The position numbers and the translations under genes were made by a program. 59,094 bases of DNA from Acidimicrobiales bacterium (lineage in GTDB: Bacteria; Actinomycetota; Acidimicrobiia; Acidimicrobiales; GCA-2861595): the NCBI GenBank assembly GCA_035540975.1, contig DATLFN010000085.1, positions 1 to 59,094 on the forward strand, read 5' to 3'. A model generated the notes under the pieces. That model had not been told where the DNA came from. It was given only the letters and a program-made list of their open reading frames with translations, and did not search any database. Below are positions 1-59,094 of the stretch, piece by piece. Position 1 is the first letter of the stretch. Each line of letters opens with the position of its first letter.

Positions 1-354
1 CGAGGCCACGACCAGCGCCGGCCCGCGCGCCCGGCGGACGCCCTCGAGCACCTCGAGGGTCCCCGTGGCGTTGGCGACGTGGGTCGCCAACGGGTCGTCG
101 ATGGACCGGGGCACCGAAGGGCGCGCCGCCAGGTGCACCACCGCGTCGGCACCGGCGAACGCGGCGTCGAGGACCGCCGGGTCGAGGATGGTGCCGGCGA
201 CCAGCTCCACCCGGGGGAGCCCGGCCAGGTTCGACGCGTCGCCGGTCGACAGGTCGTCGACGGCGACGACCTGGTCGACGTCGTCGCGGTCGCTCAGCAC
301 TCGGCAGAGGTTGGCGCCGATGAACCCGGCGCCGCCCGTCACCGCGACGCGCAC
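1..354 (-). CDS. NAD-dependent epimerase/dehydratase (extended SDR), partial
   Basis: This is the N-terminal 118 codons of a nucleotide-sugar epimerase or dehydratase; the rest lies left of the window. It begins with GTG at 354. The start MRVAVTGGAGFIGANL carries the extended-SDR dinucleotide-binding motif TGGAGFIG, followed by an acidic strand end (VAVDDLSTG) and the conserved HLAARPSVPRS stretch seen in UDP-glucose 4-epimerase relatives. Family known: these enzymes interconvert NDP-sugars with bound NAD. The exact substrate cannot be read from this fragment because the YxxxK catalytic region is outside the window. Confidence 0.85.
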   Translation of the reverse strand, partial: MRVAVTGGAGFIGANLCRVLSDRDDVDQVVAVDDLSTGDASNLAGLPRVELVAGTILDPAVLDAAFAGADAVVHLAARPSVPRSIDDPLATHVANATGTLEVLEGVRRARGPALVVAS

Positions 355-418
355 GGGGCCGGCACGGCGGACCGGAGGGTGCCCACCACGGGCGGCGCCG
401 GAGGGAAGGGGCGACCGG

Positions 419-1090
419 TCACGCCGGTCGCCGGGGCCGGACGCCGGCGCGTTTAGCGACGCTCACCGCCTCGAGGGTGGAGTGGACGCCCAGCTTCTCC
501 CGCACCCGGCGGGCGTGGGTACGGACGGTGCTGGTCGAGAGGACGAGCTGGCGGGCGATCGCTGCCGGCGCCTGCCCGGCGACCATCGCCTGGAGGATGT
601 CCCGCTCGCGGGCGGTCAGGGCCCCGAGCCGGCGCTCGACGTCGGTGGGCTCGGGCATCGGGCCCAGCAGGTGGGCGACGGCGCCCGTCAGCAGTCGCGG
701 CGACACGAAGGTCTCGTTCCGAAGGCTCCCCCGTACGGCCGCCATCAGCTCGGCGATCGTCGCCTCCTTGGCGAGGACCGCCGAGGCACCGATCCGGAGC
801 GCAGCGACGACGACGGCGGGGTCCTCGACCGCGCTCAGCACCACGATGCGCAGGCGGGGGTGGGCCCGCCGCAGCCGGGCGAGAGACCCGAGGTCCGGTC
901 CGTCGATCCTGAGGTCGGTCACCAGCACGTCGGCCGGCGAGGCGGCCAGCGACGAGTCCAGCTCCGCCGTCGAAGTGGCCACGCCGACGACCTCGACGTC
1001 GTGCTCGCTCCGCAGTCGCACCGTCAGCGCGTCGACAAAGGCGGCCCGGCTGTCGGCCACGACAACCCTCAACACCCCGAAATCCCCCAC
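419..1090 (-). CDS. LuxR/NarL-family response regulator
   Basis: A 223-aa protein with an N-terminal receiver domain (residues about 7-120) and a C-terminal LuxR helix-turn-helix (about 155-215; LTARERDILQAM and STSTVRTHARRVREKLG). The likely phospho-acceptor is Asp in VLVTDLRI and the conserved Lys is in VLAKEA; the usual N-terminal acidic pair is reduced to one Asp (VVADS). It probably activates or represses transcription on phosphorylation. No histidine kinase is adjacent. A second regulator of the same type runs divergently from 1359, with a 268-bp gap between. The start could also be the GTG six codons in (VLRVVVADS), matching the VLRVV start of its neighbour. Confidence 0.85.
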   Translation of the reverse strand: MGDFGVLRVVVADSRAAFVDALTVRLRSEHDVEVVGVATSTAELDSSLAASPADVLVTDLRIDGPDLGSLARLRRAHPRLRIVVLSAVEDPAVVVAALRIGASAVLAKEATIAELMAAVRGSLRNETFVSPRLLTGAVAHLLGPMPEPTDVERRLGALTARERDILQAMVAGQAPAAIARQLVLSTSTVRTHARRVREKLGVHSTLEAVSVAKRAGVRPRRPA

Positions 1091-1358
1091 GGGCCATATG
1101 GGTAACGGACGCCCGGGAACGCCGCGGGCGACGGCGTGTTCGCCGAGCAGGGGTCAGGGGAATGCCGCGTTGCGGAATGGTGCGGCGGCGCGGCACAATT
1201 GACCATCTCATGATCGCGGCGGGTGATGTCGTGAGCTTCCCACGAAACGGCGGGGGGTCGGAACGGCGGCTCGGGACGGCGGGTGGGCCCGCATGCGCGG
1301 CGGGCGAGGGACAGGGCTGGGCGACCGACGCCGATGTGCCGACCGGTTCGGGGGGCCC

Positions 1359-2024
1359 GTGCTCCGGGTGGTGATCTGCGACCAGCACAGGATCTTCGGC
1401 GAGGCCATGGCCAGTGTCCTCGCCGGAGAGGGGTACGACGTCGTGGAGTGCACGGACGAGCCGGCGTCCGGCTCGGCCGCCGTTGCCCGTCACCGCCCCG
1501 AGCTGTACGTCGTGGATCTCCACTTCGGCGCCGTCGAGGAGGCGAACGGGCTCGGCGATCTCCGCGCCGCCTCGCCCGCGACGCGCGTGGTCGTGGTGAC
1601 CGGGTCGAGCGACCCGTCGGCGTCGTCCAGGGCCAAGGACGCCGGTGCCGACGGTTTCGTCGCCAAGGACCGCCGCCTCGACGACATCCTCGATGCCATC
1701 GCGCGCGTGGCCGCCGGCGAGGAGGTCTTCCACGAGCCGGCTGCCAACGCAGCACCCCGCCAGTCTGCGTCGCCGCCGAACGAGCCGTGGAGCAGGGCGC
1801 TGACGGCCAGGGAGCGGGAGATCTTCGACCACCTGGTCGAGGGCCAGGAGACAGCTGCCCTCGCCCGGGAGCTCGGCATGTCGTACGCGACCGCCCGCAC
1901 ACACATCCAGCGTCTCCTGGCCAAGCTCGGCGTCCATTCGAAGCTCGAGGCGGTTGCCCTGGCCGACTGGGCGCGGGACGATCTCGACGCGGGCACCCGA
2001 GCAAACCTCCGCGAACGCGCCTAG
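1359..2024 (+). CDS. LuxR/NarL-family response regulator
   Basis: A 221-aa receiver plus LuxR-HTH regulator. The GTG at 1359 (VLRVVICDQHRIFGEAM) is chosen because the receiver fold begins there; an upstream ATG at 1293 would add 22 residues of arginine-rich sequence with no domain match. The acceptor Asp lies in LYVVDLHFG and the conserved Lys in GFVAKDRR. The HTH is at about 145-205 (LTAREREIFDHL, ARTHIQRLLAKLG). It resembles the regulator at 419-1090, so the two may be a divergent paralogous pair. Its TAG stop shares the tetranucleotide CTAG with the stop of the convergent SDR gene. Confidence 0.85.
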   Translation: MLRVVICDQHRIFGEAMASVLAGEGYDVVECTDEPASGSAAVARHRPELYVVDLHFGAVEEANGLGDLRAASPATRVVVVTGSSDPSASSRAKDAGADGFVAKDRRLDDILDAIARVAAGEEVFHEPAANAAPRQSASPPNEPWSRALTAREREIFDHLVEGQETAALARELGMSYATARTHIQRLLAKLGVHSKLEAVALADWARDDLDAGTRANLRERA

Positions 2025-2848
2025 CGCTGAACCCCGTCGCTGCCGCCGTCGTCGTCGGCGGCGACGCGGATGCGGCGGGTGACGACCGCGCCGGCGTCGG
2101 TCACCCAGCGCGCCCCGGGCAGCGAGCCGAACCGCACCACCGCCGCCAGGCGGGGAACGGCGATCGCCGGGTAGCCGGGGATCGACCCCATCCGGATGGC
2201 GCGCTCCACGGCCCGCGCCACGGACGACGCCGGGACGCCCGGCATGAGGCGGTGCCCCATCTCGTCGGTGCGCCGGGCCACGCGGGCCCGTTCGCCGAAC
2301 AGGGTGGCGACGGGGCCGGGGTTGACGGTCGTCACCGCCACCCCTCGCCGGGACACCTCGCGCCGCAGCCCGTCGCTGAAGCCCTGCACGGCGAACTTGG
2401 TGGCCGAGTAGACGGTGAGGGGCGGCACGGACACGTACGACGCGAGGGACGCCACGTTGACGACGTTGCCCCCGCCCCGCTCGAGCATCTGGGGCAGCAC
2501 GCGCTGGGTGAGGTCGATGAGGGCGAGGACGTTGAGCTCGAACAGGGCGCGCACGCGCTCGGCCGGCATGTCCTCGACTCGTCCCACCCACCCCATGCCC
2601 GCGTTGTTCACGAGCACGTCGACCCGGCCCACCCGCTCCAGCAGGGTGGCCCGATCGGCGTCGACCGTGACGTCGGCCACCAACGGGGTGATGCCGGGGA
2701 CGGCGGCGGCCAACTCGGCCAGCGGCCCCTCGCTGCGAGCCACCGCCCACACGCGGGCGCCCTTGCGTGCCAGGCGCTCGGCGGTGGCCCGCCCGATCCC
2801 GGACGAGGCGCCGGTGACGACGACGGACAGGCCTGTGAGCCGTTGCAT
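2021..2848 (-). CDS. SDR-family oxidoreductase
   Basis: A 275-aa classical short-chain dehydrogenase. The ATG at 2848 gives MQRLTGLSVVVTGASSGIGR, containing the TGxxxGIG cofactor motif. NNAG is at about residue 87, and the catalytic Ser, Tyr and Lys lie in NVASLAS and YSATK. It should use NAD(P)H on an alcohol or ketone substrate that cannot be deduced. The C-terminus is extended (about 40 residues, Arg/Asp-rich) beyond the Rossmann core. It runs divergently from the CBS-citrate synthase gene with about 97 bp between, and converges on the upstream regulator with overlapping stop codons. Confidence 0.88.
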   Translation of the reverse strand: MQRLTGLSVVVTGASSGIGRATAERLARKGARVWAVARSEGPLAELAAAVPGITPLVADVTVDADRATLLERVGRVDVLVNNAGMGWVGRVEDMPAERVRALFELNVLALIDLTQRVLPQMLERGGGNVVNVASLASYVSVPPLTVYSATKFAVQGFSDGLRREVSRRGVAVTTVNPGPVATLFGERARVARRTDEMGHRLMPGVPASSVARAVERAIRMGSIPGYPAIAVPRLAAVVRFGSLPGARWVTDAGAVVTRRIRVAADDDGGSDGVQR

Positions 2849-2945
2849 CCGACCAGTAGAGCCGCGGCGGGCCGCCCCGGGCGACCGCCCGGCCCACCGG
2901 ATAGTTTGCGGGCGACAGCCGGCCCCCGAAGAGCGGAGTCCCGAT

Positions 2946-4484
2946 TTGGCCACGCCCGCGCGCACCATCGCCGATCTCATGAGCACCCCCGTGCTGACGG
3001 CGGAGCCCACCGAGCTCATCTCCGAGGCCGCCGCCCGCATGCTCGAGCACCGGGTCGGCTCGGTGGTCGTGGTGGACGGCGGCCGGCCGGTGGGCATCCT
3101 CACCGAGCACGACCTCGTCCGCTTCTCGGCCAAGGGCGAGGACGGGCCCACCAAGGTCGTCGAGCTGATGTCCCCCGACCCCTTCACCCTCGGCCCCGAC
3201 GTCGAGGTGGTGGACGCGTGGAACACCATCGCCGAGAAGGGGTACCGCCACATCCCCGTCGTCGACGGCGCCGAGCTGGTGGGCCTCATCAGCCTGACCG
3301 ACCTCGTCGCGATGGCCCAGATCCGGTCCATGGGCCATCCCAGCCTGGTCGAGGCGCCCAAGGGCCTCGAGGGCGTGGTGGTGGCCGAGACGGCGGTGGG
3401 CGACGTGCGGGGCCAGGAGGGCTTCTACCACTACCGCCACTACAACGCCGTGGAGCTGGCCGGGAAGCGGTCGCTCGAGGACGTGTGGTACCTGCTCTTC
3501 AACGGCGAGCTGCCGGACGGCGCGCAGCGGGCCGGGTTCCTCGACGAGGTTCGCCCGCTGTCGGCCATCCCCGACGCCGTGAAGCCGCTGTTGCCCGACA
3601 TCGCCCGGGCCGGCGGTGCCCCGGGCCCGCTCGACGCCCTGCGCACGGCCATGTCGGCGGTGTCCCAGGCCCTCGACATGCGCCCGAGCATGGACCTCAC
3701 GGCCGACGAGCGGCGGGGCGACGCCCTGCGCATCTGCGCCGTCACGCCCACCCTGATCATGGCGCTGCACCGGCTCCGCAACGGTCTCGACCCGCTCGAG
3801 CCGAGGCCCGATCTGGGGTACTCGGCGAACTACCTGTACCTGCTCACCGGCGAGGTCCCCGACCCCGACCACGCCCGGGCCGTCGAGCAGTACCAGATCT
3901 CGACCATCGACCACGGGTTCAACGCGTCGACGTTCACCGCCCGCGTCGTCACGTCCACCGGTGCCGACCTCGGCTCGGCGACCGTGGCCGCCATCGGCGC
4001 CCTCTCGGGACCGCTGCACGGCGGCGCTCCCAGCCGGGCCCTCGACATGCTGGACGCCATCGGGACCCCCGACAAGGCGGAGGAGTGGATCCGGGGCGCC
4101 GTCAACCGTGGCGAGCGGATCATGGGCTTCGGCCACCGCGTCTACAAGACCGACGACCCGCGCTCGCTCATGCTCCGCGGCGTGGCGCAGCGCCTGGGCG
4201 GCGACAAGGCCGCCTTCGCCACCCAGGTGGAGCAGACGGTGGTGGACGTGCTGGCCGAGCTCAAGCCCGGTCGCCACCTCTACGCCAACGTGGAGTTCTA
4301 CGCCGGCGTGGTGATGGACCGGTGCGGGCTGCCCCGGGAGCTGTTCACGCCGACGTTCGCGTCGAGCCGGGTCATCGGGTGGTGCGCCAACATGCTCGAG
4401 CAGGCCGCCGACAACCGCATCATCCGGCCCAGCGCCCGCTACGTCGGCCCGCCGCCGCCCCAGCCGGTCCCCGACCCGGCGTGA
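2946..4484 (+). CDS. citrate synthase family protein with N-terminal CBS-domain pair
   Basis: A 512-aa fusion. Residues about 5-130 form two CBS motifs (DLMSTPVLTAEP ... GILTEHDLVRF and LMSPDPFTLGP ... GLISLTDLV), a module that in other enzymes binds AMP, ATP or similar ligands. Residues about 140-512 are a citrate/methylcitrate synthase: active-site histidines are visible in TIDHGFN (H323), GPLHGGAPSRAL (H358) and GFGHRVYK (H397). The usual catalytic Asp position reads NVEFYAG, i.e. Glu. A TTG start at 2946 has GGAG about 7 nt upstream; ATG at 2979 is the alternative. The reaction would be acyl-CoA plus oxaloacetate. A standard citrate synthase is encoded at 11598. A GNAT gene overlaps the stop by GTGA. 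Confidence 0.88.
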   Translation: MATPARTIADLMSTPVLTAEPTELISEAAARMLEHRVGSVVVVDGGRPVGILTEHDLVRFSAKGEDGPTKVVELMSPDPFTLGPDVEVVDAWNTIAEKGYRHIPVVDGAELVGLISLTDLVAMAQIRSMGHPSLVEAPKGLEGVVVAETAVGDVRGQEGFYHYRHYNAVELAGKRSLEDVWYLLFNGELPDGAQRAGFLDEVRPLSAIPDAVKPLLPDIARAGGAPGPLDALRTAMSAVSQALDMRPSMDLTADERRGDALRICAVTPTLIMALHRLRNGLDPLEPRPDLGYSANYLYLLTGEVPDPDHARAVEQYQISTIDHGFNASTFTARVVTSTGADLGSATVAAIGALSGPLHGGAPSRALDMLDAIGTPDKAEEWIRGAVNRGERIMGFGHRVYKTDDPRSLMLRGVAQRLGGDKAAFATQVEQTVVDVLAELKPGRHLYANVEFYAGVVMDRCGLPRELFTPTFASSRVIGWCANMLEQAADNRIIRPSARYVGPPPPQPVPDPA

Positions 4485-4912
4485 TCCGCGTCGTCGAGGC
4501 GTCGGAGGTCGACGACGACCTCGTCGCCGCCTTCGGCCGGCTCGTGCCCCAGGTGTCCGGCTCGGCGCCGCCGCCCACGGCCGCCGAACTGGCGGAGATG
4601 GTCGAGGCGCCCGGCACGCGCCTGCTGCTGGCCGTGGACGACGCCGGAACCGTGGTGGGGACGCTCACCCTGGTGGTGTTCCGCATCCCCACCGGGGTGC
4701 GGGCCTGGATCGAGGACGTCGTCACCGACGCGGCGGCCCGTCGCCGGGGCGTGGCCGAGTCCCTCACCCGCCGGGCGTGCGACATCGCCGCCGAGGCGGG
4801 CGCCCGGACGGTCGACCTCACCTCGCGGCCCAGCCGGGAGGCGGCCAACCTCCTGTACGCCAAGCTCGGCTTCGAGCGCCGCGATACGAACGTGTACAGA
4901 TTGACGCTATGA
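4481..4912 (+). CDS. GNAT-family N-acetyltransferase
   Basis: A 143-aa GNAT-fold protein starting at a GTG that overlaps the citrate synthase stop (GTGA), so it is probably translationally coupled. The acetyl-CoA loop region is at VVTDAAARRRGVAESL (R/Q-x-x-G-x-G/A type), followed by the typical late strand ANLLYAKLGFERRDTNVY. The acceptor substrate is unknown. The coupling to a citrate synthase-like enzyme raises the possibility of acetylation of that enzyme, but this is only inference from position. Confidence 0.82.
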   Translation: MIRVVEASEVDDDLVAAFGRLVPQVSGSAPPPTAAELAEMVEAPGTRLLLAVDDAGTVVGTLTLVVFRIPTGVRAWIEDVVTDAAARRRGVAESLTRRACDIAAEAGARTVDLTSRPSREAANLLYAKLGFERRDTNVYRLTL

Positions 4913-4935
4913 CCTGTACGTCCCCGGCTACGCTG

Positions 4936-5246
4936 GTGACCGCGAAGGTGGTCATCAGTGACCTACGGGCGAACCTCAGGCCTACATCGAGCGCGCCGCA
5001 GCGGGCGAGCGCCTCGTCGTGACCGATCGTGGCGTCCCTGTCGCCCGACTCGTTGCTGCGAGTCAAGAAGAGCTGCTCGACCGCCTGGCCCGCGAGGGCG
5101 CCGTCACACGAGCGGCGCGGCCGAAGTCGCGTGCCTCGAAGAGCCGACGCGTCAAGGCGACCGGCCCGGTGGCGGAGCTCGTGAGCGAGATGCGCGCCGA
5201 CCGGCGCTCGCGTTCTGGGATAGCAGCGCCTTCGTCAAGCTGCTGA
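4936..5246 (+). pseudogene. Phd/YefM-like antitoxin, frameshifted
   Basis: Two frames together encode a typical Phd-type antitoxin. The first frame (GTG 4936, or ATG 4909) gives TAKVVISDLRANLR; one base appears missing near 4978-4980, and the match continues in another frame as AYIERAAAGERLVVTDRG and then VPVARLVAASQEELLDRL. The family normally binds its own operator through the N-terminal fold and neutralises the PIN toxin through the C-terminus. The downstream frame then runs past the expected end to 5246. Either the gene is decayed or the assembly has an error; the linked toxin is also broken. Confidence 0.7.
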
Positions 5247-5625
5247 TCGACGAGGTCGGCAGCGACGACGCCGAAGCGCTGTGGAACGATCCTGGACCGG
5301 CCGCGGCCAGTCGCCTCGTCGTCCCCGAGGTCAGTGCCGCGCTCGCGACGGGGCGGCGTATCGGCCGACTCGACGAGAAGTCGCATCGCGTTGCACAGCG
5401 AGCGTGAGCTATCGAGCTGAGATCGACTTCGTCGAGCTCACGCCGACGATGGCCGACCGCGCCGCAGCGCTCGCGGTGAAGCACGATCTGAGCGGTCGGG
5501 ACGCGGTGCACCTGGCGACGGCGCTCGGCCTTCGAGAGCCATCGATGATCGTCGCAACCTGGGACCAACGCCTCGCGACCGCTGCTGTCGCGGAGCGGAT
5601 CGTGGTGGTGCCGGAGCAGACGTGA
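5207..5625 (+). pseudogene. PIN-domain (VapC-type) toxin, frameshifted
   Basis: PIN-domain signature residues are split over two frames. The first part reads LAFWDSSAFVKLLIDEVG (first catalytic Asp) and LVVPEVSAAL (Glu) and ends in TGA at 5407. The second part, in another frame, carries LSGRDAVHLATALG and ATWDQRL with the remaining acidic residues and ends at 5625. Adding one G at about 5403 would restore a continuous frame (RAWSYRAEI). No ATG, GTG or TTG precedes the first part in its frame, so the start also seems lost. VapC toxins are RNases. This copy is unlikely to be functional if the sequence is right. Confidence 0.72.
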
Positions 5626-5793
5626 CTGCACCGTTCCGCATCGCGCGGAATCCTGACCCCGACCCGGCGCTTCCGTACGTCCTGTCGATCCCGGTGGCGC
5701 CGTCGCCGGTGGTGGTCAAGGCCGAAGAGACGTGGCCAAGGACCGGAAAGGTCCACTGCGATCGCGGCGACCGGCCGGAGCACCCCGACATCG
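5622..5793 (+). pseudogene. 3'-truncated conserved hypothetical gene
   Basis: The GTG at 5622 overlaps the toxin stop (GTGA). The first 57 codons (TAPFRIARNPDPDPALPY, then a VVKAEETWPRTGKVHC stretch and RPEHPDI) look like the N-terminus of an actinobacterial hypothetical family that, from memory, can carry a C-terminal ERCC4-type nuclease domain; I could not verify this. Recognisable sequence stops at about 5793, where antisense homology to another gene begins. The frame stays open to 5858 by chance. Confidence 0.45.
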
Positions 5794-5958
5794 CAACCAC
5801 TGGTCGCGGGGCACGGGTGCCGCCGTGTCGACGATCACCGGCTCCGGGCCTCGGATGACCATCGAGTTCACGGGGAGGAAGAGATCGCCGGCGGGCACGA
5901 CGTTCGGGATGAGGAACGTGTCGGGTGCGACCACGATGGGATCGAGCGGCACCGTCAC
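5794..5958 (-). pseudogene. 3'-truncated MBL-fold metallohydrolase
   Basis: The GTG at 5958 overlaps the stop of the alpha/beta-hydrolase gene (GTGA), so this was the second gene of that operon. About 55 residues match the N-terminus of MBL-fold hydrolases (VVAPDTFLIPNVVPAG, then VNSMVIRGPEPVIVDTAAPV). Similarity ends after DQWL at about 5794. The HxHxDH zinc-binding motif that should follow is absent, so the product cannot be an active metallohydrolase. The frame continues to a stop at 5716 in unrelated sequence. Confidence 0.7.
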
Positions 5959-6893
5959 GAGCGCCCGTCGCCCGGTCGCGGGTGGCGAGCCCAAAACTCC
6001 TCGACGACGGCTGCAGCGTCGTCGACGCGTTCCCACGCGGGCGAGAGATGGGAGCCGGCGAACGCGATGACGTCGACGCCTGGCCGGGATTTCGCGAGAT
6101 CGGCGAGGTCCTCGTCGATCGGCGGTGGCGCCCACTCCGTGCACCGGATGATCAGGGTCGGTGCGGTCGTGGCTCGGTAGTCGGCGAGCACGTCGACGTC
6201 TCGAGCGAACGCACCGGAGATGATCGCTCGATCGGGGCGACGCAGAGAGGTCCCGTCGCCGCGGGCGAGAAACTGGCGGTCGATGACCGCGTCGAGGTTC
6301 GGAAGGTCCATCCGTGATGCGGTCAGCCATCCCCGCATGCTGGCCGCCTGTCGCTGCCGCTCGGCGGCGTCCTGGACGACGGGCGCCTCCGTCATCTGCT
6401 CGAGCTCGCGTCGCGCGCCAACCAGCCATGCCTGGTGGACCGCCTGACCATCGGTGTCGGCCACGGTGAGATGACCGGGCGGAAACCCGTCGATGCTCAC
6501 GAGGCGGCCTCCGCCGTTGGCTTCGCCATGTCGGGCCGCGTAGCGGGCCGCGACCATTCCTCCCAGGGAGTGCCCCAGCAGGTCGGGAGCGTCGAGGCCG
6601 AAGTGCAGGATCACCCCGTGGAGGGCGTCAGCCATGGTGCCGATCGGATCGGTGTCGAGGTCGCCGATGCGTCCGGACCAGCCACAACCGGGCAGATCGA
6701 AGGCGATGACCCGGTGGCCACCGAACCGCTCGGCGAGCGGGTCCATCGTCTCGAGGTTGCCGCCGACTCCGTGGAGAAGCACCAGACCTGGTCCGTCACC
6801 CCCGTGATCGCGCACGGCGACTCGAACGCCGCCCACCAGCACCCACCCGTCAGAAGCCGATCGTGCTCGGTCTCGGGCCACGCCACTTGACAT
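5955..6893 (-). CDS. alpha/beta-fold hydrolase
   Basis: A 312-aa alpha/beta hydrolase. The oxyanion-side motif LLHGVGGN is at about residue 40, the nucleophile elbow GHSLGG at about 109, and a late GSHLSPAWE supplies the probable catalytic His. Substrate unknown; the family includes esterases, lipases and haloalkane-type enzymes. It is transcribed divergently from a TetR gene with only 28 bp between the start codons, and that gap holds a perfect inverted repeat, so the TetR protein probably controls it. Its original operon partner, an MBL hydrolase, is truncated. Confidence 0.88.
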   Translation of the reverse strand: MSSGVARDRARSASDGWVLVGGVRVAVRDHGGDGPGLVLLHGVGGNLETMDPLAERFGGHRVIAFDLPGCGWSGRIGDLDTDPIGTMADALHGVILHFGLDAPDLLGHSLGGMVAARYAARHGEANGGGRLVSIDGFPPGHLTVADTDGQAVHQAWLVGARRELEQMTEAPVVQDAAERQRQAASMRGWLTASRMDLPNLDAVIDRQFLARGDGTSLRRPDRAIISGAFARDVDVLADYRATTAPTLIIRCTEWAPPPIDEDLADLAKSRPGVDVIAFAGSHLSPAWERVDDAAAVVEEFWARHPRPGDGRS

Positions 6894-6894
6894 C

Positions 6895-6920
6895 CTGTAA
6901 AGGTATTAGGTTCTTTACAG
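6895..6920. promoter_or_regulatory. putative TetR operator between hydrolase and tetR
   Basis: CTGTAAAG (6895-6902) and CTTTACAG (6913-6920) are perfect inverted 8-bp arms around a 10-bp spacer. They fill the whole gap between two divergent start codons (6893 and 6922). TetR regulators commonly bind such palindromes at their own divergent promoters, so autoregulation plus control of the hydrolase is the likely role. Confidence 0.75.
6900..6905 (-). promoter_or_regulatory. putative leaderless -10 element of hydrolase
   Basis: TACCTT on the minus strand lies exactly 6 nt before the ATG at 6893. There is no Shine-Dalgarno sequence and no room for a leader, so transcription would begin at the start codon. 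The element overlaps the inner edge of the palindrome, consistent with repression by steric block. Confidence 0.5.
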
Positions 6921-6921
6921 C

Positions 6922-7530
6922 ATGTCAACTCGACGCGAGGGGACCCGGAGCCGGTTGCTCGGCGCAGCGCGAGCGCTGTTCGAGGAACGCGGCTACCACG
7001 ACGTCGGCCTCGAGGAGATCGGCGCGGCGGCCGGGGTGAGCCGACAGGCCGTCTACCTCCACTTCGGGTCCAAGGCGCAGCTTCTCGTCGCGCTGTTCAG
7101 CTGGATCGAGGAACAAGAACACCTCGGCGAGCTGCTCGCGCCTGTTTTCGCCTCACCCGACGGGGTGGAGGCGCTCTCGCTGCTCGTCGACGCACACAGT
7201 CGCTTCGAGCCAGGCATCACCAAGATCGCCGACGTCGCCGAAGCCGCCAGACGGACGGCGCCCGAGATGGACGAGCTGGTCCGTGGCCGCATGGAGCTAC
7301 GCCTACAGGGCATGCGTCAGATCGTGGCGCGCATCCATGCACAGGGCCGGCTCCGGAGCGACTGGACCGTCGATGACGCCGCCGGCTTCGTGTGGACCCT
7401 CCTGTCGCCCGAGTCGCATCGCCTGCTCGTCAGAGAACTGGGCTGGTCCAACCAACGATGGGCGACGGGCGCCAAGCGCCTGCTCCTCGACGCACTCGTA
7501 GACCCCGGCGACCGAGACCTTCCTCGGTGA
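6922..7530 (+). CDS. TetR/AcrR-family transcriptional regulator
   Basis: A 202-aa TetR regulator. The N-terminal HTH (residues about 10-55) contains ARALFEERGYHDVGLEEIG and the recognition helix VSRQAVYLHFGSK. The C-terminal ligand domain is not diagnostic. It probably represses itself and the divergent hydrolase gene through the palindrome at 6895-6920; the inducer would then be a substrate or product of the hydrolase. Confidence 0.9.
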   Translation: MSTRREGTRSRLLGAARALFEERGYHDVGLEEIGAAAGVSRQAVYLHFGSKAQLLVALFSWIEEQEHLGELLAPVFASPDGVEALSLLVDAHSRFEPGITKIADVAEAARRTAPEMDELVRGRMELRLQGMRQIVARIHAQGRLRSDWTVDDAAGFVWTLLSPESHRLLVRELGWSNQRWATGAKRLLLDALVDPGDRDLPR

Positions 7531-7597
7531 CTACGCCAACCCCACGGCGTCGGGCTACCCAGCCTCGAAAGGGCGGTCTCGGCGTCATCCTCGGTTC

Positions 7598-7613
7598 AAT
7601 CTGATAATCTGAT
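7598..7613 (+). promoter_or_regulatory. tandem octamer and -10 element before a TA operon
   Basis: AATCTGAT occurs twice in perfect tandem (7598-7605, 7606-7613). Within it TAATCT (7605-7610) sits 6 nt before the antitoxin ATG at 7617, a leaderless -10 arrangement. Type II antitoxins usually bind such promoter repeats, so this is a plausible autoregulatory operator. Confidence 0.5.
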
Positions 7614-7616
7614 TTC

Positions 7617-7859
7617 ATGCCCGAGGTCAGCGCGACCGAAGCAGCCCGGAACTTCGCCGACATCCTGGACGCGGTCGAGCACCGCGGCGAGCACTTCACC
7701 GTCGTCCGGCGGGGAAGGCCCGTCGCCCATCTCGGGCCGGCCAGACCCGGACGGGGAGCCGATGCGAAGGCGATGCTTCGGAGGCACCGGCGCGACGAGA
7801 GCTGGGGGACCGAGCTGGCGTCGCTCCGCCGGCTCGTCGAGATCGAGGATCGATCCTGA
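7617..7859 (+). CDS. Phd/YefM-type antitoxin
   Basis: An 80-aa protein beginning MPEVSATEAARNFADILDAV, the standard Phd/YefM N-terminal DNA-binding fold, followed by VVRRGRPVAHLGP. The C-terminal 30 residues are charged and would wrap the toxin. Its TGA (7857-7859) overlaps the first codon of the PIN toxin, indicating translational coupling. The promoter carries a tandem octamer that is probably its operator. Confidence 0.85.
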   Translation: MPEVSATEAARNFADILDAVEHRGEHFTVVRRGRPVAHLGPARPGRGADAKAMLRRHRRDESWGTELASLRRLVEIEDRS

Positions 7860-8254
7860 CCCGCCTCCTGCTCGACACGACCTTCCTCATCGACGCCGAC
7901 CGTTCCCGTAGCGGCCTGGATGATGTGATCGCCGACGAGGACGACGTCGCCATCGCCGCGGTCACCATCGCCGAGCTCCGCGTCGGTGCGCTGCTGGGCA
8001 CCCGGAAGAAGGCTGCCGCGAGGACCGCGTTCGTGGAGGACGTGCTTGCCGCGATCCCCGTGATCGCCTACGACGTCGCTGTCGCCGAGGCTCATGCACG
8101 ACTGCTCGTCGCGGTGCGCCGCCAGGGTACGCCGCGGGGAGCGCACGATCTGTTGATCGCCGCGACAGCGTCGGCGTCTCGCCGGGCGGTCGTCACCGCG
8201 GACGCCACGGCGTTCGCCGACGTGCCCGACCTCGAGGTCCGGCATCATCGCTGA
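7856..8254 (+). CDS. PIN-domain toxin (VapC-type) with probable CTG start
   Basis: A 132-aa PIN protein with all four acidic positions visible: LLLDTTFLIDADR (Asp), TIAELRVGAL (Glu), GAHDLLIAATA (Asp) and VTADATAFADV (Asp). Expected activity is metal-dependent RNA cleavage, blocked by the upstream antitoxin. The fold begins right at the antitoxin stop, where the only in-frame candidates are CTG 7856 or ATC 7853; the first GTG (7925) would remove the first catalytic Asp. Either a rare CTG start is used or a start mutation has silenced the toxin. Confidence 0.8.
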   Translation: MTRLLLDTTFLIDADRSRSGLDDVIADEDDVAIAAVTIAELRVGALLGTRKKAAARTAFVEDVLAAIPVIAYDVAVAEAHARLLVAVRRQGTPRGAHDLLIAATASASRRAVVTADATAFADVPDLEVRHHR

Positions 8255-8414
8255 AGTGGCGAGCGATCGACTTCCGGCGTCCTGCCGGCCGGACGAAGCC
8301 TCGGTGAGCATGGGACGCGCGCCACGCGGGTTGTCGATCCCGCAGCGCACAGAGGGGCTTCGAATGCAGAGGCCGGTCGGGTGGCCGATGCCACCCCACC
8401 GGCTGAAGGCGACG

Positions 8415-8825
8415 TCAGGTGGGCCGTGACGCCTCGTCGAGGTCGATCCCCACGACGTGGGCGACCCGGCTCAGGCCGGCGTCTCTCGCGAGGACCGTGG
8501 CGCGGTGCCGCCGGGCAACCGACGCGATCATGCAGTCGACCATGCCTCGGGGAGTGACACCGGCGCGCCGGCAGGCCCGGTAGATGCGGGCCGCGGCTTC
8601 GAAATCGGCGACCGGGTCGAACCGGAGCAGATGGGATCGCAGCAGGAGCCGGCGAAGGTCTGCCTCGCGATCGTCGCTGCGCGCGCCGGCCATGACCTCC
8701 ATGACCACCGGTTCGGTCACGGCGACCTGGTCGCCAGCGGCGATGAGCTGCGACAGGCGCCGGTCGACGGGACTGCCGGTGGCGCGGTCGTACTCCACCC
8801 ACGCCGATGTGTCGACGAGGATCAC
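8415..8825 (-). CDS. PIN-domain toxin (VapC-type)
   Basis: A 136-aa PIN protein, GTG start at 8825 overlapping the antitoxin stop (GTGA). The motif order is complete: MILVDTSAWVEYDR, EPVVMEVMAG, GMVDCMIASVA and LARDAGL. It is expected to be a sequence-specific RNase of the VapC family. It faces the previous TA operon tail to tail across a 160-bp gene-free gap (8255-8414) in which I see no feature. Confidence 0.9.
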   Translation of the reverse strand: MILVDTSAWVEYDRATGSPVDRRLSQLIAAGDQVAVTEPVVMEVMAGARSDDREADLRRLLLRSHLLRFDPVADFEAAARIYRACRRAGVTPRGMVDCMIASVARRHRATVLARDAGLSRVAHVVGIDLDEASRPT

Positions 8826-9034
8826 GAGACGGCGGCCGGTGGGACATCCTCCGGGACCTCGTCGATCGCCTCGGCGCCCCGCATCGCCACCGCCTCGTCA
8901 CGGCTCATCGGTTGACCGGCGAGGTGGCGAAGCGCAAGGTCGACGGCCTCGGTCTTGGTGTGCACGCCGAAGCGGTCCATGATCGCCCTGACGTAGGTGT
9001 CCTCGATCTCGATGTTGGTACGAGTGCGTGCCAT
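8822..9034 (-). CDS. VapB-type antitoxin
   Basis: A 70-aa antitoxin, MARTRTNIEIEDTYVRAIMD, a ribbon-helix-helix-like N-terminus typical of VapB, followed by KTEAVDLALRHLAG. The stop overlaps the toxin start by GTGA. The ATG at 9034 is preceded at 6 nt by TACCTT and by no Shine-Dalgarno sequence, so the mRNA is probably leaderless. It should neutralise the toxin at 8415-8825 and repress the operon. Confidence 0.88.
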   Translation of the reverse strand: MARTRTNIEIEDTYVRAIMDRFGVHTKTEAVDLALRHLAGQPMSRDEAVAMRGAEAIDEVPEDVPPAAVS

Positions 9035-9040
9035 ACACCA

Positions 9041-9046
9041 AAGGTA
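9041..9046 (-). promoter_or_regulatory. putative leaderless -10 element of vapB-like gene
   Basis: TACCTT on the minus strand lies exactly 6 nt before the ATG at 9034; the same hexamer and spacing precede the hydrolase gene at 6893. Confidence 0.45.
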
Positions 9047-9060
9047 CACGCCGGTTTTCG

Positions 9061-9288
9061 TCACCCCGCCGGCGGCTCGCACGTGTGCACCACCACGCCG
9101 TCGATGGACACCTCGCCGGGGGTGTCGGTCACCTCGGTGCCGGGGGACGCCGTCCCGACCGTCTCCCCGCACGACGGGCAGCGCACCGGCTCCACGTCGT
9201 CCTCCCGGATCCGCTTCCCGTCGGGCCCGAAAGAGGGCCAGCCCCCACGCGGCGCGCTCCAGTCGTAGCGGTGCATGTGCTCAGGCAT
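9061..9288 (-). CDS. small zinc-ribbon-like protein of unknown function
   Basis: A 75-aa protein, ATG at 9288 (MPEHMHRYDWSAPRGGWPSF). It contains one CPSCG knuckle at about residues 37-41 and a single later Cys in VVHTCEP, so a full four-Cys zinc site is not present in one chain. It lies upstream of the VapB-type gene in the same direction with a 26-bp gap. Coding character is supported by the composition and by the compact neighbours, not by a recognised family. Confidence 0.5.
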   Translation of the reverse strand: MPEHMHRYDWSAPRGGWPSFGPDGKRIREDDVEPVRCPSCGETVGTASPGTEVTDTPGEVSIDGVVVHTCEPPAG

Positions 9289-9396
9289 CGCCGTCGCCCC
9301 CGGTCACCGGCACAGCGTATGTATCAGTCCCTCCGCATCGCTGCTCTCGTCGGCGGTGGACGGGCTCTTCCGTCCCCGGGACCCGGGGGGACTCCG

Positions 9397-11499
9397 ATGG
9401 ACGACCAGACGCACGCCAAGGACGAGCTCGAGCAGGTGGCGCTGCCGCGGCGGCGCTTCCGCTCGCTGATCGCCGCCAACCCCAACTACTTCGGGTCGTT
9501 CCCCGACCTCGGGTTCGAGGCGGTGGAGCCGAAGGACGGGGACAAGACGTACGAGGAGCTGGACTGCCTCTCGTACAGCCCCGAGCGCGACCGGATCGAG
9601 GCGACGGTGCTGGTGAAGCGGTCGTCCGGCTACTCGGGCGGGCCCTGCACGGCCGGCTCGTTCGAGCACGTGCGGTTCTACGTGGACTACGGCAGCGGCT
9701 GGGAGGACGCCGGCACGGCAGCGGTCAACGTTCACGACATCCCCGCCGGCCGGGACTGCTCGGGCGGCGCCACCCACCCGCTCAGCTACGTGTGCGGGGT
9801 CGCCCTCCGGCCCCGGCGGAAGTGGTGCTCCAAGCCGGTCCTCCCGATGGTGCGGGCGATCCTGTCGTGGAACCTGGAGCCGCCCGCCGGCCAGCCCGAC
9901 TGGACGCCGCCGTGGGGCGACGTCACCGACTGCCGCGTGCAGATCCGTCCCCGCCGCTTCTTCCTCTCCGACATCGTCGCCGAGCTGCCCAAGTCGGTCC
10001 TGGAGATCGTGCCCAAGGCCGTCGTCGATGAGCCGCCGTCGCCCGATCCCGACCCCGGCCCGCTCCAGGCGTTGAGCCTTCAGGAGCTGAGCCGGCGCTA
10101 CCGGGGCAAGAAGGTCCCCGCCCACCGGTTCGCGCTGGAGGCGCTGACGTCGATGGCGGGCACGCCCGCCGCCGGCCCGTCCGAGCTGGCGTCCGTCGCC
10201 CTGTCGGCCAAGGAGGCCGGCATCGACCTCGTCGACGTGCTGAAGGCGGTCGAGGACACCTCGGGGAACACCACGTACGAGGAGCTCGAGTGCCTGGGCC
10301 TCGATGCCGCCCTCCAGGGCGGGTCCCTGGTGGCGTCGTTCGAGGTGAAGCAGTCGAGCGGCTACTCGGGACCGCCGTGCAGCGCCGGCAGCACCGAGTA
10401 CGTCGCCTTCTGGGCCGACTGGGAGGACGACTGCTCGCTCGGCTACCTGGGCACCGTGGAGGTAAAGGTCCACGACTACGACGACATCGGCGACGGCCTC
10501 TGCTACGCCGCCGTCCTGCCCGTCGACGTGGGCGCTTTCCGCCGCGGCTGCCAGGAGCCGGTGCTGCGGCGGGTGCGGGCGGTCCTCTCCTGGAACACGC
10601 CGCCGTCCACCACCGACCCCGACGCCGTCCCCGTGTGGGGCAACCGCATCGACCGGAGCGTAAAGATCGAGCCCGGCCCCGTCTACGACGGCACCGCCCG
10701 GTTCACCATCGTGGGGGGCGTCGCCGCCGCCGACGTCGACCTGGTCACCGGCCTCACCGTGCCGGGCGCCGTCCTCGGCGTCGCCACGCCGCTGCCCGAC
10801 CACTGCCCGTTCACCGGCGACGTCGTGCTGCACGGACCGCTGGACCCGGCCCTCGCCGGCCACCAGTACCGCATCCGGGCCACCGACGTGGACTCCGGCG
10901 CCACCCAGCTCCTCACCGATCCGTTCCACGTCGTGACGTCGGGAGGCACGTCGGTGCTCGTGACGCCGGCGGCCGACGGGTGGGTGCCGTGGCCCACGTG
11001 GACGGGCAACACCACCGGCGTGCTCGGCCACCTGGCGCCCGGCGGGAACGACCGGTGGGACTTCACCCTCGAGCTCGACGTCCCCCTCAACGTGGTGGAC
11101 ACCGCCCGGGTCCGGATGGACAGCATCGTGCGCGGCGTGGCCGAGCCCACCGACACGGTCAACGCCGGTGACCTCGAGCTCCAGACGGCGGGCCAGTGCA
11201 AGGTGCCCCACGGCCCCGTGAACGGCACGTTCGTCGCCCGCGACCGCCACTTCCGGAACTGGTCGATCTCGGTCATCGGGGGCCCGGGCGGCCCCATTCC
11301 CCCCATCCCCCTCACGGTGGGCATCGGCACCGGCACGCAGACGCCGTTCGCCGGGACGCCCTTCACCCTGGACTTCGGGGACCCGATGATCGCCCCGTGC
11401 GGGTACGTCGTGCGCCTCACCATCCAGGACCGGGCGATCGTGGACAGCGTCACCCTCGGGCATCACACCACCGTCGACCGGGGCCTCTGCCTGGAGTGA
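9397..11499 (+). CDS. unknown 700-aa protein with a duplicated Cys-containing domain
   Basis: I do not recognise a named family. The ATG at 9397 follows GGGGGACTCCG. Residues about 50-185 and 292-427 are copies of one domain: each has TYEEL(D/E)CL, SSGYSGxPCxAGS, a V(R/A)F(Y/W) strand, VHD, and VRAxLSWN ... WG(D/N). The C-terminal 270 residues are rich in Gly, Thr and hydrophobic strands, suggesting a beta-sandwich region. There is no signal peptide or membrane segment. The conserved Cys residues could bind metal or form disulfides. It is isolated from its neighbours by a strong hairpin downstream. Confidence 0.75.
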   Translation: MDDQTHAKDELEQVALPRRRFRSLIAANPNYFGSFPDLGFEAVEPKDGDKTYEELDCLSYSPERDRIEATVLVKRSSGYSGGPCTAGSFEHVRFYVDYGSGWEDAGTAAVNVHDIPAGRDCSGGATHPLSYVCGVALRPRRKWCSKPVLPMVRAILSWNLEPPAGQPDWTPPWGDVTDCRVQIRPRRFFLSDIVAELPKSVLEIVPKAVVDEPPSPDPDPGPLQALSLQELSRRYRGKKVPAHRFALEALTSMAGTPAAGPSELASVALSAKEAGIDLVDVLKAVEDTSGNTTYEELECLGLDAALQGGSLVASFEVKQSSGYSGPPCSAGSTEYVAFWADWEDDCSLGYLGTVEVKVHDYDDIGDGLCYAAVLPVDVGAFRRGCQEPVLRRVRAVLSWNTPPSTTDPDAVPVWGNRIDRSVKIEPGPVYDGTARFTIVGGVAAADVDLVTGLTVPGAVLGVATPLPDHCPFTGDVVLHGPLDPALAGHQYRIRATDVDSGATQLLTDPFHVVTSGGTSVLVTPAADGWVPWPTWTGNTTGVLGHLAPGGNDRWDFTLELDVPLNVVDTARVRMDSIVRGVAEPTDTVNAGDLELQTAGQCKVPHGPVNGTFVARDRHFRNWSISVIGGPGGPIPPIPLTVGIGTGTQTPFAGTPFTLDFGDPMIAPCGYVVRLTIQDRAIVDSVTLGHHTTVDRGLCLE

Positions 11500-11512
11500 C
11501 CTCGGGCGGGCG

Positions 11513-11546
11513 GGGCGGGCGCCGGCACGACGGCCGGCGCCCGCCC
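11513..11546 (+). terminator. hairpin terminator-like structure
   Basis: Perfect 14-bp GC-only arms (11513-11526 and 11533-11546) around a 6-nt loop, 13 nt after the stop of the 700-aa protein. There is no U-tract, as is common for actinobacterial terminators. Confidence 0.55.
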
Positions 11547-11597
11547 GCGGGGCCGGACCGCCGGGGAGCCGCCCGGCGGGCGGTAGCGTTTCCTCTC

Positions 11598-12869
11598 GTG
11601 ACCGAGTCGCTCACCATCACCGACAACCGCACCGGCGAGTCCTTCGAAGCCCCGATCGTGAACGGGGGCGTCTCGTCCGACGTGTGGCGCAAGGCGCTGC
11701 CCGACGTGTTGTTCTACGACCCCGCCTTCATGGCGACGGCCGCCTGCGAGAGCGCCGTCACCTACCTCGACGGCGACGCCGGCATCCTCCGCTACCGGGG
11801 CTACCCCATCGAGCAGCTGGCCGAGCGGTCCACCTATCTCGAGGTGTCGTACCTGCTCCTGCACGGGGAGCTGCCCACACCGGAGCAGTACGAGGCGTGG
11901 GTGAAGGACATCACGTACCACACCTTCATCCACGAGAACGTGCGGAAGCGGTTCCTCGAGGGCTTCCACTACGACGCCCACCCGATGGGGATGCTCGTCT
12001 CGGCCGTGGCCGCCCTGTCGACCTTCTACCTCGACGCCAAGAGGATCCACGACCCCGACTGCCGGCAGCGCCAGATCGTGCGGCTCATCGCCAAGATGCC
12101 CACGCTGGCCGCCGCCGCCCACCGCTTCAGCGTCGGGATGCCGTTCGTCTACCCCGACAACTCCCTGGGCTTCTCCGCCAACTTCCTGTCGATGATGTGG
12201 AAGGTCGCCGAACCCCGCTTCGAGGCCGACCCGGCCCTGTCGCGGGCGCTCGACGTGCTGTTCATCCTCCATGCCGACCACGAGCAGAACTGCTCGACGA
12301 CGGCGATGCGCACCGTGGGGTCCGCCCATGCCGACCCGTACTCGGCGTGCGCGGCCGCCGCCGCCGCCCTCTACGGCCCCCGCCACGGCGGCGCCAACGA
12401 GGCGGTCATCCGCATGCTCACCGAGATCGGGTCCATCGAGAACGTCCCCGACTTCCTCAAGAGCGTGAAGTCGGGCAGCGGCGCCCGCCTCCAGGGCTTC
12501 GGCCACCGCGTCTACAAGAGCTACGACCCCCGCGCCCGGATCATCAAGCAGGTCGCCGACGAGGTGTTCGCGGTCACCGGCGCCAACCCCCTCCTCGACA
12601 TCGCCCTCAAGCTGGAGGAGGCGGCGCTCTCCGACGACTACTTCATCTCCCGGAAGCTCTACCCGAACGTGGACTTCTACTCCGGGCTCATCTACCAGGC
12701 CATGGGCTTCCCGGTGGAGATGTTCCCGGTCCTCTTCGCCATCCCCCGCACGTCGGGGTGGCTGGCGCACTGGGTCGAGCTGCTGGAGCAGAACTCGAAG
12801 ATCGCCCGCCCGCGCCAGCTCTACGTCGGCCCCGGCACCAGGGACTACGTGCCCATCGCCGAGCGCTGA
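11598..12869 (+). CDS. gltA: citrate synthase
   Basis: A 423-aa citrate synthase of the bacterial type I form, GTG start at 11598. It condenses acetyl-CoA and oxaloacetate for the TCA cycle. Visible active-site motifs are LHADHEQNCSTTAMR, RHGGANEAVIRM, GFGHRVYKSYDPR and YPNVDFYSGLIY (catalytic Asp). Length and motif order match the family. Compared with the CBS-fused enzyme at 2946, this copy keeps Asp in the NVDFYSG motif, so it is the likelier housekeeping enzyme. The sigma factor gene follows after 2 bp. Confidence 0.95.
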   Translation: MTESLTITDNRTGESFEAPIVNGGVSSDVWRKALPDVLFYDPAFMATAACESAVTYLDGDAGILRYRGYPIEQLAERSTYLEVSYLLLHGELPTPEQYEAWVKDITYHTFIHENVRKRFLEGFHYDAHPMGMLVSAVAALSTFYLDAKRIHDPDCRQRQIVRLIAKMPTLAAAAHRFSVGMPFVYPDNSLGFSANFLSMMWKVAEPRFEADPALSRALDVLFILHADHEQNCSTTAMRTVGSAHADPYSACAAAAAALYGPRHGGANEAVIRMLTEIGSIENVPDFLKSVKSGSGARLQGFGHRVYKSYDPRARIIKQVADEVFAVTGANPLLDIALKLEEAALSDDYFISRKLYPNVDFYSGLIYQAMGFPVEMFPVLFAIPRTSGWLAHWVELLEQNSKIARPRQLYVGPGTRDYVPIAER

Positions 12870-12871
12870 CG

Positions 12872-13444
12872 GTGGCGTCCTCGGCGGAAGACGTCTACCG
12901 GCGGCTGGCGCCGCCCGTGCTCGGTTACCTCCGCGCCCAGCGGGCGCCCGACCCCGAGGACCTGCTGGGCGAGGTGTTCCTCCAGGTCGCCCGCGACCTC
13001 CACAAGTTCGAGGGCGACGACGCCGCGCTCCGCCGGTGGGTGTTCGCCATCGCCCACAACCGCCTGCTGGACGCCCGCCGCCGGGCGTCCCGGCGACCCC
13101 GGCTGGTCGACCGGGACGTCCCCCACGCGCCGGCCCCGCCGCCCGCCGACCCGTTCGACCCCGAGCTGGTCGAGGCCCTCTCGCGGCTGACGCCCGACCA
13201 GCGCGAGGTCGTCGTCCTGCGCTTCGTGGCCGACCTCCCGCTGGCCGACGTGGCCCGCATCACCGGGCGCCGGGTGGGCGCCGTGAAGGCGATGCAGCAC
13301 CGGGCGCTGGAGACGCTCTCGTCGCTCGTGGACCGGCCCGCACCACCACCGCCCGCACCACCACCGCCGGCGGCTGCGTCGCCGACCCTGGCCGTCCTGC
13401 CGTCGGCGGCCGAGGACAACCTCACCACCCCGCCCGTATCCTGA
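12872..13444 (+). CDS. sigma-70 family (ECF-type) RNA polymerase sigma factor
   Basis: A 190-aa sigma factor, GTG start at 12872. Region 2 spans about residues 10-75 (YLRAQRAPDPEDLLGEVFLQV, then RRWVFAIAHNRLLDARRR) and region 4 about 100-150 (LTPDQREVVVLRFVADLPLA, GRRVGAVKAMQHRALETL). The C-terminal 40 residues are a Pro/Ala-rich tail without domain match. It lies between gltA and a gene for a membrane protein that may act as its anti-sigma factor. Confidence 0.88.
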   Translation: MASSAEDVYRRLAPPVLGYLRAQRAPDPEDLLGEVFLQVARDLHKFEGDDAALRRWVFAIAHNRLLDARRRASRRPRLVDRDVPHAPAPPPADPFDPELVEALSRLTPDQREVVVLRFVADLPLADVARITGRRVGAVKAMQHRALETLSSLVDRPAPPPPAPPPPAAASPTLAVLPSAAEDNLTTPPVS

Positions 13445-13470
13445 GCCTCCCGGCCGGCGCTCACCCGGGC

Positions 13471-14304
13471 ATGGAACACGACGACCAGTCTCCCGCCGTC
13501 CGCCGGCTCCACGAGCTCGGCACCCAGCCCGTCGACCCCGACGTGGCCGCCCGCCACCAGGCCTACCTCTCCGCCGCCACCCCGGCGCCGGGCCGCAGCC
13601 GCATGCGCCCCCTCCTGGCCGGCACCATGCTGGCGGGCGCCCTCCTGGGCGGGACCGGGCTGGCCGCCGCCCTCCCCGGGTCGCTGCCCGAGCAGGCCGG
13701 CTCGGTCGCCCGTGAGGTGCTGGCCGCCGCCCAGCTGGTCGACGACGAGGACGGCGACAAGAAGGCCGAGCAGGCGGCGAAGAAGGCCGCCCGCGCCGCC
13801 GCCAGGGCCGAGGGCGGGCCCGGCACCGAGCGCTTCCTCGAGGGCTGCACCGTGGGCGACCCGCCCGAGCCCTTCAAGGGCAACCACGGCCAGTACGTCA
13901 AGGCCCACCCGGACGACCCGGCCACCCCCGACGTCAACGAGCGCCAGGTGGCGGCCGAGTCGGACTGTGGCAAGCCCCTGTCCTCGCTGAACGGCGACGA
14001 CGAATCCGAGGCGAACGAGGCCGACGAGCCGAAGGACGAGACCAGGTCGACCGGCGCCGACAAGGCCGCCGAGGCCAAGGCCGCGGCCGAGGCCCGCAAG
14101 GATGCCGCCGAGGGCGGCGAGGCCGGCCGTCCGGAGAGCCCCGGCAACTCGGAGGGGCCCAAGCCGCCGGCCACGGCCGACAACGAGCAGGGCGCCGAGA
14201 ACCGGGCCACCGAGCGAGGCAGCTCCGGCGACGCCGGCAAGGCGGCGGAGAACCGTCCGGAGGGCGTGGGCCCGCCCACCTCGACGTCCACCTCCACTCC
14301 GTAA
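13471..14304 (+). CDS. single-pass membrane protein, candidate anti-sigma partner
   Basis: A 277-aa protein, ATG at 13471. Residues 1-45 are cytosolic (EHDDQSPAVRRLHELGTQPV), then one membrane segment at about 46-68 (LLAGTMLAGALLGGTGLAAAL), then about 200 residues of Ala/Lys/Glu/Gly-rich low-complexity sequence ending in Thr-Ser repeats. No HxxxCxxC anti-sigma motif is present. The position directly behind an ECF sigma gene and the short N-terminal cytosolic part are the only reasons to suggest anti-sigma function. Secreted or wall-spanning structure is an alternative. Confidence 0.65.
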   Translation: MEHDDQSPAVRRLHELGTQPVDPDVAARHQAYLSAATPAPGRSRMRPLLAGTMLAGALLGGTGLAAALPGSLPEQAGSVAREVLAAAQLVDDEDGDKKAEQAAKKAARAAARAEGGPGTERFLEGCTVGDPPEPFKGNHGQYVKAHPDDPATPDVNERQVAAESDCGKPLSSLNGDDESEANEADEPKDETRSTGADKAAEAKAAAEARKDAAEGGEAGRPESPGNSEGPKPPATADNEQGAENRATERGSSGDAGKAAENRPEGVGPPTSTSTSTP

Positions 14305-14325
14305 CCCGTCCGCACCCTCTCCCCG

Positions 14326-14355
14326 CGCCGCCCGGTGCCCCGGCACCGGGCGGCG
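14326..14355 (+). terminator. hairpin terminator-like structure
   Basis: Perfect 14-bp arms (CGCCGCCCGGTGCC at 14326-14339; its complement at 14342-14355) with a 2-nt loop, 21 nt after the preceding stop and before tesB. No U-tract. Confidence 0.55.
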
Positions 14356-14386
14356 GCGCGTACGGAGGCGGTGCCAGGATGAGCCC

Positions 14387-15238
14387 ATGACCGCCCTCGG
14401 CGACCTGGTCGCGCTGCTCGACCTGGAGCCGATCGAGGTGAACGTGTTCCGCGGTCGCAGCCCGGACGACAAGCGTCAGCGGGTGTTCGGCGGCCAGGTG
14501 GCCGGGCAGGCGCTGGTGGCGGCCGGCCGCACCGTCGAGACGGGCCGGGCCGTCCACTCGCTGCACGCCTACTTCCTCCGCCCGGGCGATCCGTCGGTGC
14601 CGATCCTCTACGACGTGGACCGCATCCGCGACGGCCGCTCCTTCACCACCCGCCGCGTCGTCGCCATCCAGCACGGTCAGGCGATCTTCAACCTGGCGGC
14701 GTCGTTCCACGCCGACGAGGACGGCTTCGACCACCAGCTGCCCATGCCGGAGGCACCGCCGCCCGAGGGGCTGCCGACGTTCGCCGAGCGGCTGGCGCCC
14801 TACCGCGACCAGGTCGGCGAGTGGTACTCGCGGCCGCAGCCCATCGACCTGCGCCACGCGGACGAGCCGCCCCACGCCACCGGTGGTGGGCCGGGCCGGC
14901 CGCCGTGCCAGCAGGTGTGGTTCCGGGCCGACGGCTCGCTGCCCGACGACCCGCTGCTGCACGCCTGCGTCGTCACCTACGCCTCCGACCTTTCGCTGCT
15001 CGACTCCATCCTGCTGGCCCACGGGACCAGCTGGCTGGACCCGGCGCTGATGGGCGCCAGCCTCGATCACGCCATGTGGTTCCACCGCCCTTTCCGGGCC
15101 GACGAGTGGCTGCTGTACGACCAGGAGAGCGCCTCGGCGTCCGGCGCCCGGGGGCTCGGCCAGGGCCGCATCTACCGCCGGGACGGCGTCCACGCCGTGT
15201 CGGTGGTGCAGGAAGGGCTGTTCCGCCGCCGCCGCTGA
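14387..15238 (+). CDS. tesB: acyl-CoA thioesterase II
   Basis: A 283-aa double-hotdog thioesterase, ATG at 14387. The N-terminal hotdog contains RVFGGQVAGQALVAAGRTV and SLHAYFLRPGDPSVPI; the C-terminal half contains YASDLSLLDSILLAHG and the end motif LGQGRIYRRDGVHAVSVVQE. These match TesB, which hydrolyses medium- and long-chain acyl-CoA to free acid and CoA. It is a single gene after the hairpin at 14326 with no obvious partner. Confidence 0.93.
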   Translation: MTALGDLVALLDLEPIEVNVFRGRSPDDKRQRVFGGQVAGQALVAAGRTVETGRAVHSLHAYFLRPGDPSVPILYDVDRIRDGRSFTTRRVVAIQHGQAIFNLAASFHADEDGFDHQLPMPEAPPPEGLPTFAERLAPYRDQVGEWYSRPQPIDLRHADEPPHATGGGPGRPPCQQVWFRADGSLPDDPLLHACVVTYASDLSLLDSILLAHGTSWLDPALMGASLDHAMWFHRPFRADEWLLYDQESASASGARGLGQGRIYRRDGVHAVSVVQEGLFRRRR

Positions 15239-15256
15239 CCGCCCGTCCCCGGCCGG

Positions 15257-15262
15257 TAGCCT
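15257..15262 (+). promoter_or_regulatory. putative leaderless -10 element of transglycosylase
   Basis: TAGCCT ends 7 nt before the ATG at 15270; no Shine-Dalgarno sequence is present in the 31-bp gap after tesB. Confidence 0.35.
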
Positions 15263-15269
15263 GCTGCGG

Positions 15270-16211
15270 ATGCGCCGTGCCGCCGCCGTCCCCGTGCTCC
15301 TCGCCGTCCTGGCCGGCGTGGCCGGCTGCAACGCCGGCGAGGACGACCCGACGATCGGCACCGACGGCGACGCGTCGACCACCGTCGCCACGACGCCGCC
15401 GCCGTCGATGACCGTCGCCACGACGGCGGCCGCACCGGCCCCGACCACCACCACCACCACCACCACCGGGCGGCGGGGGGGCGGCCTCAGCGTGCTCGGC
15501 GAGGGCGACCCGGCGTCCATCGCGTCGGCCATCGCCACCAGCGAGGCGGCCATCCGCGACGCGGCCACGCCGGCCGCCGACCTGGAGCGGCACGGGACCG
15601 CCCAGCAGGCGGCCTACCGCCAGCTCACGGCCAGGCCCGATTGGCTGGACGACGTGCTCGCCCGCCTGCCCGCCGGGCTGCACGCCACCGTGCGGGCCAA
15701 CGTGTCGGCGGGCGCCGACCTGCGGGCCCTCACCAAGCCGCGTGACGCCCTGCCGCCGTGGCGCATCGTCGCCCCCGCACCGCCCGAGGAGCTGCTCGGG
15801 TACTACAAGGCGGCGGAAGCCCAGCTCGGTGCCCCGTGGCAGTACCTGGCCGCCATCCACCTGGTCGAGACGCGAATGGGCCGGATCCGGGGGACCAGCA
15901 CGGCCGGGGCCCAGGGCCCCATGCAGTTCCTCCCCGCCACCTGGGGCCAGTACGGCGCCGGCGGCGACATCAACTCGAACCGGGACTCGATCCTCGCCGC
16001 CGCCCGCTACCTCGTGCGCAACGGGGCCCCCGGCAACATGGCCAACGCGCTGTTCAACTACAACCGCAGCGACCGCTACGTGCGCGCCGTGACCGCCTAC
16101 GCCGAGCAGATGGAGGCCGACGAGCGGGCGTACCTGGGCTACTACCACTGGCAGGTGTACTACCGGATGCCCGACGGCGACCGGCTCCTCCCGGTGGGCT
16201 ACGGGGCGTAG
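15270..16211 (+). CDS. lytic transglycosylase lipoprotein (SLT domain)
   Basis: A 313-aa exported protein. The signal peptide ends in a lipobox, LAGVAGC (Cys20), so it should be membrane-anchored. A Thr/Pro-rich linker with a run of eight Thr codons follows, then a helical region, then the SLT catalytic domain (about 180-270): the catalytic Glu is in HLVETRMGRI, followed by GAQGPMQFLPATW and ALFNYNRSDRYV. It cleaves peptidoglycan glycan strands. It ends convergently with, and overlaps by 13 bp, the PhoU-like gene at 16199. Confidence 0.9.
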   Translation: MRRAAAVPVLLAVLAGVAGCNAGEDDPTIGTDGDASTTVATTPPPSMTVATTAAAPAPTTTTTTTTGRRGGGLSVLGEGDPASIASAIATSEAAIRDAATPAADLERHGTAQQAAYRQLTARPDWLDDVLARLPAGLHATVRANVSAGADLRALTKPRDALPPWRIVAPAPPEELLGYYKAAEAQLGAPWQYLAAIHLVETRMGRIRGTSTAGAQGPMQFLPATWGQYGAGGDINSNRDSILAAARYLVRNGAPGNMANALFNYNRSDRYVRAVTAYAEQMEADERAYLGYYHWQVYYRMPDGDRLLPVGYGA

Positions 16212-16876
16212 GGCGACCCTCCGGTGGACACGAACTCGGCCTGCCGGGCGATCTCGACGGCGTGGTCGCCGATGCGCTCGTAGAACCGGCCCAGCAGCGA
16301 CAGGTCGACGGCGGGCGCCGTCTCGGTGCCGCCGGCGAGGAGGGCGGCGAACAGCTCGGTCCGCAGCACGTCCAGGTCGCGGTCGGACGCCTCGACGCCC
16401 TGGCCGGCCTCGGCGTCGCCCGCCTGGTAGGCGGTGAGCGCGGCACCCAGCTCGGCCGCCGCCGCCGTCGACATCTCCACCACCAGGACCCGCAACCCGG
16501 GGCCGAAGTCCGAGGCGTCCCGCTCGAAGCAGGCGGACCGGGCGACGTGGGCCACCAGGTCGCCCGCCCGGGAGACCGCCTCGGTGAGGCGCACGAGGGC
16601 GACCAGGCGGCGGAGGTCGACGGCCATGGGCTGCTGGGTGGCGATGAGATCGTAGGCGGCCAGCTCGGCGTCGCGCGCCCGCGCCGACCAGCCCGCCGTG
16701 CGGGCGTCGACGCCCCGCCCCGCCTCGCAGTCCCGCCGCAACCAGGCGTCGGTCGCCTCGGCCACGGACCGCTGGACCTCGAAGCCGATGCCCACCACGG
16801 CGCGCTGGAGCGACGCGATCCGGGCGTGGAACCGCTGCCGGCCCGGCCCCAGCCATTCGCGCCCGTCCTCGGTCAC
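16199..16876 (-). CDS. PhoU-domain protein
   Basis: A 225-aa, all-helical protein with two PhoU repeats. Landmarks are AAYDLIATQQPMAVDLRRLV in the first repeat and LLGRFYERIGDHAVEIARQ in the second; the ExxxD-type metal-binding patterns are present. PhoU proteins link the Pst transporter to the SenX3/RegX3-type two-component system and limit phosphate uptake. The GTG at 16876 is 25 bp after the other minus-strand phoU-like gene, so the two form an operon probably driven by the PHO box at 17599-17620. Confidence 0.85.
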   Translation of the reverse strand: MTEDGREWLGPGRQRFHARIASLQRAVVGIGFEVQRSVAEATDAWLRRDCEAGRGVDARTAGWSARARDAELAAYDLIATQQPMAVDLRRLVALVRLTEAVSRAGDLVAHVARSACFERDASDFGPGLRVLVVEMSTAAAAELGAALTAYQAGDAEAGQGVEASDRDLDVLRTELFAALLAGGTETAPAVDLSLLGRFYERIGDHAVEIARQAEFVSTGGSPYAP

Positions 16877-16901
16877 CGCCGGTCGTCCCCGCCGATCGTC
16901 C

Positions 16902-17540
16902 TCACAGCTGCCCCGTCACGAGGTAGCGCACACGCCGGCCGACGATCACCGCATGGTCGGCCACCCGTTCCAGGTAGCGACCGACCAGGACCACGTCGAG
17001 GGTCGTGGCCAGGTCGGGCGGGGTGCGGAACACCTCGGCGAGGAAACGCCGGTGCAGCTCGTCGAGACGGTCGTCCCAGACGTCGAGGGCCTCGGCGGCG
17101 GCGACGTCTCGCCGGACGTACGCCTCCACCGAGCCCTGGAACAGCTGGTGGGCCTCGTCCGCCATGCGGCCCAGCAGGCCGCCCAGGCGGGGAGGGAGGG
17201 GGGCGTGCGGCCTGGCGGCGAAGGCGGCGACGTGGCGGACCAGCTTGCTCGAGCGCTCCAGCTCGTGGGTCAGCCGCACCACGGTCACCAGGAAGCGCAG
17301 GTCGCCGGCGGCGGGCTGCTGGCGGGCCAGCGACTCGAAGGCCCGGCCCTCGCAGCGGCGGATGGCGGCGTCGATGGCGGCATGCCCGTCGACGACCCCG
17401 GCCGCCAGGTCGTGGTCACCGGTCACGAGGGCCTCGGCGGCGGCGGCCAGGGCCTGGCCGACCCGGGCGGCGAGGCACGCCAAGTCGGCGTCCAGGTCGG
17501 CCAGCTCACGATCGAACACGGTCCTGGTCGGCTCGGGCAT
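16902..17540 (-). CDS. PhoU-domain protein
   Basis: A 212-aa PhoU-like protein. The ATG at 17540 (MPEPTRTVFDRELADLDADL) is preferred over an upstream in-frame start at 17651 that would read through the PHO box. Typical segments are ESLARQQPAAGDLRFLV and LVGRYLERVADHAVIVGRR. It is the first gene of a two-gene phoU operon; a third phoU lies at 19683. The copies are clearly divergent, so distinct roles (Pst regulation, polyphosphate or persistence control) are possible. Confidence 0.87.
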   Translation of the reverse strand: MPEPTRTVFDRELADLDADLACLAARVGQALAAAAEALVTGDHDLAAGVVDGHAAIDAAIRRCEGRAFESLARQQPAAGDLRFLVTVVRLTHELERSSKLVRHVAAFAARPHAPLPPRLGGLLGRMADEAHQLFQGSVEAYVRRDVAAAEALDVWDDRLDELHRRFLAEVFRTPPDLATTLDVVLVGRYLERVADHAVIVGRRVRYLVTGQL

Positions 17541-17598
17541 TGGCCTCGGCTCCCACCATACGGAGCGCGGGGGCCGGCCCGGCCACCCCCCGGCGACG

Positions 17599-17620
17599 GC
17601 GCGGTGAACGACCGGTGAAC
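17599..17620 (-). promoter_or_regulatory. PHO box (two 11-bp direct repeats)
   Basis: On the minus strand GTTCACCGGTC (17620-17610) and GTTCACCGCGC (17609-17599) are contiguous 11-bp units of the actinobacterial PHO-box type bound by PhoP/RegX3-class regulators. It lies 59 bp before the phoU pair and about 60 bp before senX3, so it may serve both. Confidence 0.75.
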
Positions 17621-17668
17621 ACTGGTCCCGGCGACGGCTCCGGGGGCTCACCGGGCGCCGCTCCTCGG

Positions 17669-17674
17669 TAACGT
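17669..17674 (+). promoter_or_regulatory. putative leaderless -10 element of senX3
   Basis: TAACGT lies exactly 6 nt before the GTG at 17681, with no Shine-Dalgarno sequence. Confidence 0.45.
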
Positions 17675-17680
17675 CGTCGT

Positions 17681-18919
17681 GTGCCGGTGCTGTTGGCCTG
17701 TGTGGTCGTCGCGGCGGGTGCCGTGGTGTCGCTGGTGATGGTGGCGCGGGCCCGGGCCGAGCGCCGGGCCGCCGCTCGCGTCGAGGCGGTCGTGGCGCGG
17801 CTGCGTCCCGGCGGAGCGACGCCGGGCGGCGCCCGTCTCGAGGCGGCGCTGTCCCGGCTGGACCGGGCGGCGGACGAGGTGGCCGACCGGGCGAGGGACC
17901 AGGCTGCCCTGGTCGCGTCCCTCCGGGGCGCGCTGGAGGCGGTGCCCCTGGGCGTCGTCGTCGCCGGCCCGGACGGCGGCGTGCGCTTCCGCAACGCCGC
18001 CGCCGAGGACGTGCTGGGCGGGGGGGCGTCGAACGCCCTGGTCTCCCGGGCTCTCGCCGAGCTGCTGGCCTCGGCGGCCGACGGCGAGGCCGCGTCCCGC
18101 CCCCTGGAGCTGTACGGGCCGCCCCGGCGCATGTTGTCGCTGGCCGCCGTGCCGCTCGGCGACCGGTCGTCGGCCGTGGTGGTGGAGGACGTCTCCGAGC
18201 GCCGGCGCCTCGACGCCGTGCGCCGTGACTTCGTGGCCAACGTCAGCCACGAGCTGAAGACGCCGGTGGCGGCCGTGGGTCTGCTGGCCGAGACCCTGGT
18301 GGGCGAGGACGACTCGACGACGGTGCACCGGCTGGCCGGCCGCATCCAGGACGAGGCGTTCCGGGTGGCGAAGATCATCGACGACCTGCTCGACCTCAGC
18401 CGCCTCGAGGCGGAGGAGTCGGCGCTCCACGAACCCGTCAGGGTGGGCGAGGTGGTGGCCGCGGCGGCGGCGCAGGTCGAGCCGGCGGCGTCGCTGCGCT
18501 CGGTCCGCCTCGAGGTGGTCGAGCCGCCCCGGACGTGGACGGTGGAGGGCGACCGTCGCCAGCTGGTGTCGGCGCTGGCCAACCTGCTGGAGAACGCCGT
18601 GAAGTACTCCGACGAGGGCTCGTACGTCGAGGTGCGGGCCCGGACCGACGGGTCGGTGATCGAGGTGTCGGTACGCGACACCGGCATCGGCATCCCGTCG
18701 AGGGACCTGGGCCGCATCTTCGAGCGCTTCTACCGCGTCGACCGCGGCCGGGGTCGCGACACCGGAGGGACGGGGCTGGGCCTCTCGATCGTCCGCCACA
18801 TCGCCTCCAACCACGGCGGAGACGTGCTGGTCGAGTCCGTGGAGGGCGAGGGCTCCACGTTCACCCTGCGCCTGCCGGCGACGCCGGGACCGGTCGGCTT
18901 GATGGCCGACGCCGGATGA
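17681..18919 (+). CDS. senX3: phosphate-sensing histidine kinase (SenX3/PhoR type)
   Basis: A 412-aa sensor kinase, GTG at 17681. One N-terminal membrane helix (about 1-22), a helical linker, a PAS-like domain (about 85-170: ALEAVPLGVVVAGPDGGVRF), then the HisKA region with the phospho-His in FVANVSHELKTPVAAV, and the HATPase domain (LANLLENAVKYS, DTGIGIP, GTGLGLSIV). Short periplasmic content matches SenX3 and PhoR, which sense Pst/PhoU state, not phosphate itself. It overlaps or abuts the response regulator (ATGA at 18916). Confidence 0.9.
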   Translation: MPVLLACVVVAAGAVVSLVMVARARAERRAAARVEAVVARLRPGGATPGGARLEAALSRLDRAADEVADRARDQAALVASLRGALEAVPLGVVVAGPDGGVRFRNAAAEDVLGGGASNALVSRALAELLASAADGEAASRPLELYGPPRRMLSLAAVPLGDRSSAVVVEDVSERRRLDAVRRDFVANVSHELKTPVAAVGLLAETLVGEDDSTTVHRLAGRIQDEAFRVAKIIDDLLDLSRLEAEESALHEPVRVGEVVAAAAAQVEPAASLRSVRLEVVEPPRTWTVEGDRRQLVSALANLLENAVKYSDEGSYVEVRARTDGSVIEVSVRDTGIGIPSRDLGRIFERFYRVDRGRGRDTGGTGLGLSIVRHIASNHGGDVLVESVEGEGSTFTLRLPATPGPVGLMADAG

Positions 18920-18927
18920 GGAGCGCC

Positions 18928-19638
18928 ATGGCCGAGACCCTGCCCACCGTCCTGGTCGTGGAGGACGAGGACTCGTTCGTGGAGGCCCTGGTGGTGGGGC
19001 TGAAGAGGGAGGGCTTCCTCGTGCACGTGGCGAGGGACGGCATCACCGCCCTCGCCCTCTTCGACGCGGTGCGGCCCGACCTCGTCCTGCTGGACGTCAT
19101 GCTGCCCAGCCTGTCCGGGGTGGACGTCTGCCGCGAGATCCGCCAGCGCTCGCGCACGCCGATCATCATGGTGACGGCCAAGGGATCGGAGATCGACACG
19201 GTCGTCGGCCTCGAGGTGGGAGCCGACGACTACGTGACCAAGCCGTACCGCCTCCGCGAGCTGGTGGCCAGGATGCGGGCCGTGCTGCGCCGGGCCCCGC
19301 GCGACGACGAGTCGGCCGGCTCGAGCGGTGCCGTGCTGGAGGTGGGCGACGTCCGGCTCGACCCCGAGCGCCACGAGGTCACCGTCCGGGGCGACCTGGT
19401 GGCCCTGCCCCTCAAGGAGTTCGACCTGCTGGAGGTGCTGCTCGACAACGCCGGGCGGGTCCTCACCCGGGACACGCTCATCGACCGGGTGTGGGGGACG
19501 GACTACGTCGGCGACACCAAGACCCTGGACGTCCACATCAAGCGGCTGCGGTCCAAGCTCGAGGTCGACCCGTCGAACCCCGAGCGGATCGTCACCATCC
19601 GCGGCCTGGGCTACCGCTACGAGAAGGTGGCTCCCTGA
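18928..19638 (+). CDS. regX3: OmpR-family phosphate response regulator (RegX3/PhoB type)
   Basis: A 236-aa regulator. The ATG at 18928 is preceded by AGGAG at 5 nt; ATG 18916, overlapping the kinase stop, is the alternative. The receiver has the acidic pair in VVEDEDSF, acceptor Asp in LLDVMLPSLSG and Lys in YVTKPYRLREL. The C-terminal winged helix contains LPLKEFDLLEVLLDNAGRV and TKTLDVHIKRLRSKLE. It should bind the PHO boxes listed here and activate pst, phoU, phoH and ppk under phosphate limitation. Confidence 0.92.
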   Translation: MAETLPTVLVVEDEDSFVEALVVGLKREGFLVHVARDGITALALFDAVRPDLVLLDVMLPSLSGVDVCREIRQRSRTPIIMVTAKGSEIDTVVGLEVGADDYVTKPYRLRELVARMRAVLRRAPRDDESAGSSGAVLEVGDVRLDPERHEVTVRGDLVALPLKEFDLLEVLLDNAGRVLTRDTLIDRVWGTDYVGDTKTLDVHIKRLRSKLEVDPSNPERIVTIRGLGYRYEKVAP

Positions 19639-19682
19639 CGGGGCAGGCGAGCCCGCCCGCCGCGCGTGCGACACTGGCGCCG

Positions 19683-20426
19683 ATGGGTGACACCCGCAAG
19701 CGCTACCACGAGCAGCTCCAGCAGATGGTGGACGACACCGTGCGGCTGGGCGCCATGGCCATCGAGGAGATCACGGCGGGGACGCAGGCCCTGCTCGACG
19801 CCGACCTGGCCGCCGCCGAGCGGGTGGTGGCGTCGGACGCCGACATGGACGCCCTGACCCACGAGATCGAGGAGAGCGCCTACGTCGTCCTGGCCCGCCA
19901 GAACCCCATGGCGCGGGACCTGCGCACCGTCGTCGCCATCCTCCGGGTGATCCACGAGGTGGAGCGGTGCGGCGACCTGATGGTCAACGTCGCCAAGACG
20001 ACGCGTCGCCTCTACCCGCACGGTCTCGACCCCAAGCTCCGCGGGCTCATCGAGCGCATGGGGGCCCAGGCGGCCGACCAGGCGCGGCTGGCCATCACCG
20101 CCTTCCGGGACGGGGACCCCCTGCAGGCGGCGGCGCTCGTCGACATGGACGACGTCATGGACGATCTCCAGAAGTCGTTGTTCCGGGCCATCTTCGCCGG
20201 CGGTGCCCCCGACGAGGCGTCGCTCCACCGGGCCGTCCAGGTGGCCCTGGTGGGCCGGTACTACGAGCGCATCGCCGACCACGCCGTGAACGTGAGCGGC
20301 CGGGTGCGGTTCATGGTCACCGGCGAGTGGTCGGAGGACGACGTCTCCGCCGACGACCACGAGGGTGCCGACGTCGTGCCCGGTCCGCCCGGTGCCGCGC
20401 CGGACGGCTCGCTGCGGCCGGGCTGA
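19683..20426 (+). CDS. phoU: phosphate signalling protein PhoU
   Basis: A 247-aa PhoU. Both repeats are well preserved (YVVLARQNPMARDLRTVVAI, VERCGDLMVNVAK, LVGRYYERIADHAVNVSGR). A 25-residue acidic tail follows the second repeat. It lies 44 bp after regX3 in the same direction and faces pstB. Of the three PhoU copies this is the closest to canonical PhoU in motif and context, so it is the likely negative regulator of SenX3/RegX3 signalling. Confidence 0.92.
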   Translation: MGDTRKRYHEQLQQMVDDTVRLGAMAIEEITAGTQALLDADLAAAERVVASDADMDALTHEIEESAYVVLARQNPMARDLRTVVAILRVIHEVERCGDLMVNVAKTTRRLYPHGLDPKLRGLIERMGAQAADQARLAITAFRDGDPLQAAALVDMDDVMDDLQKSLFRAIFAGGAPDEASLHRAVQVALVGRYYERIADHAVNVSGRVRFMVTGEWSEDDVSADDHEGADVVPGPPGAAPDGSLRPG

Positions 20427-20437
20427 CAGCGCAGCGG

Positions 20438-21331
20438 TCAGCCGAAGCGGCCGGTGATGTAGTCCTCGGTGCGGCGGTCGGAGGGGGCGGTGAAGATGCG
20501 CTCCGTGCGGTCGAACTCCACCAGCACGCCGGTGCGCTCCCGGCCCTCGTCGCTCACCTCGGCGGTGAAGAAGGCGGTCCGGTCGGACACCCGGGCCGCC
20601 TGCTGCATGTTGTGGGTGACGATCACGATCGTGTAGTCGCGCTTGAGCTCCATCATGAGCTCCTCGATGCGGTTGGTCGCCAGCGGGTCGAGGGCCGAGC
20701 ACGGCTCGTCCATCAGGATGACGTCGGGGCGGACGGCGATGCAGCGGGCGATGCACAGGCGCTGCTGCTGGCCGCCGGACAGCGAGAAGGCGCTCTTCTT
20801 GACCTTGTCCTTCACCTCGTCCCACAGGGCCGCCTTGCGCAGGGACTCCTCGACGAGGTCGTCCATGCTGGACGGCTTCATCCCGTTCACCCGGGGCCCG
20901 AAGGCCACGTTGTCGTAGATGGACTTGGGGAACGGGTTGGGCTTCTGGAACACCATGCCGATGCGCCGCCGGACCTCGATGGGGTCGACGTCGTCGCCGT
21001 ACAGGTCCTGGTCGTGGTAGGCGATGCGCCCCTCCACGCGCGTGCCGGGGATGAGCTCGTTCATCCGGTTGAGGCAGCGGATGAACGTGCTCTTGCCGCA
21101 CCCGGACGGGCCGATCACGGCCGTGATCCGGTTCTCGGCGATGTCCATGGTGACGCCGCGGATGGCCCGGAAGGCCCCGTAGAAGAAGCTCAGGTCGTCG
21201 ATGCGGAACACCGGCGCTCCGGCGGCCACCGTGGGGGGGTCGTCGGCGGCCGGCACCTCCGGTCGCCGGGTGGGGCCGGCGGTGCCGGGGGCGCCCGCTG
21301 ACTGGCTCAACGTGGCATTCGGGTCGGGCAC
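20438..21331 (-). CDS. pstB: phosphate ABC transporter ATP-binding protein
   Basis: A 297-aa ABC ATPase. Walker A is GPSGCGKST, the Q-loop is VFQKPNPFP (diagnostic for PstB), the signature is [13 protein letters not shown], Walker B is [13 protein letters not shown], and the switch His is in VTHNMQQA. It drives phosphate import through PstC/PstA. A 40-residue Pro/Ala-rich N-terminal extension precedes the fold, so a later start is possible. Last gene of the pstSCAB operon, 4 bp after pstA. Confidence 0.96.
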
Positions 21332-21335
21332 GTGG

Positions 21336-22241
21336 TCACCACCGGGTCGAGAATCGGTTGCGGACGAAGATGGCCACGGCGTTCATCGCCAGCAGCATGG
21401 CGAGCAGGACGATGCTCGCGGCCGCCGCCGCCTCGGCGAACGCCGGCTGCGGCCGGCTGGTCCAGTTGAAGATCAGCACGGGGAGCGCCGAGAACGGGTC
21501 GCGCACGTCGTCGGGGGTGTTGAAGATGGAGACGGCGGCACCGATGACGAGGAGGGGGGCCGTCTCCCCGATGGCACGGGACAGCGACAGGATGACCCCG
21601 GTCATCGTTCCCGGCATGGCCGCCGGGAGCACGTGGTGGCGCACCGCCTGCCACTTGGTGGCCCCCAGCGCGTAGGCGGCCAGCCGCACCGACTCGGGAA
21701 CGGCGCGCAGCGACTCGCGCGCGGCGATGATGATGACCGGGAGGCTCATCACGCCGAGGGTCAGGCCGCCGGCGAGCAGGCTGGGGCCCATCCCCAGGAA
21801 CCGCACGAACACGCCGAGGCCGAGGATCCCGTAGACCACCGAGGGGACCCCGGCCAGGTTGGCGATGTTGGCCTCGATGAGGTTGGTGAGGCGGTTCCTG
21901 GGAGCGAACTCCTCGAGGTAGACGGCGGCGCCGACGCCGACGGGGAAGCTGAACAGCGCGGTGAGCCCCATCAGCCACATCGTCCCGTACAGGGCCGCCT
22001 TGATCCCGGCCCGGGCGGGGAACCGGGACACGAAGTTGCCGAAGAAGGCGCCCGGGTCGGCCGCCAGCCGGTCCCAGCCCCGGTCGTAGATCGTCACCAG
22101 GAGCAGCCCCAGGGCGACGACGCCGAGGAACGTCCCCAGGAAAAGGCTGAAGGCGGCGACGCCGTCGAGCAGGAGGCTGAGTCGGGTCCGGCTGGCGCCC
22201 CGGCCGAGGCCGGCGGGTGCCCCGACGGCGACGGCCGTCAC
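21336..22241 (-). CDS. pstA: phosphate ABC transporter permease PstA
   Basis: A 301-aa membrane permease with about six helices and the EAA-type cytosolic loop [23 protein letters not shown] start overlaps the pstC stop (GTGA). [15 protein letters not shown] and [12 protein letters not shown] are typical PstA segments. With PstC it forms the inner-membrane channel. Confidence 0.94.
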
Positions 22242-23179
22242 TGGTACGCCTGCCGGAACCGGCGCACGAGGCGGATGCTGAGGAGGTTCATGCCCAGGGT
22301 GATGAGGAACAGCGTGGCGCCCACGGCGAAGAGCGACTCGTAGCGGATGGACCCGGCGGCCGCCTCGCCGCTCACCGTCTGCGCGATGTAGGCGGTGAGG
22401 GTCTGGATGGAGTCGAAGAAGTCGGTGGTCAGCCGCGGCGTGTTGCCCGACGCGATGGTGACCGCCATCGTCTCGCCCACGGCCCGGGAGACGGCCAGGA
22501 TCACCGAGGCGGCGATGCCCGACAGGGCGGCGGGCATCACCACCCGCAGGGCCACCACCCGCCTGCTCGCCCCCATGCCGAAGGCGGCCTCCCGCAGCGC
22601 CTGGGGGACGGCGCGCATGGCGTCCTCGCTGATCGAGGCGATGACGGGCAGGATCATCAGGCCCACGGCGACGGCGCCGGCGGCGGCGTTGAAGATGAAC
22701 ACGCGCTCGTCGCCGAAGATCGGTCGCAGGAGCGTCGGCGTCACGAAGTTCAGGGCGAAGAACCCCACCACCACGGTAGGGATGCCGGCGAGCACCTCGA
22801 GCACCGGCTTGACGACGGACCGCACCCGGGGCCGGGCGTACTCCGCCAGGTAGACGGCGGTGGCGAGCCCCAGCGGGAGCCCGACGAACAGCGAGCCGAC
22901 GGCGATCATCAGCGACCCGTTGATCAGCGGGAGGACCCCGAAGTCACCGGCCTCGACCCGGCCACCGAGGGGCGCCCAGCGCGTCCCGGTCAGGAAGTCG
23001 AGGACCGGCACCTTGGCGAAGAAGCTGATCGTCTCGCCCGCCAGGACGGCGATGATCCCGAGCGTGACCAGCACGGAGACGACGGCGCAAACGGCGAGGA
23101 GCCCGACCACGGCCCGCTCACCCGGTCGTGACCGGTGGCGGGTGATGTTGCGGTCGGGGATGGGGATCGAGGTCGCCAT
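22238..23179 (-). CDS. pstC: phosphate ABC transporter permease PstC
   Basis: A 313-aa permease with about six membrane helices, ATG at 23179. The EAA-type loop is MRAVPQALREAAFGMGAS; PTVVVGFFALNFVTPTL and AVGETMAVTIASGN are characteristic PstC stretches. It lies 61 bp after pstS and is translationally coupled to pstA. Confidence 0.94.
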   Translation of the reverse strand: MATSIPIPDRNITRHRSRPGERAVVGLLAVCAVVSVLVTLGIIAVLAGETISFFAKVPVLDFLTGTRWAPLGGRVEAGDFGVLPLINGSLMIAVGSLFVGLPLGLATAVYLAEYARPRVRSVVKPVLEVLAGIPTVVVGFFALNFVTPTLLRPIFGDERVFIFNAAAGAVAVGLMILPVIASISEDAMRAVPQALREAAFGMGASRRVVALRVVMPAALSGIAASVILAVSRAVGETMAVTIASGNTPRLTTDFFDSIQTLTAYIAQTVSGEAAAGSIRYESLFAVGATLFLITLGMNLLSIRLVRRFRQAYQ

Positions 23180-23240
23180 GGCTGCGAACGGGCGGACGCT
23201 AGCTGCCGGCCGGTCCGCCAGCCAGCGTCCGCCAGCGGGA

Positions 23241-24221
23241 CTAGCCCGCCGACTCGAGGGCTTCGAGGCCCTTCTCGTAGTCCTCGGCAGGAGCCGGGGT
23301 GTAGCCCACGTCGGTGATCAGCTCGGGCGTCGTCTCCAGGTAGAACCGGACGAACTCCTGCACCTCCGGACGGCTCAGCGCCGAGTTCTTGACGTAGATG
23401 AAGAGCGGCCTGCTCAGCGGGTAGTCGCCGGACTCGACGGTCTCGTCGCTGGGCTCCACGCAGGTGCCGTCCTCGCCCGCCACCTCGACGGCCTTGAGGA
23501 CGCTCTCGTTCTCGGTGAAGTAGGCGAAACCGAAGTACCCCCACGAGTTCTTCTCACCCTTGATGCCCTGCACGAGGGTGTTGTCGTCCTCCGACGCCGT
23601 GTAGTCGGTGCGGGCCTTCAGGCTCCCCTCGTCGTCGGGGGCGCCCAGGACCTCCTCGACGAAGAAGTCGTAGGTCCCCGAGTCCGTCCCCGGGGCGAAG
23701 ATGGCGATCTTCTCGGCCGGGAACTTCGGGTCGACCTGGTCCCAGGTGGAGGCCCCGCCCTCCTTGAAGATGGTGCCCAGCTGCTCGATGGTCAGGCACT
23801 CGAGGAAGGCGTTCTCGGCCGAGGTGACGATGGCCAGCCCGTCGAGGCCGACCCGGAACTCCGTGTAGTCGACGCCGGCCGCCTCGCACGCCGCCACCTC
23901 CTCGTCCTTGATCGGGCGGGACGCGTCGGCGATGTCGATCTCGTCGTTGCAGAACTTCTTGAAGCCGCCCCCGGTGCCGGAGGTGCCGACGGAGACGTCC
24001 ACGCCGGGCTGCTCGGTGCGGAACTCCTCGGCGATGGCCTCGCTGACGGGCGCCACCGTCGAGGACCCGTCGATGGTGATCGCACCCGACAGCTCGGCTC
24101 CCGACCCCGAGCCGGCGGCGTCGCCTGCGGCGTCGTCGTCGCCTCCGCAGGCTCCCAGCACCAGCGCCGCCGCGGCCGCCGCCGCCAGCACCCGGACGAA
24201 TCCCGCACTCGATCGCCTCAT
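23241..24221 (-). CDS. pstS: phosphate-binding lipoprotein PstS
   Basis: A 326-aa substrate-binding protein. The ATG at 24221 gives a signal peptide with lipobox LVLGAC; an upstream GTG/ATG frame extension is unnecessary. Phosphate-contact motifs are ITIDGSSTVAPVSEA, GTGGGFKKFCNDE and APGTDSGTYDFFVEE. It captures phosphate outside the membrane for PstCAB. A three-unit PHO box lies about 97-129 bp upstream on the same strand, so it should be strongly induced under phosphate limitation. Confidence 0.96.
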   Translation of the reverse strand: MRRSSAGFVRVLAAAAAAALVLGACGGDDDAAGDAAGSGSGAELSGAITIDGSSTVAPVSEAIAEEFRTEQPGVDVSVGTSGTGGGFKKFCNDEIDIADASRPIKDEEVAACEAAGVDYTEFRVGLDGLAIVTSAENAFLECLTIEQLGTIFKEGGASTWDQVDPKFPAEKIAIFAPGTDSGTYDFFVEEVLGAPDDEGSLKARTDYTASEDDNTLVQGIKGEKNSWGYFGFAYFTENESVLKAVEVAGEDGTCVEPSDETVESGDYPLSRPLFIYVKNSALSRPEVQEFVRFYLETTPELITDVGYTPAPAEDYEKGLEALESAG

Positions 24222-24317
24222 GGTCGGAAGAGCCCTCCTGTGGGTCGTCGCACGGCCGGTCCGTGTCGCGGTCCCTCGCCCCGTACCGTAGGGAACGGCC
24301 CTGACCGGGGGCACACC

Positions 24318-24350
24318 GGCGGATGGACGCCAGGTGAACGGCGGTTGAAC
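24318..24350 (-). promoter_or_regulatory. PHO box (three 11-bp direct repeats) of pstS
   Basis: Read on the minus strand, GTTCAACCGCC, GTTCACCTGGC and GTCCATCCGCC are three contiguous 11-bp units at 24350-24340, 24339-24329 and 24328-24318. This is the clearest PHO box in the window and points toward pstS; it could also act on the divergent ppx gene. Confidence 0.85.
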
Positions 24351-24650
24351 ATCGAAGGCGCCCGCGGACCGGACCGCGACCGCGAGGCCTGCACCGGCTG
24401 CCGTCCGGGGGGCGGCAGCCGGCCGGTGACGCCGGCTGCCGCCGGGACCTGGGCCGCCCTCCTGCCGGGTCGTGGGCCGGCGGGAGACGCGACCGTCCCG
24501 GCGACGCTACCGGCGGGTGGTGGCGCGGGTGTGGCCTCGGGTCGGCGGGGAAATGACGTCTGGATGAAACCGACGTGTCACGCCCGGGGAGTTCGGCGCC
24601 CGTTCCGATGACGTTCACGTCGGCACCCCCGGGCCCGTCGCCGCCTCCCG

Positions 24651-24656
24651 TACCGT
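24651..24656 (+). promoter_or_regulatory. putative leaderless -10 element of ppx
   Basis: TACCGT ends 5 nt before the GTG at 24662; no Shine-Dalgarno sequence is present. Confidence 0.35.
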
Positions 24657-24661
24657 TGGGT

Positions 24662-26227
24662 GTGCGCATCGCCGCCCTCGACCTGGGCAGCAACTCGTTC
24701 CACCTCCTCGTGGCCGAGTCGCGCCCCGACGGCACGTTCGTGCCGGTGCTGCGGGAGAAGGAGATGCTGCGCCTGGGCGAGGTGGTGGCCCGCACCGGCC
24801 GGCTGGGCGAGGGGGCGAGCGAGGGGGCGCTCGAGGCGGTGCGGCGCTTCCGGGCGCTGGCCGAGGCGGCGGGCGTCAGCGAGATCGTCGCCTGCGCCAC
24901 CGCCGCCATCCGCGAGGCCGAGGACGGCGCCGCCCTCGTCGAGCGCTTCCGGGCGGAGGCGGGTGTGGACGTCAAGGTCATCAGCGGGCGGGAGGAGGCG
25001 GCGCTGATCTTCCGGGCCGTCCAGGCCAGCGTGCTGATCGAGCCCGGACCGGCGCTGTGCCTCGACCTGGGCGGAGGCAGCCTGGAGATCGTGGTGGGCG
25101 ACGTCGCGGCGCTGCACTGGGCGACCAGCGTGAAGCTGGGCGTCGGGCGCCTGACGGCCGAGCTGGTCCGCAACGACCCGCCCAAGCCCGGTGACCTCAA
25201 GCGCCTGAGGAAGCGCATGGTGTCCGTGCTCGAGCCGTTCGCCGAGCAGGTCGGCGGGTTCGGCCCTACGCTGCTGGTGGGCACGAGCGGCACGTTCTGC
25301 GACCTGGCCAAGATGACGGCTGCCCGTGAGACGGGCGCCGTCCCCATCTCGGTCAACCAGCTGCACGTCGCCCGAGAGGCGCTGGAGTCGCTCCACGAGG
25401 ACCTCGTCGCCCAGACCGCGTCGCAACGCCGGAAGATGGCGGGGCTGGACGCCCGCCGGGCCGAGCTGGTGCCGGCCGGCTCGCTGCTGGCCCTGGTCGC
25501 CCTGGAGCTGTTCGGGTTCGACGAGATGGTGGTGGGCGAGTGGGCGCTGCGCGAGGGCATGGTGCTGGACGCGCTCGATGCGGCGGGGGACGGTGACGCC
25601 GCCGGTGACCCGAGGGTCATGCGGACGGAGTCGGTGCTCGACCTGTGCCGTCGTTGCCGCTGGCGCGAGGACCACGCCCGCCAGGTCGCCCGGCTCGCCC
25701 TGCGCCTGTTCGACGAGACGGCCGAGCTGCACGGGCTGTCCGAGCACCACCGCGAGCTCCTGGAGCACGCCGCCCTTCTCCACGACATCGGCGAGCACGT
25801 CTCCGGGGAGGGGCACCACAAGCACACCGCGTACTTGATCCAGCACGGCCGCCTCCGGGGGTTCTCGCCCCAGGAGGTGCTCGTGCTGGCGACCCTCGGG
25901 CGCTACCACCGCCAGGGCGAACCGAAGCCCTCCTTCGAGCCGTACGCCAACATCGACCCCGACGAGAGACCGGCGGTGCGGTTCCTCACCGCCCTCCTCC
26001 AGGTGGCCGACGGGCTGGACCGGGCGCACGCCGGGGCGGTCGAGGCGATCGACGTCTCAATCGACGACGAACGCGTCGAGCTCCGGGTGCACGCCACCAG
26101 CGACGCCGACCTCGAGCTGTGGGGCGCGCGCCGCAAGCGCGCCCTGTTCGAGGACGTCACCGGCCGCCGTCTCCATGTGGACGCGGTGGAGCTGCCCCCT
26201 CGGTGGCGGGAGCGCCGCGGCGCCTGA
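24662..26227 (+). CDS. ppx: exopolyphosphatase / guanosine pentaphosphatase family protein
   Basis: A 521-aa Ppx/GppA protein. The GTG at 24662 places the actin-like phosphate loop at the N-terminus (RIAALDLGSNSFHLLVAE). CLDLGGGSLEIVVG and LLVGTSGTFCDL complete the ASKHA fold (about 1-300). The C-terminal part (about 330-500) is HD-like, with ALLHDIGEHVSGEGHHKH, as in long Ppx enzymes. It degrades polyphosphate from chain ends, or pppGpp. Position beside pst, phoX and two ppk1 genes favours polyphosphate turnover. Confidence 0.92.
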   Translation: MRIAALDLGSNSFHLLVAESRPDGTFVPVLREKEMLRLGEVVARTGRLGEGASEGALEAVRRFRALAEAAGVSEIVACATAAIREAEDGAALVERFRAEAGVDVKVISGREEAALIFRAVQASVLIEPGPALCLDLGGGSLEIVVGDVAALHWATSVKLGVGRLTAELVRNDPPKPGDLKRLRKRMVSVLEPFAEQVGGFGPTLLVGTSGTFCDLAKMTAARETGAVPISVNQLHVAREALESLHEDLVAQTASQRRKMAGLDARRAELVPAGSLLALVALELFGFDEMVVGEWALREGMVLDALDAAGDGDAAGDPRVMRTESVLDLCRRCRWREDHARQVARLALRLFDETAELHGLSEHHRELLEHAALLHDIGEHVSGEGHHKHTAYLIQHGRLRGFSPQEVLVLATLGRYHRQGEPKPSFEPYANIDPDERPAVRFLTALLQVADGLDRAHAGAVEAIDVSIDDERVELRVHATSDADLELWGARRKRALFEDVTGRRLHVDAVELPPRWRERRGA

Positions 26228-26338
26228 CGGCGTCGCCCGACTGTTCGGGGAATCGTCTCCCGCCGGCCACGGCCGGGCCATCTCGGAGCCAACTCCGGCC
26301 CCTAGCTTCGCCCGGGCCGACGAGACCGAGGAGGGCAT

Positions 26339-27733
26339 GTGAGTCAGACGAAGGAGCAGGCCGCGGGTGTCGACCGGAGGGGCTTCCTCCGGGGAGCGCT
26401 GGCGGCCGGAGCGGCAGGGGCGGCGATCGGGCCGTTCGGCGCCCTCGCCCGGCGGGCGGCGGGCGCGACGCCGGGCCGTGCCGGCGTTGCCGGGGCGAAG
26501 GTCTCCGGGGACGCCGGTTACGGCCCGCTCCACCCGGCACGGGACCAGACCACGGGGCTGGAGCTGTTGATGCTGCCCCGGGGCTTCGAGTACCTGAGCT
26601 TCGGCTGGACCCACGACCCCATGTCCGACGGGACGCCCACGCCGGGCAGCCACGACGGCATGGCCGCGTTCCGGGTCGGGGACCGGGTCCACCTCGTCCG
26701 CAACCACGAGCGCGGGCGCGCCACGCCGTTCGCCGGGCCGTCGCTCACCTACGACCCGGCCGCCGGCGGCGGCACCACGACGCTGGTGTTCGACCCGGAC
26801 AAGGGGGAGCTGGTGGACAGCTGGGCCAGCCTGACGGGCACCATCCGCAACTGTGCCGGCGGCCCCACGCCGGCGGGCACCTGGCTGACGTGCGAGGAGA
26901 CCACCGACGTCGTGGGCGGCGTCCGTCACGGCTACGTCTTCGAGGTCCCGGCCGACGGCGTGGGCTCGCCGGTCCCGCTCAGGTCCATGGGCCGGTTCTC
27001 CCACGAGGCCACGGCGACGGACCCGGCCACGGGGTTCGTGTACCTGACCGAGGACGCCTCGTCGTCGGCGCTGTACCGCTTCCGGCCGGTGGTCCCGGCG
27101 GACCTGGCTCAGGGGGGCGACCTCGAGGCCATGCGCCTGGCTTCGACCACCGACACCAAGCCGTGGGCGACGGGCACGTCGGACACCGTCGCCGAGTGGG
27201 TCGCGGTCGACGTCGCCGACTGGGCACCGGGCCAGCCCTCGACGTGGCAGCAGGTCCAGCCCAAGGGTGCGGCCCGCATCAGCCGCGGGGAGGGCGCCTG
27301 GTACGGCAACGGCGTCGTCTACGTGGTCGCCACCAACGGGGGCCCGGTGAGCCAGGGCCAGGTGTTCGCCCTCGACCCGGCGGCGCAGACGTTCACCGCC
27401 GTCTACGCGTCGACCGACGCCAACGTGCTCAACGCACCGGACAACGTGTGCGTGAGCCCGCGCGGCGGCGTCGTGCTGTGCGAGGACGGGAGCGGGCTCG
27501 AGTTCGTGCACGGGCTCACGCCGGGCGGCGAGATCTTCAGGTTCGCCCAGAACGCCGTGGTGCTCCCCGAGGAGGTGCGGGCGGCCAGGGGGTACACGAG
27601 CACCGACTTCACCGGCTCCGAGTGGTGCGGCGCCACCTTCGAGCCGAAGAACGGCAACTGGTTGTTCCTCAACATCCAGAGCCCGGGGATCACCTTCGCC
27701 GTCACCGGCCCCTGGAGGCAGGGCGTCCTGTAG
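26339..27733 (+). CDS. phoX: PhoX-family alkaline phosphatase (DUF839), Tat-exported
   Basis: A 464-aa protein. The GTG at 26339 follows GGAGG. A twin-arginine signal, RRGFLRGALAAGAAGAA, implies folded export. The mature part matches PhoX: YLSFGWTHDPMSDGTPTPGS, VRNHERGRATPF, TWLTCEETTDVVGG and GRFSHEATATDP. PhoX enzymes are Ca/Fe-dependent phosphomonoesterases that release phosphate from organic esters outside the cell. I found no convincing PHO box in the 111 bp before it, so it may be read through from ppx or use a weak site. Confidence 0.9.
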   Translation: MSQTKEQAAGVDRRGFLRGALAAGAAGAAIGPFGALARRAAGATPGRAGVAGAKVSGDAGYGPLHPARDQTTGLELLMLPRGFEYLSFGWTHDPMSDGTPTPGSHDGMAAFRVGDRVHLVRNHERGRATPFAGPSLTYDPAAGGGTTTLVFDPDKGELVDSWASLTGTIRNCAGGPTPAGTWLTCEETTDVVGGVRHGYVFEVPADGVGSPVPLRSMGRFSHEATATDPATGFVYLTEDASSSALYRFRPVVPADLAQGGDLEAMRLASTTDTKPWATGTSDTVAEWVAVDVADWAPGQPSTWQQVQPKGAARISRGEGAWYGNGVVYVVATNGGPVSQGQVFALDPAAQTFTAVYASTDANVLNAPDNVCVSPRGGVVLCEDGSGLEFVHGLTPGGEIFRFAQNAVVLPEEVRAARGYTSTDFTGSEWCGATFEPKNGNWLFLNIQSPGITFAVTGPWRQGVL

Positions 27734-27747
27734 GGACGGGCCCGTCC
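27734..27747 (+). terminator. palindrome after phoX
   Basis: GGACGGGCCCGTCC is a perfect 14-bp palindrome directly after the phoX stop. It may form a short terminator stem or a binding site. Confidence 0.3.
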
Positions 27748-28108
27748 TCATGGACCGGGTTCGGCACCCCCGCCGGCGCGCCAGGACCTCCACCGCCTGT
27801 TCCCGGCTCGTTCACCGGCCGGCGAACGGGCGGGCACCGGCGTCTCCTACGGTCACCGCCGGCGGCGGGCCACCACCTCGGAGGGCCGGGCGCACCCCAC
27901 CGGCGCCCGGCTCTCCGGCGGCATCGAACGAACCGAGGGGATCGGAGACGGCGCCGCCGCACGGTGCGGCGTCGTTCCGGCCCGGGCCGGACGACGGCAG
28001 GGGCCGGCCGCGGGCACGCGCCTCCACAGGTCCCGACGCGGGATGACCTCGCGCGCCGCACGCGGCGGCGTCCACCCGCTGGCCCAGCCGGGCTGGCATG
28101 GTGACCCG
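27748..28108. other. 361-bp upstream region of phoH
   Basis: No convincing gene. The region contains the two-unit PHO box at 27799-27820; the remaining 280 bp before phoH is GC-rich, without clear hairpin or reading frame. A CATGGT hexamer sits 6 nt before the phoH ATG. Confidence 0.5.
27799..27820 (+). promoter_or_regulatory. PHO box (two 11-bp direct repeats) upstream of phoH
   Basis: GTTCCCGGCTC (27799-27809) and GTTCACCGGCC (27810-27820) are contiguous 11-bp units on the plus strand, with a weaker CTCCACC unit just before. It points toward the PhoH gene, though 289 bp away. Confidence 0.6.
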
Positions 28109-29470
28109 ATGGACCTCCGCGCCGTCGCGCCCGTGACCAAGACGGTGGTCGTCGACACCTCGGTGCTGGTCGCCGATCCGGGGGCCATCGGGGAGTTCGA
28201 GGGGTGCGCGGTCCGGATCCCCTTCACCGTGATCGAGGAGCTGGACGGGCTGAAGGGGCGTCCCGACGGCGTCGGTGCGGCGGCCCGGGACGCCCTCCGC
28301 CGCATCGAGGCCCTGCGGGTGGCGGCCGGGGGATCGCTCGTCGACCCCGTCACGCTCGACCACTCCGGCACCCTGGCCGTCGTCCTCAACGGCCTCGACC
28401 CGGGGCCGGCGCTCGGGCACCACCTCGACCTGGCGGTGCCCGACAACCGGATCATCGCCGCCGCCCTCGGCATCCAGCGCGAGGGCGGGCCCGTCGAGGT
28501 GGTGTCGAACGACGCCGCGCTGCGGATCAAGGCCGCCCATCTCGGCCTCGCCGCCCGCGAGTACGTCCCCGTCCCCGCCTACGGGCGTAACAGCGACTCC
28601 CCGGGTTGGCACACCATCGCCGGCCTGGACGGGCCCATGATCGACCGCCTGTTCGCCGAGCGCCACCTCGCCGTCGCCGACGTGCCGGGCGCCGACGGGC
28701 TGGGGGAGAACGAGTTCGCCGTGCTCCGGGCCGGGCAGCAGTCGGCCCTGGCCCGCCGCCGGGGTGACGCGCTCCACGTCCTGCGCCCCAACGTCGAGGC
28801 GTTCGACCTGAGGCCCCGCAACGTGGAACAGCGGCTCGCCCTCGACCTGCTGGTCGACCCCGAGGTCTCCGTGGTCGCCCTCGACGGGCCGGCGGGCACG
28901 GGCAAGACCCTCCTCGCCATCGCCGCCGGTCTCGACCAGGTGTGGAACCACCCGTCGTCCCGCCGCTACGAGCGCATGGCGATCTTCCGGCCCGTCGTGG
29001 CCGTCGGCCGCCAGGACCTCGGGTTCCTGCCGGGCACGCTCGACGAGAAGCTGGACCCGTGGATGGGCGCCATCCACGACGCGGTGGTGGCGGTCAGCGA
29101 CGGGCGGCGCAAGGCGGCGGCCGACGAGATCCTGGCCCAGATCACCGCCGAGGGCCGCCTCACGATGGAGTCGGTGACCTACCTGCGGGGCCGCTCGCTG
29201 CACGCCACCTGGGTGCTCGTCGACGAGGCCCAGAACCTCGAGCCGAGCGTGGCCAAGACCGTCCTGACCCGGGCGGCCGAGGGCACCAAGGTGGTGTTCA
29301 CCGGCGACACCAGCCAGATCGACGCCCCCTTCCTCTCGGCCGACAACAACGCCATGTCGGTGCTCACGGCCGCCTTCGGCAGCGGCCGGGGCGGCCCGCT
29401 GTTCGGCCACATCCGCCTGACCGAGGGCGAGCGCAGCCCGCTCGCCTCGCTGGCCGCCACCCTCCTTTAG
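28109..29470 (+). CDS. phoH: PhoH-family ATPase with N-terminal PIN domain
   Basis: A 453-aa fusion. Residues about 10-160 are a PIN RNase-like domain (VVVDTSVLVADPGAIGEF, IEELDGLKG, VPDNRIIAAALGI, VSNDAALRIKA). Residues about 235-453 are the PhoH ATPase, with Walker A GPAGTGKTLLA, Walker B TWVLVDEAQNLEP and FTGDTSQIDAPF. This PIN-PhoH arrangement is known in actinobacteria and is proposed to couple helicase-like ATPase and RNase activity. The phosphate link is supported here by an upstream PHO box. Confidence 0.93.
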   Translation: MDLRAVAPVTKTVVVDTSVLVADPGAIGEFEGCAVRIPFTVIEELDGLKGRPDGVGAAARDALRRIEALRVAAGGSLVDPVTLDHSGTLAVVLNGLDPGPALGHHLDLAVPDNRIIAAALGIQREGGPVEVVSNDAALRIKAAHLGLAAREYVPVPAYGRNSDSPGWHTIAGLDGPMIDRLFAERHLAVADVPGADGLGENEFAVLRAGQQSALARRRGDALHVLRPNVEAFDLRPRNVEQRLALDLLVDPEVSVVALDGPAGTGKTLLAIAAGLDQVWNHPSSRRYERMAIFRPVVAVGRQDLGFLPGTLDEKLDPWMGAIHDAVVAVSDGRRKAAADEILAQITAEGRLTMESVTYLRGRSLHATWVLVDEAQNLEPSVAKTVLTRAAEGTKVVFTGDTSQIDAPFLSADNNAMSVLTAAFGSGRGGPLFGHIRLTEGERSPLASLAATLL

Positions 29471-29486
29471 AGCGCGGGGGGGATGG

Positions 29487-30230
29487 TCACGGCCAGAGTC
29501 GGGCCGCCATCTCCGCCCACAGCTGGCGGAAGGCGCGGGCGGCGGCGGACGCGGGGGCGAACGCGCCCACCGGCGCCCGTTCCACGCCCATGCGCTCCAC
29601 CGTGCTGGCGTTCGGGATCACGGTGGTGAGGAAGGCGGGCCACGCCGCCGCCAGCGCCTCCAGCTGGTCGCGGTGGAGCTTCTTGCGGCGGTCGACCATG
29701 GCGAAGTGGGGCAGCAGCTGCGGAGCCCCGGGCTGGCCCTCCAGGAACCCGGCCAGCTGGGCCAGCGTGCGGGACGACAGGGTCGTCGGGACCACCGGGA
29801 CGACGAGGCCGCCGGCGGCGCCGAACACCGCCTCGCTGGCCAGGGAGATGCTGGGCGGGCAGTCGAGGAGGACGACGTCGTACGCCGGGGCGAGGGGGGC
29901 GAGGAGGGCGGCCAACCGCTCCGTCGGCCGCCTGGTCCCGTCCAGGTGGAGGTCGAGGTGGCGGAGGGAGAAGTCGGCCGGGACCAGGTCGACGGCGGGG
30001 ACGTCGGTGCCCCGGACGTGGCGGTCGAGCCCGCCCCTGGTCACCAGCCGCTCGGAGCCGCCCTTCACGCGGGGGCGCACGCGCAGGTAGAAGCTGGCGG
30101 CGCCCTGCGGGTCGAGGTCCCACACCAGCACCCGGGCGCCGGCCCGGGCCGCCTCGTAGGCGAGGTTCACCGCCGAGGTCGTCTTCCCGACGCCCCCCTT
30201 GATGCTGTAGGTGGCGAGGACCGCGGTCAC
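29487..30230 (-). CDS. ParA-family ATPase coupled to a CHAD protein
   Basis: A 247-aa ParA/MinD-type ATPase. The GTG at 30230 overlaps the CHAD stop (GTGA). The deviant Walker A is YSIKGGVGKTTSAVN (signature Lys11, Lys16), Walker A' is WDLDPQGAASFYL, and Walker B is VVLLDCPPSISLAS. Such ATPases dimerise on ATP and bind DNA, and position plasmids, chromosomes, carboxysomes and other cargo. No ParB gene or parS-like site is nearby. The only linked gene encodes a polyphosphate-associated CHAD protein, so granule positioning is my inference. Confidence 0.9.
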   Translation of the reverse strand: MTAVLATYSIKGGVGKTTSAVNLAYEAARAGARVLVWDLDPQGAASFYLRVRPRVKGGSERLVTRGGLDRHVRGTDVPAVDLVPADFSLRHLDLHLDGTRRPTERLAALLAPLAPAYDVVLLDCPPSISLASEAVFGAAGGLVVPVVPTTLSSRTLAQLAGFLEGQPGAPQLLPHFAMVDRRKKLHRDQLEALAAAWPAFLTTVIPNASTVERMGVERAPVGAFAPASAAARAFRQLWAEMAARLWP

Positions 30231-31759
30231 GGCGACGAGTCGAGCAGCGCGTCGAGGGAGCGGGCCGTCGCCCTGGTGTCGTAGGAGCGGAAGCGCCCGG
30301 CGAACTCCTGGCGGGCGGACCGCCGGGCCCGGTCGATGCTCTCGCTCAGCCGGCCCAGGGCGACCAGCGTCGCCGGGCCGCGGCTGCCCTCGGGCAACCC
30401 GGCGGCGATCTCCTCCAGTTGGGCGACGTGCACCTCGGCGTCCTGGTGCTGCCCCAGGTTGTCCTGCAGGGCCTTCAGCCGCTGGACGAAGGCCTTGCGC
30501 GGCGCCGGCGCGTAGAGCCCGCCGAAGCACTCGAGCAGGTAGCGCAGCTTCTTGGCATCCTTGCGAAGCTGGTGCAGCTCCTCGGCCGGCGTCGCCGCCG
30601 AGATCCCCCGGCCCCGTTCGAGGACCTGGGCCTGGGCGTCCCGGATGCGCCCGGCGGCCACCTTGCCGATGGCCCGCCCGGCGTCCCTCCCCGCCCCGGC
30701 GACCGGCCCGGCGCCCGCCAGCCACGCCCGCCAGCCGTCGGTCACCTCCCGGTAGCGCTCGGAGCGGAGCACGTCGGAGAGCTCGGCGTGGGCCGACGAC
30801 CGCAGGCTCTCGATGTGGCGGCGGACCGGCTCCAGGTCGGCGGCGACGTCGGGGCCGAGCGGCCCCACGTAGCGGTCCCACTCGATGCCGTACACGTCGA
30901 GGTCCCGGGACGGCCCGGTGACCCCGCCCAGCCAGCCGAAGGCCTCCCGGTACGTCGCCCGCACGTCGGCGGGCAGCACCCGCCGGCCCTGGGCCAGCAC
31001 GGAGCGGGTGCGGCGGACGGCCACCCGCAGGTCGTGGAGGAACTCGGGGTCGACGTCGTCCACGGTCCCCTGCCAGTTGGCGTCCACGGCGAGCATCAGG
31101 TTGGCGAGCACGCGGCGGAAGGCGGGGAGGGCGGGCTCGTCGGCGGCCAGGGCGATGGTGGGCGAGCCGGTGAAGCCGCGGCGGGCGACGCCGGCGGCCG
31201 CCAGGGCCTGGTCGAGCACGTCGCCGGCGCCGGCCTTCAGCCCGAGGGACCGCAGCAGGGCGCGGGCCGAGGCGGCGTCCTTGGCGTACCCGGCGCCCGC
31301 CCGCAGCTCGGCCGCCCACGGCGGCCCCACCGGGGCCCCGTCCACCGCCAGGTCGTCGTGCACGTCCACCGTGACCCGCGCCGTTCCCTCGGCGTCGCGC
31401 CGCACCGCCGGGCGCACGGTGGCCGTGACCGTGGCCAGCGGCACCAGGGCCCGCACGTCGAGGACCGGGCCGAGGCGGGAGCGGAGCGGCCCGGCGGGGA
31501 GGTCGGCGGCTCGTCGCGGCGCGGTGGCCGCCGGGGCGCGGGCGGGCGACGACCGGCCGTCGTCCAGCACCACCTCCGCCCCGTTCCCGGCGCCCCGCAC
31601 CTCGAGACGGAGGCCGGCGCGGTGGAGCCGGCCGTCGAACGTGTCGACCACCGTGCGGCGCAGCGCCCGTGGCGGACCGATCTCGAACCCGGCGGCGGCC
31701 AGCGCGTCGAGCACGCCCGACGGGCTCGACGACGAGGAGGTGAAGGCGGTGGGGTTCAC
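30227..31759 (-). CDS. CHAD-domain protein with degenerate N-terminal CYTH domain
   Basis: A 510-aa protein, GTG at 31759. Residues about 1-200 resemble a CYTH fold (RRTVVDTFDGRLHRAGLRLE) but lack the ExExK motif. Residues about 210-500 are CHAD: conserved His/Arg/Lys-rich helices FLHDLRVAVRRTRSVL, ELHQLRKDAKKLRYLLE and LKALQDNLGQHQDAEV. CHAD domains bind polyphosphate, and CHAD proteins are found on polyphosphate granules (established). The stop overlaps the ParA start, so the two are co-translated. Confidence 0.93.
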   Translation of the reverse strand: MNPTAFTSSSSSPSGVLDALAAAGFEIGPPRALRRTVVDTFDGRLHRAGLRLEVRGAGNGAEVVLDDGRSSPARAPAATAPRRAADLPAGPLRSRLGPVLDVRALVPLATVTATVRPAVRRDAEGTARVTVDVHDDLAVDGAPVGPPWAAELRAGAGYAKDAASARALLRSLGLKAGAGDVLDQALAAAGVARRGFTGSPTIALAADEPALPAFRRVLANLMLAVDANWQGTVDDVDPEFLHDLRVAVRRTRSVLAQGRRVLPADVRATYREAFGWLGGVTGPSRDLDVYGIEWDRYVGPLGPDVAADLEPVRRHIESLRSSAHAELSDVLRSERYREVTDGWRAWLAGAGPVAGAGRDAGRAIGKVAAGRIRDAQAQVLERGRGISAATPAEELHQLRKDAKKLRYLLECFGGLYAPAPRKAFVQRLKALQDNLGQHQDAEVHVAQLEEIAAGLPEGSRGPATLVALGRLSESIDRARRSARQEFAGRFRSYDTRATARSLDALLDSSP

Positions 31760-31827
31760 TCGGGCACGGGATGTCCGGCGGTCGGGCGACTTCCGCCGCC
31801 GGCGGCGGATGGCGCATGCTTGGTGCC

Positions 31828-32289
31828 GTGACGACGGAGATCGAGCGGAAGTTCGTGGTGGACGAACCGCCCTCCGACGGGTTGGGCCCCGGCGTGCGCC
31901 TGCGGCAAGGGTATCTGGCCGAGGACGGCGACGTTCAGGTCCGGGTCCGCATCGCCGGGGCGGACGCGACGCTCACGGTGAAGGCCGGCCGCGGCCTGCG
32001 CCGCACCGAGGTCGAGGTGGTGATCGGCGTCGCCGCCGCGGAGGCCCTGTGGCCGTTCACGGAGGGGCGACGCGTCGAGAAGGTGCGCCACCGGGTCCGG
32101 GTCGGCGAGCGGGTGGCCGACGTCGACGTCTACGAGGGAGCGCTGTCCGGGCTGTGCACCGCCGAGGTCGAGTTCGCGTCCGAGGAGGAGGCCCGCCGCT
32201 TCACGCCCCCCGCGTGGTGCACCCGCGACGTGACGGGCACGCCGGGCTGGGACAACGCCGCCCTGGCCCGCCACGGCCGCCCTTCCTGA
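31828..32289 (+). CDS. CYTH-domain protein (triphosphate tunnel fold)
   Basis: A 153-aa stand-alone CYTH protein. The GTG at 31828 starts TTEIERKFVV with the diagnostic ExExK. Tunnel-strand basic and acidic motifs follow: RLRQGYLAEDGDVQVRVR, ATLTVKAG, EVEVVIG, KVRHRVRVG and AEVEFASEEEA. Family members hydrolyse triphosphate, thiamine triphosphate or short polyphosphate. It is divergent from the CHAD gene by 68 bp and convergent with ppk1, so a polyphosphate or triphosphate substrate is likely. Confidence 0.92.
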   Translation: MTTEIERKFVVDEPPSDGLGPGVRLRQGYLAEDGDVQVRVRIAGADATLTVKAGRGLRRTEVEVVIGVAAAEALWPFTEGRRVEKVRHRVRVGERVADVDVYEGALSGLCTAEVEFASEEEARRFTPPAWCTRDVTGTPGWDNAALARHGRPS

Positions 32290-32303
32290 ACCGGCCCGCC
32301 GGT

Positions 32304-34424
32304 TCAATCGTCGGCGTCGCGGCGTCGCCGGGCGCGGGCCCGGGCCCGTTCCTGGAGCACCGCCTGGCAGCACACGCCGGCGACCGTCTCCACCTTGCGC
32401 CACCGGCCGTCGCCGTCCAGCTCCCAGGCCAGGACGTCGTCGGCCAGGAGAACGTCGAGGATCTCGCCCAGGCGGTCCCGCAGCTCGGGGGCCTCGACGG
32501 GGACCAGCGCCTCGATGCGCCGGTCCATGTTCCGCCGCATGAGGTCCGCCGACCCGATGAGGTAGCGCACGGGCCCGGCGGCCTCGTCGCCGAAGGCGAA
32601 GATCCTCGAGTGCTCGAGGTAGCGCCCCACGATCGAACGGACGCGGATGTTGTCGGAGAGGCCGGGGACGCCGGGCCGCACGCAGCACATGCCCCGTACG
32701 ACGAGGTCGATCCGCACGCCGGCCGCCGACGCCCGGTACAGGGCGTCGATCACCGGGCGGTCGACCAGGCTGTTCACCTTCATGCGGATGCGCCCGGGGC
32801 GCTCACCTCCGCACTCGCCGTCGATGAGGTCGATGATGCGCGCCCGCAGCTGCGTCGGGGCGAGCACGAGCTTGCGGTAGCGCTGCTGGCGGCTGTAGCC
32901 GGTGAGGAAGTTGAACAGGTCGCTGAGGTCGGCGCCGAGGTCGTCGTCGCTCGAGAGCAGCCCCAGGTCCTCGTAGGTGCGCGCCGTCTTGGGGTTGTAG
33001 TTGCCCGTGCCCACGTGGCAGTAGCGGCGGATGCCGTCCTCCTCCTGGCGGACGACCAGTGCGGTCTTGCTGTGCGTCTTGTAGCCGACCAGGCCGTAGA
33101 CCACGTGGACGCCCGCCTCCTCCAGGGCGCGGGCCCAGGCGATGTTCGCCTCCTCGTCGAACCTCGCCTTCAGCTCGACGAGGACCGAGACCTGCTTCCC
33201 GCGCTCGGCCGCCCGGATGAGCGCCTCCACGATGGGGCTGTCGCCCGACGTGCGGTACAGCGTCTGCTTGATGGCGAGCACGGCCGGGTCGGCGGCGGCC
33301 TGGCGGATGAACGCCTCGACCGTGGTGGTGAACGACTCGTAGGGGTGGTGCACCAGGACGTCGCCCCGGCGCACGGCGGCGAACACGTCGGGCCGGTCGT
33401 CGGCCAAGGGGGGCGGGGTCAGCCCGGCCCACGGCTCGTCCTTGAGGTCGGGCCGGTCGAGGTCGTGCAGCGCCCAGAGCCCGCCCAGGCCCAGGGGGGC
33501 GGCGACCTCGTAGACGTCCTCGGGGCCGAGCTCCAGCTCCCGCTCCAGCAGCGACCGGGCCTCGCGCGAGATCGTGGCGTCGACCTCCAGGCGGACGGCC
33601 TGGCCGAACCGGCGTTGCCGGAGCTCCATCTCCACGGCGGCGAGGAGGTCGTCCGCCTCCTCGGCGTCGGCCTGGAGGGTGAGGTCGGTGTTGCGGGTGA
33701 CGCGGAACGCGAAGTGGCACTCGATGACCATGCCGGGGAAGAGCGAGTCGAGGTGGGCCGAGATCGCCTGCTCCAGGGGGAGGAACCGCTCGCCGTCCGG
33801 CATGGCCAGGAACCGGGGGAGCACGGGCGGGACCTTGACGCGGGCGAAGCGGCGCTGGCCGCTGACCGGGTCCCGCACCATCACGGCCAGGTTCAGCGAC
33901 AGGTTGGAGATGTACGGGAAGGGGTGGCCCGGGTCGACGGCCAGGGGCGTCAGGACCGGGTGGACGTCGTCGAACACCGCCCCGACGTGCTTCTTGTCGT
34001 CGTCGTCGAGCTGTTCCCAGTCCACCAGGCGGATGCCCGCCCCCGCCAGCGCCGGCACCACGCCGTCGAGGAACGCCCGGGAGTGGCGCGCCACCAGGCC
34101 GGTGAGCCGGTCGCGGATCGCCCGCAGCTGCTCGGCGGGCGTGAGCCCGTCGGGCGACGCCGTGTCGACGCCGGCCGCCAACTGGTCCTTCAGCCCGGCG
34201 ACCCGCACCTGGAAGAGCTCGTCGACGTTGCCCGCCACGATGGCCAGGAACTTGGCCCGCTCGAGGGGCGGCTGCGAGCCGTCCTCGGCGAGGGCCAGCA
34301 CCCGCTCCTGGAAGGCCAGCAGCGACAGCTCCCGGTTGAGGTAAGGGGGCTCCTCGATCGGGGGGGACGGGACGGGCGCCGGCGTCTCGATCAACGCTTC
34401 GAGATGGGGCGCGACGGTGTCCAC
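32304..34424 (-). CDS. ppk1: polyphosphate kinase 1 (copy A)
   Basis: A 706-aa PPK1, GTG at 34424. Domains run N (YLNRELSLLAFQERVLALAE), H, C1 and C2. The phosphorylated His is H451 in VGYKTHSK, and the second active-site His is H605 in EHSRIFAFGD; TLYRTSGDSPIV and CHVGTGNYNPKTA are further PPK motifs. It reversibly makes polyphosphate from ATP. A PHO-box array lies 43-75 bp upstream on the same strand, so this copy appears phosphate-regulated. A close paralogue is at 38033. Confidence 0.96.
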   Translation of the reverse strand: MDTVAPHLEALIETPAPVPSPPIEEPPYLNRELSLLAFQERVLALAEDGSQPPLERAKFLAIVAGNVDELFQVRVAGLKDQLAAGVDTASPDGLTPAEQLRAIRDRLTGLVARHSRAFLDGVVPALAGAGIRLVDWEQLDDDDKKHVGAVFDDVHPVLTPLAVDPGHPFPYISNLSLNLAVMVRDPVSGQRRFARVKVPPVLPRFLAMPDGERFLPLEQAISAHLDSLFPGMVIECHFAFRVTRNTDLTLQADAEEADDLLAAVEMELRQRRFGQAVRLEVDATISREARSLLERELELGPEDVYEVAAPLGLGGLWALHDLDRPDLKDEPWAGLTPPPLADDRPDVFAAVRRGDVLVHHPYESFTTTVEAFIRQAAADPAVLAIKQTLYRTSGDSPIVEALIRAAERGKQVSVLVELKARFDEEANIAWARALEEAGVHVVYGLVGYKTHSKTALVVRQEEDGIRRYCHVGTGNYNPKTARTYEDLGLLSSDDDLGADLSDLFNFLTGYSRQQRYRKLVLAPTQLRARIIDLIDGECGGERPGRIRMKVNSLVDRPVIDALYRASAAGVRIDLVVRGMCCVRPGVPGLSDNIRVRSIVGRYLEHSRIFAFGDEAAGPVRYLIGSADLMRRNMDRRIEALVPVEAPELRDRLGEILDVLLADDVLAWELDGDGRWRKVETVAGVCCQAVLQERARARARRRRDADD

Positions 34425-34466
34425 GGCCGGCCACCCTGCCTCGCCGGTGGTCGCGCAACCACCACG

Positions 34467-34499
34467 GAACGGTGAACAGGAGCGGAACGTTCGGTGACG
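34467..34499 (-). promoter_or_regulatory. PHO box of ppk1 copy A
   Basis: On the minus strand CGTCACCGAAC, GTTCCGCTCCT and GTTCACCGTTC are contiguous 11-bp units (34499-34489, 34488-34478, 34477-34467). The last unit matches the GTTCACC core perfectly, the others partly. Confidence 0.65.
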
Positions 34500-34867
34500 C
34501 CCGGGGGTGCCGCCGCCGGCGGCGGATCTCCACCCGAACTTGGGCCGGCGTTCACCGGCCGTCGAAGGCCCGGACACCTCGGCTGCATACCGTCCGGCGC
34601 AGCGACCGGAACCGACCCCGGCGCGGATCGGAGCCGCCGTGCCCGAGTCGAACGCCAGCCGCCGCGACCGCCGCCGCCGGACGAGGATGCGGCTCGACCG
34701 AGCCGAGGCGGTGGCCGAGGAGGCGTCGATCTGGGCGCTCGTGCGGTGGGCGCCCGGCGAAGCCGAGGTTCTCGCTCCCGGGCGCGCCCGGCGGGGCGCG
34801 GGGGAGGTTCTCGGGGCGGCCGGCGACGGCGCCGATCTCGTCTCCCCCCGGTCGCCGGGGGCGACGC

Positions 34868-34903
34868 GACCGGGACCGGGACCGGGACCGGGACCGGGAC
34901 CGG
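34868..34903 (+). repeat. (GACCGG)6 hexanucleotide tandem repeat
   Basis: Six perfect GACCGG units, 36 bp, immediately before the palindrome that precedes the MFS gene. Copy number could vary by slippage and change promoter spacing. Confidence 0.85.
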
Positions 34904-34910
34904 AGCGAGT

Positions 34911-34926
34911 GAAACGCTAGCGTTTC
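34911..34926. promoter_or_regulatory. 16-bp palindrome, putative TetR operator of MFS operon
   Basis: GAAACGCTAGCGTTTC is a perfect palindrome 60 bp before the MFS start. The downstream operon includes a TetR gene, so this is its likely operator. Confidence 0.7.
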
Positions 34927-34985
34927 GCAGCGATACGTGCTAGTCCTGAAGTGGCCGAGCCCGCCCTCGACCGAAAGGACGATCC

Positions 34986-36590
34986 GTGACCCGAGCTCGC
35001 ACGACGGACGGCCCGCTCCACGAGGACCCCGTCATCCACCGCCGGCGGTGGTTCCTCCTCGGGATCATGTGCCTGTCGCTGGTGATGGTGGTCATGTCGG
35101 TGGCCGGGCTCAACGTGGCCCTCCCGAGCATGCAGCGCGACCTGGACGCGTCGGCCAGCGCCCTCCAGTGGATCATCGATTCCTACGCCCTCGTCTTCGC
35201 CGCCCTCCTGCTGCCGGCGGGGGCGCTGGGCGACCGCTTCGGCCGCAAGCAGGCGCTCATGTTCGGCCTGGTGGTGTTCGCCGCGGGCGCCGTCGTCGCC
35301 GGCATCGGGACCAGCTCCACCCAGGTCATCGCCGGCCGGGTCGTCACCGGCATGGGCGCCGCCTTCGTCATGCCGGCCACCCTGTCGCTGATCGCCACGA
35401 TCTTCCCGCCCCAGGAGCGCCGCAAGGCGATCGCCATGTGGGCCGGCTTCGCCGGAGCGGGCGGTGCCCTCGGCCCGATCGTGTCGGGGGCGCTGCTCGA
35501 GCGCTTCTGGTGGGGCTCCGCCGTGCTGGCCAACGTGCCCGTCGTGCTCGCCGTGCTCGCCGCCGTGGCGTTCTTCTCGCCCACGTCACGCGACCCCGAG
35601 GTGACCCCGCTCGACCCCGTGGGCGCCCTCCTGTCCCTCGTCGGCCTCGGCGCGCTGGTGTTCGGCATCATCGAGGGCCCCGAGCGGGGGTGGACGAGCG
35701 CGTCGGTGGCCGGCGCCTTCGTGGTGGCCGTCGTCGGACTGGTGGGCTTCGTGGCCTGGGAGCGGCGGACGCGCCACCCGATGCTCCCACTCGACCTGTT
35801 CCGGGACCGTCGCATGAGCGTCGGGAGCGCGGTCGTCACCGCCGCCTTCTTCGTGATGTTCGGCCTGTTCTTCCTGCTGACCCTCTACCTCCAGTTCGTG
35901 CGCGGCTACTCGCCCCTCAGCGCCGGCCTCTCCACCCTCCCGCTGGCGCTCATGCTGGTGGCGGTGGCACCCCGCAGCGCCGCTCTGGCCGAGAAGGTGG
36001 GGACGGGGCCGGTGATGTCCGCCGGCTTCCTGCTGGTGGCCGCCGGGTTCGCCGTGCTCGCCCTCGTGGGGACCGACACCTCGTACCTCCTGCTCGCCGT
36101 GGCCCTCGTGCTGCTCGGCGCCGGGATGAGCCTCACCGCGGCCCCGGCCACCGGGAGCATCATGAGTGCCGTGCCGTCGGCCAAGGCGGGAGTCGGCTCG
36201 GCGGTCAACGACACCACCCGGGAGGTCGGGGGCGCGCTCGGCATCGCCCTGCTGGGCAGCATCAGCAGCGCCGTGTACCGGTCGTCGATCGACCTCGGCG
36301 CCCTGCCGCTGCCGCCGCCCGTCGCCGAGGCGGCCCAGGAGTCGGTCGGCGCCGCCACGGTGATCGCCGACGACCTGATGGCGCGAGGAGTCCCCGGCGG
36401 TGCCGAGCTGGCGGCCCGGGCGGGGGCGGCGTTTACCGACGCCTTCAACTCGGTGAGCTGGATCGCGGCACTGTTCGCCCTGGCCGCCGCCGTCGGTGTC
36501 GCCCTGGTGTTCGGCCGCCGGGCCGAGGAGGCGGCCGTGGCTACGGCCGGGACTCCCGTCGCTCCCGAGGCCGCCTGGGACGTCGCCTGA
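34986..36590 (+). CDS. MFS drug-type efflux transporter (DHA2, 14-TMS)
   Basis: A 534-aa permease; GTG at 34986 with AAAGGA 7 nt upstream. About 14 hydrophobic segments. Motif A is GALGDRFGRKQAL and motif C-like Gly/Pro pattern is at GFAGAGGALGPIVSGALL, as in the EmrB/QacA group of proton antiporters. The substrate is unknown. It forms an operon with the TetR gene 3 bp downstream. The pair sits between two polyphosphate loci and interrupts them, which suggests later insertion. Confidence 0.92.
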   Translation: MTRARTTDGPLHEDPVIHRRRWFLLGIMCLSLVMVVMSVAGLNVALPSMQRDLDASASALQWIIDSYALVFAALLLPAGALGDRFGRKQALMFGLVVFAAGAVVAGIGTSSTQVIAGRVVTGMGAAFVMPATLSLIATIFPPQERRKAIAMWAGFAGAGGALGPIVSGALLERFWWGSAVLANVPVVLAVLAAVAFFSPTSRDPEVTPLDPVGALLSLVGLGALVFGIIEGPERGWTSASVAGAFVVAVVGLVGFVAWERRTRHPMLPLDLFRDRRMSVGSAVVTAAFFVMFGLFFLLTLYLQFVRGYSPLSAGLSTLPLALMLVAVAPRSAALAEKVGTGPVMSAGFLLVAAGFAVLALVGTDTSYLLLAVALVLLGAGMSLTAAPATGSIMSAVPSAKAGVGSAVNDTTREVGGALGIALLGSISSAVYRSSIDLGALPLPPPVAEAAQESVGAATVIADDLMARGVPGGAELAARAGAAFTDAFNSVSWIAALFALAAAVGVALVFGRRAEEAAVATAGTPVAPEAAWDVA

Positions 36591-36593
36591 GCC

Positions 36594-37178
36594 GTGGCTA
36601 CGCCGCTGCCTCGCGAGCCCGACCCCCGCATCGAGCGCTCGCGGCGCGTCGTCCTCACCGCCGCCCTGGAGCTGCTGGGCGAGGTGGGCTACGGCGGGCT
36701 CACCATCGAGGCGGTGGCGGCGCGCGCCGGCGTGGGGAAGAGCACGATCTACCGTCACTGGACGGGGAAGCTCGCCGTGGTGGAGGACGCCGTGCGCGTT
36801 CTCAGGTCGGAGCTCGCCCTGCCGACCGGCGGCCCCGTCCGCGATCGGGTGGTGGCGCTGCTCCAGCAGGTGGCCACCAACCTGGCCGATTCCACGTGGT
36901 CCCGGTGCCTCCCGGCGATCATCGACGCCGCCGAGCGCGACCCCGCGGTGCTCGACATCCATCGCCGGCTGACCTGCGAGCGGCGTGAGGTCATGATCGG
37001 CCTGCTGGCCGAGGGCGTCGCCACCGGCGAGGTCCGGGCGGGCACCGACGTCGGGCTGCTGGCGGAGGCGCTGGTCGGCCCCATCATCGTCCGGCGCCTG
37101 TTGTTCCACGAGCCCTTCGAGCCCGAGGCGGTGCCCCGCCTGGTCGACCAGCTGCTGCCGCGCCCTCAGCCCTCGTGA
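36594..37178 (+). CDS. TetR/AcrR-family regulator of the MFS transporter
   Basis: A 194-aa TetR protein, GTG at 36594. HTH at about 15-62 (ALELLGEVGYGGLTIEAVA, GVGKSTIYRHWTGK); the C-terminal domain is the TetR_C type with LVGPIIVRRLLFHEPF. It likely represses the efflux operon at the 34911-34926 palindrome. It ends convergently, overlapping the Nudix gene by 13 bp. Confidence 0.9.
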   Translation: MATPLPREPDPRIERSRRVVLTAALELLGEVGYGGLTIEAVAARAGVGKSTIYRHWTGKLAVVEDAVRVLRSELALPTGGPVRDRVVALLQQVATNLADSTWSRCLPAIIDAAERDPAVLDIHRRLTCERREVMIGLLAEGVATGEVRAGTDVGLLAEALVGPIIVRRLLFHEPFEPEAVPRLVDQLLPRPQPS

Positions 37179-37579
37179 CGGGCGGCGAACGCCTCCAGCA
37201 CGGGCACGTCGCGCTCGTAGGAGACGAGCCGGACGGCGTCGGGGACGCTCACCCAGCGCACCTCGTCGACCTCGCGATGAGGGCGGAACGCCCCGTCCAG
37301 CGGGCGCATCTCCCAGTAGCGCACGATCTTGCGCCGGCCCTCGCGGTCCTCGTACTCCACATCGCCGGCGTGCGCGCCCAGCTCGCAGCGCAGGCCGGTC
37401 TCCTCCTCCACCTCGCGCAGGGCGCACGCCGAGTCGGCCTCCCCCCGCTCCGCCTTGCCCTTCGGGATCGTCCAGTCGTCGTACTTGGGGCGGTGCACGA
37501 GGAGCACCTCGGGAGCTCCGCCGTCGCCGACCCGCCACACGATGCCGCCGGCGGCGCGCACCTCGTAGGGCGCCGTCAC
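37166..37579 (-). CDS. Nudix hydrolase (MutT1-like N-terminal half)
   Basis: A 137-aa Nudix protein, GTG at 37579 overlapping the phosphatase stop (GTGA). The Nudix box G(x5)E(x7)REVEEETGL is complete, preceded by HRPKYDDWTIPKGK. The pattern matches the N-terminal domain of mycobacterial MutT1, which hydrolyses 8-oxo-(d)GTP and diadenosine polyphosphates. In mycobacteria one protein carries Nudix plus histidine phosphatase and lies next to ppk; here the two halves are separate, coupled genes beside ppk. Confidence 0.9.
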   Translation of the reverse strand: MTAPYEVRAAGGIVWRVGDGGAPEVLLVHRPKYDDWTIPKGKAERGEADSACALREVEEETGLRCELGAHAGDVEYEDREGRRKIVRYWEMRPLDGAFRPHREVDEVRWVSVPDAVRLVSYERDVPVLEAFAARHEG

Positions 37580-38025
37580 GCCGGCGGCGGCAGGTAGAGG
37601 CCCCGCACGCCACCGTCGTCGCCGGCGTCGAGGACCCACGTCGAGCCCTTCTGGCAGCGGCCGCCCGAGCCGACCCCGAGGGCGTCCAGCACCTCGGGGA
37701 CGACGTCGCCGTGCGTGCACAGCACGGCCGTCCCCGGCGCCGCCAGGAGCGAGCGGACCAGGTCGGCGGCGGCCCCGCCGTTCCCCTCGGCCAGCGCCTC
37801 GGCGGGACGCACCGCCAGGCCGGCGGCCGCAGCCAGCGGGGCCACGGTGTCCACGCAGCGCAGGGACGGGCTCGATGCCACGTCGGTGGGCGCCAGCGCC
37901 CGGAGCTGCCCGACCAGCGCCTCCGCCTGGGCGCGGCCCCGGCCGGTGAGGGGCCGGCCGTCGTCGTCGCCCGCCCACCGGTGGCGGTCCTCGGCGACGG
38001 CGTGGCGGACGAGGAGGACGGCCAC
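37576..38025 (-). CDS. SixA-type histidine phosphatase (MutT1-like C-terminal half)
   Basis: A 149-aa histidine phosphatase. The catalytic RH is in VLLVRHAVAEDRHRW; RPLTGRGRAQAEALV, VASSPSLRCVDTV and the second His in AVLCTHGDVVPEVL complete the active site. Alternatives are SixA-like phospho-His phosphatase or the phosphatase half of a MutT1-like system. It starts 7 bp after ppk1 copy B and overlaps the Nudix gene, giving a ppk1-phosphatase-Nudix operon. Confidence 0.9.
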   Translation of the reverse strand: MAVLLVRHAVAEDRHRWAGDDDGRPLTGRGRAQAEALVGQLRALAPTDVASSPSLRCVDTVAPLAAAAGLAVRPAEALAEGNGGAAADLVRSLLAAPGTAVLCTHGDVVPEVLDALGVGSGGRCQKGSTWVLDAGDDGGVRGLYLPPPA

Positions 38026-38032
38026 CGGTGCT

Positions 38033-40180
38033 TCAGCGGTCGGCGTCGGCGCCGTGGCGCCGGCGGGCCCGCTCGAGCGCCTTGCGCTGGAGCACGGCCT
38101 GGCAGTCCACCCCGTCGGTGGTGGCGACCTTGGCCCACCGGCCGTCCGGGCCGAGCTCCCACGCCAGGGCGTCGTCGGACGAGGCGATGTCGAGGACCTC
38201 CCGGAGCCGGTCCCGGAGCGCCGGGTCCTCCACCGGGACCAGCACCTCGATGCGCTTGTCGAGGTTCCGGGGCATCAGGTCGGCGGAGCCGATCAGGTAG
38301 CGCACGGGGCGGGAGTCGCCGTCGCCGAAGGCGAAGATCCGCGAGTGCTCCAGGTAGCGGCCGACGATGGACCGCACGCGGATGTTCTCGGAGAGCCCGG
38401 GGACGCCCGGCTTCAGGCAGCACATGCCGCGCACGATGAGGTCGACGTGGACCCCGGCCGCCGACGCCCGGTACAGAGCGTCGATGACGGTGGGGTCGAC
38501 GAGGCTGTTGACCTTGATCCGGATGCGCCCCGGCGGGCGCCCGCCGCCGCCGCCGTCGCCGCCGTGCTGGCCGTCGATCATCGACACGATGCGGGCGCGC
38601 AGCTGGGTCGGCGCCAGCAGCAGCCTGCGGTACTCGTGCTGGCGGCTGTAACCGGTGAGGAAGTTGAACAGGTCGGTGAGGTCGGAGCCCAGCTCGTCGT
38701 CGCACGACAGCAGGCCCAGGTCCTCGTACATGCGCGCCGTCCTGGGGTTGTAGTTGCCCGTCCCGACGTGGCAGTAGCGGCGTATCCCGTCCTCCTCCTG
38801 GCGGACCACCAGCAGCGCCTTGCTGTGGGTCTTGAACCCCACCAGGCCGTAGACGACGTGGACGCCCGCCTCCTCCAGGGCGCGGGCCCAGGCGATGTTT
38901 GCCTGCTCGTCGAAGCGGGCCTTCAGCTCGACCAGGGCCGCCACCTGCTTGCCCCGCTCGGCGGCGCGGATGAGCGACTTCACGATGGGGCTGTCGCCCG
39001 ATGTCCGGTAGAGGGTCTGCTTGATCGCCAGGACCCTGGGGTCGGCGGCGGCCTGGCGGACGAACGCCTCCACGGTGGTGGTGAACGAGTCGTAGGGATG
39101 GTGGACGAGGATGTCGCCGGTGCGCAGGGCCCCGAACACGTCGGGCTTGTCGTCGTCGCCGGGGTCGAGCTCGGGAGGGGTCACGGCGTGCCACGGCTCG
39201 TCCTTCAGGTCGGGGCGGTCCAGGTCGTACAGGGCCCACAGCCCGTCGAGGCCGAGGGGCCCCTCCACGGCGTAGACGTCGTCCGGCTCCAGCTCCAGCT
39301 CGCGCTGGAGGAGCCGGCGGATCTCGTCGGGCATCCGGGCCTCGACCTCCAGCCGCACCGCCTGCCCGAAGCGGCGTTGGCGCAGCTCCATCTCCACGGC
39401 GGCGAGGAGGTCGTCGGCCTCCTCGGCGTCGTCCGCCGGCACGGCGAGATCGCTGTTCCTGGTGACGCGGAAGGCGTCGTGCGACTCGATCTCCATGCCC
39501 GGGAACAGCGAGCCGAGGTGGGCGGCGATGACCTGCTCCAGCGGCACGAACTGCTCGCCGTCGGGCATCACCACGAAGCGGGGGAGGAGGGGCGGCACCT
39601 TGACCCGGGCGAAGCGGCGCTCGCCGGTCACCGGGTCCCGCACCATCACGGCCAGGTTCAGCGACAGGTTGGAGATGTACGGGAACGGGTGGCCGGGGTC
39701 GACGGCCAGCGGCGTGAGGACGGGGAACACGTCGTCGAACACCTCGTCGACGTGCTTCTTGTCGTCGTCGTCCAGCGACCCGAGGTCGGAGAGGCGGATG
39801 CCGGCGTCGGCCAGGGCGGGCGCCACGCTGTCCACGAAGGCCTTGGCGTGCCGCTCCACCAGGCCGGTGAGGCGCTCACGGATGGCGGCCAGCTGCTGCA
39901 CGGGCGTCATCCCGTCCGGCGACGGCGTGGAGATGTCGGCGGCGACCTGGTCCTTCAGGCCGGCGACGCGCACCTGGAGGAACTCGTCCACGTTGCTGGC
40001 GAAGATGGCGAGGAACTTGGCCCGCTCCAGCAGGGGCAGCTTCGTGTCCTCGGCCAGGGCGAGCACCCGCTCCTGGAAGTCGAGCAGCGACAGCTCCCGG
40101 TTCAGGTAGGGGGCCTCGCCCACGTCGGGCGGCGGCGCCACCTCGGGTGTCTCGATCAGTTCCTCGAGCTGCCTCGCCAT
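38033..40180 (-). CDS. ppk1: polyphosphate kinase 1 (copy B)
   Basis: A 715-aa PPK1, ATG at 40180. Both active-site histidines are present (H452 in VGFKTHSK; H612 in EHSRIFAFGD). It aligns with copy A along the whole length, but has its own features: a Gly-rich insertion at about 538-550 (DGQHGGDGGGGG), and Cys/Gly instead of Ser/Asp near LLSCDDELG. Unlike copy A it has no clear PHO box. It is the first gene of an operon with the SixA-like and Nudix genes, the arrangement closest to the mycobacterial ppk-mutT1 locus. Confidence 0.96.
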   Translation of the reverse strand: MARQLEELIETPEVAPPPDVGEAPYLNRELSLLDFQERVLALAEDTKLPLLERAKFLAIFASNVDEFLQVRVAGLKDQVAADISTPSPDGMTPVQQLAAIRERLTGLVERHAKAFVDSVAPALADAGIRLSDLGSLDDDDKKHVDEVFDDVFPVLTPLAVDPGHPFPYISNLSLNLAVMVRDPVTGERRFARVKVPPLLPRFVVMPDGEQFVPLEQVIAAHLGSLFPGMEIESHDAFRVTRNSDLAVPADDAEEADDLLAAVEMELRQRRFGQAVRLEVEARMPDEIRRLLQRELELEPDDVYAVEGPLGLDGLWALYDLDRPDLKDEPWHAVTPPELDPGDDDKPDVFGALRTGDILVHHPYDSFTTTVEAFVRQAAADPRVLAIKQTLYRTSGDSPIVKSLIRAAERGKQVAALVELKARFDEQANIAWARALEEAGVHVVYGLVGFKTHSKALLVVRQEEDGIRRYCHVGTGNYNPRTARMYEDLGLLSCDDELGSDLTDLFNFLTGYSRQHEYRRLLLAPTQLRARIVSMIDGQHGGDGGGGGRPPGRIRIKVNSLVDPTVIDALYRASAAGVHVDLIVRGMCCLKPGVPGLSENIRVRSIVGRYLEHSRIFAFGDGDSRPVRYLIGSADLMPRNLDKRIEVLVPVEDPALRDRLREVLDIASSDDALAWELGPDGRWAKVATTDGVDCQAVLQRKALERARRRHGADADR

Positions 40181-40274
40181 CCCCTCACGGTAGGCGCGGG
40201 ACGAACGGGCCCCGGCACGAGGTTCACGCCGGTGAAGGCGTGCCCGGCGTCACCCGGGAACCTCGGCCGGGGCG

Positions 40275-40712
40275 CTACCCGCCGGCGGCGAAGGTGAACA
40301 GGATGCGGGCGTCGCACACGGCCCTGCCGTCCACCGTGGCCCGGGCGTCGCCCCACCCGCCCCGCATGCTCAGGCGCTCGATGAGGATCTCCAGCACCAG
40401 CTCGTCCCCGGGGCGCACCATGCGGCGGAAGCGGGCCTTGTCGAGGCCGCCGAACAGCGGGAGGCGGTCGGCGTGGTCGGGGTGGGCGCGCAGGGCCACG
40501 GCCCCGACCTGGGCCAGCGCCTCCAGCTGGATCACCGCCGGCAGCACGGGGTTGCCGGGGAAGTGGCCGGCCAGGAACGCCTCGTCGCCCGTCACCCGGT
40601 AGCGCCCGCGGCACGACCGCCCCGGCTCGCACGACTCCACCGAGTCGAGGAACCGGAACGGCGGGCGGTGCGGCAGCAGCGCCACGTACGGGTCGGGCGC
40701 CGCCCCCGTCAC
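40275..40712 (-). CDS. fabZ: FabZ-type (3R)-hydroxyacyl-ACP dehydratase
   Basis: A 145-aa hotdog protein. LLPHRPPFRFLDSVE and GHFPGNPVLPAVIQLEALAQ are FabZ signatures, with catalytic His in GHFPG and Glu in QLEALAQ; KARFRRMVRPGDEL follows. It dehydrates hydroxyacyl-ACP in the FAS II cycle. It overlaps the MerR regulator (GTGA at 40709-40712) and is divergent from the rest of the fatty acid cluster. Confidence 0.92.
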   Translation of the reverse strand: MTGAAPDPYVALLPHRPPFRFLDSVESCEPGRSCRGRYRVTGDEAFLAGHFPGNPVLPAVIQLEALAQVGAVALRAHPDHADRLPLFGGLDKARFRRMVRPGDELVLEILIERLSMRGGWGDARATVDGRAVCDARILFTFAAGG

Positions 40713-41509
40713 GGGACGGCCCGGGCCGGCACCTCGCCGGGGTCGACCCGGGCGCCGGCGCCGGCCCGGTGGCCGGCCACCTCCCGCAGCAGCGCCTCGC
40801 GCTCCTCGCCCGTCCCGAGCGACTCGATGCGGGCCTCCACCAGGTTCAGCATCATCCGTTCGACGCTGTACGACACCAGGCCGTTGGCGGCCTGGAGCAT
40901 GGCCTTGAGGGCGCTGACCAGGCGCGCCGCCTCCTCCTCGGCCGGCAGGTCGGCGTCGAGGAGCGGCTGGCGGACGTAGCGCAGGAACAGCTCGACGGCC
41001 CCCTCGGCCACCGCCGCCGCCGCGTCGATCTGGGTGCGGGCCACCCGCATGAAGTCCTCCAGGGGGACGCCGCCGCCGACGAGGGTGAGGACCATGCGCA
41101 CGGCCCGCACGTCGGCCGGCGTGTAGTAGCAGTCCCCGTCCGCCCGCAGGGGCCGCAGCAGGCCCGACGCCTCCAGGGACCGCAGCAGCGACGGCGGGAC
41201 GCGGGCGCGATCGGCCACCTGGTTGACGGTGAGCCGCTCGTCGTCGGCGGCGGCGGTGACCTCGCGCCCGGCGGGCCCGGCGCGCCCGCCCGACGGGTCG
41301 GACAGCATGACGGCGATGGCCTTCAGCGAGTGCCCCCGCTCCATGAGCTCGCGGATCGTCCGGAGCCGCTCGAGGTGGCGAGGGCCGTACAGGGCGACGC
41401 GCCCGGAGTGGCGCGGCGCGGGCAGGAGGCCCTTGGACTGGTACGACCGCACGACGTCGACCGTGACCCCCGCCGCCGCCGCCAGCTCGTCGACCCGCAG
41501 TTCGGGCAC
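40709..41509 (-). CDS. MerR-family regulator with two HTH domains
   Basis: A 266-aa regulator, GTG at 41509. The first MerR HTH is at about 4-70 (VDELAAAAGVTVDVVRSYQ, ALYGPRHLERLRTIRELM). A second, weaker HTH is at about 92-160 (LTVNQVADRARVPPSLLRSL, YTPADVRAVRMVLTL), followed by a helical domain with no metal-binding Cys cluster. Placement between fabZ and fabD suggests a lipid-synthesis regulator responding to an acyl or CoA ligand. A TAACGT element lies 6 nt before its start. Confidence 0.87.
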   Translation of the reverse strand: MPELRVDELAAAAGVTVDVVRSYQSKGLLPAPRHSGRVALYGPRHLERLRTIRELMERGHSLKAIAVMLSDPSGGRAGPAGREVTAAADDERLTVNQVADRARVPPSLLRSLEASGLLRPLRADGDCYYTPADVRAVRMVLTLVGGGVPLEDFMRVARTQIDAAAAVAEGAVELFLRYVRQPLLDADLPAEEEAARLVSALKAMLQAANGLVSYSVERMMLNLVEARIESLGTGEEREALLREVAGHRAGAGARVDPGEVPARAVP

Positions 41510-41515
41510 GGGCGC

Positions 41516-41521
41516 ACGTTA
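41516..41521 (-). promoter_or_regulatory. putative leaderless -10 element of merR-fabZ
   Basis: TAACGT on the minus strand lies exactly 6 nt before the GTG at 41509, identical in hexamer and spacing to the senX3 element. Confidence 0.45.
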
Positions 41522-41532
41522 ATACCCCGTTC

Positions 41533-41545
41533 TCGAATGATTCGA
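41533..41545. promoter_or_regulatory. palindrome in merR-fabD divergent promoter
   Basis: TCGAATGATTCGA is a perfect inverted repeat around one central base, 12 bp upstream of the proposed merR -10 and within the 111-bp gap to fabD. It is a candidate operator for the MerR regulator. Confidence 0.5.
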
Positions 41546-41620
41546 ACGAAACGTGTAACGATCCGCGAACGGCGGGGGTCGTACGGGGAACCAGCCGTTC
41601 AACGGAGAGGGTCGAACCGC

Positions 41621-42517
41621 GTGCCTGTAGGCGTCATGTTCCCCGGCCAGGGGGCCCAGAGGGCAGAGTTGGGCGCACCGTGGCGGGACGACCACGCGTG
41701 GTCGATCGTGGAGCGGGCCGAGGGCGTGCTCGACCGCTCGCTGTCGCCGTTGCTCCTCGACCCGGCGGCCTCGCTGGACCGCACCGAGGACGCCCAGCTG
41801 GCCGTCCTGCTGGCCTCGCTGATGGCGTGGGAGCGGGCCCGCCACGACCTCGGGGACTCGGTCGCCCTGGCCGGCCACTCGCTCGGCCAGGTCACCGCCC
41901 TCATCGCGGCGGGCGTCCTGCCCTTCGACGACGGCATCCGCCTGGCCGCCCGCCGGGCCCGGCACACCCAACGGGCCGCCGATCGCCGGGAAGGCCGGAT
42001 GGTCGCCCTCCTCGGCGCCCGGCCGGAGCAGGCCGAGCAGGTGTGCGCCGCCGCGCCCGACGCCTGCTGGGTCGCCAACGACAACGCCCCCGGGCAGATC
42101 GTGGTCGCCGGCACGCCCGATGGCATCGACGCCGCCGTGGTCGCCGCCCCCGCCGCCGGCGTCCGCCGCACCACCCGCCTTCAGGTGGGCGGGGCGTTCC
42201 ACACGCCCCTGATGGACGAGGCCCGGGCCGCGTTCGCTGAGGACCTGGCCACGGCGCCGCTGCGCCCGTCCGGCCCTCCGGTCGTCTCCAACGGCGACGC
42301 CCGGGCGTACAGCGACGGCGACGGATGGCGCACCCGGCTGGCCGACCACCTCGTGCGCCCCGTGCGCTGGCGGGAGTCGGTCGAGACGCTGGTGCGCCTG
42401 GGCGCCACCGAGCTGGTCGAGGTGGGACCGGGGAGCACGCTGGCCGGCCTGGCCAGGCGGATCGCTCCCGATGTGCACGTTCGCGGCACCGACGATCTCG
42501 TGGAGGCCCGGGCATGA
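41621..42517 (+). CDS. fabD: malonyl-CoA:ACP transacylase
   Basis: A 298-aa FabD, GTG at 41621. MFPGQGAQRAELG is at the N-terminus; the nucleophile Ser is in AGHSLGQVTAL, the malonate-binding region is ANDNAPGQIVVAG, and catalytic His is in GGAFHTPLM. It loads malonyl groups on ACP. First gene of the rightward FAS II operon; the next gene overlaps its stop (ATGA). Confidence 0.95.
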   Translation: MPVGVMFPGQGAQRAELGAPWRDDHAWSIVERAEGVLDRSLSPLLLDPAASLDRTEDAQLAVLLASLMAWERARHDLGDSVALAGHSLGQVTALIAAGVLPFDDGIRLAARRARHTQRAADRREGRMVALLGARPEQAEQVCAAAPDACWVANDNAPGQIVVAGTPDGIDAAVVAAPAAGVRRTTRLQVGGAFHTPLMDEARAAFAEDLATAPLRPSGPPVVSNGDARAYSDGDGWRTRLADHLVRPVRWRESVETLVRLGATELVEVGPGSTLAGLARRIAPDVHVRGTDDLVEARA

Positions 42518-42780
42518 CGATCCTGTCGCACGGTGAACAGCTGGGCGTGCCCGAGCGGGTGATCGTGGCGCCCGCCCTGGGCGTCTTCCGCCCCGTCGAC
42601 GACGCCCCGCCCCCCGAGGGCAAGGTCGTCCGGAAGGGCGACGTGGTGGGCGTGGTCGAGGTCGGCGGCCGCACCGTGCCCGTCCGCAGCGCCTTCACCG
42701 GCCGGCTCCTCGGGATGATGGCGCACGCCGGCGAGCGCGTGCGCGAGAACCAGCCGGTGGCCTGGCTGCGGGTGCACTGA
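42514..42780 (+). CDS. biotinyl/lipoyl-fold protein lacking the modified lysine
   Basis: An 88-aa single-domain protein, ATG at 42514 overlapping the fabD stop. VIVAPALGVFRP, VVRKGDVVGVVEV and FTGRLLGMMAHAGERV, then ENQPVAWL, follow the biotin carboxyl carrier fold. The place of the biotinylation motif AMKM is occupied by VGGR, so no lysine is available there. It therefore cannot be a conventional BCCP. It may be structural or regulatory for the carboxyltransferase at 46033 or for ACP-dependent enzymes; this is inference. Confidence 0.8.
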   Translation: MTILSHGEQLGVPERVIVAPALGVFRPVDDAPPPEGKVVRKGDVVGVVEVGGRTVPVRSAFTGRLLGMMAHAGERVRENQPVAWLRVH

Positions 42781-42781
42781 C

Positions 42782-43723
42782 TTGGCCGTCGCCATCCTCG
42801 GCCTCGGCATGGCCGTGCCCGAGACCCGGCTCACCAACGCCGATCTCGAGCAGATGCTCGACACCAGCGACTCGTGGATCGTCGAGCGCACCGGCATCCG
42901 CGAGCGGCGCGTCGCCGGGCCGGACGAGACCTCGGCGACCCTCGGCGCCGCCGCCGGCGCCGCCGCCATCAAGGACGCCGGCCTCACGCCGGGCGACATC
43001 GGCCTGGTGATGGTCGCCACCTGCACACCGGTGCAGGTCCTGCCGTCCACCGCCGCCCTCGTCCAGGAGGCCCTGGGGCTGCGCTGCGGGGCGCTGGACG
43101 TGGGCGCCGCCTGCGCCGGCTTCGTGTACGGGCTGGTGGCGTCGGCCGGCATGGGCGCCGGCCAGCCGACCCTGCTCATCGGCACCGAGACCCTCACCCG
43201 CATCACCGACCCCGACGACCGCGCCACGCGCATCCTGTTCGGCGACGGCGCGGGGGCGGCCGTGGTCGGCCCGCCGGCCGACCCCGACGCCGGCCTGCTG
43301 GCCTGGGACCTGGGCTGCGACGGCTCCGCCGCCCCGCTGCTCGAGGTGCCCGTGGGCGACCGCTACATGCGCATGGAGGGCAGCGAGGTGTTCCGCCGGG
43401 CGGTGCGGATCGTGGTCGACTCGGCCGCCGTCACCCTGGAGCGGGCCGGCCTCGGCTCCGACGACGTCACCCTCTTCGTGCCCCACCAGGCCAACGTGCG
43501 GATCATCGACGCCAGCTGCTCGCGCCTCGGCATCCCCGTCGAGCGCACGGCGGTCAACCTGGACCGGTACGGCAACACGTCGGCCGCGTCCATCCCCATG
43601 GCGCTGGCCGAGGCGTCCGAGGCGGGCCGCCTGAGGCGGGGCGACGTGGTCCTGCTGTCGGGCTTCGGCGCCGGCATGACGTGGGCCAGCGCCCTGCTGC
43701 GCTGGGACGGCGAGCCGGCGTGA
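42782..43723 (+). CDS. fabH: beta-ketoacyl-ACP synthase III
   Basis: A 313-aa KAS III, TTG start at 42782 one base after the previous stop. Catalytic Cys is in VGAACAGFVYGL, His in LFVPHQANVRII, and Asn in DRYGNTSAASIP. DSWIVERTGIRERR is the usual N-terminal signature. It starts fatty acid synthesis by condensing acyl-CoA with malonyl-ACP. The stop overlaps fabG (GTGA). Confidence 0.95.
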   Translation: MAVAILGLGMAVPETRLTNADLEQMLDTSDSWIVERTGIRERRVAGPDETSATLGAAAGAAAIKDAGLTPGDIGLVMVATCTPVQVLPSTAALVQEALGLRCGALDVGAACAGFVYGLVASAGMGAGQPTLLIGTETLTRITDPDDRATRILFGDGAGAAVVGPPADPDAGLLAWDLGCDGSAAPLLEVPVGDRYMRMEGSEVFRRAVRIVVDSAAVTLERAGLGSDDVTLFVPHQANVRIIDASCSRLGIPVERTAVNLDRYGNTSAASIPMALAEASEAGRLRRGDVVLLSGFGAGMTWASALLRWDGEPA

Positions 43724-44475
43724 CGCCGCCCGGGGCGAGCGCCGAGGGCGCCCGCCGGGTCGCACTGGTCACCGGCGGCTCGGGCGGGATCGGCCGGGCG
43801 ACGGCGGCGGCGCTGGCCGCCGACGGGCACCGGGTCGCCGTCGGCTACGGCGGGAACCGCGAGTCGGCCGAGAAGACGGCCGCCGAGCTGGGCGGGGTCG
43901 CCGTGCACGTCGACGTCACCGACCCGGCGTCGGTGGACGCGGCGTTCGGCGAGGTCGAGCAGGCGCTGGGCCCCGTCGAGATCGTCGTGAACAACGCCGG
44001 CATCAACGCCGACGGGCTGCTCCTGCGCATGGGCGAGGAGCAGTGGCGCTCGGTGGTGGCGACCAACCTGGACGGCGCCTACCGGGTGAGCAAGCGGGCC
44101 GCCTCGGGGATGGTGCGGCGCCGGTGGGGCCGGATCGTCAACATGGGCTCGGTGGTCGGCTCCACCGGCGCACCCGGCCAGGCCAACTACGCGGCGACCA
44201 AGGCCGGGCTCATCGGGCTGACCCGCTCGCTCGCCCGGGAGCTGGGCTCGCGGGGCATCACCGTGAACCTGGTCGCTCCCGGGCCCATCGCCACCGCCAT
44301 GATCGACGCGGTGGGCGAGGACCGCCGTGCGGAAATGACGGCAGCCGTGCCGCTGGGGAGAATGGGCGCCCCCGAGGAGGTGGGCGCGGTGGTCGCCTTC
44401 TTGTGCTCCGAGGGGGCCGCCTACGTCACGGGAGCCGTCGTGCCCGTCGACGGCGGCCTGGGTATGGGTCATTGA
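43720..44475 (+). CDS. fabG: 3-oxoacyl-ACP reductase
   Basis: A 251-aa SDR reductase, GTG at 43720. LVTGGSGGIGRAT binds NADPH; NNAGINADGLLLRM and the catalytic set in MGSVVGSTGAPGQANYAATK are typical FabG. The end is VTGAVVPVDGGLGMGH. It reduces 3-oxoacyl-ACP in the FAS II cycle. Position between fabH and acpP supports the assignment over other SDRs. Confidence 0.94.
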   Translation: MTPPGASAEGARRVALVTGGSGGIGRATAAALAADGHRVAVGYGGNRESAEKTAAELGGVAVHVDVTDPASVDAAFGEVEQALGPVEIVVNNAGINADGLLLRMGEEQWRSVVATNLDGAYRVSKRAASGMVRRRWGRIVNMGSVVGSTGAPGQANYAATKAGLIGLTRSLARELGSRGITVNLVAPGPIATAMIDAVGEDRRAEMTAAVPLGRMGAPEEVGAVVAFLCSEGAAYVTGAVVPVDGGLGMGH

Positions 44476-44520
44476 CGTTCTTCATGCAGGACCGAGATCG
44501 AGACTGAAGGGAAATCGACG

Positions 44521-44772
44521 ATGGAACGAGCCGATGTGCTGACCGCGGTGCAGGAGTCCGCCAAGGAGGTGCTGGGCGTCGACGCCGGCGCCGTGGTGGA
44601 GGACGCCCGCTTCAAGGACGACCTGGACGCCGACAGCCTCGACCTGGTGGAGATGGTGATGGCGCTCGAGGAGCGCTTCGAGGTGACGATCCCCGAGGAG
44701 GAGCTGGGCGGGATCGAGACGGTCGGCCAGGCCGTCGACGTGGTCCTCGGCAAGCTCCAAGTGGGCACGTGA
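44521..44772 (+). CDS. acpP: acyl carrier protein
   Basis: An 83-aa acidic ACP, ATG at 44521 preceded by AAGGGA. The phosphopantetheine Ser is S39 in [18 protein letters not shown]. It shuttles acyl intermediates between the enzymes encoded on both sides. Its stop overlaps fabF by GTGA. Confidence 0.97.
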
Positions 44773-46022
44773 GCAAGGGAACCACGGACCACCGCGGCCG
44801 CCCGCGGGTGGCGGTCACCGGCCTGGGCGTCAAGACCCCGGCGGGCAACGACCTGGCCTCGTTCTGGGCGACCGTCCTGGAGGGCCGGCCCACCGCCGGG
44901 CCGATCACCCGGTACGACGCCTCCGACCAGCCGGTGGCGTTCGCCTGCGAGGTGGCCGGGTTCGACCCCGCCGACTACTTCGGCCACAAGGAGGCCCGCC
45001 GCGCCGACCGCGTCACCCAGCTGGGCTTCGCGGCGGCCACCGACGCGCTGGCCGACGCCGGCGAGCTCGGCATCGACCCCAACCGGTGCGGCGTGGTGGC
45101 CGGGACCGGGGTCGGAGGACTGTGGACGCAGGAGGAGGAGGAGAAGGTCCTCTTCGAGCGGGGGCCCACCCGGGTCAGCCCGTTCCTCGTCCCCATGATG
45201 ATGGCGAACGCCACCGCCGGCACCATCGCCATGCGCCACGGCTGGAAGGGCCCGAACATCTGCATCGCCACCGCCTGCGCGGCGGGCACCCACGCCGTGG
45301 GCGAGGCGCTCCGGTTCATCCGCGACGGCTCGGCCGACGTCGTGCTGGCCGGTGGCGCCGAGGCCGCCATCACGCCCGTCGCCATGGCCGCCTTCGCCCG
45401 CATGGGGGCGCTCAGCGGCCGGGCCGACGACCCGCGGCGCGCCTCGCGCCCGTTCGACCCCGAGCGGGACGGCTTCGTCATGGGCGAGGGCGCCGGCTTC
45501 CTGGTCCTCGAGCGCTGGGACCTGGCCGTGGCCCGCGGCGCCCGGATCCACGGCGAGATCCTCGGCTACGGGCGCAACTCCGACGCCCACCACATCACCG
45601 CGCCCACCCCCGACGGCAGCGGGGCGGTGGCCTGCATGGAGCTGGCCCTGGAGGACGCCGGCCTGGGCGCCGCCGACATCGGCCACGTCAACGCCCACGG
45701 CACGTCCACGCCCCTCAACGACGCCGCCGAGGCCGAGGCCCTGGTCAAGGTCTTCGCCGGCGACCCGCCGCCGGTGACCTCGATGAAGGGCGTCACCGGC
45801 CACCTCATCGGCGCCGCCGGCGCCGTCGAGGCCGTCGGCAGCCTGCTCTCCGCCCGCGACGGCAAGGTGCCGCCCACCGCCAACCACGAGCGCACCGACC
45901 CCGGCATCAGCATCGACGTGGTGCACGGCTCGGCTCGCGACGTCACCGGGCCGGTCGTGTCGAACTCGTTCGGCTTCGGCGGCCACAACGCCACCCTCGT
46001 CATCGCCCCTGTGACCGGGTGA
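44769..46022 (+). CDS. fabF: beta-ketoacyl-ACP synthase II
   Basis: A 417-aa KAS II, GTG at 44769. Catalytic Cys is in [12 protein letters not shown], and the two His are in [11 protein letters not shown] and [34 protein letters not shown] and [13 protein letters not shown] are standard landmarks. It elongates the acyl chain. It is translationally coupled to acpP, and the carboxyltransferase gene follows after 10 bp. Confidence 0.96.
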
Positions 46023-46032
46023 CGAGCAGCCG

Positions 46033-47466
46033 GTGACCCAGGCGTTCGAGCTCGACGCCCCGGCGGTGCCGCCGGGGGGTCGGGTGGTGGACGGCCTGGC
46101 CGGCGTGGCGCTGGCCCGCCGGAGGGCGTCGGCCGCCCGGGCCGAGATCGCCGAGGTCGACGGCCGCTCGTACGGGCTGTTCCGCCTCGGTGGCGGCGAG
46201 CACCGGGGGGCCATCGGGCCGGCCGAGGGCGACACCGTCAGCCGCCTGGTCACCACCGCCACCGACCTCGGCGTGCCCGTGATCGGCGTGGTCGCCACGT
46301 CCGGCGCCGACGTCGGCCACGGCGTCGACTCCCTCCACGCCTGGGGCCGGATCGCCCGCGCCGTCACCGCCGCCTCGGGCGTCGTCCCCGTCGCCCTGGT
46401 GGTGAGCGGCCCGTGCCTGTCGGGGCCCGCCCTGCTGCTCGGCCTGGCCGACGTGGTGGTCGTCACCGACCGGTCGTACGCCTACGTGAGCGGCCCGGCC
46501 GGGGTCCGAGGCTTCACCGGCCAGGAGGTCACCCACGAGGCGCTGGGTGGCGCCGCCGTGCACGTCACCCGCACCGGCGTGGCGTGGGCCACGGCCCGCG
46601 ACGAGGACGAGGCGCTGGCCCTGGCGCTGGACGTGCTCGCCTACCTGCCGCCCAACAACGGCGAGGAGCCGCCCGCCCGCCGGGTCGACGACCCCGTGGA
46701 CCGGGACACGGCCGCCGCGGCGGCCGCCGTGCCCGCCCGCGCCACCGCGTCCTACGACGTGCGGGTGGTCGTGGAGGACGTGGTCGACGCCGGGACCTTC
46801 GTCGAGGTGAGGGCGCCCCACGCCCCGAGCATGGTGACCGGCCTCGCCACCATCGGCGGCATGCCCGTCGGCGTCCTGGCCAACCAGCCGCGGGTGATGG
46901 CGGGCACCATCGACATCGACGCCTCCCGCAAGGCCGCCCGGTTCGTGCAGCTGTGCGACGCGTTCAACGTCCCGCTGCTCACCTTCGTGGACACGCCCGG
47001 GTTCCAGCCCGGCAAGGACATCGAGTGGCGGGGGATGATCCGCCACTGCGCCGAGCTGGTGCACGCCTACGCCGCCGCCACCGTGCCCCGGGTGTCGGTG
47101 GTCCTGCGCAAGGCGTACGGCGGGGCCTACATCGTGATGGACTCGCGCGGCCTGGGCGGCGACGTGAGCCTGGCGTGGCCGGGTGCCGAGGTCGCCGTCA
47201 TGGGGCCGGCAGGCGCCGTGAGCATCCTGCACGGCCGGACGCTGGCCGCCGTCGACGACCCCGAGGAGCGGGAGAAGCAGCGCCGGCTCCTGGAGGAGGA
47301 CTACGCGGCCCGCTACTGCTCGTCGCTGGTGGCGGCCGAGCGGGGCTTCGTGGACGACGTCATCGACCCCGCCGACACCCGCCGCGCCGTCGCCGCCGCG
47401 TTCACCGCCCTGCGCACCAAACGCGAACGCCACCCCCGCCGCCGCCACTCGAACACGCCGCTGTGA
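46033..47466 (+). CDS. accD: acyl-CoA carboxylase carboxyltransferase (AccD/PccB type)
   Basis: A 477-aa carboxyltransferase with both crotonase-like halves in one chain, GTG at 46033. The C-terminal half is strongly conserved (FVDTPGFQPGKDIEW, VSVVLRKAYGGAYIVMDSR, WPGAEVAVMGPAGAV). The N-terminal half is shorter and more divergent than in PccB. It would transfer CO2 from biotin to acetyl-CoA to give malonyl-CoA. No biotin carboxylase is in the window and the linked BCCP-like gene has no biotin site, so a biotin-carboxylase/carrier subunit must be encoded elsewhere. Confidence 0.88.
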   Translation: MTQAFELDAPAVPPGGRVVDGLAGVALARRRASAARAEIAEVDGRSYGLFRLGGGEHRGAIGPAEGDTVSRLVTTATDLGVPVIGVVATSGADVGHGVDSLHAWGRIARAVTAASGVVPVALVVSGPCLSGPALLLGLADVVVVTDRSYAYVSGPAGVRGFTGQEVTHEALGGAAVHVTRTGVAWATARDEDEALALALDVLAYLPPNNGEEPPARRVDDPVDRDTAAAAAAVPARATASYDVRVVVEDVVDAGTFVEVRAPHAPSMVTGLATIGGMPVGVLANQPRVMAGTIDIDASRKAARFVQLCDAFNVPLLTFVDTPGFQPGKDIEWRGMIRHCAELVHAYAAATVPRVSVVLRKAYGGAYIVMDSRGLGGDVSLAWPGAEVAVMGPAGAVSILHGRTLAAVDDPEEREKQRRLLEEDYAARYCSSLVAAERGFVDDVIDPADTRRAVAAAFTALRTKRERHPRRRHSNTPL

Positions 47467-47474
47467 TCGCCGTC

Positions 47475-47608
47475 GCAAGCGGAGCTTGCTCGGCGAGTTG
47501 GGGGTGCTCCGGCCCGCCGCCGGAGGCGGCGGGCCTCCGCCCGATCCTCTTGCGCCGGCTTTGCCGGCGCCTGGTGAGCCCAGCCGGGGAGGGCCGCCTG
47601 CGGCGGCC
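47475..47608. repeat. chain of four perfect hairpins between accD and fabI
   Basis: Four perfect inverted repeats, each with a 3-nt loop: GCAAGC/GCTTGC (47475-47489, loop GGA), 11-bp arms (47511-47535, loop GGA), GCGCCGGC/GCCGGCGC (47552-47570, loop TTT) and GGCCGCC/GGCGGCC (47592-47608, loop TGC). They fill the 180-bp gap. There is no U-tract. Possibly a REP-like element, RNA-stability element or attenuator. Confidence 0.8.
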
Positions 47609-47646
47609 GTCCACGGCCGGGCGCCTGACGTGCTTGGAGGGCCCTC

Positions 47647-48414
47647 GTGCTGCTTGAAGGCAAGAAGCTCCTGGTCACGGGTGTGCTCACGGAGACCTCG
47701 ATCGCCTACTCCGTCGCCCGGTTGGCGCAGGAGCAGGGGGCGGAGATCGTCCTGACGTCGTTCGGGCGGCCGATGAGCCTCACCCGGCGGGCGGCGCGAC
47801 GGCTGCCGGCCGAGCCCGACGTGCTCGAGCTGGACGTGACCCTCCCGGAGCACCTGGCCCGACTGACCGGCGACCTCGAGCAGCGGTGGGGCAGGCTGGA
47901 CGGGGTCGTCCACGCCATCGGCTTCGCCCCCGAGGCGTGCCTGGGCGGCGACTTCCTCAAGGCCGGCTGGGCCGACGTGTCGACCGCCCTGCACGTGTCC
48001 GCCTACTCCCTCAAGGCGCTGGCCGAGGCGGCCCTGCCGTTGATGAAGGGGGCCGGCGGCTCGATCGTGGCGCTCGACTTCGACGCCACCCGGGCGTGGC
48101 CCGGGTACGACTGGATGGGCGTGGCCAAGGCGGCCCTGGAGTCCACCGCCCGCTACCTCGCCCGCGACCTCGGCCCCGCCGGCATCCGGGTGAACCTGGT
48201 GTGCGCCGGCCCGATCCGCACGGTCGCCGCCCGCTCCATCCCCGGGTTCTCGACCTTCGAGGAGGCGTGGGCCGGGCGGGCGCCCCTGGGCTGGGACACC
48301 GGCGACGCCGAGCCGGTGTCCAAGGCGGTCGTGGCCCTGCTCTCCGACTGGTTCCCGGCCACCACGGGGGCGATGGTCCACGTCGACGGCGGCTACCACG
48401 CCATGGGGGCGTGA
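47647..48414 (+). CDS. fabI: enoyl-ACP reductase (FabI/InhA type)
   Basis: A 255-aa atypical SDR, GTG at 47647. LLEGKKLLVTGVLTETSIAY is the FabI/InhA nucleotide-binding start. HAIGFAPEACLGGDF, ALDFDATRAWPGYDWMGVAK (Tyr and Lys of the active site) and GPIRTVAARSIPGF are InhA-like. It reduces trans-2-enoyl-ACP with NADH and completes the FAS II set. It is separated from accD by the hairpin chain, which may uncouple its expression. Confidence 0.95.
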   Translation: MLLEGKKLLVTGVLTETSIAYSVARLAQEQGAEIVLTSFGRPMSLTRRAARRLPAEPDVLELDVTLPEHLARLTGDLEQRWGRLDGVVHAIGFAPEACLGGDFLKAGWADVSTALHVSAYSLKALAEAALPLMKGAGGSIVALDFDATRAWPGYDWMGVAKAALESTARYLARDLGPAGIRVNLVCAGPIRTVAARSIPGFSTFEEAWAGRAPLGWDTGDAEPVSKAVVALLSDWFPATTGAMVHVDGGYHAMGA

Positions 48415-48424
48415 CGGTCGCGCT

Positions 48425-48455
48425 CTCGGGCCGACCGGCCGGCTCGGGCCGACCG
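48425..48455 (+). repeat. 13-bp direct repeat before gtrA-like gene
   Basis: CTCGGGCCGACCG occurs at 48425-48437 and 48443-48455 (18-bp period), just upstream of the TACCAT element and start of the GtrA-like gene. It may bind a regulator. Confidence 0.5.
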
Positions 48456-48456
48456 C

Positions 48457-48462
48457 TACCAT
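48457..48462 (+). promoter_or_regulatory. putative leaderless -10 element of gtrA-like gene
   Basis: TACCAT lies exactly 6 nt before the GTG at 48469; no Shine-Dalgarno sequence. Confidence 0.4.
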
Positions 48463-48468
48463 CGACCG

Positions 48469-48966
48469 GTGCGCGCCCTGCTGAACGACGTCCGTGAGCG
48501 CACGCGTACGCCCGGCGGGCAGAAGGCCTTCCGCTACGCGGTGGTCTCCGCCGTGTCGGTCGCCGTCAGCCAGGTGGCGCTGTTCGGGGCGTTCGCCGGG
48601 CTGCACTGGACGGCCCGGTCGTCGAACCTCCTCGCCTTCTTCATGGGCGGCATCCCGTCCTACTGGCTGAACCGGCGCTGGACGTGGGGCAAGACGGGGC
48701 GGTCGCACCTGCTCAAGGAAGTCCTGCCCTTCTGGGCGCTGGCCGTCGTCGGCCTGGTGTTCTCCACGTGGGCGGCCGGCGCCGCCGAGTCGTGGGCGCT
48801 GGACAACGTCGACTCCCGGCTGGCGCAGGCCCTGGTCGTGAACGGCTCGGTGATCGCCGCCTTCGGCGTCCTCTGGATCGTGAAGTTCTTCCTGTTCAAC
48901 AAGGTCCTGTTCGTCACCAGGGACGAGGACCTGCGGGCCGCCCTGGCCGACGAGATCGTCGCCTGA
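48469..48966 (+). CDS. GtrA-family membrane protein
   Basis: A 165-aa protein with four hydrophobic segments (about 24-45, 53-70, 86-106, 123-148). FFMGGIPSYWLNRRWTWG and VKFFLFNKVLFV are GtrA signatures. GtrA proteins are small flippase-like partners in lipid-linked sugar transfer and cell-wall glycan synthesis. The partner glycosyltransferase is not in the window. The next gene overlaps its stop. Confidence 0.88.
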   Translation: MRALLNDVRERTRTPGGQKAFRYAVVSAVSVAVSQVALFGAFAGLHWTARSSNLLAFFMGGIPSYWLNRRWTWGKTGRSHLLKEVLPFWALAVVGLVFSTWAAGAAESWALDNVDSRLAQALVVNGSVIAAFGVLWIVKFFLFNKVLFVTRDEDLRAALADEIVA

Positions 48967-49994
48967 GCGCTCCACTCTTCCGGGCGGCGGCCGTTCTCGG
49001 CTGCGTCCTGGCCGTCGCCGCCTGCCGCGACGGCGGAGGGGCGCCGTCCACCGCCCCCGCTCCTTCGACCGCCGGCCCGCCTTCGACGGCCGCCGCCCGA
49101 CCGGTGCGGTTCGCGGTTTGGGGCGACGCCCCGTACACGGTCGCCGAGCGCGCCCTCGTCGCCCGCCTGGTGGACGAGGTGAACGCGGCGGAGGTGGCGT
49201 TCACCGTCAACGTGGGAGACCTCAAGGGCGGCGGCGAGTGCGACGACGCCGTCTTCGCCCGGGCCCGGGAGACGTTTGCCCGCTTCACCGCTCCCCTCGT
49301 GTACGTGCCCGGCGACAACGAGTGGACGGACTGCTGGGGCAGCGGCCAGGACCCCCTCGAGCGCCTCGCCTTCCTGCGCCGGACGATGTACCCCGACGGC
49401 CGCAGCTTCGGGCAGCGCCCCCTCGACCTCGTGCAGCAACGGCCGGCGTACCCGGAGCACAGCCGCTGGCGGGAGGGCGCCCTCACGGCCATCGGCGTCC
49501 ACGTCGTCGGCAGCAACAACAACGCGGCGGCGGCCGTGCCGGGGCCGGCCGACGGCGGCCCGCCCCGCAGCGCCGCCTCCCGGGCGGCGGCGCGCGCCGA
49601 GTTCGAGGCCCGGGACGCCGCCGTGGCCGACTGGCTGCGGGCCGGCTTCGACGCCGCCCTGGCCGACAAGTCGGCGGCCGTCGCCGTGTTCTTCCAGGCC
49701 GACCCCCGCCTGCACGTGGTGGCCGCCGAGCGCGCCGAGCGGGGCGTGGACGGCTACGACCGGTTCCTCGCCGTGCTGGTCGACCAGGCCGCCCGCTTCC
49801 CGGGGCCGGTGGTGCTGGTGCACGGCGACACCCATTTCTTCCGCCGGGACCGCCCGCTGGCCGACCGCCCCAACGTCGTCCGGGTCGAGACGTACGGCAG
49901 CCCGCTGGTGGGGTGGGTCGAGGTGACGGTAAACCCCGGCTCGGCGGAGCAGGTGCGCGCCGTCCCCCACCTCGTCGCCGACGCCGGGGACTGA
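48963..49994 (+). CDS. calcineurin-like phosphoesterase lipoprotein, probable CTG start
   Basis: A 343-aa exported protein. CTG 48963 overlaps the gtrA stop (CTGA) and opens a signal peptide, LFRAAAVLGCVLAVAACRDG, with lipobox LAVAAC; no ATG, GTG or TTG exists before the signal in this frame. Metallophosphatase motifs are visible: FAVWGDAPYT, TVNVGDLKGG, VPGDNEWTDCW and VLVHGDTHFF. The substrate is unknown. Membrane-anchored extracellular phosphoesterase activity is likely. Confidence 0.82.
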   Translation: MSAPLFRAAAVLGCVLAVAACRDGGGAPSTAPAPSTAGPPSTAAARPVRFAVWGDAPYTVAERALVARLVDEVNAAEVAFTVNVGDLKGGGECDDAVFARARETFARFTAPLVYVPGDNEWTDCWGSGQDPLERLAFLRRTMYPDGRSFGQRPLDLVQQRPAYPEHSRWREGALTAIGVHVVGSNNNAAAAVPGPADGGPPRSAASRAAARAEFEARDAAVADWLRAGFDAALADKSAAVAVFFQADPRLHVVAAERAERGVDGYDRFLAVLVDQAARFPGPVVLVHGDTHFFRRDRPLADRPNVVRVETYGSPLVGWVEVTVNPGSAEQVRAVPHLVADAGD

Positions 49995-50131
49995 TCCCCG
50001 GGGCCCGAGAGGTGAGGTACAGGAGCGAGCTCCGTCAGCCGATCTCCCCGGTAGGGCCGGCCGGGCCGGTCGTCGAGGAGGGCAGCCCGGCGGCCGGCCC
50101 GTCGGCCCGTGCCGGCGTCGCCGCTCGGAGG

Positions 50132-51625
50132 TCACCGGGTCGCCCGCCGCCCCCGCCCGGGCCGCCGGCGGGCCGGGGCCCACGCCCCCGCCACGGCGGC
50201 CAGCGCCGCCGCCACGACCGGCGCGTCCCCGGCGCGGACGTAGAGGGTGCGCCCGTCGCGGAGCGTCACCGTCGTGTGGAGCACGGCCCGCTCGCCCAGT
50301 GCCGATCGGTCCCGGAGGCGGCCCCGGTGGTCGATGACGGCCGAGTAGCCGGTGGGTGCCGCCTGCACGAGGTCCCGCCCCGTCTCGATGGCGCGGAGGC
50401 GGGCGGTGGCCACCTGCTGGGTGGGCACCTGGCTGGTCGAGTACGACGCCGCGTTGGTGGGGACGAGCAGCAGCCGCCCGCCGGCCCGCACGCCGCCCCT
50501 CGCCCGGTCGGCGAAGAACACCTCGTAGGACACGAGGACGCCGACGTCGGCCGCCGGCGTGCGCAGCATGCCCGGCCCGGTGCCCGGGATGGCGTCCCGG
50601 GGGACGGCCGACAGGTCGGCCACGGCGTCGAACACGGCCCGGCCCGGGACGTACTCGCCGAACGGCACCCGGTGCACCTTCTCGAAGCGGTCGACGATCC
50701 GGCCGTCGGGGCCCCACGCCACCGCCGCGTTCCGGAACCGGTCCCGCCCGGCGCCCTCGATGACGCCCACGACCAGGGTGGCGCCCGTGGCGGTGGCCAC
50801 GCGGGCCAGGGCCTCGCCCTCGTCCGTGCCGCCCACCGGCCCCTCGACGTCCACCACGTCCTCGGGCCACACCACCAGGTCCACGCCCGGTTCGACGCCC
50901 TGGCTGGCGGCCAGGTGGGCGTCGAACACGTCCGACGGGTCGGTGTCCACCGCCCGGAACCCCCGCTGCCCGCCGCCCTGCACGGCCGCCACCCGCCGCC
51001 GGTCGCCCCCACCCCCGTCGGGCGCCACCGCCGACGCCAGCACCACGGCGGCGACCACCCCGGCACCGGCGACGGCCGCGGGCCACCGGCGGCGCACCGC
51101 CTCGGCCAGGGCGACGCCGCCCAGGACCACGAGCCCGGCCACCGCCAGGTGGCCTCCCACCCGGGCGCCGGCGGCCAGCGGGGCGTCGGCCTGCCCGAGG
51201 GCCAGGCCGGCCATGGGCAGCCCGCCGAAGGGAACGGCGCCCCGGACCGCCTCGGCCAGCACGAGGGCGCCGGGCAGGGCGAGCAGGCGGGCACGGCCGG
51301 GCGGCGCGGCGGCCACCGCGAGGGCGACGAACAGCGTCTCCAGCACGACCACGGCGGCCGCCCCGGCGACGTGGAACTCGCCCATCCACCAAAGGCCGAC
51401 GGTGAAGAACCCGGCGCCGAAGGCGGCGCCGACCAGGGCCCGGCGCCGGGCCGGACGGCCGGCGACGAGCAGGTCGAGCCCGGCCACGCCGGCGAAGCCC
51501 AGCGGCCACCAGCCGAAAGGGGGGAGCGACAGGGCGGCCACCACGCCGGCGACGGCGGCCAGCCCGGCGCTCGCCGTCGCCGGCCGGCGCCACGGCCCTC
51601 CCCCCGAGGGCACGGGTTCGGTCAA
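50132..51625 (-). CDS. lnt: apolipoprotein N-acyltransferase homologue with Ser at the nucleophile position
   Basis: A 497-aa protein: about six N-terminal membrane helices (1-205) and a nitrilase-like domain (about 210-450). Expected catalytic residues are E255 (VVWPEDVVD) and K316 (FEKVHRVPFGEYVPG), but the CYE motif reads SYE (LVSYEVFF, S366; codon TCC). TTG start at 51625 overlaps the polymerase stop (TTGA). Lnt adds the third acyl chain to lipoproteins; several lipoproteins occur in this window. Whether Ser supports catalysis is unknown. Confidence 0.85.
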   Translation of the reverse strand: MTEPVPSGGGPWRRPATASAGLAAVAGVVAALSLPPFGWWPLGFAGVAGLDLLVAGRPARRRALVGAAFGAGFFTVGLWWMGEFHVAGAAAVVVLETLFVALAVAAAPPGRARLLALPGALVLAEAVRGAVPFGGLPMAGLALGQADAPLAAGARVGGHLAVAGLVVLGGVALAEAVRRRWPAAVAGAGVVAAVVLASAVAPDGGGGDRRRVAAVQGGGQRGFRAVDTDPSDVFDAHLAASQGVEPGVDLVVWPEDVVDVEGPVGGTDEGEALARVATATGATLVVGVIEGAGRDRFRNAAVAWGPDGRIVDRFEKVHRVPFGEYVPGRAVFDAVADLSAVPRDAIPGTGPGMLRTPAADVGVLVSYEVFFADRARGGVRAGGRLLLVPTNAASYSTSQVPTQQVATARLRAIETGRDLVQAAPTGYSAVIDHRGRLRDRSALGERAVLHTTVTLRDGRTLYVRAGDAPVVAAALAAVAGAWAPARRRPGRGRRATR

Positions 51626-52542
51626 CCGAGGCGGGGCAGGGCCTGCTCGAGCTGGTTGAGGGGGGCGAACAGGTCGCCCATCTCGGTGACGCGGGCCACC
51701 ACGTCACCCGCCTCGAACACCAGCGTGGCCGGGTCGCCCGACTCGGCGCATCCCTCGACCTCGTCCCACGTCACGGGAGTGGAGACGGTGGGCCGCGGCC
51801 GGGCCCGCAGCGAGTACACGCACACCGTGGTCTTGTGCTCGTCGTTCTGGCTCCAGTCGATGAGCACCTTGCCGGGACGCAGCTCCTTCTTCATGCTCGA
51901 CACGACCTCGCCCGGGAACCGCTTCTCCATCAGCTGGGCGACGGTCAGGGCGAAGTCCTTGGTGCCGCCGTCGTAGCGCACGTCGGTGTTGAGCGGCACG
52001 TAGAGCTGGAGCCCCTTGGAGCCCGACGTCTTGACCACGGACACCAGGCCCATCTGGTCGAACAGGTCGCGCAGGCGCAGCCCGATCCGGCAGCACTCCA
52101 CCACGGTCGCCGGCGGGCCGGGGTCGAGGTCGAAGACCAGCATCGTCGGCCGGTCGATCCGGTCCGCCCGCGACAGCGAGGTGTGCAGCTCGAGCGACGC
52201 CAGGTTCGCCACCCAGACCAGGGTGGGGAGGTCGCCGGCCACGCAGAACGGGATCTCGGCGTTGTTGCGCCCGCTCCACACGGGGGCGACCTCCACCCAG
52301 TCGGGGCGGTGGCGGGGGCAGTGCTTCTCGTAGAAGAAGTGCTTCTCCACGCCGTCGGGGTAGCGCTTCAGCGTGAGTGGCCGGCCGGCCAGGTGGGGCA
52401 GGAGGGCGGGTGCGACCTGCCGGTAGTACCGGATCACCTCGCCCTTGGTGAAGCCCGCCTCCGGGTACAGGACCTTGTCGAGGTTGGAGAGGCTGAGCTG
52501 CCTCCCCTCGACCTCGACGGTGAGGGTGGAGCCGGCGGCCAC
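51622..52542 (-). CDS. LigD-type primase-polymerase domain protein
   Basis: A 306-aa stand-alone polymerase domain of LigD (archaeo-eukaryotic primase fold). Metal-binding motif LVFDLDPGP carries the two catalytic Asp; other landmarks are SNLDKVLYPEAGFTKGEVI, FFYEKHCPRHRPDWV, KTSGSKGLQLYVP and LIDWSQNDEHKT. In end joining it fills gaps and adds ribonucleotides. It is third in a ligase-Ku-polymerase operon and is coupled to lnt downstream. Confidence 0.94.
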   Translation of the reverse strand: MAAGSTLTVEVEGRQLSLSNLDKVLYPEAGFTKGEVIRYYRQVAPALLPHLAGRPLTLKRYPDGVEKHFFYEKHCPRHRPDWVEVAPVWSGRNNAEIPFCVAGDLPTLVWVANLASLELHTSLSRADRIDRPTMLVFDLDPGPPATVVECCRIGLRLRDLFDQMGLVSVVKTSGSKGLQLYVPLNTDVRYDGGTKDFALTVAQLMEKRFPGEVVSSMKKELRPGKVLIDWSQNDEHKTTVCVYSLRARPRPTVSTPVTWDEVEGCAESGDPATLVFEAGDVVARVTEMGDLFAPLNQLEQALPRLG

Positions 52543-52574
52543 CCGTCAGCCCCGGGCGCCGGCGGCCGCCCGGC

Positions 52575-53450
52575 TCACGAGGCCTTCTTCGCCTTCTCCC
52601 CGGACTTCGACCCGGCCTCCGCCCCGTCGCCGTCGTCGGCCTTGGCCTTGGCCTTGGCGGCGGCCTTCCCGTCGCCCTTGGCGGCGGCGAGCGACGCCTC
52701 CAGGGCGGCCATGAGGTCGACCACCGGGGTGGCGGCCTTGGCCGCCGGCGGCGCCACGATTTCCTTGCCCTCGGCCTTCTGCTCGATCAGCTCGAGGACC
52801 TTCTCCCGGTAGGTGTCCTCGTACTTCTCGGGCTGGAAGTCCCCCGACAGCGACTCGATCAGCTGGCGCGCCATCTTCAGCTCGCGGTCGCTCACGTTGG
52901 ACGCCTTGGTCGGCAGTCCCTCCAGCTCGTCCTGGGGCACGACCTCGTCGGCGAAGTTCATGGTGGACATGACGAGGGCCTCGTCCACCGGGCGGATGGC
53001 GACCAGGTACTGCTTGGTGCGCATGACGACCCGGGCGATGCCGACCTTGCCCGACTCGCGCATGGCCTCCAGCAGCAGGCGGTAGGCCTTCTCGCCGCGG
53101 CTGTCGGGCAGGACGTAGTACGAGGCGTCGAAGAACAGCGGGTCGATCTGATCGAGGTCCACGAAGTCCTCGATGTCGATCGTGTGGGTGCTCTCGGGGT
53201 CGAGGGCCTCCAGCTCCTCGGGCTCGATCACCACGTACTGCCCCTTGGCGATCTCGTAGCCCTTGACGATGTCCTCGTACGCCACCTCCTCGCCGTCGGC
53301 CGAGCACACCCGCTTCTGGTTGATGCGGGCGCCGTCGGGGGCGTGCAGCTGGTGGAAGCGCACGTCCTTCTTGCGCACGGCGGTGAACAGCTTCACGGGG
53401 ACGTTCACCAGCCCGAAGCTGATGGCGCCACCCCAGATCGACCTGGCCAT
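52575..53450 (-). CDS. ku: Ku DNA end-binding protein
   Basis: A 291-aa bacterial Ku, ATG at 53450. ARSIWGGAISFGLVNVPVKL and VRFHQLHAPDGARINQKRVC start the Ku core (1-255); a Lys/Ala-rich C-terminal tail of about 50 residues follows, as in DNA-bridging actinobacterial Ku. It threads onto double-strand ends and recruits the ligase and polymerase encoded on either side. Confidence 0.96.
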   Translation of the reverse strand: MARSIWGGAISFGLVNVPVKLFTAVRKKDVRFHQLHAPDGARINQKRVCSADGEEVAYEDIVKGYEIAKGQYVVIEPEELEALDPESTHTIDIEDFVDLDQIDPLFFDASYYVLPDSRGEKAYRLLLEAMRESGKVGIARVVMRTKQYLVAIRPVDEALVMSTMNFADEVVPQDELEGLPTKASNVSDRELKMARQLIESLSGDFQPEKYEDTYREKVLELIEQKAEGKEIVAPPAAKAATPVVDLMAALEASLAAAKGDGKAAAKAKAKADDGDGAEAGSKSGEKAKKAS

Positions 53451-53479
53451 GCCCCCATTGTTCCCCCGAACGGGGGCGA

Positions 53480-54538
53480 TCACCACGTCTGGGCGACGTA
53501 CGGCCCGGCGCGGACCCGTATGCGGAGGTCCGCGGGCCTGGTGTCGAGGGCGTCCTGGAGGGCCTCGTCGGCCACCAGGGACGCCGCCTCGACGTCGGTG
53601 CGGAACCCCTGGAGCGACGGCTGGCGCAGGGTCCCTCCCTCGGTCACCTCGTTGTAGGCGACCTCGGCCACCAGGACGGGCTGTACGAACCGGACGTTGA
53701 GGAGGCGCTCGGCGAACGGGTTCTCGTCGGTGGCGAGGCGGTCGAACACGGCCGTCAGCTGGCGGATCCAGTCCTCGGTGAGGCCCGAGCCCACCTGGCC
53801 GACGTAGTGGAGGCGGCCGGTGCCGGCGCCCGTCTCCCGGTCGAGCCCGTGGATGCCGACGGCGAGCGACCCGATCGAGCCGGTGCGCCCCTTCTGCCCG
53901 CCCGTCCACCCGCCCACCACCAGCTCGCGGCGGTTGACGCACTTGAGCTTCACCCAGGCGCTGGACCGCCGGCCGGGCGAGTACGGCGCGTCGCCCCGCT
54001 TGATGACGTAGCCCTCCATGCCGATCTCGCCGCACGCCCGCAGCAGCTCGTCGAGGGGGGCGGGCGGCACCAGCGGGGTGGTGTGCCAGGACGGCCCCTC
54101 CGCCCCGAGCCCCTCCAGCCGCCTCCGGCGCTCCCGCTGGGGGAGCCCGGTGAGCAGCTCGCCGTCCAGCCACAGCAGGTCGAAGAACATGGCGACGACG
54201 GGCACGTCGGCCACCAGGTCGGCGGTGGGCGCCCGCACGTGCATGCGCCGCTGGAGGACCTGGAAGCTCGGGCGCCCGGCCCCGTCGAACGCCACCACCT
54301 CGCCGTCGAGCACGGCGTCGTGGCCCGCGCCCCCCAGGGCCGGGCCCAGGGCGGCCAGCTCGGGGTAGTGCGACGTGACGTCGCGCCCGTTGCGGCTGGC
54401 GATCCGCGCCCGCCCCCCGTCGACCGTGACGATGACCCGCACCCCGTCCCACTTGGGCTCGACGAGGTGACCGGCCAGGTCGCGCGGCGGCGTCGTCGAG
54501 GCGGCCAGCATGGGTGCCAGCGCGGGCGGTCCCTCCAC
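53480..54538 (-). CDS. ATP-dependent DNA ligase
   Basis: A 352-aa ligase, GTG at 54538. The adenylated Lys is in EPKWDGVRVIV. Further nucleotidyltransferase motifs are ASRNGRDVT, DGEVVAF, MFFDLLWLDGE, EGYVIKRGDAPYSPGRRSSA and WVKLKC; an OB-fold follows. Length matches the LigC or LigD ligase-domain type. First gene of the end-joining operon, 29 bp before ku. No LigD phosphoesterase domain is encoded nearby. Confidence 0.94.
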   Translation of the reverse strand: MEGPPALAPMLAASTTPPRDLAGHLVEPKWDGVRVIVTVDGGRARIASRNGRDVTSHYPELAALGPALGGAGHDAVLDGEVVAFDGAGRPSFQVLQRRMHVRAPTADLVADVPVVAMFFDLLWLDGELLTGLPQRERRRRLEGLGAEGPSWHTTPLVPPAPLDELLRACGEIGMEGYVIKRGDAPYSPGRRSSAWVKLKCVNRRELVVGGWTGGQKGRTGSIGSLAVGIHGLDRETGAGTGRLHYVGQVGSGLTEDWIRQLTAVFDRLATDENPFAERLLNVRFVQPVLVAEVAYNEVTEGGTLRQPSLQGFRTDVEAASLVADEALQDALDTRPADLRIRVRAGPYVAQTW

Positions 54539-54640
54539 TACGACGGTGGACCGTCCACGAGGGCGGGGGCGGTGGGGGCGTCGCCGGGAGGGGCGGGGCG
54601 GCCGCTGACCGCCGCGGGCGTGGTGGCGTCGGTCAACCGA

Positions 54641-55576
54641 TCAGCTGTCCGAGGTCGAGCCCCAGGTCGAGACCGCGGGCGGGCGCCGGAGCGGGCGCGC
54701 CGGCCGGTCGATCGCCGGGGCCAGGGCCGAGGCCATGCCCTTCATGCCCAGGGCGTTGGGGTGGACGGGCGCGGCGGGCGTCGTCGGCACCATCGGCTCC
54801 ACCCAGCGCACGCCCACGAGCTGGCAGGCGTCGTGGCCGACGCTCGGGGTGTACACGTCGACGTAGGTGGCGCCGGCGGCCGCCGCCGACGCCGCGATCA
54901 TGGCGTTCAGCTCCTTGTGCCTGGCCCGCAGGTACGGCACGTCGCCGGGGGCCACGGGCATCACGGGCCAGCAGCCCGGGCCGGCGTCGGGGAGGATGGC
55001 GGGATAGCCGAGGGCGAAGACCCGGGCCGACGGCGCCCGCCGCTTCGCCTCGGCCAGGACGGCCGTGACCTCGGGAGCGGTGGCGGCGATCCGGCGGCTG
55101 ATCTCGTCGCCGGCCGGGGTGACGTAGCGGTCCTGGCACGGGGTGCCGAACGGCGCCGGGGCGGCGCACGCCTGGACGATGCCGGCGAAGCCGATGTCGT
55201 TGCCGCCGATGCCGACGGTGACGACGGCGGCCGACGCCGTGACGGCGTCCAGCTGCGGCGGGTTCACCCCCCCGGGGACGGTCTGGGGGCCGAGGAGGTG
55301 GTCGGTCCGGGCGCCGCTGCAGCTCACGTCGGTGAGCGCCAGCCCGAGGGCGGCGGCGGCCACGTGCGGGTAGTTGGAGGTGGACCGGCCGCACCCGGGC
55401 GGGTTGCCGGTCGGGAGGGGGATGAGCGGCCCCGCCGTGTAGGAGTCGCCCAGGGCGACGAGGACGGGCGGCGCCCCGGCCTGGGCACGTGCGCCGACGG
55501 CGCCCGGGCCGGTGAGCAGCAGGGCGAGCGCCGCCACTCCCGCGGCCAGCAGCCGGGCCCGGTTCGACGTCGGCAT
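54641..55576 (-). CDS. secreted SGNH/GDSL-family esterase
   Basis: A 311-aa protein with an N-terminal signal peptide (about 1-32) and no lipobox. Block I ALGDSYTAGPLIP carries the catalytic Ser, block III VGIGGNDIGFAG the Asn, and block V PVHPNALGMKGMA the His. It resembles actinobacterial secreted SGNH lipases/esterases. ATG at 55576 is preceded by GGAGG. The natural substrate is unknown. Confidence 0.92.
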   Translation of the reverse strand: MPTSNRARLLAAGVAALALLLTGPGAVGARAQAGAPPVLVALGDSYTAGPLIPLPTGNPPGCGRSTSNYPHVAAAALGLALTDVSCSGARTDHLLGPQTVPGGVNPPQLDAVTASAAVVTVGIGGNDIGFAGIVQACAAPAPFGTPCQDRYVTPAGDEISRRIAATAPEVTAVLAEAKRRAPSARVFALGYPAILPDAGPGCWPVMPVAPGDVPYLRARHKELNAMIAASAAAAGATYVDVYTPSVGHDACQLVGVRWVEPMVPTTPAAPVHPNALGMKGMASALAPAIDRPARPLRRPPAVSTWGSTSDS

Positions 55577-55653
55577 GGTGCCACCTCCTCGGCGTGGGAC
55601 AGGGAAGTCTCGCCCACGCGCGGGGGCCGGTCGGACGCGCGAACATCGCCGCG

Positions 55654-57207
55654 ATGGCCCAGCGCGCCGGGGCGCTCGAGCAGGAGGCCGAGGCCCGGTA
55701 CCGGGCCGTCGACTACCCGGGCGCCATCGACCGCTACGAGGAGGCGTTCCGGGCCTACCGGGAGGCCGGCGACCGGCTCGGAGCGGGGCGGGCGGCCAGG
55801 ATCGTGGCGTGGCTGCACGGCAACGTCCACGGCGACTGGGCCGTGGCCGGTGGGTGGTTCGGCCGGGCGCGGGCCCTCCTGGAGGACGCCGGCCCCGACT
55901 CGGCGGAGCACGGGTGGGTCCTTCTCATGCAGGTGGCGCCCGACGGCGACCCGACCGTGCAGGAGGCGCGGTGCCGCCAGGCGCTGGAGCTCGGCCGCCG
56001 GCACGGCGACCCCGACCTCGAGTTCGAGGCGCAGGGCTGGGTCGCGCTGACGCTCATCCAGTCCGGACGCGTCGAGGAGGGCCTCCTCCTGTTCGACGAG
56101 GTGCTGGCGGCGTTGTGCGCCGGGGAGATCCGCGACGTCTTCGTGGTCGAGGGCACGATCTGCGGGATGTTCCTGGCCTGCGAGCGGGCCAACGACGTCG
56201 TGCGTGCCGAGCAGTGGCTGAGGGTGACCGAGGACGTCGTCGGCCGGCCCTACATGGCCGGGGTCTCGGCGTTCTGCCGGGCGCACTACGGCGGCATCCT
56301 CACGGCCGCCGGCCGGTGGTCGGAGGCCGAGGTCGAGCTCACCGAGGCGGCCCGCCTGCTGGACCGGACCTACGTCGGGATGCGGGGAACCGCCCTCGTG
56401 CGCCTCGCCGACCTCCGGGCGCGCCAGGGCCGGCTGGAGGAGGCCGAGGAGCTCCTCGCCGGCTTCGACCAACGGCCCGACGCCTTCCGCCCGTTGGCCG
56501 CCGTCCACTTCGCCCGCGGCAACACCGCCCTCGCGCGCGATCTGCTGGAGCGCGCCCTCGCCCAGGACGACATGGTCGCCGTCGCCGGGCCCGTGCTGGC
56601 GCTGCTCGTCGACGTCGAGCTGGCCGACGGGGCGGTCGCCGACGCCCGCCGGGCGGCGCAGAGCCTGGCCGACCTGGCCGTTCGTCAGGGCGGCCACTAC
56701 CTGCGGGCGGCCGCTGCCCTGGCCCGGGGCAAGGTGTGCGTGGCCGAGGGCACTTCCGACGCCCGTGCCTGTCTCCGGGAGGCGCTGTCATCGTTCGCCG
56801 AGGCGCGCATGCCCGTGCACCTCGCGCAGGCGCGCCTCGAGCTCGCCCGGGCGCTCGCCGCCGAGCGCCCCGAGGTGGCGCTGGCGGAGGCGAGCGCGGC
56901 CCTCGAGGCCTTCGAGCGCCTCCAGGCCGCTCGCGACGCCGACGCGGCCGCCGCCGTCGTGCGTTCCCTCGGCGGGCCGGCGCGCACGGGGCCGAAGCGC
57001 CGCCAGCCGCTCACCCGCCGGGAGGAGGAGGTGCTGGACCTGCTGGGCCACGGGCTGACCAACCCCGAGATCGGCGAGCGGCTGTACATCAGCCGCAAGA
57101 CCGTCGAGCACCACGTCGGCCGGGTCCTGGCGAAGCTGGGCCTGCGCAGCCGGGCCGAGGCGGCCGCCCACGCGGCGCGCACCGGCAGACGACCCGGCCG
57201 GGAATAG
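55654..57207 (+). CDS. TPR-containing LuxR-type transcriptional regulator
   Basis: A 517-aa regulator, ATG at 55654. Residues about 5-440 are tetratricopeptide-like helical repeats ([51 protein letters not shown]). Residues about 450-515 are a LuxR HTH ([40 protein letters not shown]). It lacks an N-terminal AAA or receiver domain, so the signal probably comes by protein-protein contact. The FAD enzyme gene 48 bp downstream may be a target. Confidence 0.88.
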
Positions 57208-57255
57208 GGGACCTCCCCGACGCTCCGGGGCGGTCCCCCCGGCATCCTCGGGACC

Positions 57256-58458
57256 ATGAACGACACCTACGACGTCATCGTCTCCGGCGCCCGCTGCGCA
57301 GGGTCGCCGACCGCCCTCCTCCTCGCCCGGGCAGGCCACCGCGTGCTGCTCGTCGACCGGGCGACCTTCCCGAGCGACACCCCGTCGACCCACGTCCTCC
57401 ACCCGCCCGGGGTCGCCGCGCTGGCCCGGTGGGGCCTGGAAGGGCGGCTGGCGGCGACCGGGTGCCCACCGTTCACCACGTACCGCTTCGACTTCGGCCC
57501 CCTCGTCGTCTCGGGTTCGCCCGGCACGGCGTACTGTCCCCGCCGCACCGTTCTCGACAAGCTCCTCCTCGACGCCGCCGCCGAAGCCGGTGCCGAGGTA
57601 CGGGAGGGGTTCACGGTCGAGGAGGTGCTGTTCGACGGCGAGCGGGTGGTCGGCATCCGGGGCCACGACCGGGGCGGGCGCCGCGTGACCGAGCGGGGCC
57701 GCGTGGTCGTCGGGGCGGACGGCAAGCATTCGAGGGTGGCGGCCGCCGTCGGCGCGCCGTCGTACCACGAGCGGCCCATGGTCGAGGGCGCCTACTACGC
57801 CTACTGGAGCGGCGTGCCCGTCGAGCAGTTCGAGCTGTTCATCCGGCCGGGCCGGGCCATGGCGGCAGCGCCCACCCACGACGGCCAGACGCTCGTCCTG
57901 GCCGCCTGGCCGGCCCCCGAGTACGACGACGTCCGCGTGGACGTCGAGGGGAACTTCTGGGCCACGGCGGACCTGGTGCCGTCGCTCGCCGAGCGGCTGC
58001 GGGCCGGGCGCCGCGAGAGCCGGTTCCACGCGTCGGGGCACCTCCCCGGGTTCTTCCGGCGGCCGTACGGGCCCGGTTGGGCCCTCGTGGGCGACGCCGG
58101 GTACACCGTCGACCCGTCGACGGCCCAGGGCATCAGCAACGCCTTCCGGGACGCCGAGCGCCTGGCCGCCGCCCTCGACGACGCCCTGAGCGGCCGCCGG
58201 CCCTACGACGATGCGCTGGGCGCCTGCCACCGGGCCCGTGACGACGAGGTCCTCCCCATGTACGACCTCACGTTCCGGATGGCGACTCTGGAGCCGCCGC
58301 CGCCGGAGATGCAGCAGCTCCTGGCTGCCGCCGCCGGCAGCCAGGACGGGATGGACGCCTGGGCCCGCATGTTCGCCGGCGTGCTCCCCGTGCCCGAGTT
58401 CTTCGCGCCGGACCACGTGGCCCGCCTGTTCGAGGCGGCCGCCGTCCCCGCCGGGTGA
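57256..58458 (+). CDS. FAD-dependent oxidoreductase (geranylgeranyl reductase / PHBH-like)
   Basis: A 400-aa flavoprotein, ATG at 57256. The FAD dinucleotide motif is YDVIVSGARCAGSPTALLLA with acidic end VLLVDR; the middle motif is VVGADGKHSRVA (DG motif) and the late FAD motif is WALVGDAGYTVDPSTAQGIS. The pattern fits group A monooxygenases and the related prenyl reductases. The substrate cannot be told. It follows the TPR-LuxR gene and ends before the Thr-rich gene. Confidence 0.9.
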   Translation: MNDTYDVIVSGARCAGSPTALLLARAGHRVLLVDRATFPSDTPSTHVLHPPGVAALARWGLEGRLAATGCPPFTTYRFDFGPLVVSGSPGTAYCPRRTVLDKLLLDAAAEAGAEVREGFTVEEVLFDGERVVGIRGHDRGGRRVTERGRVVVGADGKHSRVAAAVGAPSYHERPMVEGAYYAYWSGVPVEQFELFIRPGRAMAAAPTHDGQTLVLAAWPAPEYDDVRVDVEGNFWATADLVPSLAERLRAGRRESRFHASGHLPGFFRRPYGPGWALVGDAGYTVDPSTAQGISNAFRDAERLAAALDDALSGRRPYDDALGACHRARDDEVLPMYDLTFRMATLEPPPPEMQQLLAAAAGSQDGMDAWARMFAGVLPVPEFFAPDHVARLFEAAAVPAG

Positions 58459-58537
58459 CCCGAGCGGGGTGCGGGAGCGCCGCCGGCCGGGGTCGTTCCG
58501 CCCCCGCCCGGCGCCCGCCCCGGCGCGCGGATCACGG

Positions 58538-59094
58538 CTACGGCTGGGGCGGGTCCCCGGGTGCTGGCGTGGTGGTCGGCGCCGTCGTCGTCGTGGTGGT
58601 GGCCGGCGCCGTGGTCGTGGGGGCCGTGGTGGACGTGGCCGGCGCCGCCGTCGTGGTGGTCGCCGGCGCCGTGGTCGGCGGCGCGGTGGTCGGCGGCGCG
58701 GTGGTGGGCGCCACCGTCGCCGGCGGCGTCACCGGGGTGGGCGCGACGGTCGCCACCGTGGTCGTCACCGAGGTGGCGGCCGTGGTGGGCTGCCGCACGG
58801 TCGTGGTCGTGCGGTTGGCCCACGGCAGCGTGGTCGGGGGAGGCGGCGCCGTCGTCGCCGTCGTGTCGACGGGCGGCACCACCGGCTCGACGGAGAGGCC
58901 GAAGGTCGGGGCCGTCGTCGTCGTGGTCGGCACCGGAGCGGCGACGCGCGTGGCGGTCCGTTCGTCGCCGTCGGGGCCGGGGGACGACGTCGCCGCCCAG
59001 ACGGCGCCGGCGGCGGCGATCAGGACGAGGGGGACGGCGGCCAGGAGGGCCCGCCGCCCGCCGGCGCGCCGGGGGTCGGCGGGCCCTCCTGGCC
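58538..59094 (-). CDS. Thr/Pro-rich membrane-anchored protein, partial
   Basis: The 5' end lies outside the window; 185 codons are visible. Reading from the right: a basic stretch (PRRAGGRRA), one membrane helix (LLAAVPLVLIAAAGAVWAA), then about 150 residues dominated by Thr, Ala and Pro with runs such as PTTTTTAPTFG, ending in PGDPPQP. It is probably a single-pass protein with an extended, possibly glycosylated wall-spanning segment. The DNA is low-complexity (ACC/ACG triplets), so length polymorphism is likely. Function unknown. Confidence 0.75.
   Translation of the reverse strand, partial: PGGPADPRRAGGRRALLAAVPLVLIAAAGAVWAATSSPGPDGDERTATRVAAPVPTTTTTAPTFGLSVEPVVPPVDTTATTAPPPPTTLPWANRTTTTVRQPTTAATSVTTTVATVAPTPVTPPATVAPTTAPPTTAPPTTAPATTTTAAPATSTTAPTTTAPATTTTTTAPTTTPAPGDPPQP

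Follow-up and report, generated by a model that had tools for sequence, protein, structure and literature searches.

The window, a 59,094-nucleotide stretch of DNA from a bacterium of the Acidimicrobiales, carries an operon for type II fatty acid synthesis (FAS II) in which a gene for an 88-residue protein, P0001, lies between fabD and fabH. P0001 resembles a biotin carboxyl carrier protein (BCCP) and has a glycine where the biotin-bearing lysine should be, which raises the question of what such a domain does beside a malonyl-CoA:ACP transacylase. The genes on which the argument draws were assigned as follows.

40275-40712, minus strand: FabZ/FabA-like dehydratase, divergent (PF07977)
40709-41509, minus strand: MerR-type regulator, divergent from fabD (PF13411)
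41621-42517, plus strand: fabD, malonyl-CoA:ACP transacylase (TIGR00128, 222.5 bits, under the cut-off of 260.9; start codon uncertain)
42514-42780, plus strand: pseudo-BCCP gene (P0001, 88 aa, ATG to TGA), biotinyl-domain fold without the biotinyl lysine
42658-42672, plus strand: EVGGR codons of P0001 (residues 49-53, hairpin tip), aligned with EAMKM of the genome's own BCCP
42782-43723, plus strand: fabH, beta-ketoacyl-ACP synthase III (PRK09352, 367.9 bits)
43720-44475, plus strand: fabG, named from likeness and position
44521-44772, plus strand: acpP, acyl carrier protein, with a DSLD motif that we take to be the mark of such a carrier; used as the ACP query
44769-46022, plus strand: fabF, beta-ketoacyl-ACP synthase II, named from its sequence; used as the FabF query
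46033-47466, plus strand: acyl-CoA carboxylase carboxyltransferase, AccD6-like, single chain (PF01039, 395 bits, E 4.5e-118)
47647-48414, plus strand: fabI/inhA-like enoyl-ACP reductase (PRK07889, 416 bits)

The operon runs in the order fabD, P0001, fabH, fabG, acpP, fabF, single-chain carboxyltransferase, fabI. The stop codon of fabD (TGA, 42515-42517) lies on the start codon of the P0001 gene (ATG, 42514-42516) in a four-base ATGA overlap, the fabH start follows one base after the P0001 stop, and the fabG start and fabH end share a GTGA overlap. The overlap agrees with the translational coupling to fabD claimed in an earlier note on this DNA, and the presence of a carboxyltransferase gene downstream with no biotin carboxylase gene between was borne out. 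The note's use of that missing biotin carboxylase as an argument proved weak, however, and we rejected it as a clue, since the genome encodes its own biotin carboxylase with a true MKM biotinyl domain as a BC-BCCP fusion on contig C88; mycobacteria likewise have a carboxyltransferase gene (accD6) in the fab operon without a biotin carboxylase gene. Scans of positions 41400 to 43000, of limited worth for such signals, gave no sigma-70-like promoter and no terminator. The divergent MerR and FabZ-like genes (40275-41509) recur beside the free form of the domain in relatives, both of them at one locus (L060), the FabZ-like gene at three others (L052, L083, L096) and the MerR gene at another (L081), and given this recurrence the MerR regulator may control the fabD operon.

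Structure prediction, in which a different fold would have refuted the earlier note, returned a biotinyl-domain fold. The AF2 model of P0001 has a pLDDT of 93.4 and a pTM of 0.80, its top nine Foldseek matches are all biotinyl domains (1bdo, E 4.7e-6), and it superposes on E. coli BCCP (4hr7_G) with a VIA Z of 12.6 and 1.5 A over 73 residues; on the strength of the model and these matches a different fold was ruled out. Taken singly, the sequence falls short of the curated Pfam and NCBIfam cut-offs for BCCP, scoring 17.2 bits against Pfam Biotin_lipoyl (PF00364; cut-off 22.1, E 0.0045) and 26.1 of the 87 bits needed for PRK07051. Although the Pfam match is below its cut-off, family profiles agree with the predicted fold in upholding the biotinyl-domain pattern that had been noted at 42514-42780. 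A profile of 28 homologues retrieved by P0001 itself (A1), an unbiased alignment in that no pattern selected its rows, matched the Pyrococcus horikoshii BCCP domain at E 2e-4, and a 38-row profile spanning further classes of the phylum (A5) matched the transcarboxylase 1.3S subunit at E 1.4e-13, 2d5d at 4e-10 and E. coli AccB (1a6x) at 5e-9. Because A1 gives P0001 114 bits and the real BCCP of the same genome about 10 bits, it tells the P0001 family from true BCCP.

The earlier note had read VGGR in P0001 where AMKM should stand, and the alignment agrees: EVGGR occupies the place of EAMKM in the genome's own BCCP (VLEAMKMENN, contig C88), so that the lysine is replaced by glycine. We examined the biotinyl-lysine column in 176 distinct sequences from 178 loci, a set that includes two YqeB proteins (L200, L201) that are not family members, and found a gap in 127, glycine in 34, another residue in 15 and lysine in none. 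An [ASV]MK motif occurs in 0 of these 176 sequences, and a lysine within three columns of the biotinyl position in 11. The lipoyl lysine, which falls in the same column when the genome's own E2 (TDKVD) and GcvH (ESTKS) are aligned, is likewise absent from the hairpin. P0001 lacks the lysine that defines a BCCP and so is not one; for want of any lysine at the carrier column we rejected it as a true BCCP or lipoyl protein. YqeB (TIGR03309), the barrel-sandwich part of which also lacks the carrier lysine and matches the profile, differs in being about 280 residues long, in being named for molybdenum-cofactor maturation, and in its other architecture and context.

It was conceivable that the domain is a true carrier modified at some other lysine, or a decaying relic. 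P0001 does have two lysines of its own, K37 and K41, but neither is conserved, no column of the 97 aligned domains is more than 7% lysine, and 57 of the 97 contain no lysine at all; for the family, these alignments exclude a second conserved lysine that could take biotin, the other finding that would have refuted the earlier note. Decay is contradicted by the conservation of the domain and by a dN/dS of 0.16-0.50 among five close homologues, from which we conclude, on sequence comparison, that P0001 is under purifying selection; a pseudogene or chance open reading frame was rejected on the same ratio and on the conservation of homologues across many genomes. The probability that the domain is such a carrier or relic is therefore very remote, and we regard its anatomy, a BCCP-type domain without a biotinylation site that forms a FabD module, as close to certain.

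How widely the domain occurs was assessed by profile and sequence search. P0001 found a match at E <= 1 in 57 of 59 relatives, some of them weak. At E <= 1e-8 the domain is present in 115 of 296 genomes of the class (a hand count that leaves out matches with E between 1e-8 and 1e-3), and 65 of 396 genomes of the phylum match at E <= 1e-7. One group of weak class matches that we checked (f59) turned out to be a lipoyl domain (TDKVD, L209). FabD is found at 1e-40 in 113 of the 115 domain-bearing genomes of the class (the exceptions being G209 and G255) as against 149 of the 181 others, in a hand comparison of lineages that are not independent. Several lineages of the class without the domain keep a plain fabD-fabH-fabG-acpP-fabF operon (L203-L208), so the domain is not essential to FAS II generally. 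One lineage without the domain (f19) has no FabD at 1e-40; in a genome of this lineage (G233) a weak FabD-like match (C1:1680411-1681181) lies inside a 3082-residue frame that is perhaps a type I synthase. In a genus of another family (f22, g64; L159-L161, L217) FabD is plain and without the domain, fabG is the next gene and fabH is missing there, so that the domain and fabH are lost together; L047, however, retains the domain with fabG next.

The earlier note had asked whether the gene occurs regularly between fabD and fabH, and this is mostly what is found where the domain is not fused to FabD. Among the 30 best loci (L005-L034) the domain forms the C-terminus of a fused FabD in 16 and is free directly after fabD in 13, and fabH is the next gene in all 30. 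We also scanned the genome_contigs collection with a DNA pattern drawn from the C-terminal part of the domain, which demands roughly E-R-[VL]-x3-Q-P-[VI]-A-W-L-R, so that these residues are conserved by construction at the loci it retrieved (L038-L156). The scan gave at least 119 stretches, the domain being present in at least 118; L111, from Bacteroides, was set aside as a chance match. Fusion to FabD is seen in 104 of the 118 listed pattern loci and a free gene after fabD in 7, while 7 have no visible fabD (5 of these are cut by a contig end), and fabH comes next in 97 of the 101 listed loci with at least 700 bases downstream. The locus sets overlap, L008/L060/L216, L010/L050 and L104/L218 apparently being the same contigs to judge by their lengths. 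The order fabD-domain-fabH also occurs outside the class: the 30 loci from its edge or beyond (L173-L202) comprise 5 fused forms, 16 free after fabD and 9 that are neither, the last including the two YqeB loci. The window gene, with its ATGA overlap, belongs to the FabD-linked family as we propose to delimit it, namely domains that either form part of a FabD fusion or have their own gene directly after fabD.

Desertimonas flava (L107) is an isolate with a fused FabD-domain protein, and the fusion is therefore not a metagenome artefact. Its FabD part is ordinary, scoring 282.6 bits against TIGR00128 and matching 3hjv, 1mla and 6u0j as best folds, with the highest-ranked solved FabD chains covering about 305 alignment columns where the fusion has 395 residues; what sets it apart from FabD elsewhere is the additional C-terminal domain, which matched no model when the fusion was searched against Pfam and NCBIfam and only acyltransferase/FabD-type models were returned. 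The AF2 model of the fusion (pTM 0.77) consists of FabD and a separate domain joined by a linker, residues 311-319, of pLDDT below 50. Since the domain is not confidently packed against FabD in this model, no contact site on FabD can be named, and the pTM is about what FabD alone would give, which suggests that no fixed contact is predicted. The Gln, Ser, Arg and His positions of FabD, which we take to be the catalytic ones, are intact both in the FabD of the window and in the fused form. The hairpin is shortened in the main fused group.

A tree of 88 FabD sequences, with an uncertain root and partial branch support, requires at least two changes of the fused or free state, and places the 19 free forms of the group that includes the window among fused ones. 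This nesting suggests that the free form of the window may have arisen by fission. The likely course, read from sequences, would begin with a free gene in the phylum, which was fused to fabD in an ancestor of the Acidimicrobiia and later separated again in the group that includes the window.

The domain gene adjoins a carboxyltransferase gene at three loci, in the genomes G209 (L104/L218), G584 (L192/L213) and G515 (L202). In G515 the domain is present between fabD and fabH too (L191), and on contig C173 of this genome (L202:297-2069) a second lysine-less biotinyl-like protein, a 251-residue frame, directly follows an accA-type gene (PF03255, 383.7 bits). In G012 (L216) the domain lies within a fabH-fabG-acpP-fabF-accD-fabI operon and fabD is on another contig; this operon and the carboxyltransferase neighbours point to a role beyond FabD, and taken together with the fusion to FabD they suggest a module that acts at the step between carboxylase and FabD. 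No accD was found in the fetched spans, of up to 8 kb, around the 104 listed fused pattern loci. We used TIGR00531 to ask whether the domain stands in for a lost stand-alone AccB. A stand-alone BCCP scores above 70 bits with this model in 5 of the 296 class genomes (G245, G238, G254, G252, G261) among the matches listed; the others listed score at most 57 bits and are mostly frames of about 600 residues that we read as BC-BCCP fusions, which occur in lineages with and without the domain. This distribution speaks neither for nor against such a replacement.

The domain is found in other settings as well. In two genomes of the class a homologue (L211:5010-5507, L212:5088-5414) lies between efp/nusB-like and pyrR-like genes on the opposite strand, these neighbours being named by eye, and fabD is on another contig. 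In G353 (contig C117; L195/L210) a 521-residue frame ends in the domain and shows neither FabD nor any other family bar a weak HlyD_3 match; FabD is encoded elsewhere in that genome.

The fusion to FabD in most relatives and the position between fabD and fabH in most others give good support to the suggestion in the earlier note that the protein is a new component of FAS II, and we consider a FAS II role very probable. The note's other suggestion, a scaffold or inhibitor of acetyl-CoA carboxylase, is possible; the three loci with a carboxyltransferase neighbour bear on it. As to what that role might be, the reading that we favour, at a confidence close to even though short of it, is that P0001 is a non-biotinylated, BCCP-derived module that docks FabD to a partner, most likely an acyl-CoA carboxylase. 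With its biotinylation site lost, the domain would serve as a module of FabD, carried in most Acidimicrobiia that have it as the C-terminal part of the enzyme on a short flexible linker, and in the window's lineage by a separate gene that the ATGA overlap would couple to fabD. With no cofactor to carry, its work would be binding, and it might dock FabD at the step from acetyl-CoA through malonyl-CoA to malonyl-ACP by way of the carboxyltransferase or biotin carboxylase face that normally receives the true BCCP, so that malonyl-CoA would be made close to its consumer and the effect would be positive. That the carboxylase is the binding partner is possible, with the balance tilted against it, and the fullest form of the proposal, a dead BCCP that tethers the carboxylase to FabD so that malonyl-CoA is handed over within one loose assembly, in kind a counterpart of plant BADC, is doubtful. 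Several observations count against it: no accD was seen in the spans of up to 8 kb around the listed fused loci, several lineages of the class have the fab operon without the domain, the AF2 model names no site on FabD, and G012 and other genomes in which the domain is away from fabD argue against a part that serves FabD only.

The last of these weighs also on the rather unlikely alternative in which the domain acts inside FabD alone, in folding, oligomer state or ACP docking, with no carboxylase involved. The prevalence of fusion in both the pattern loci and the close relatives, the overlap of the two genes in the window and the intact catalytic positions of FabD in both forms would all fit such a part, yet the domain is kept in the fabD-less operon of G012 and beside accD in L104/L218 and L192/L213, AF2 gives it no firm packing on FabD, and the FabD of L203-L208 does without it. 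FabD is a plausible control point, and a sensor of a small ligand such as acyl-CoA or acyl-ACP that tunes its activity would account for the conservation in A1, which is not pattern-selected, of R15, E74, R75 and W84 beyond the glycines of the fold; we think this the least probable of the functional readings, for we found no ligand-binding precedent for a biotinyl domain and conservation of the ER pair does not extend beyond the class.

Comparison with known proteins bears on one further reading. P0001 shares fold and sequence family with BCCP (AccB, and the corresponding part of AccA3-type biotin carboxylases) and is likewise tied to fatty acid synthesis genes, but its family lacks the biotinyl lysine and is attached to FabD rather than to biotin carboxylase. 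The plant BADC proteins, as described in PMC11926652, are BCCP homologues without the AMKL motif that bind BCCP and biotin carboxylase and serve as assembly 'glue' or inhibitors. Compared by description, P0001 resembles them in kind, being a relative of BCCP that lacks the biotinylation motif and is linked to fatty acid synthesis, and they are the closest described analogue; they differ in being plant proteins that stand alone and belong to a carboxylase of several subunits, and the P0001 family is bacterial and consists of 88-residue proteins or C-terminal parts of FabD. A regulator of this sort would fill the BCCP site of the carboxylase and slow the enzyme or help to assemble it, with FabD as carrier or sensor. 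The same change in a homologue acting on a fatty-acid carboxylase and the carboxyltransferase neighbours at three loci speak for it, but BADC proteins were described with a multi-subunit plant enzyme and BCCP here is mostly contained in BC-BCCP-like frames of about 600 residues, and inhibition alone would leave the fusion to FabD unexplained; we consider it improbable, if slightly less so than the ligand sensor. Docking of FabD to a partner stays our preferred reading, at the strength given above.

The usual view takes FabD for an enzyme of one domain and the biotinyl domain for a carrier. In our search of the open-access literature (PMC) we found no account of a FabD with a biotinyl domain. 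Domain annotation misses the module, as Pfam and NCBIfam give just acyltransferase/FabD-type models for the D. flava fusion, and the genome of that isolate offers a simple natural fusion for study. The domain is a real accessory part of bacterial fatty acid synthesis and an apparently undescribed one. That several classes of one phylum have a biotinyl domain without its lysine on FabD suggests a link, physical or regulatory, between malonyl-CoA supply and FAS II.
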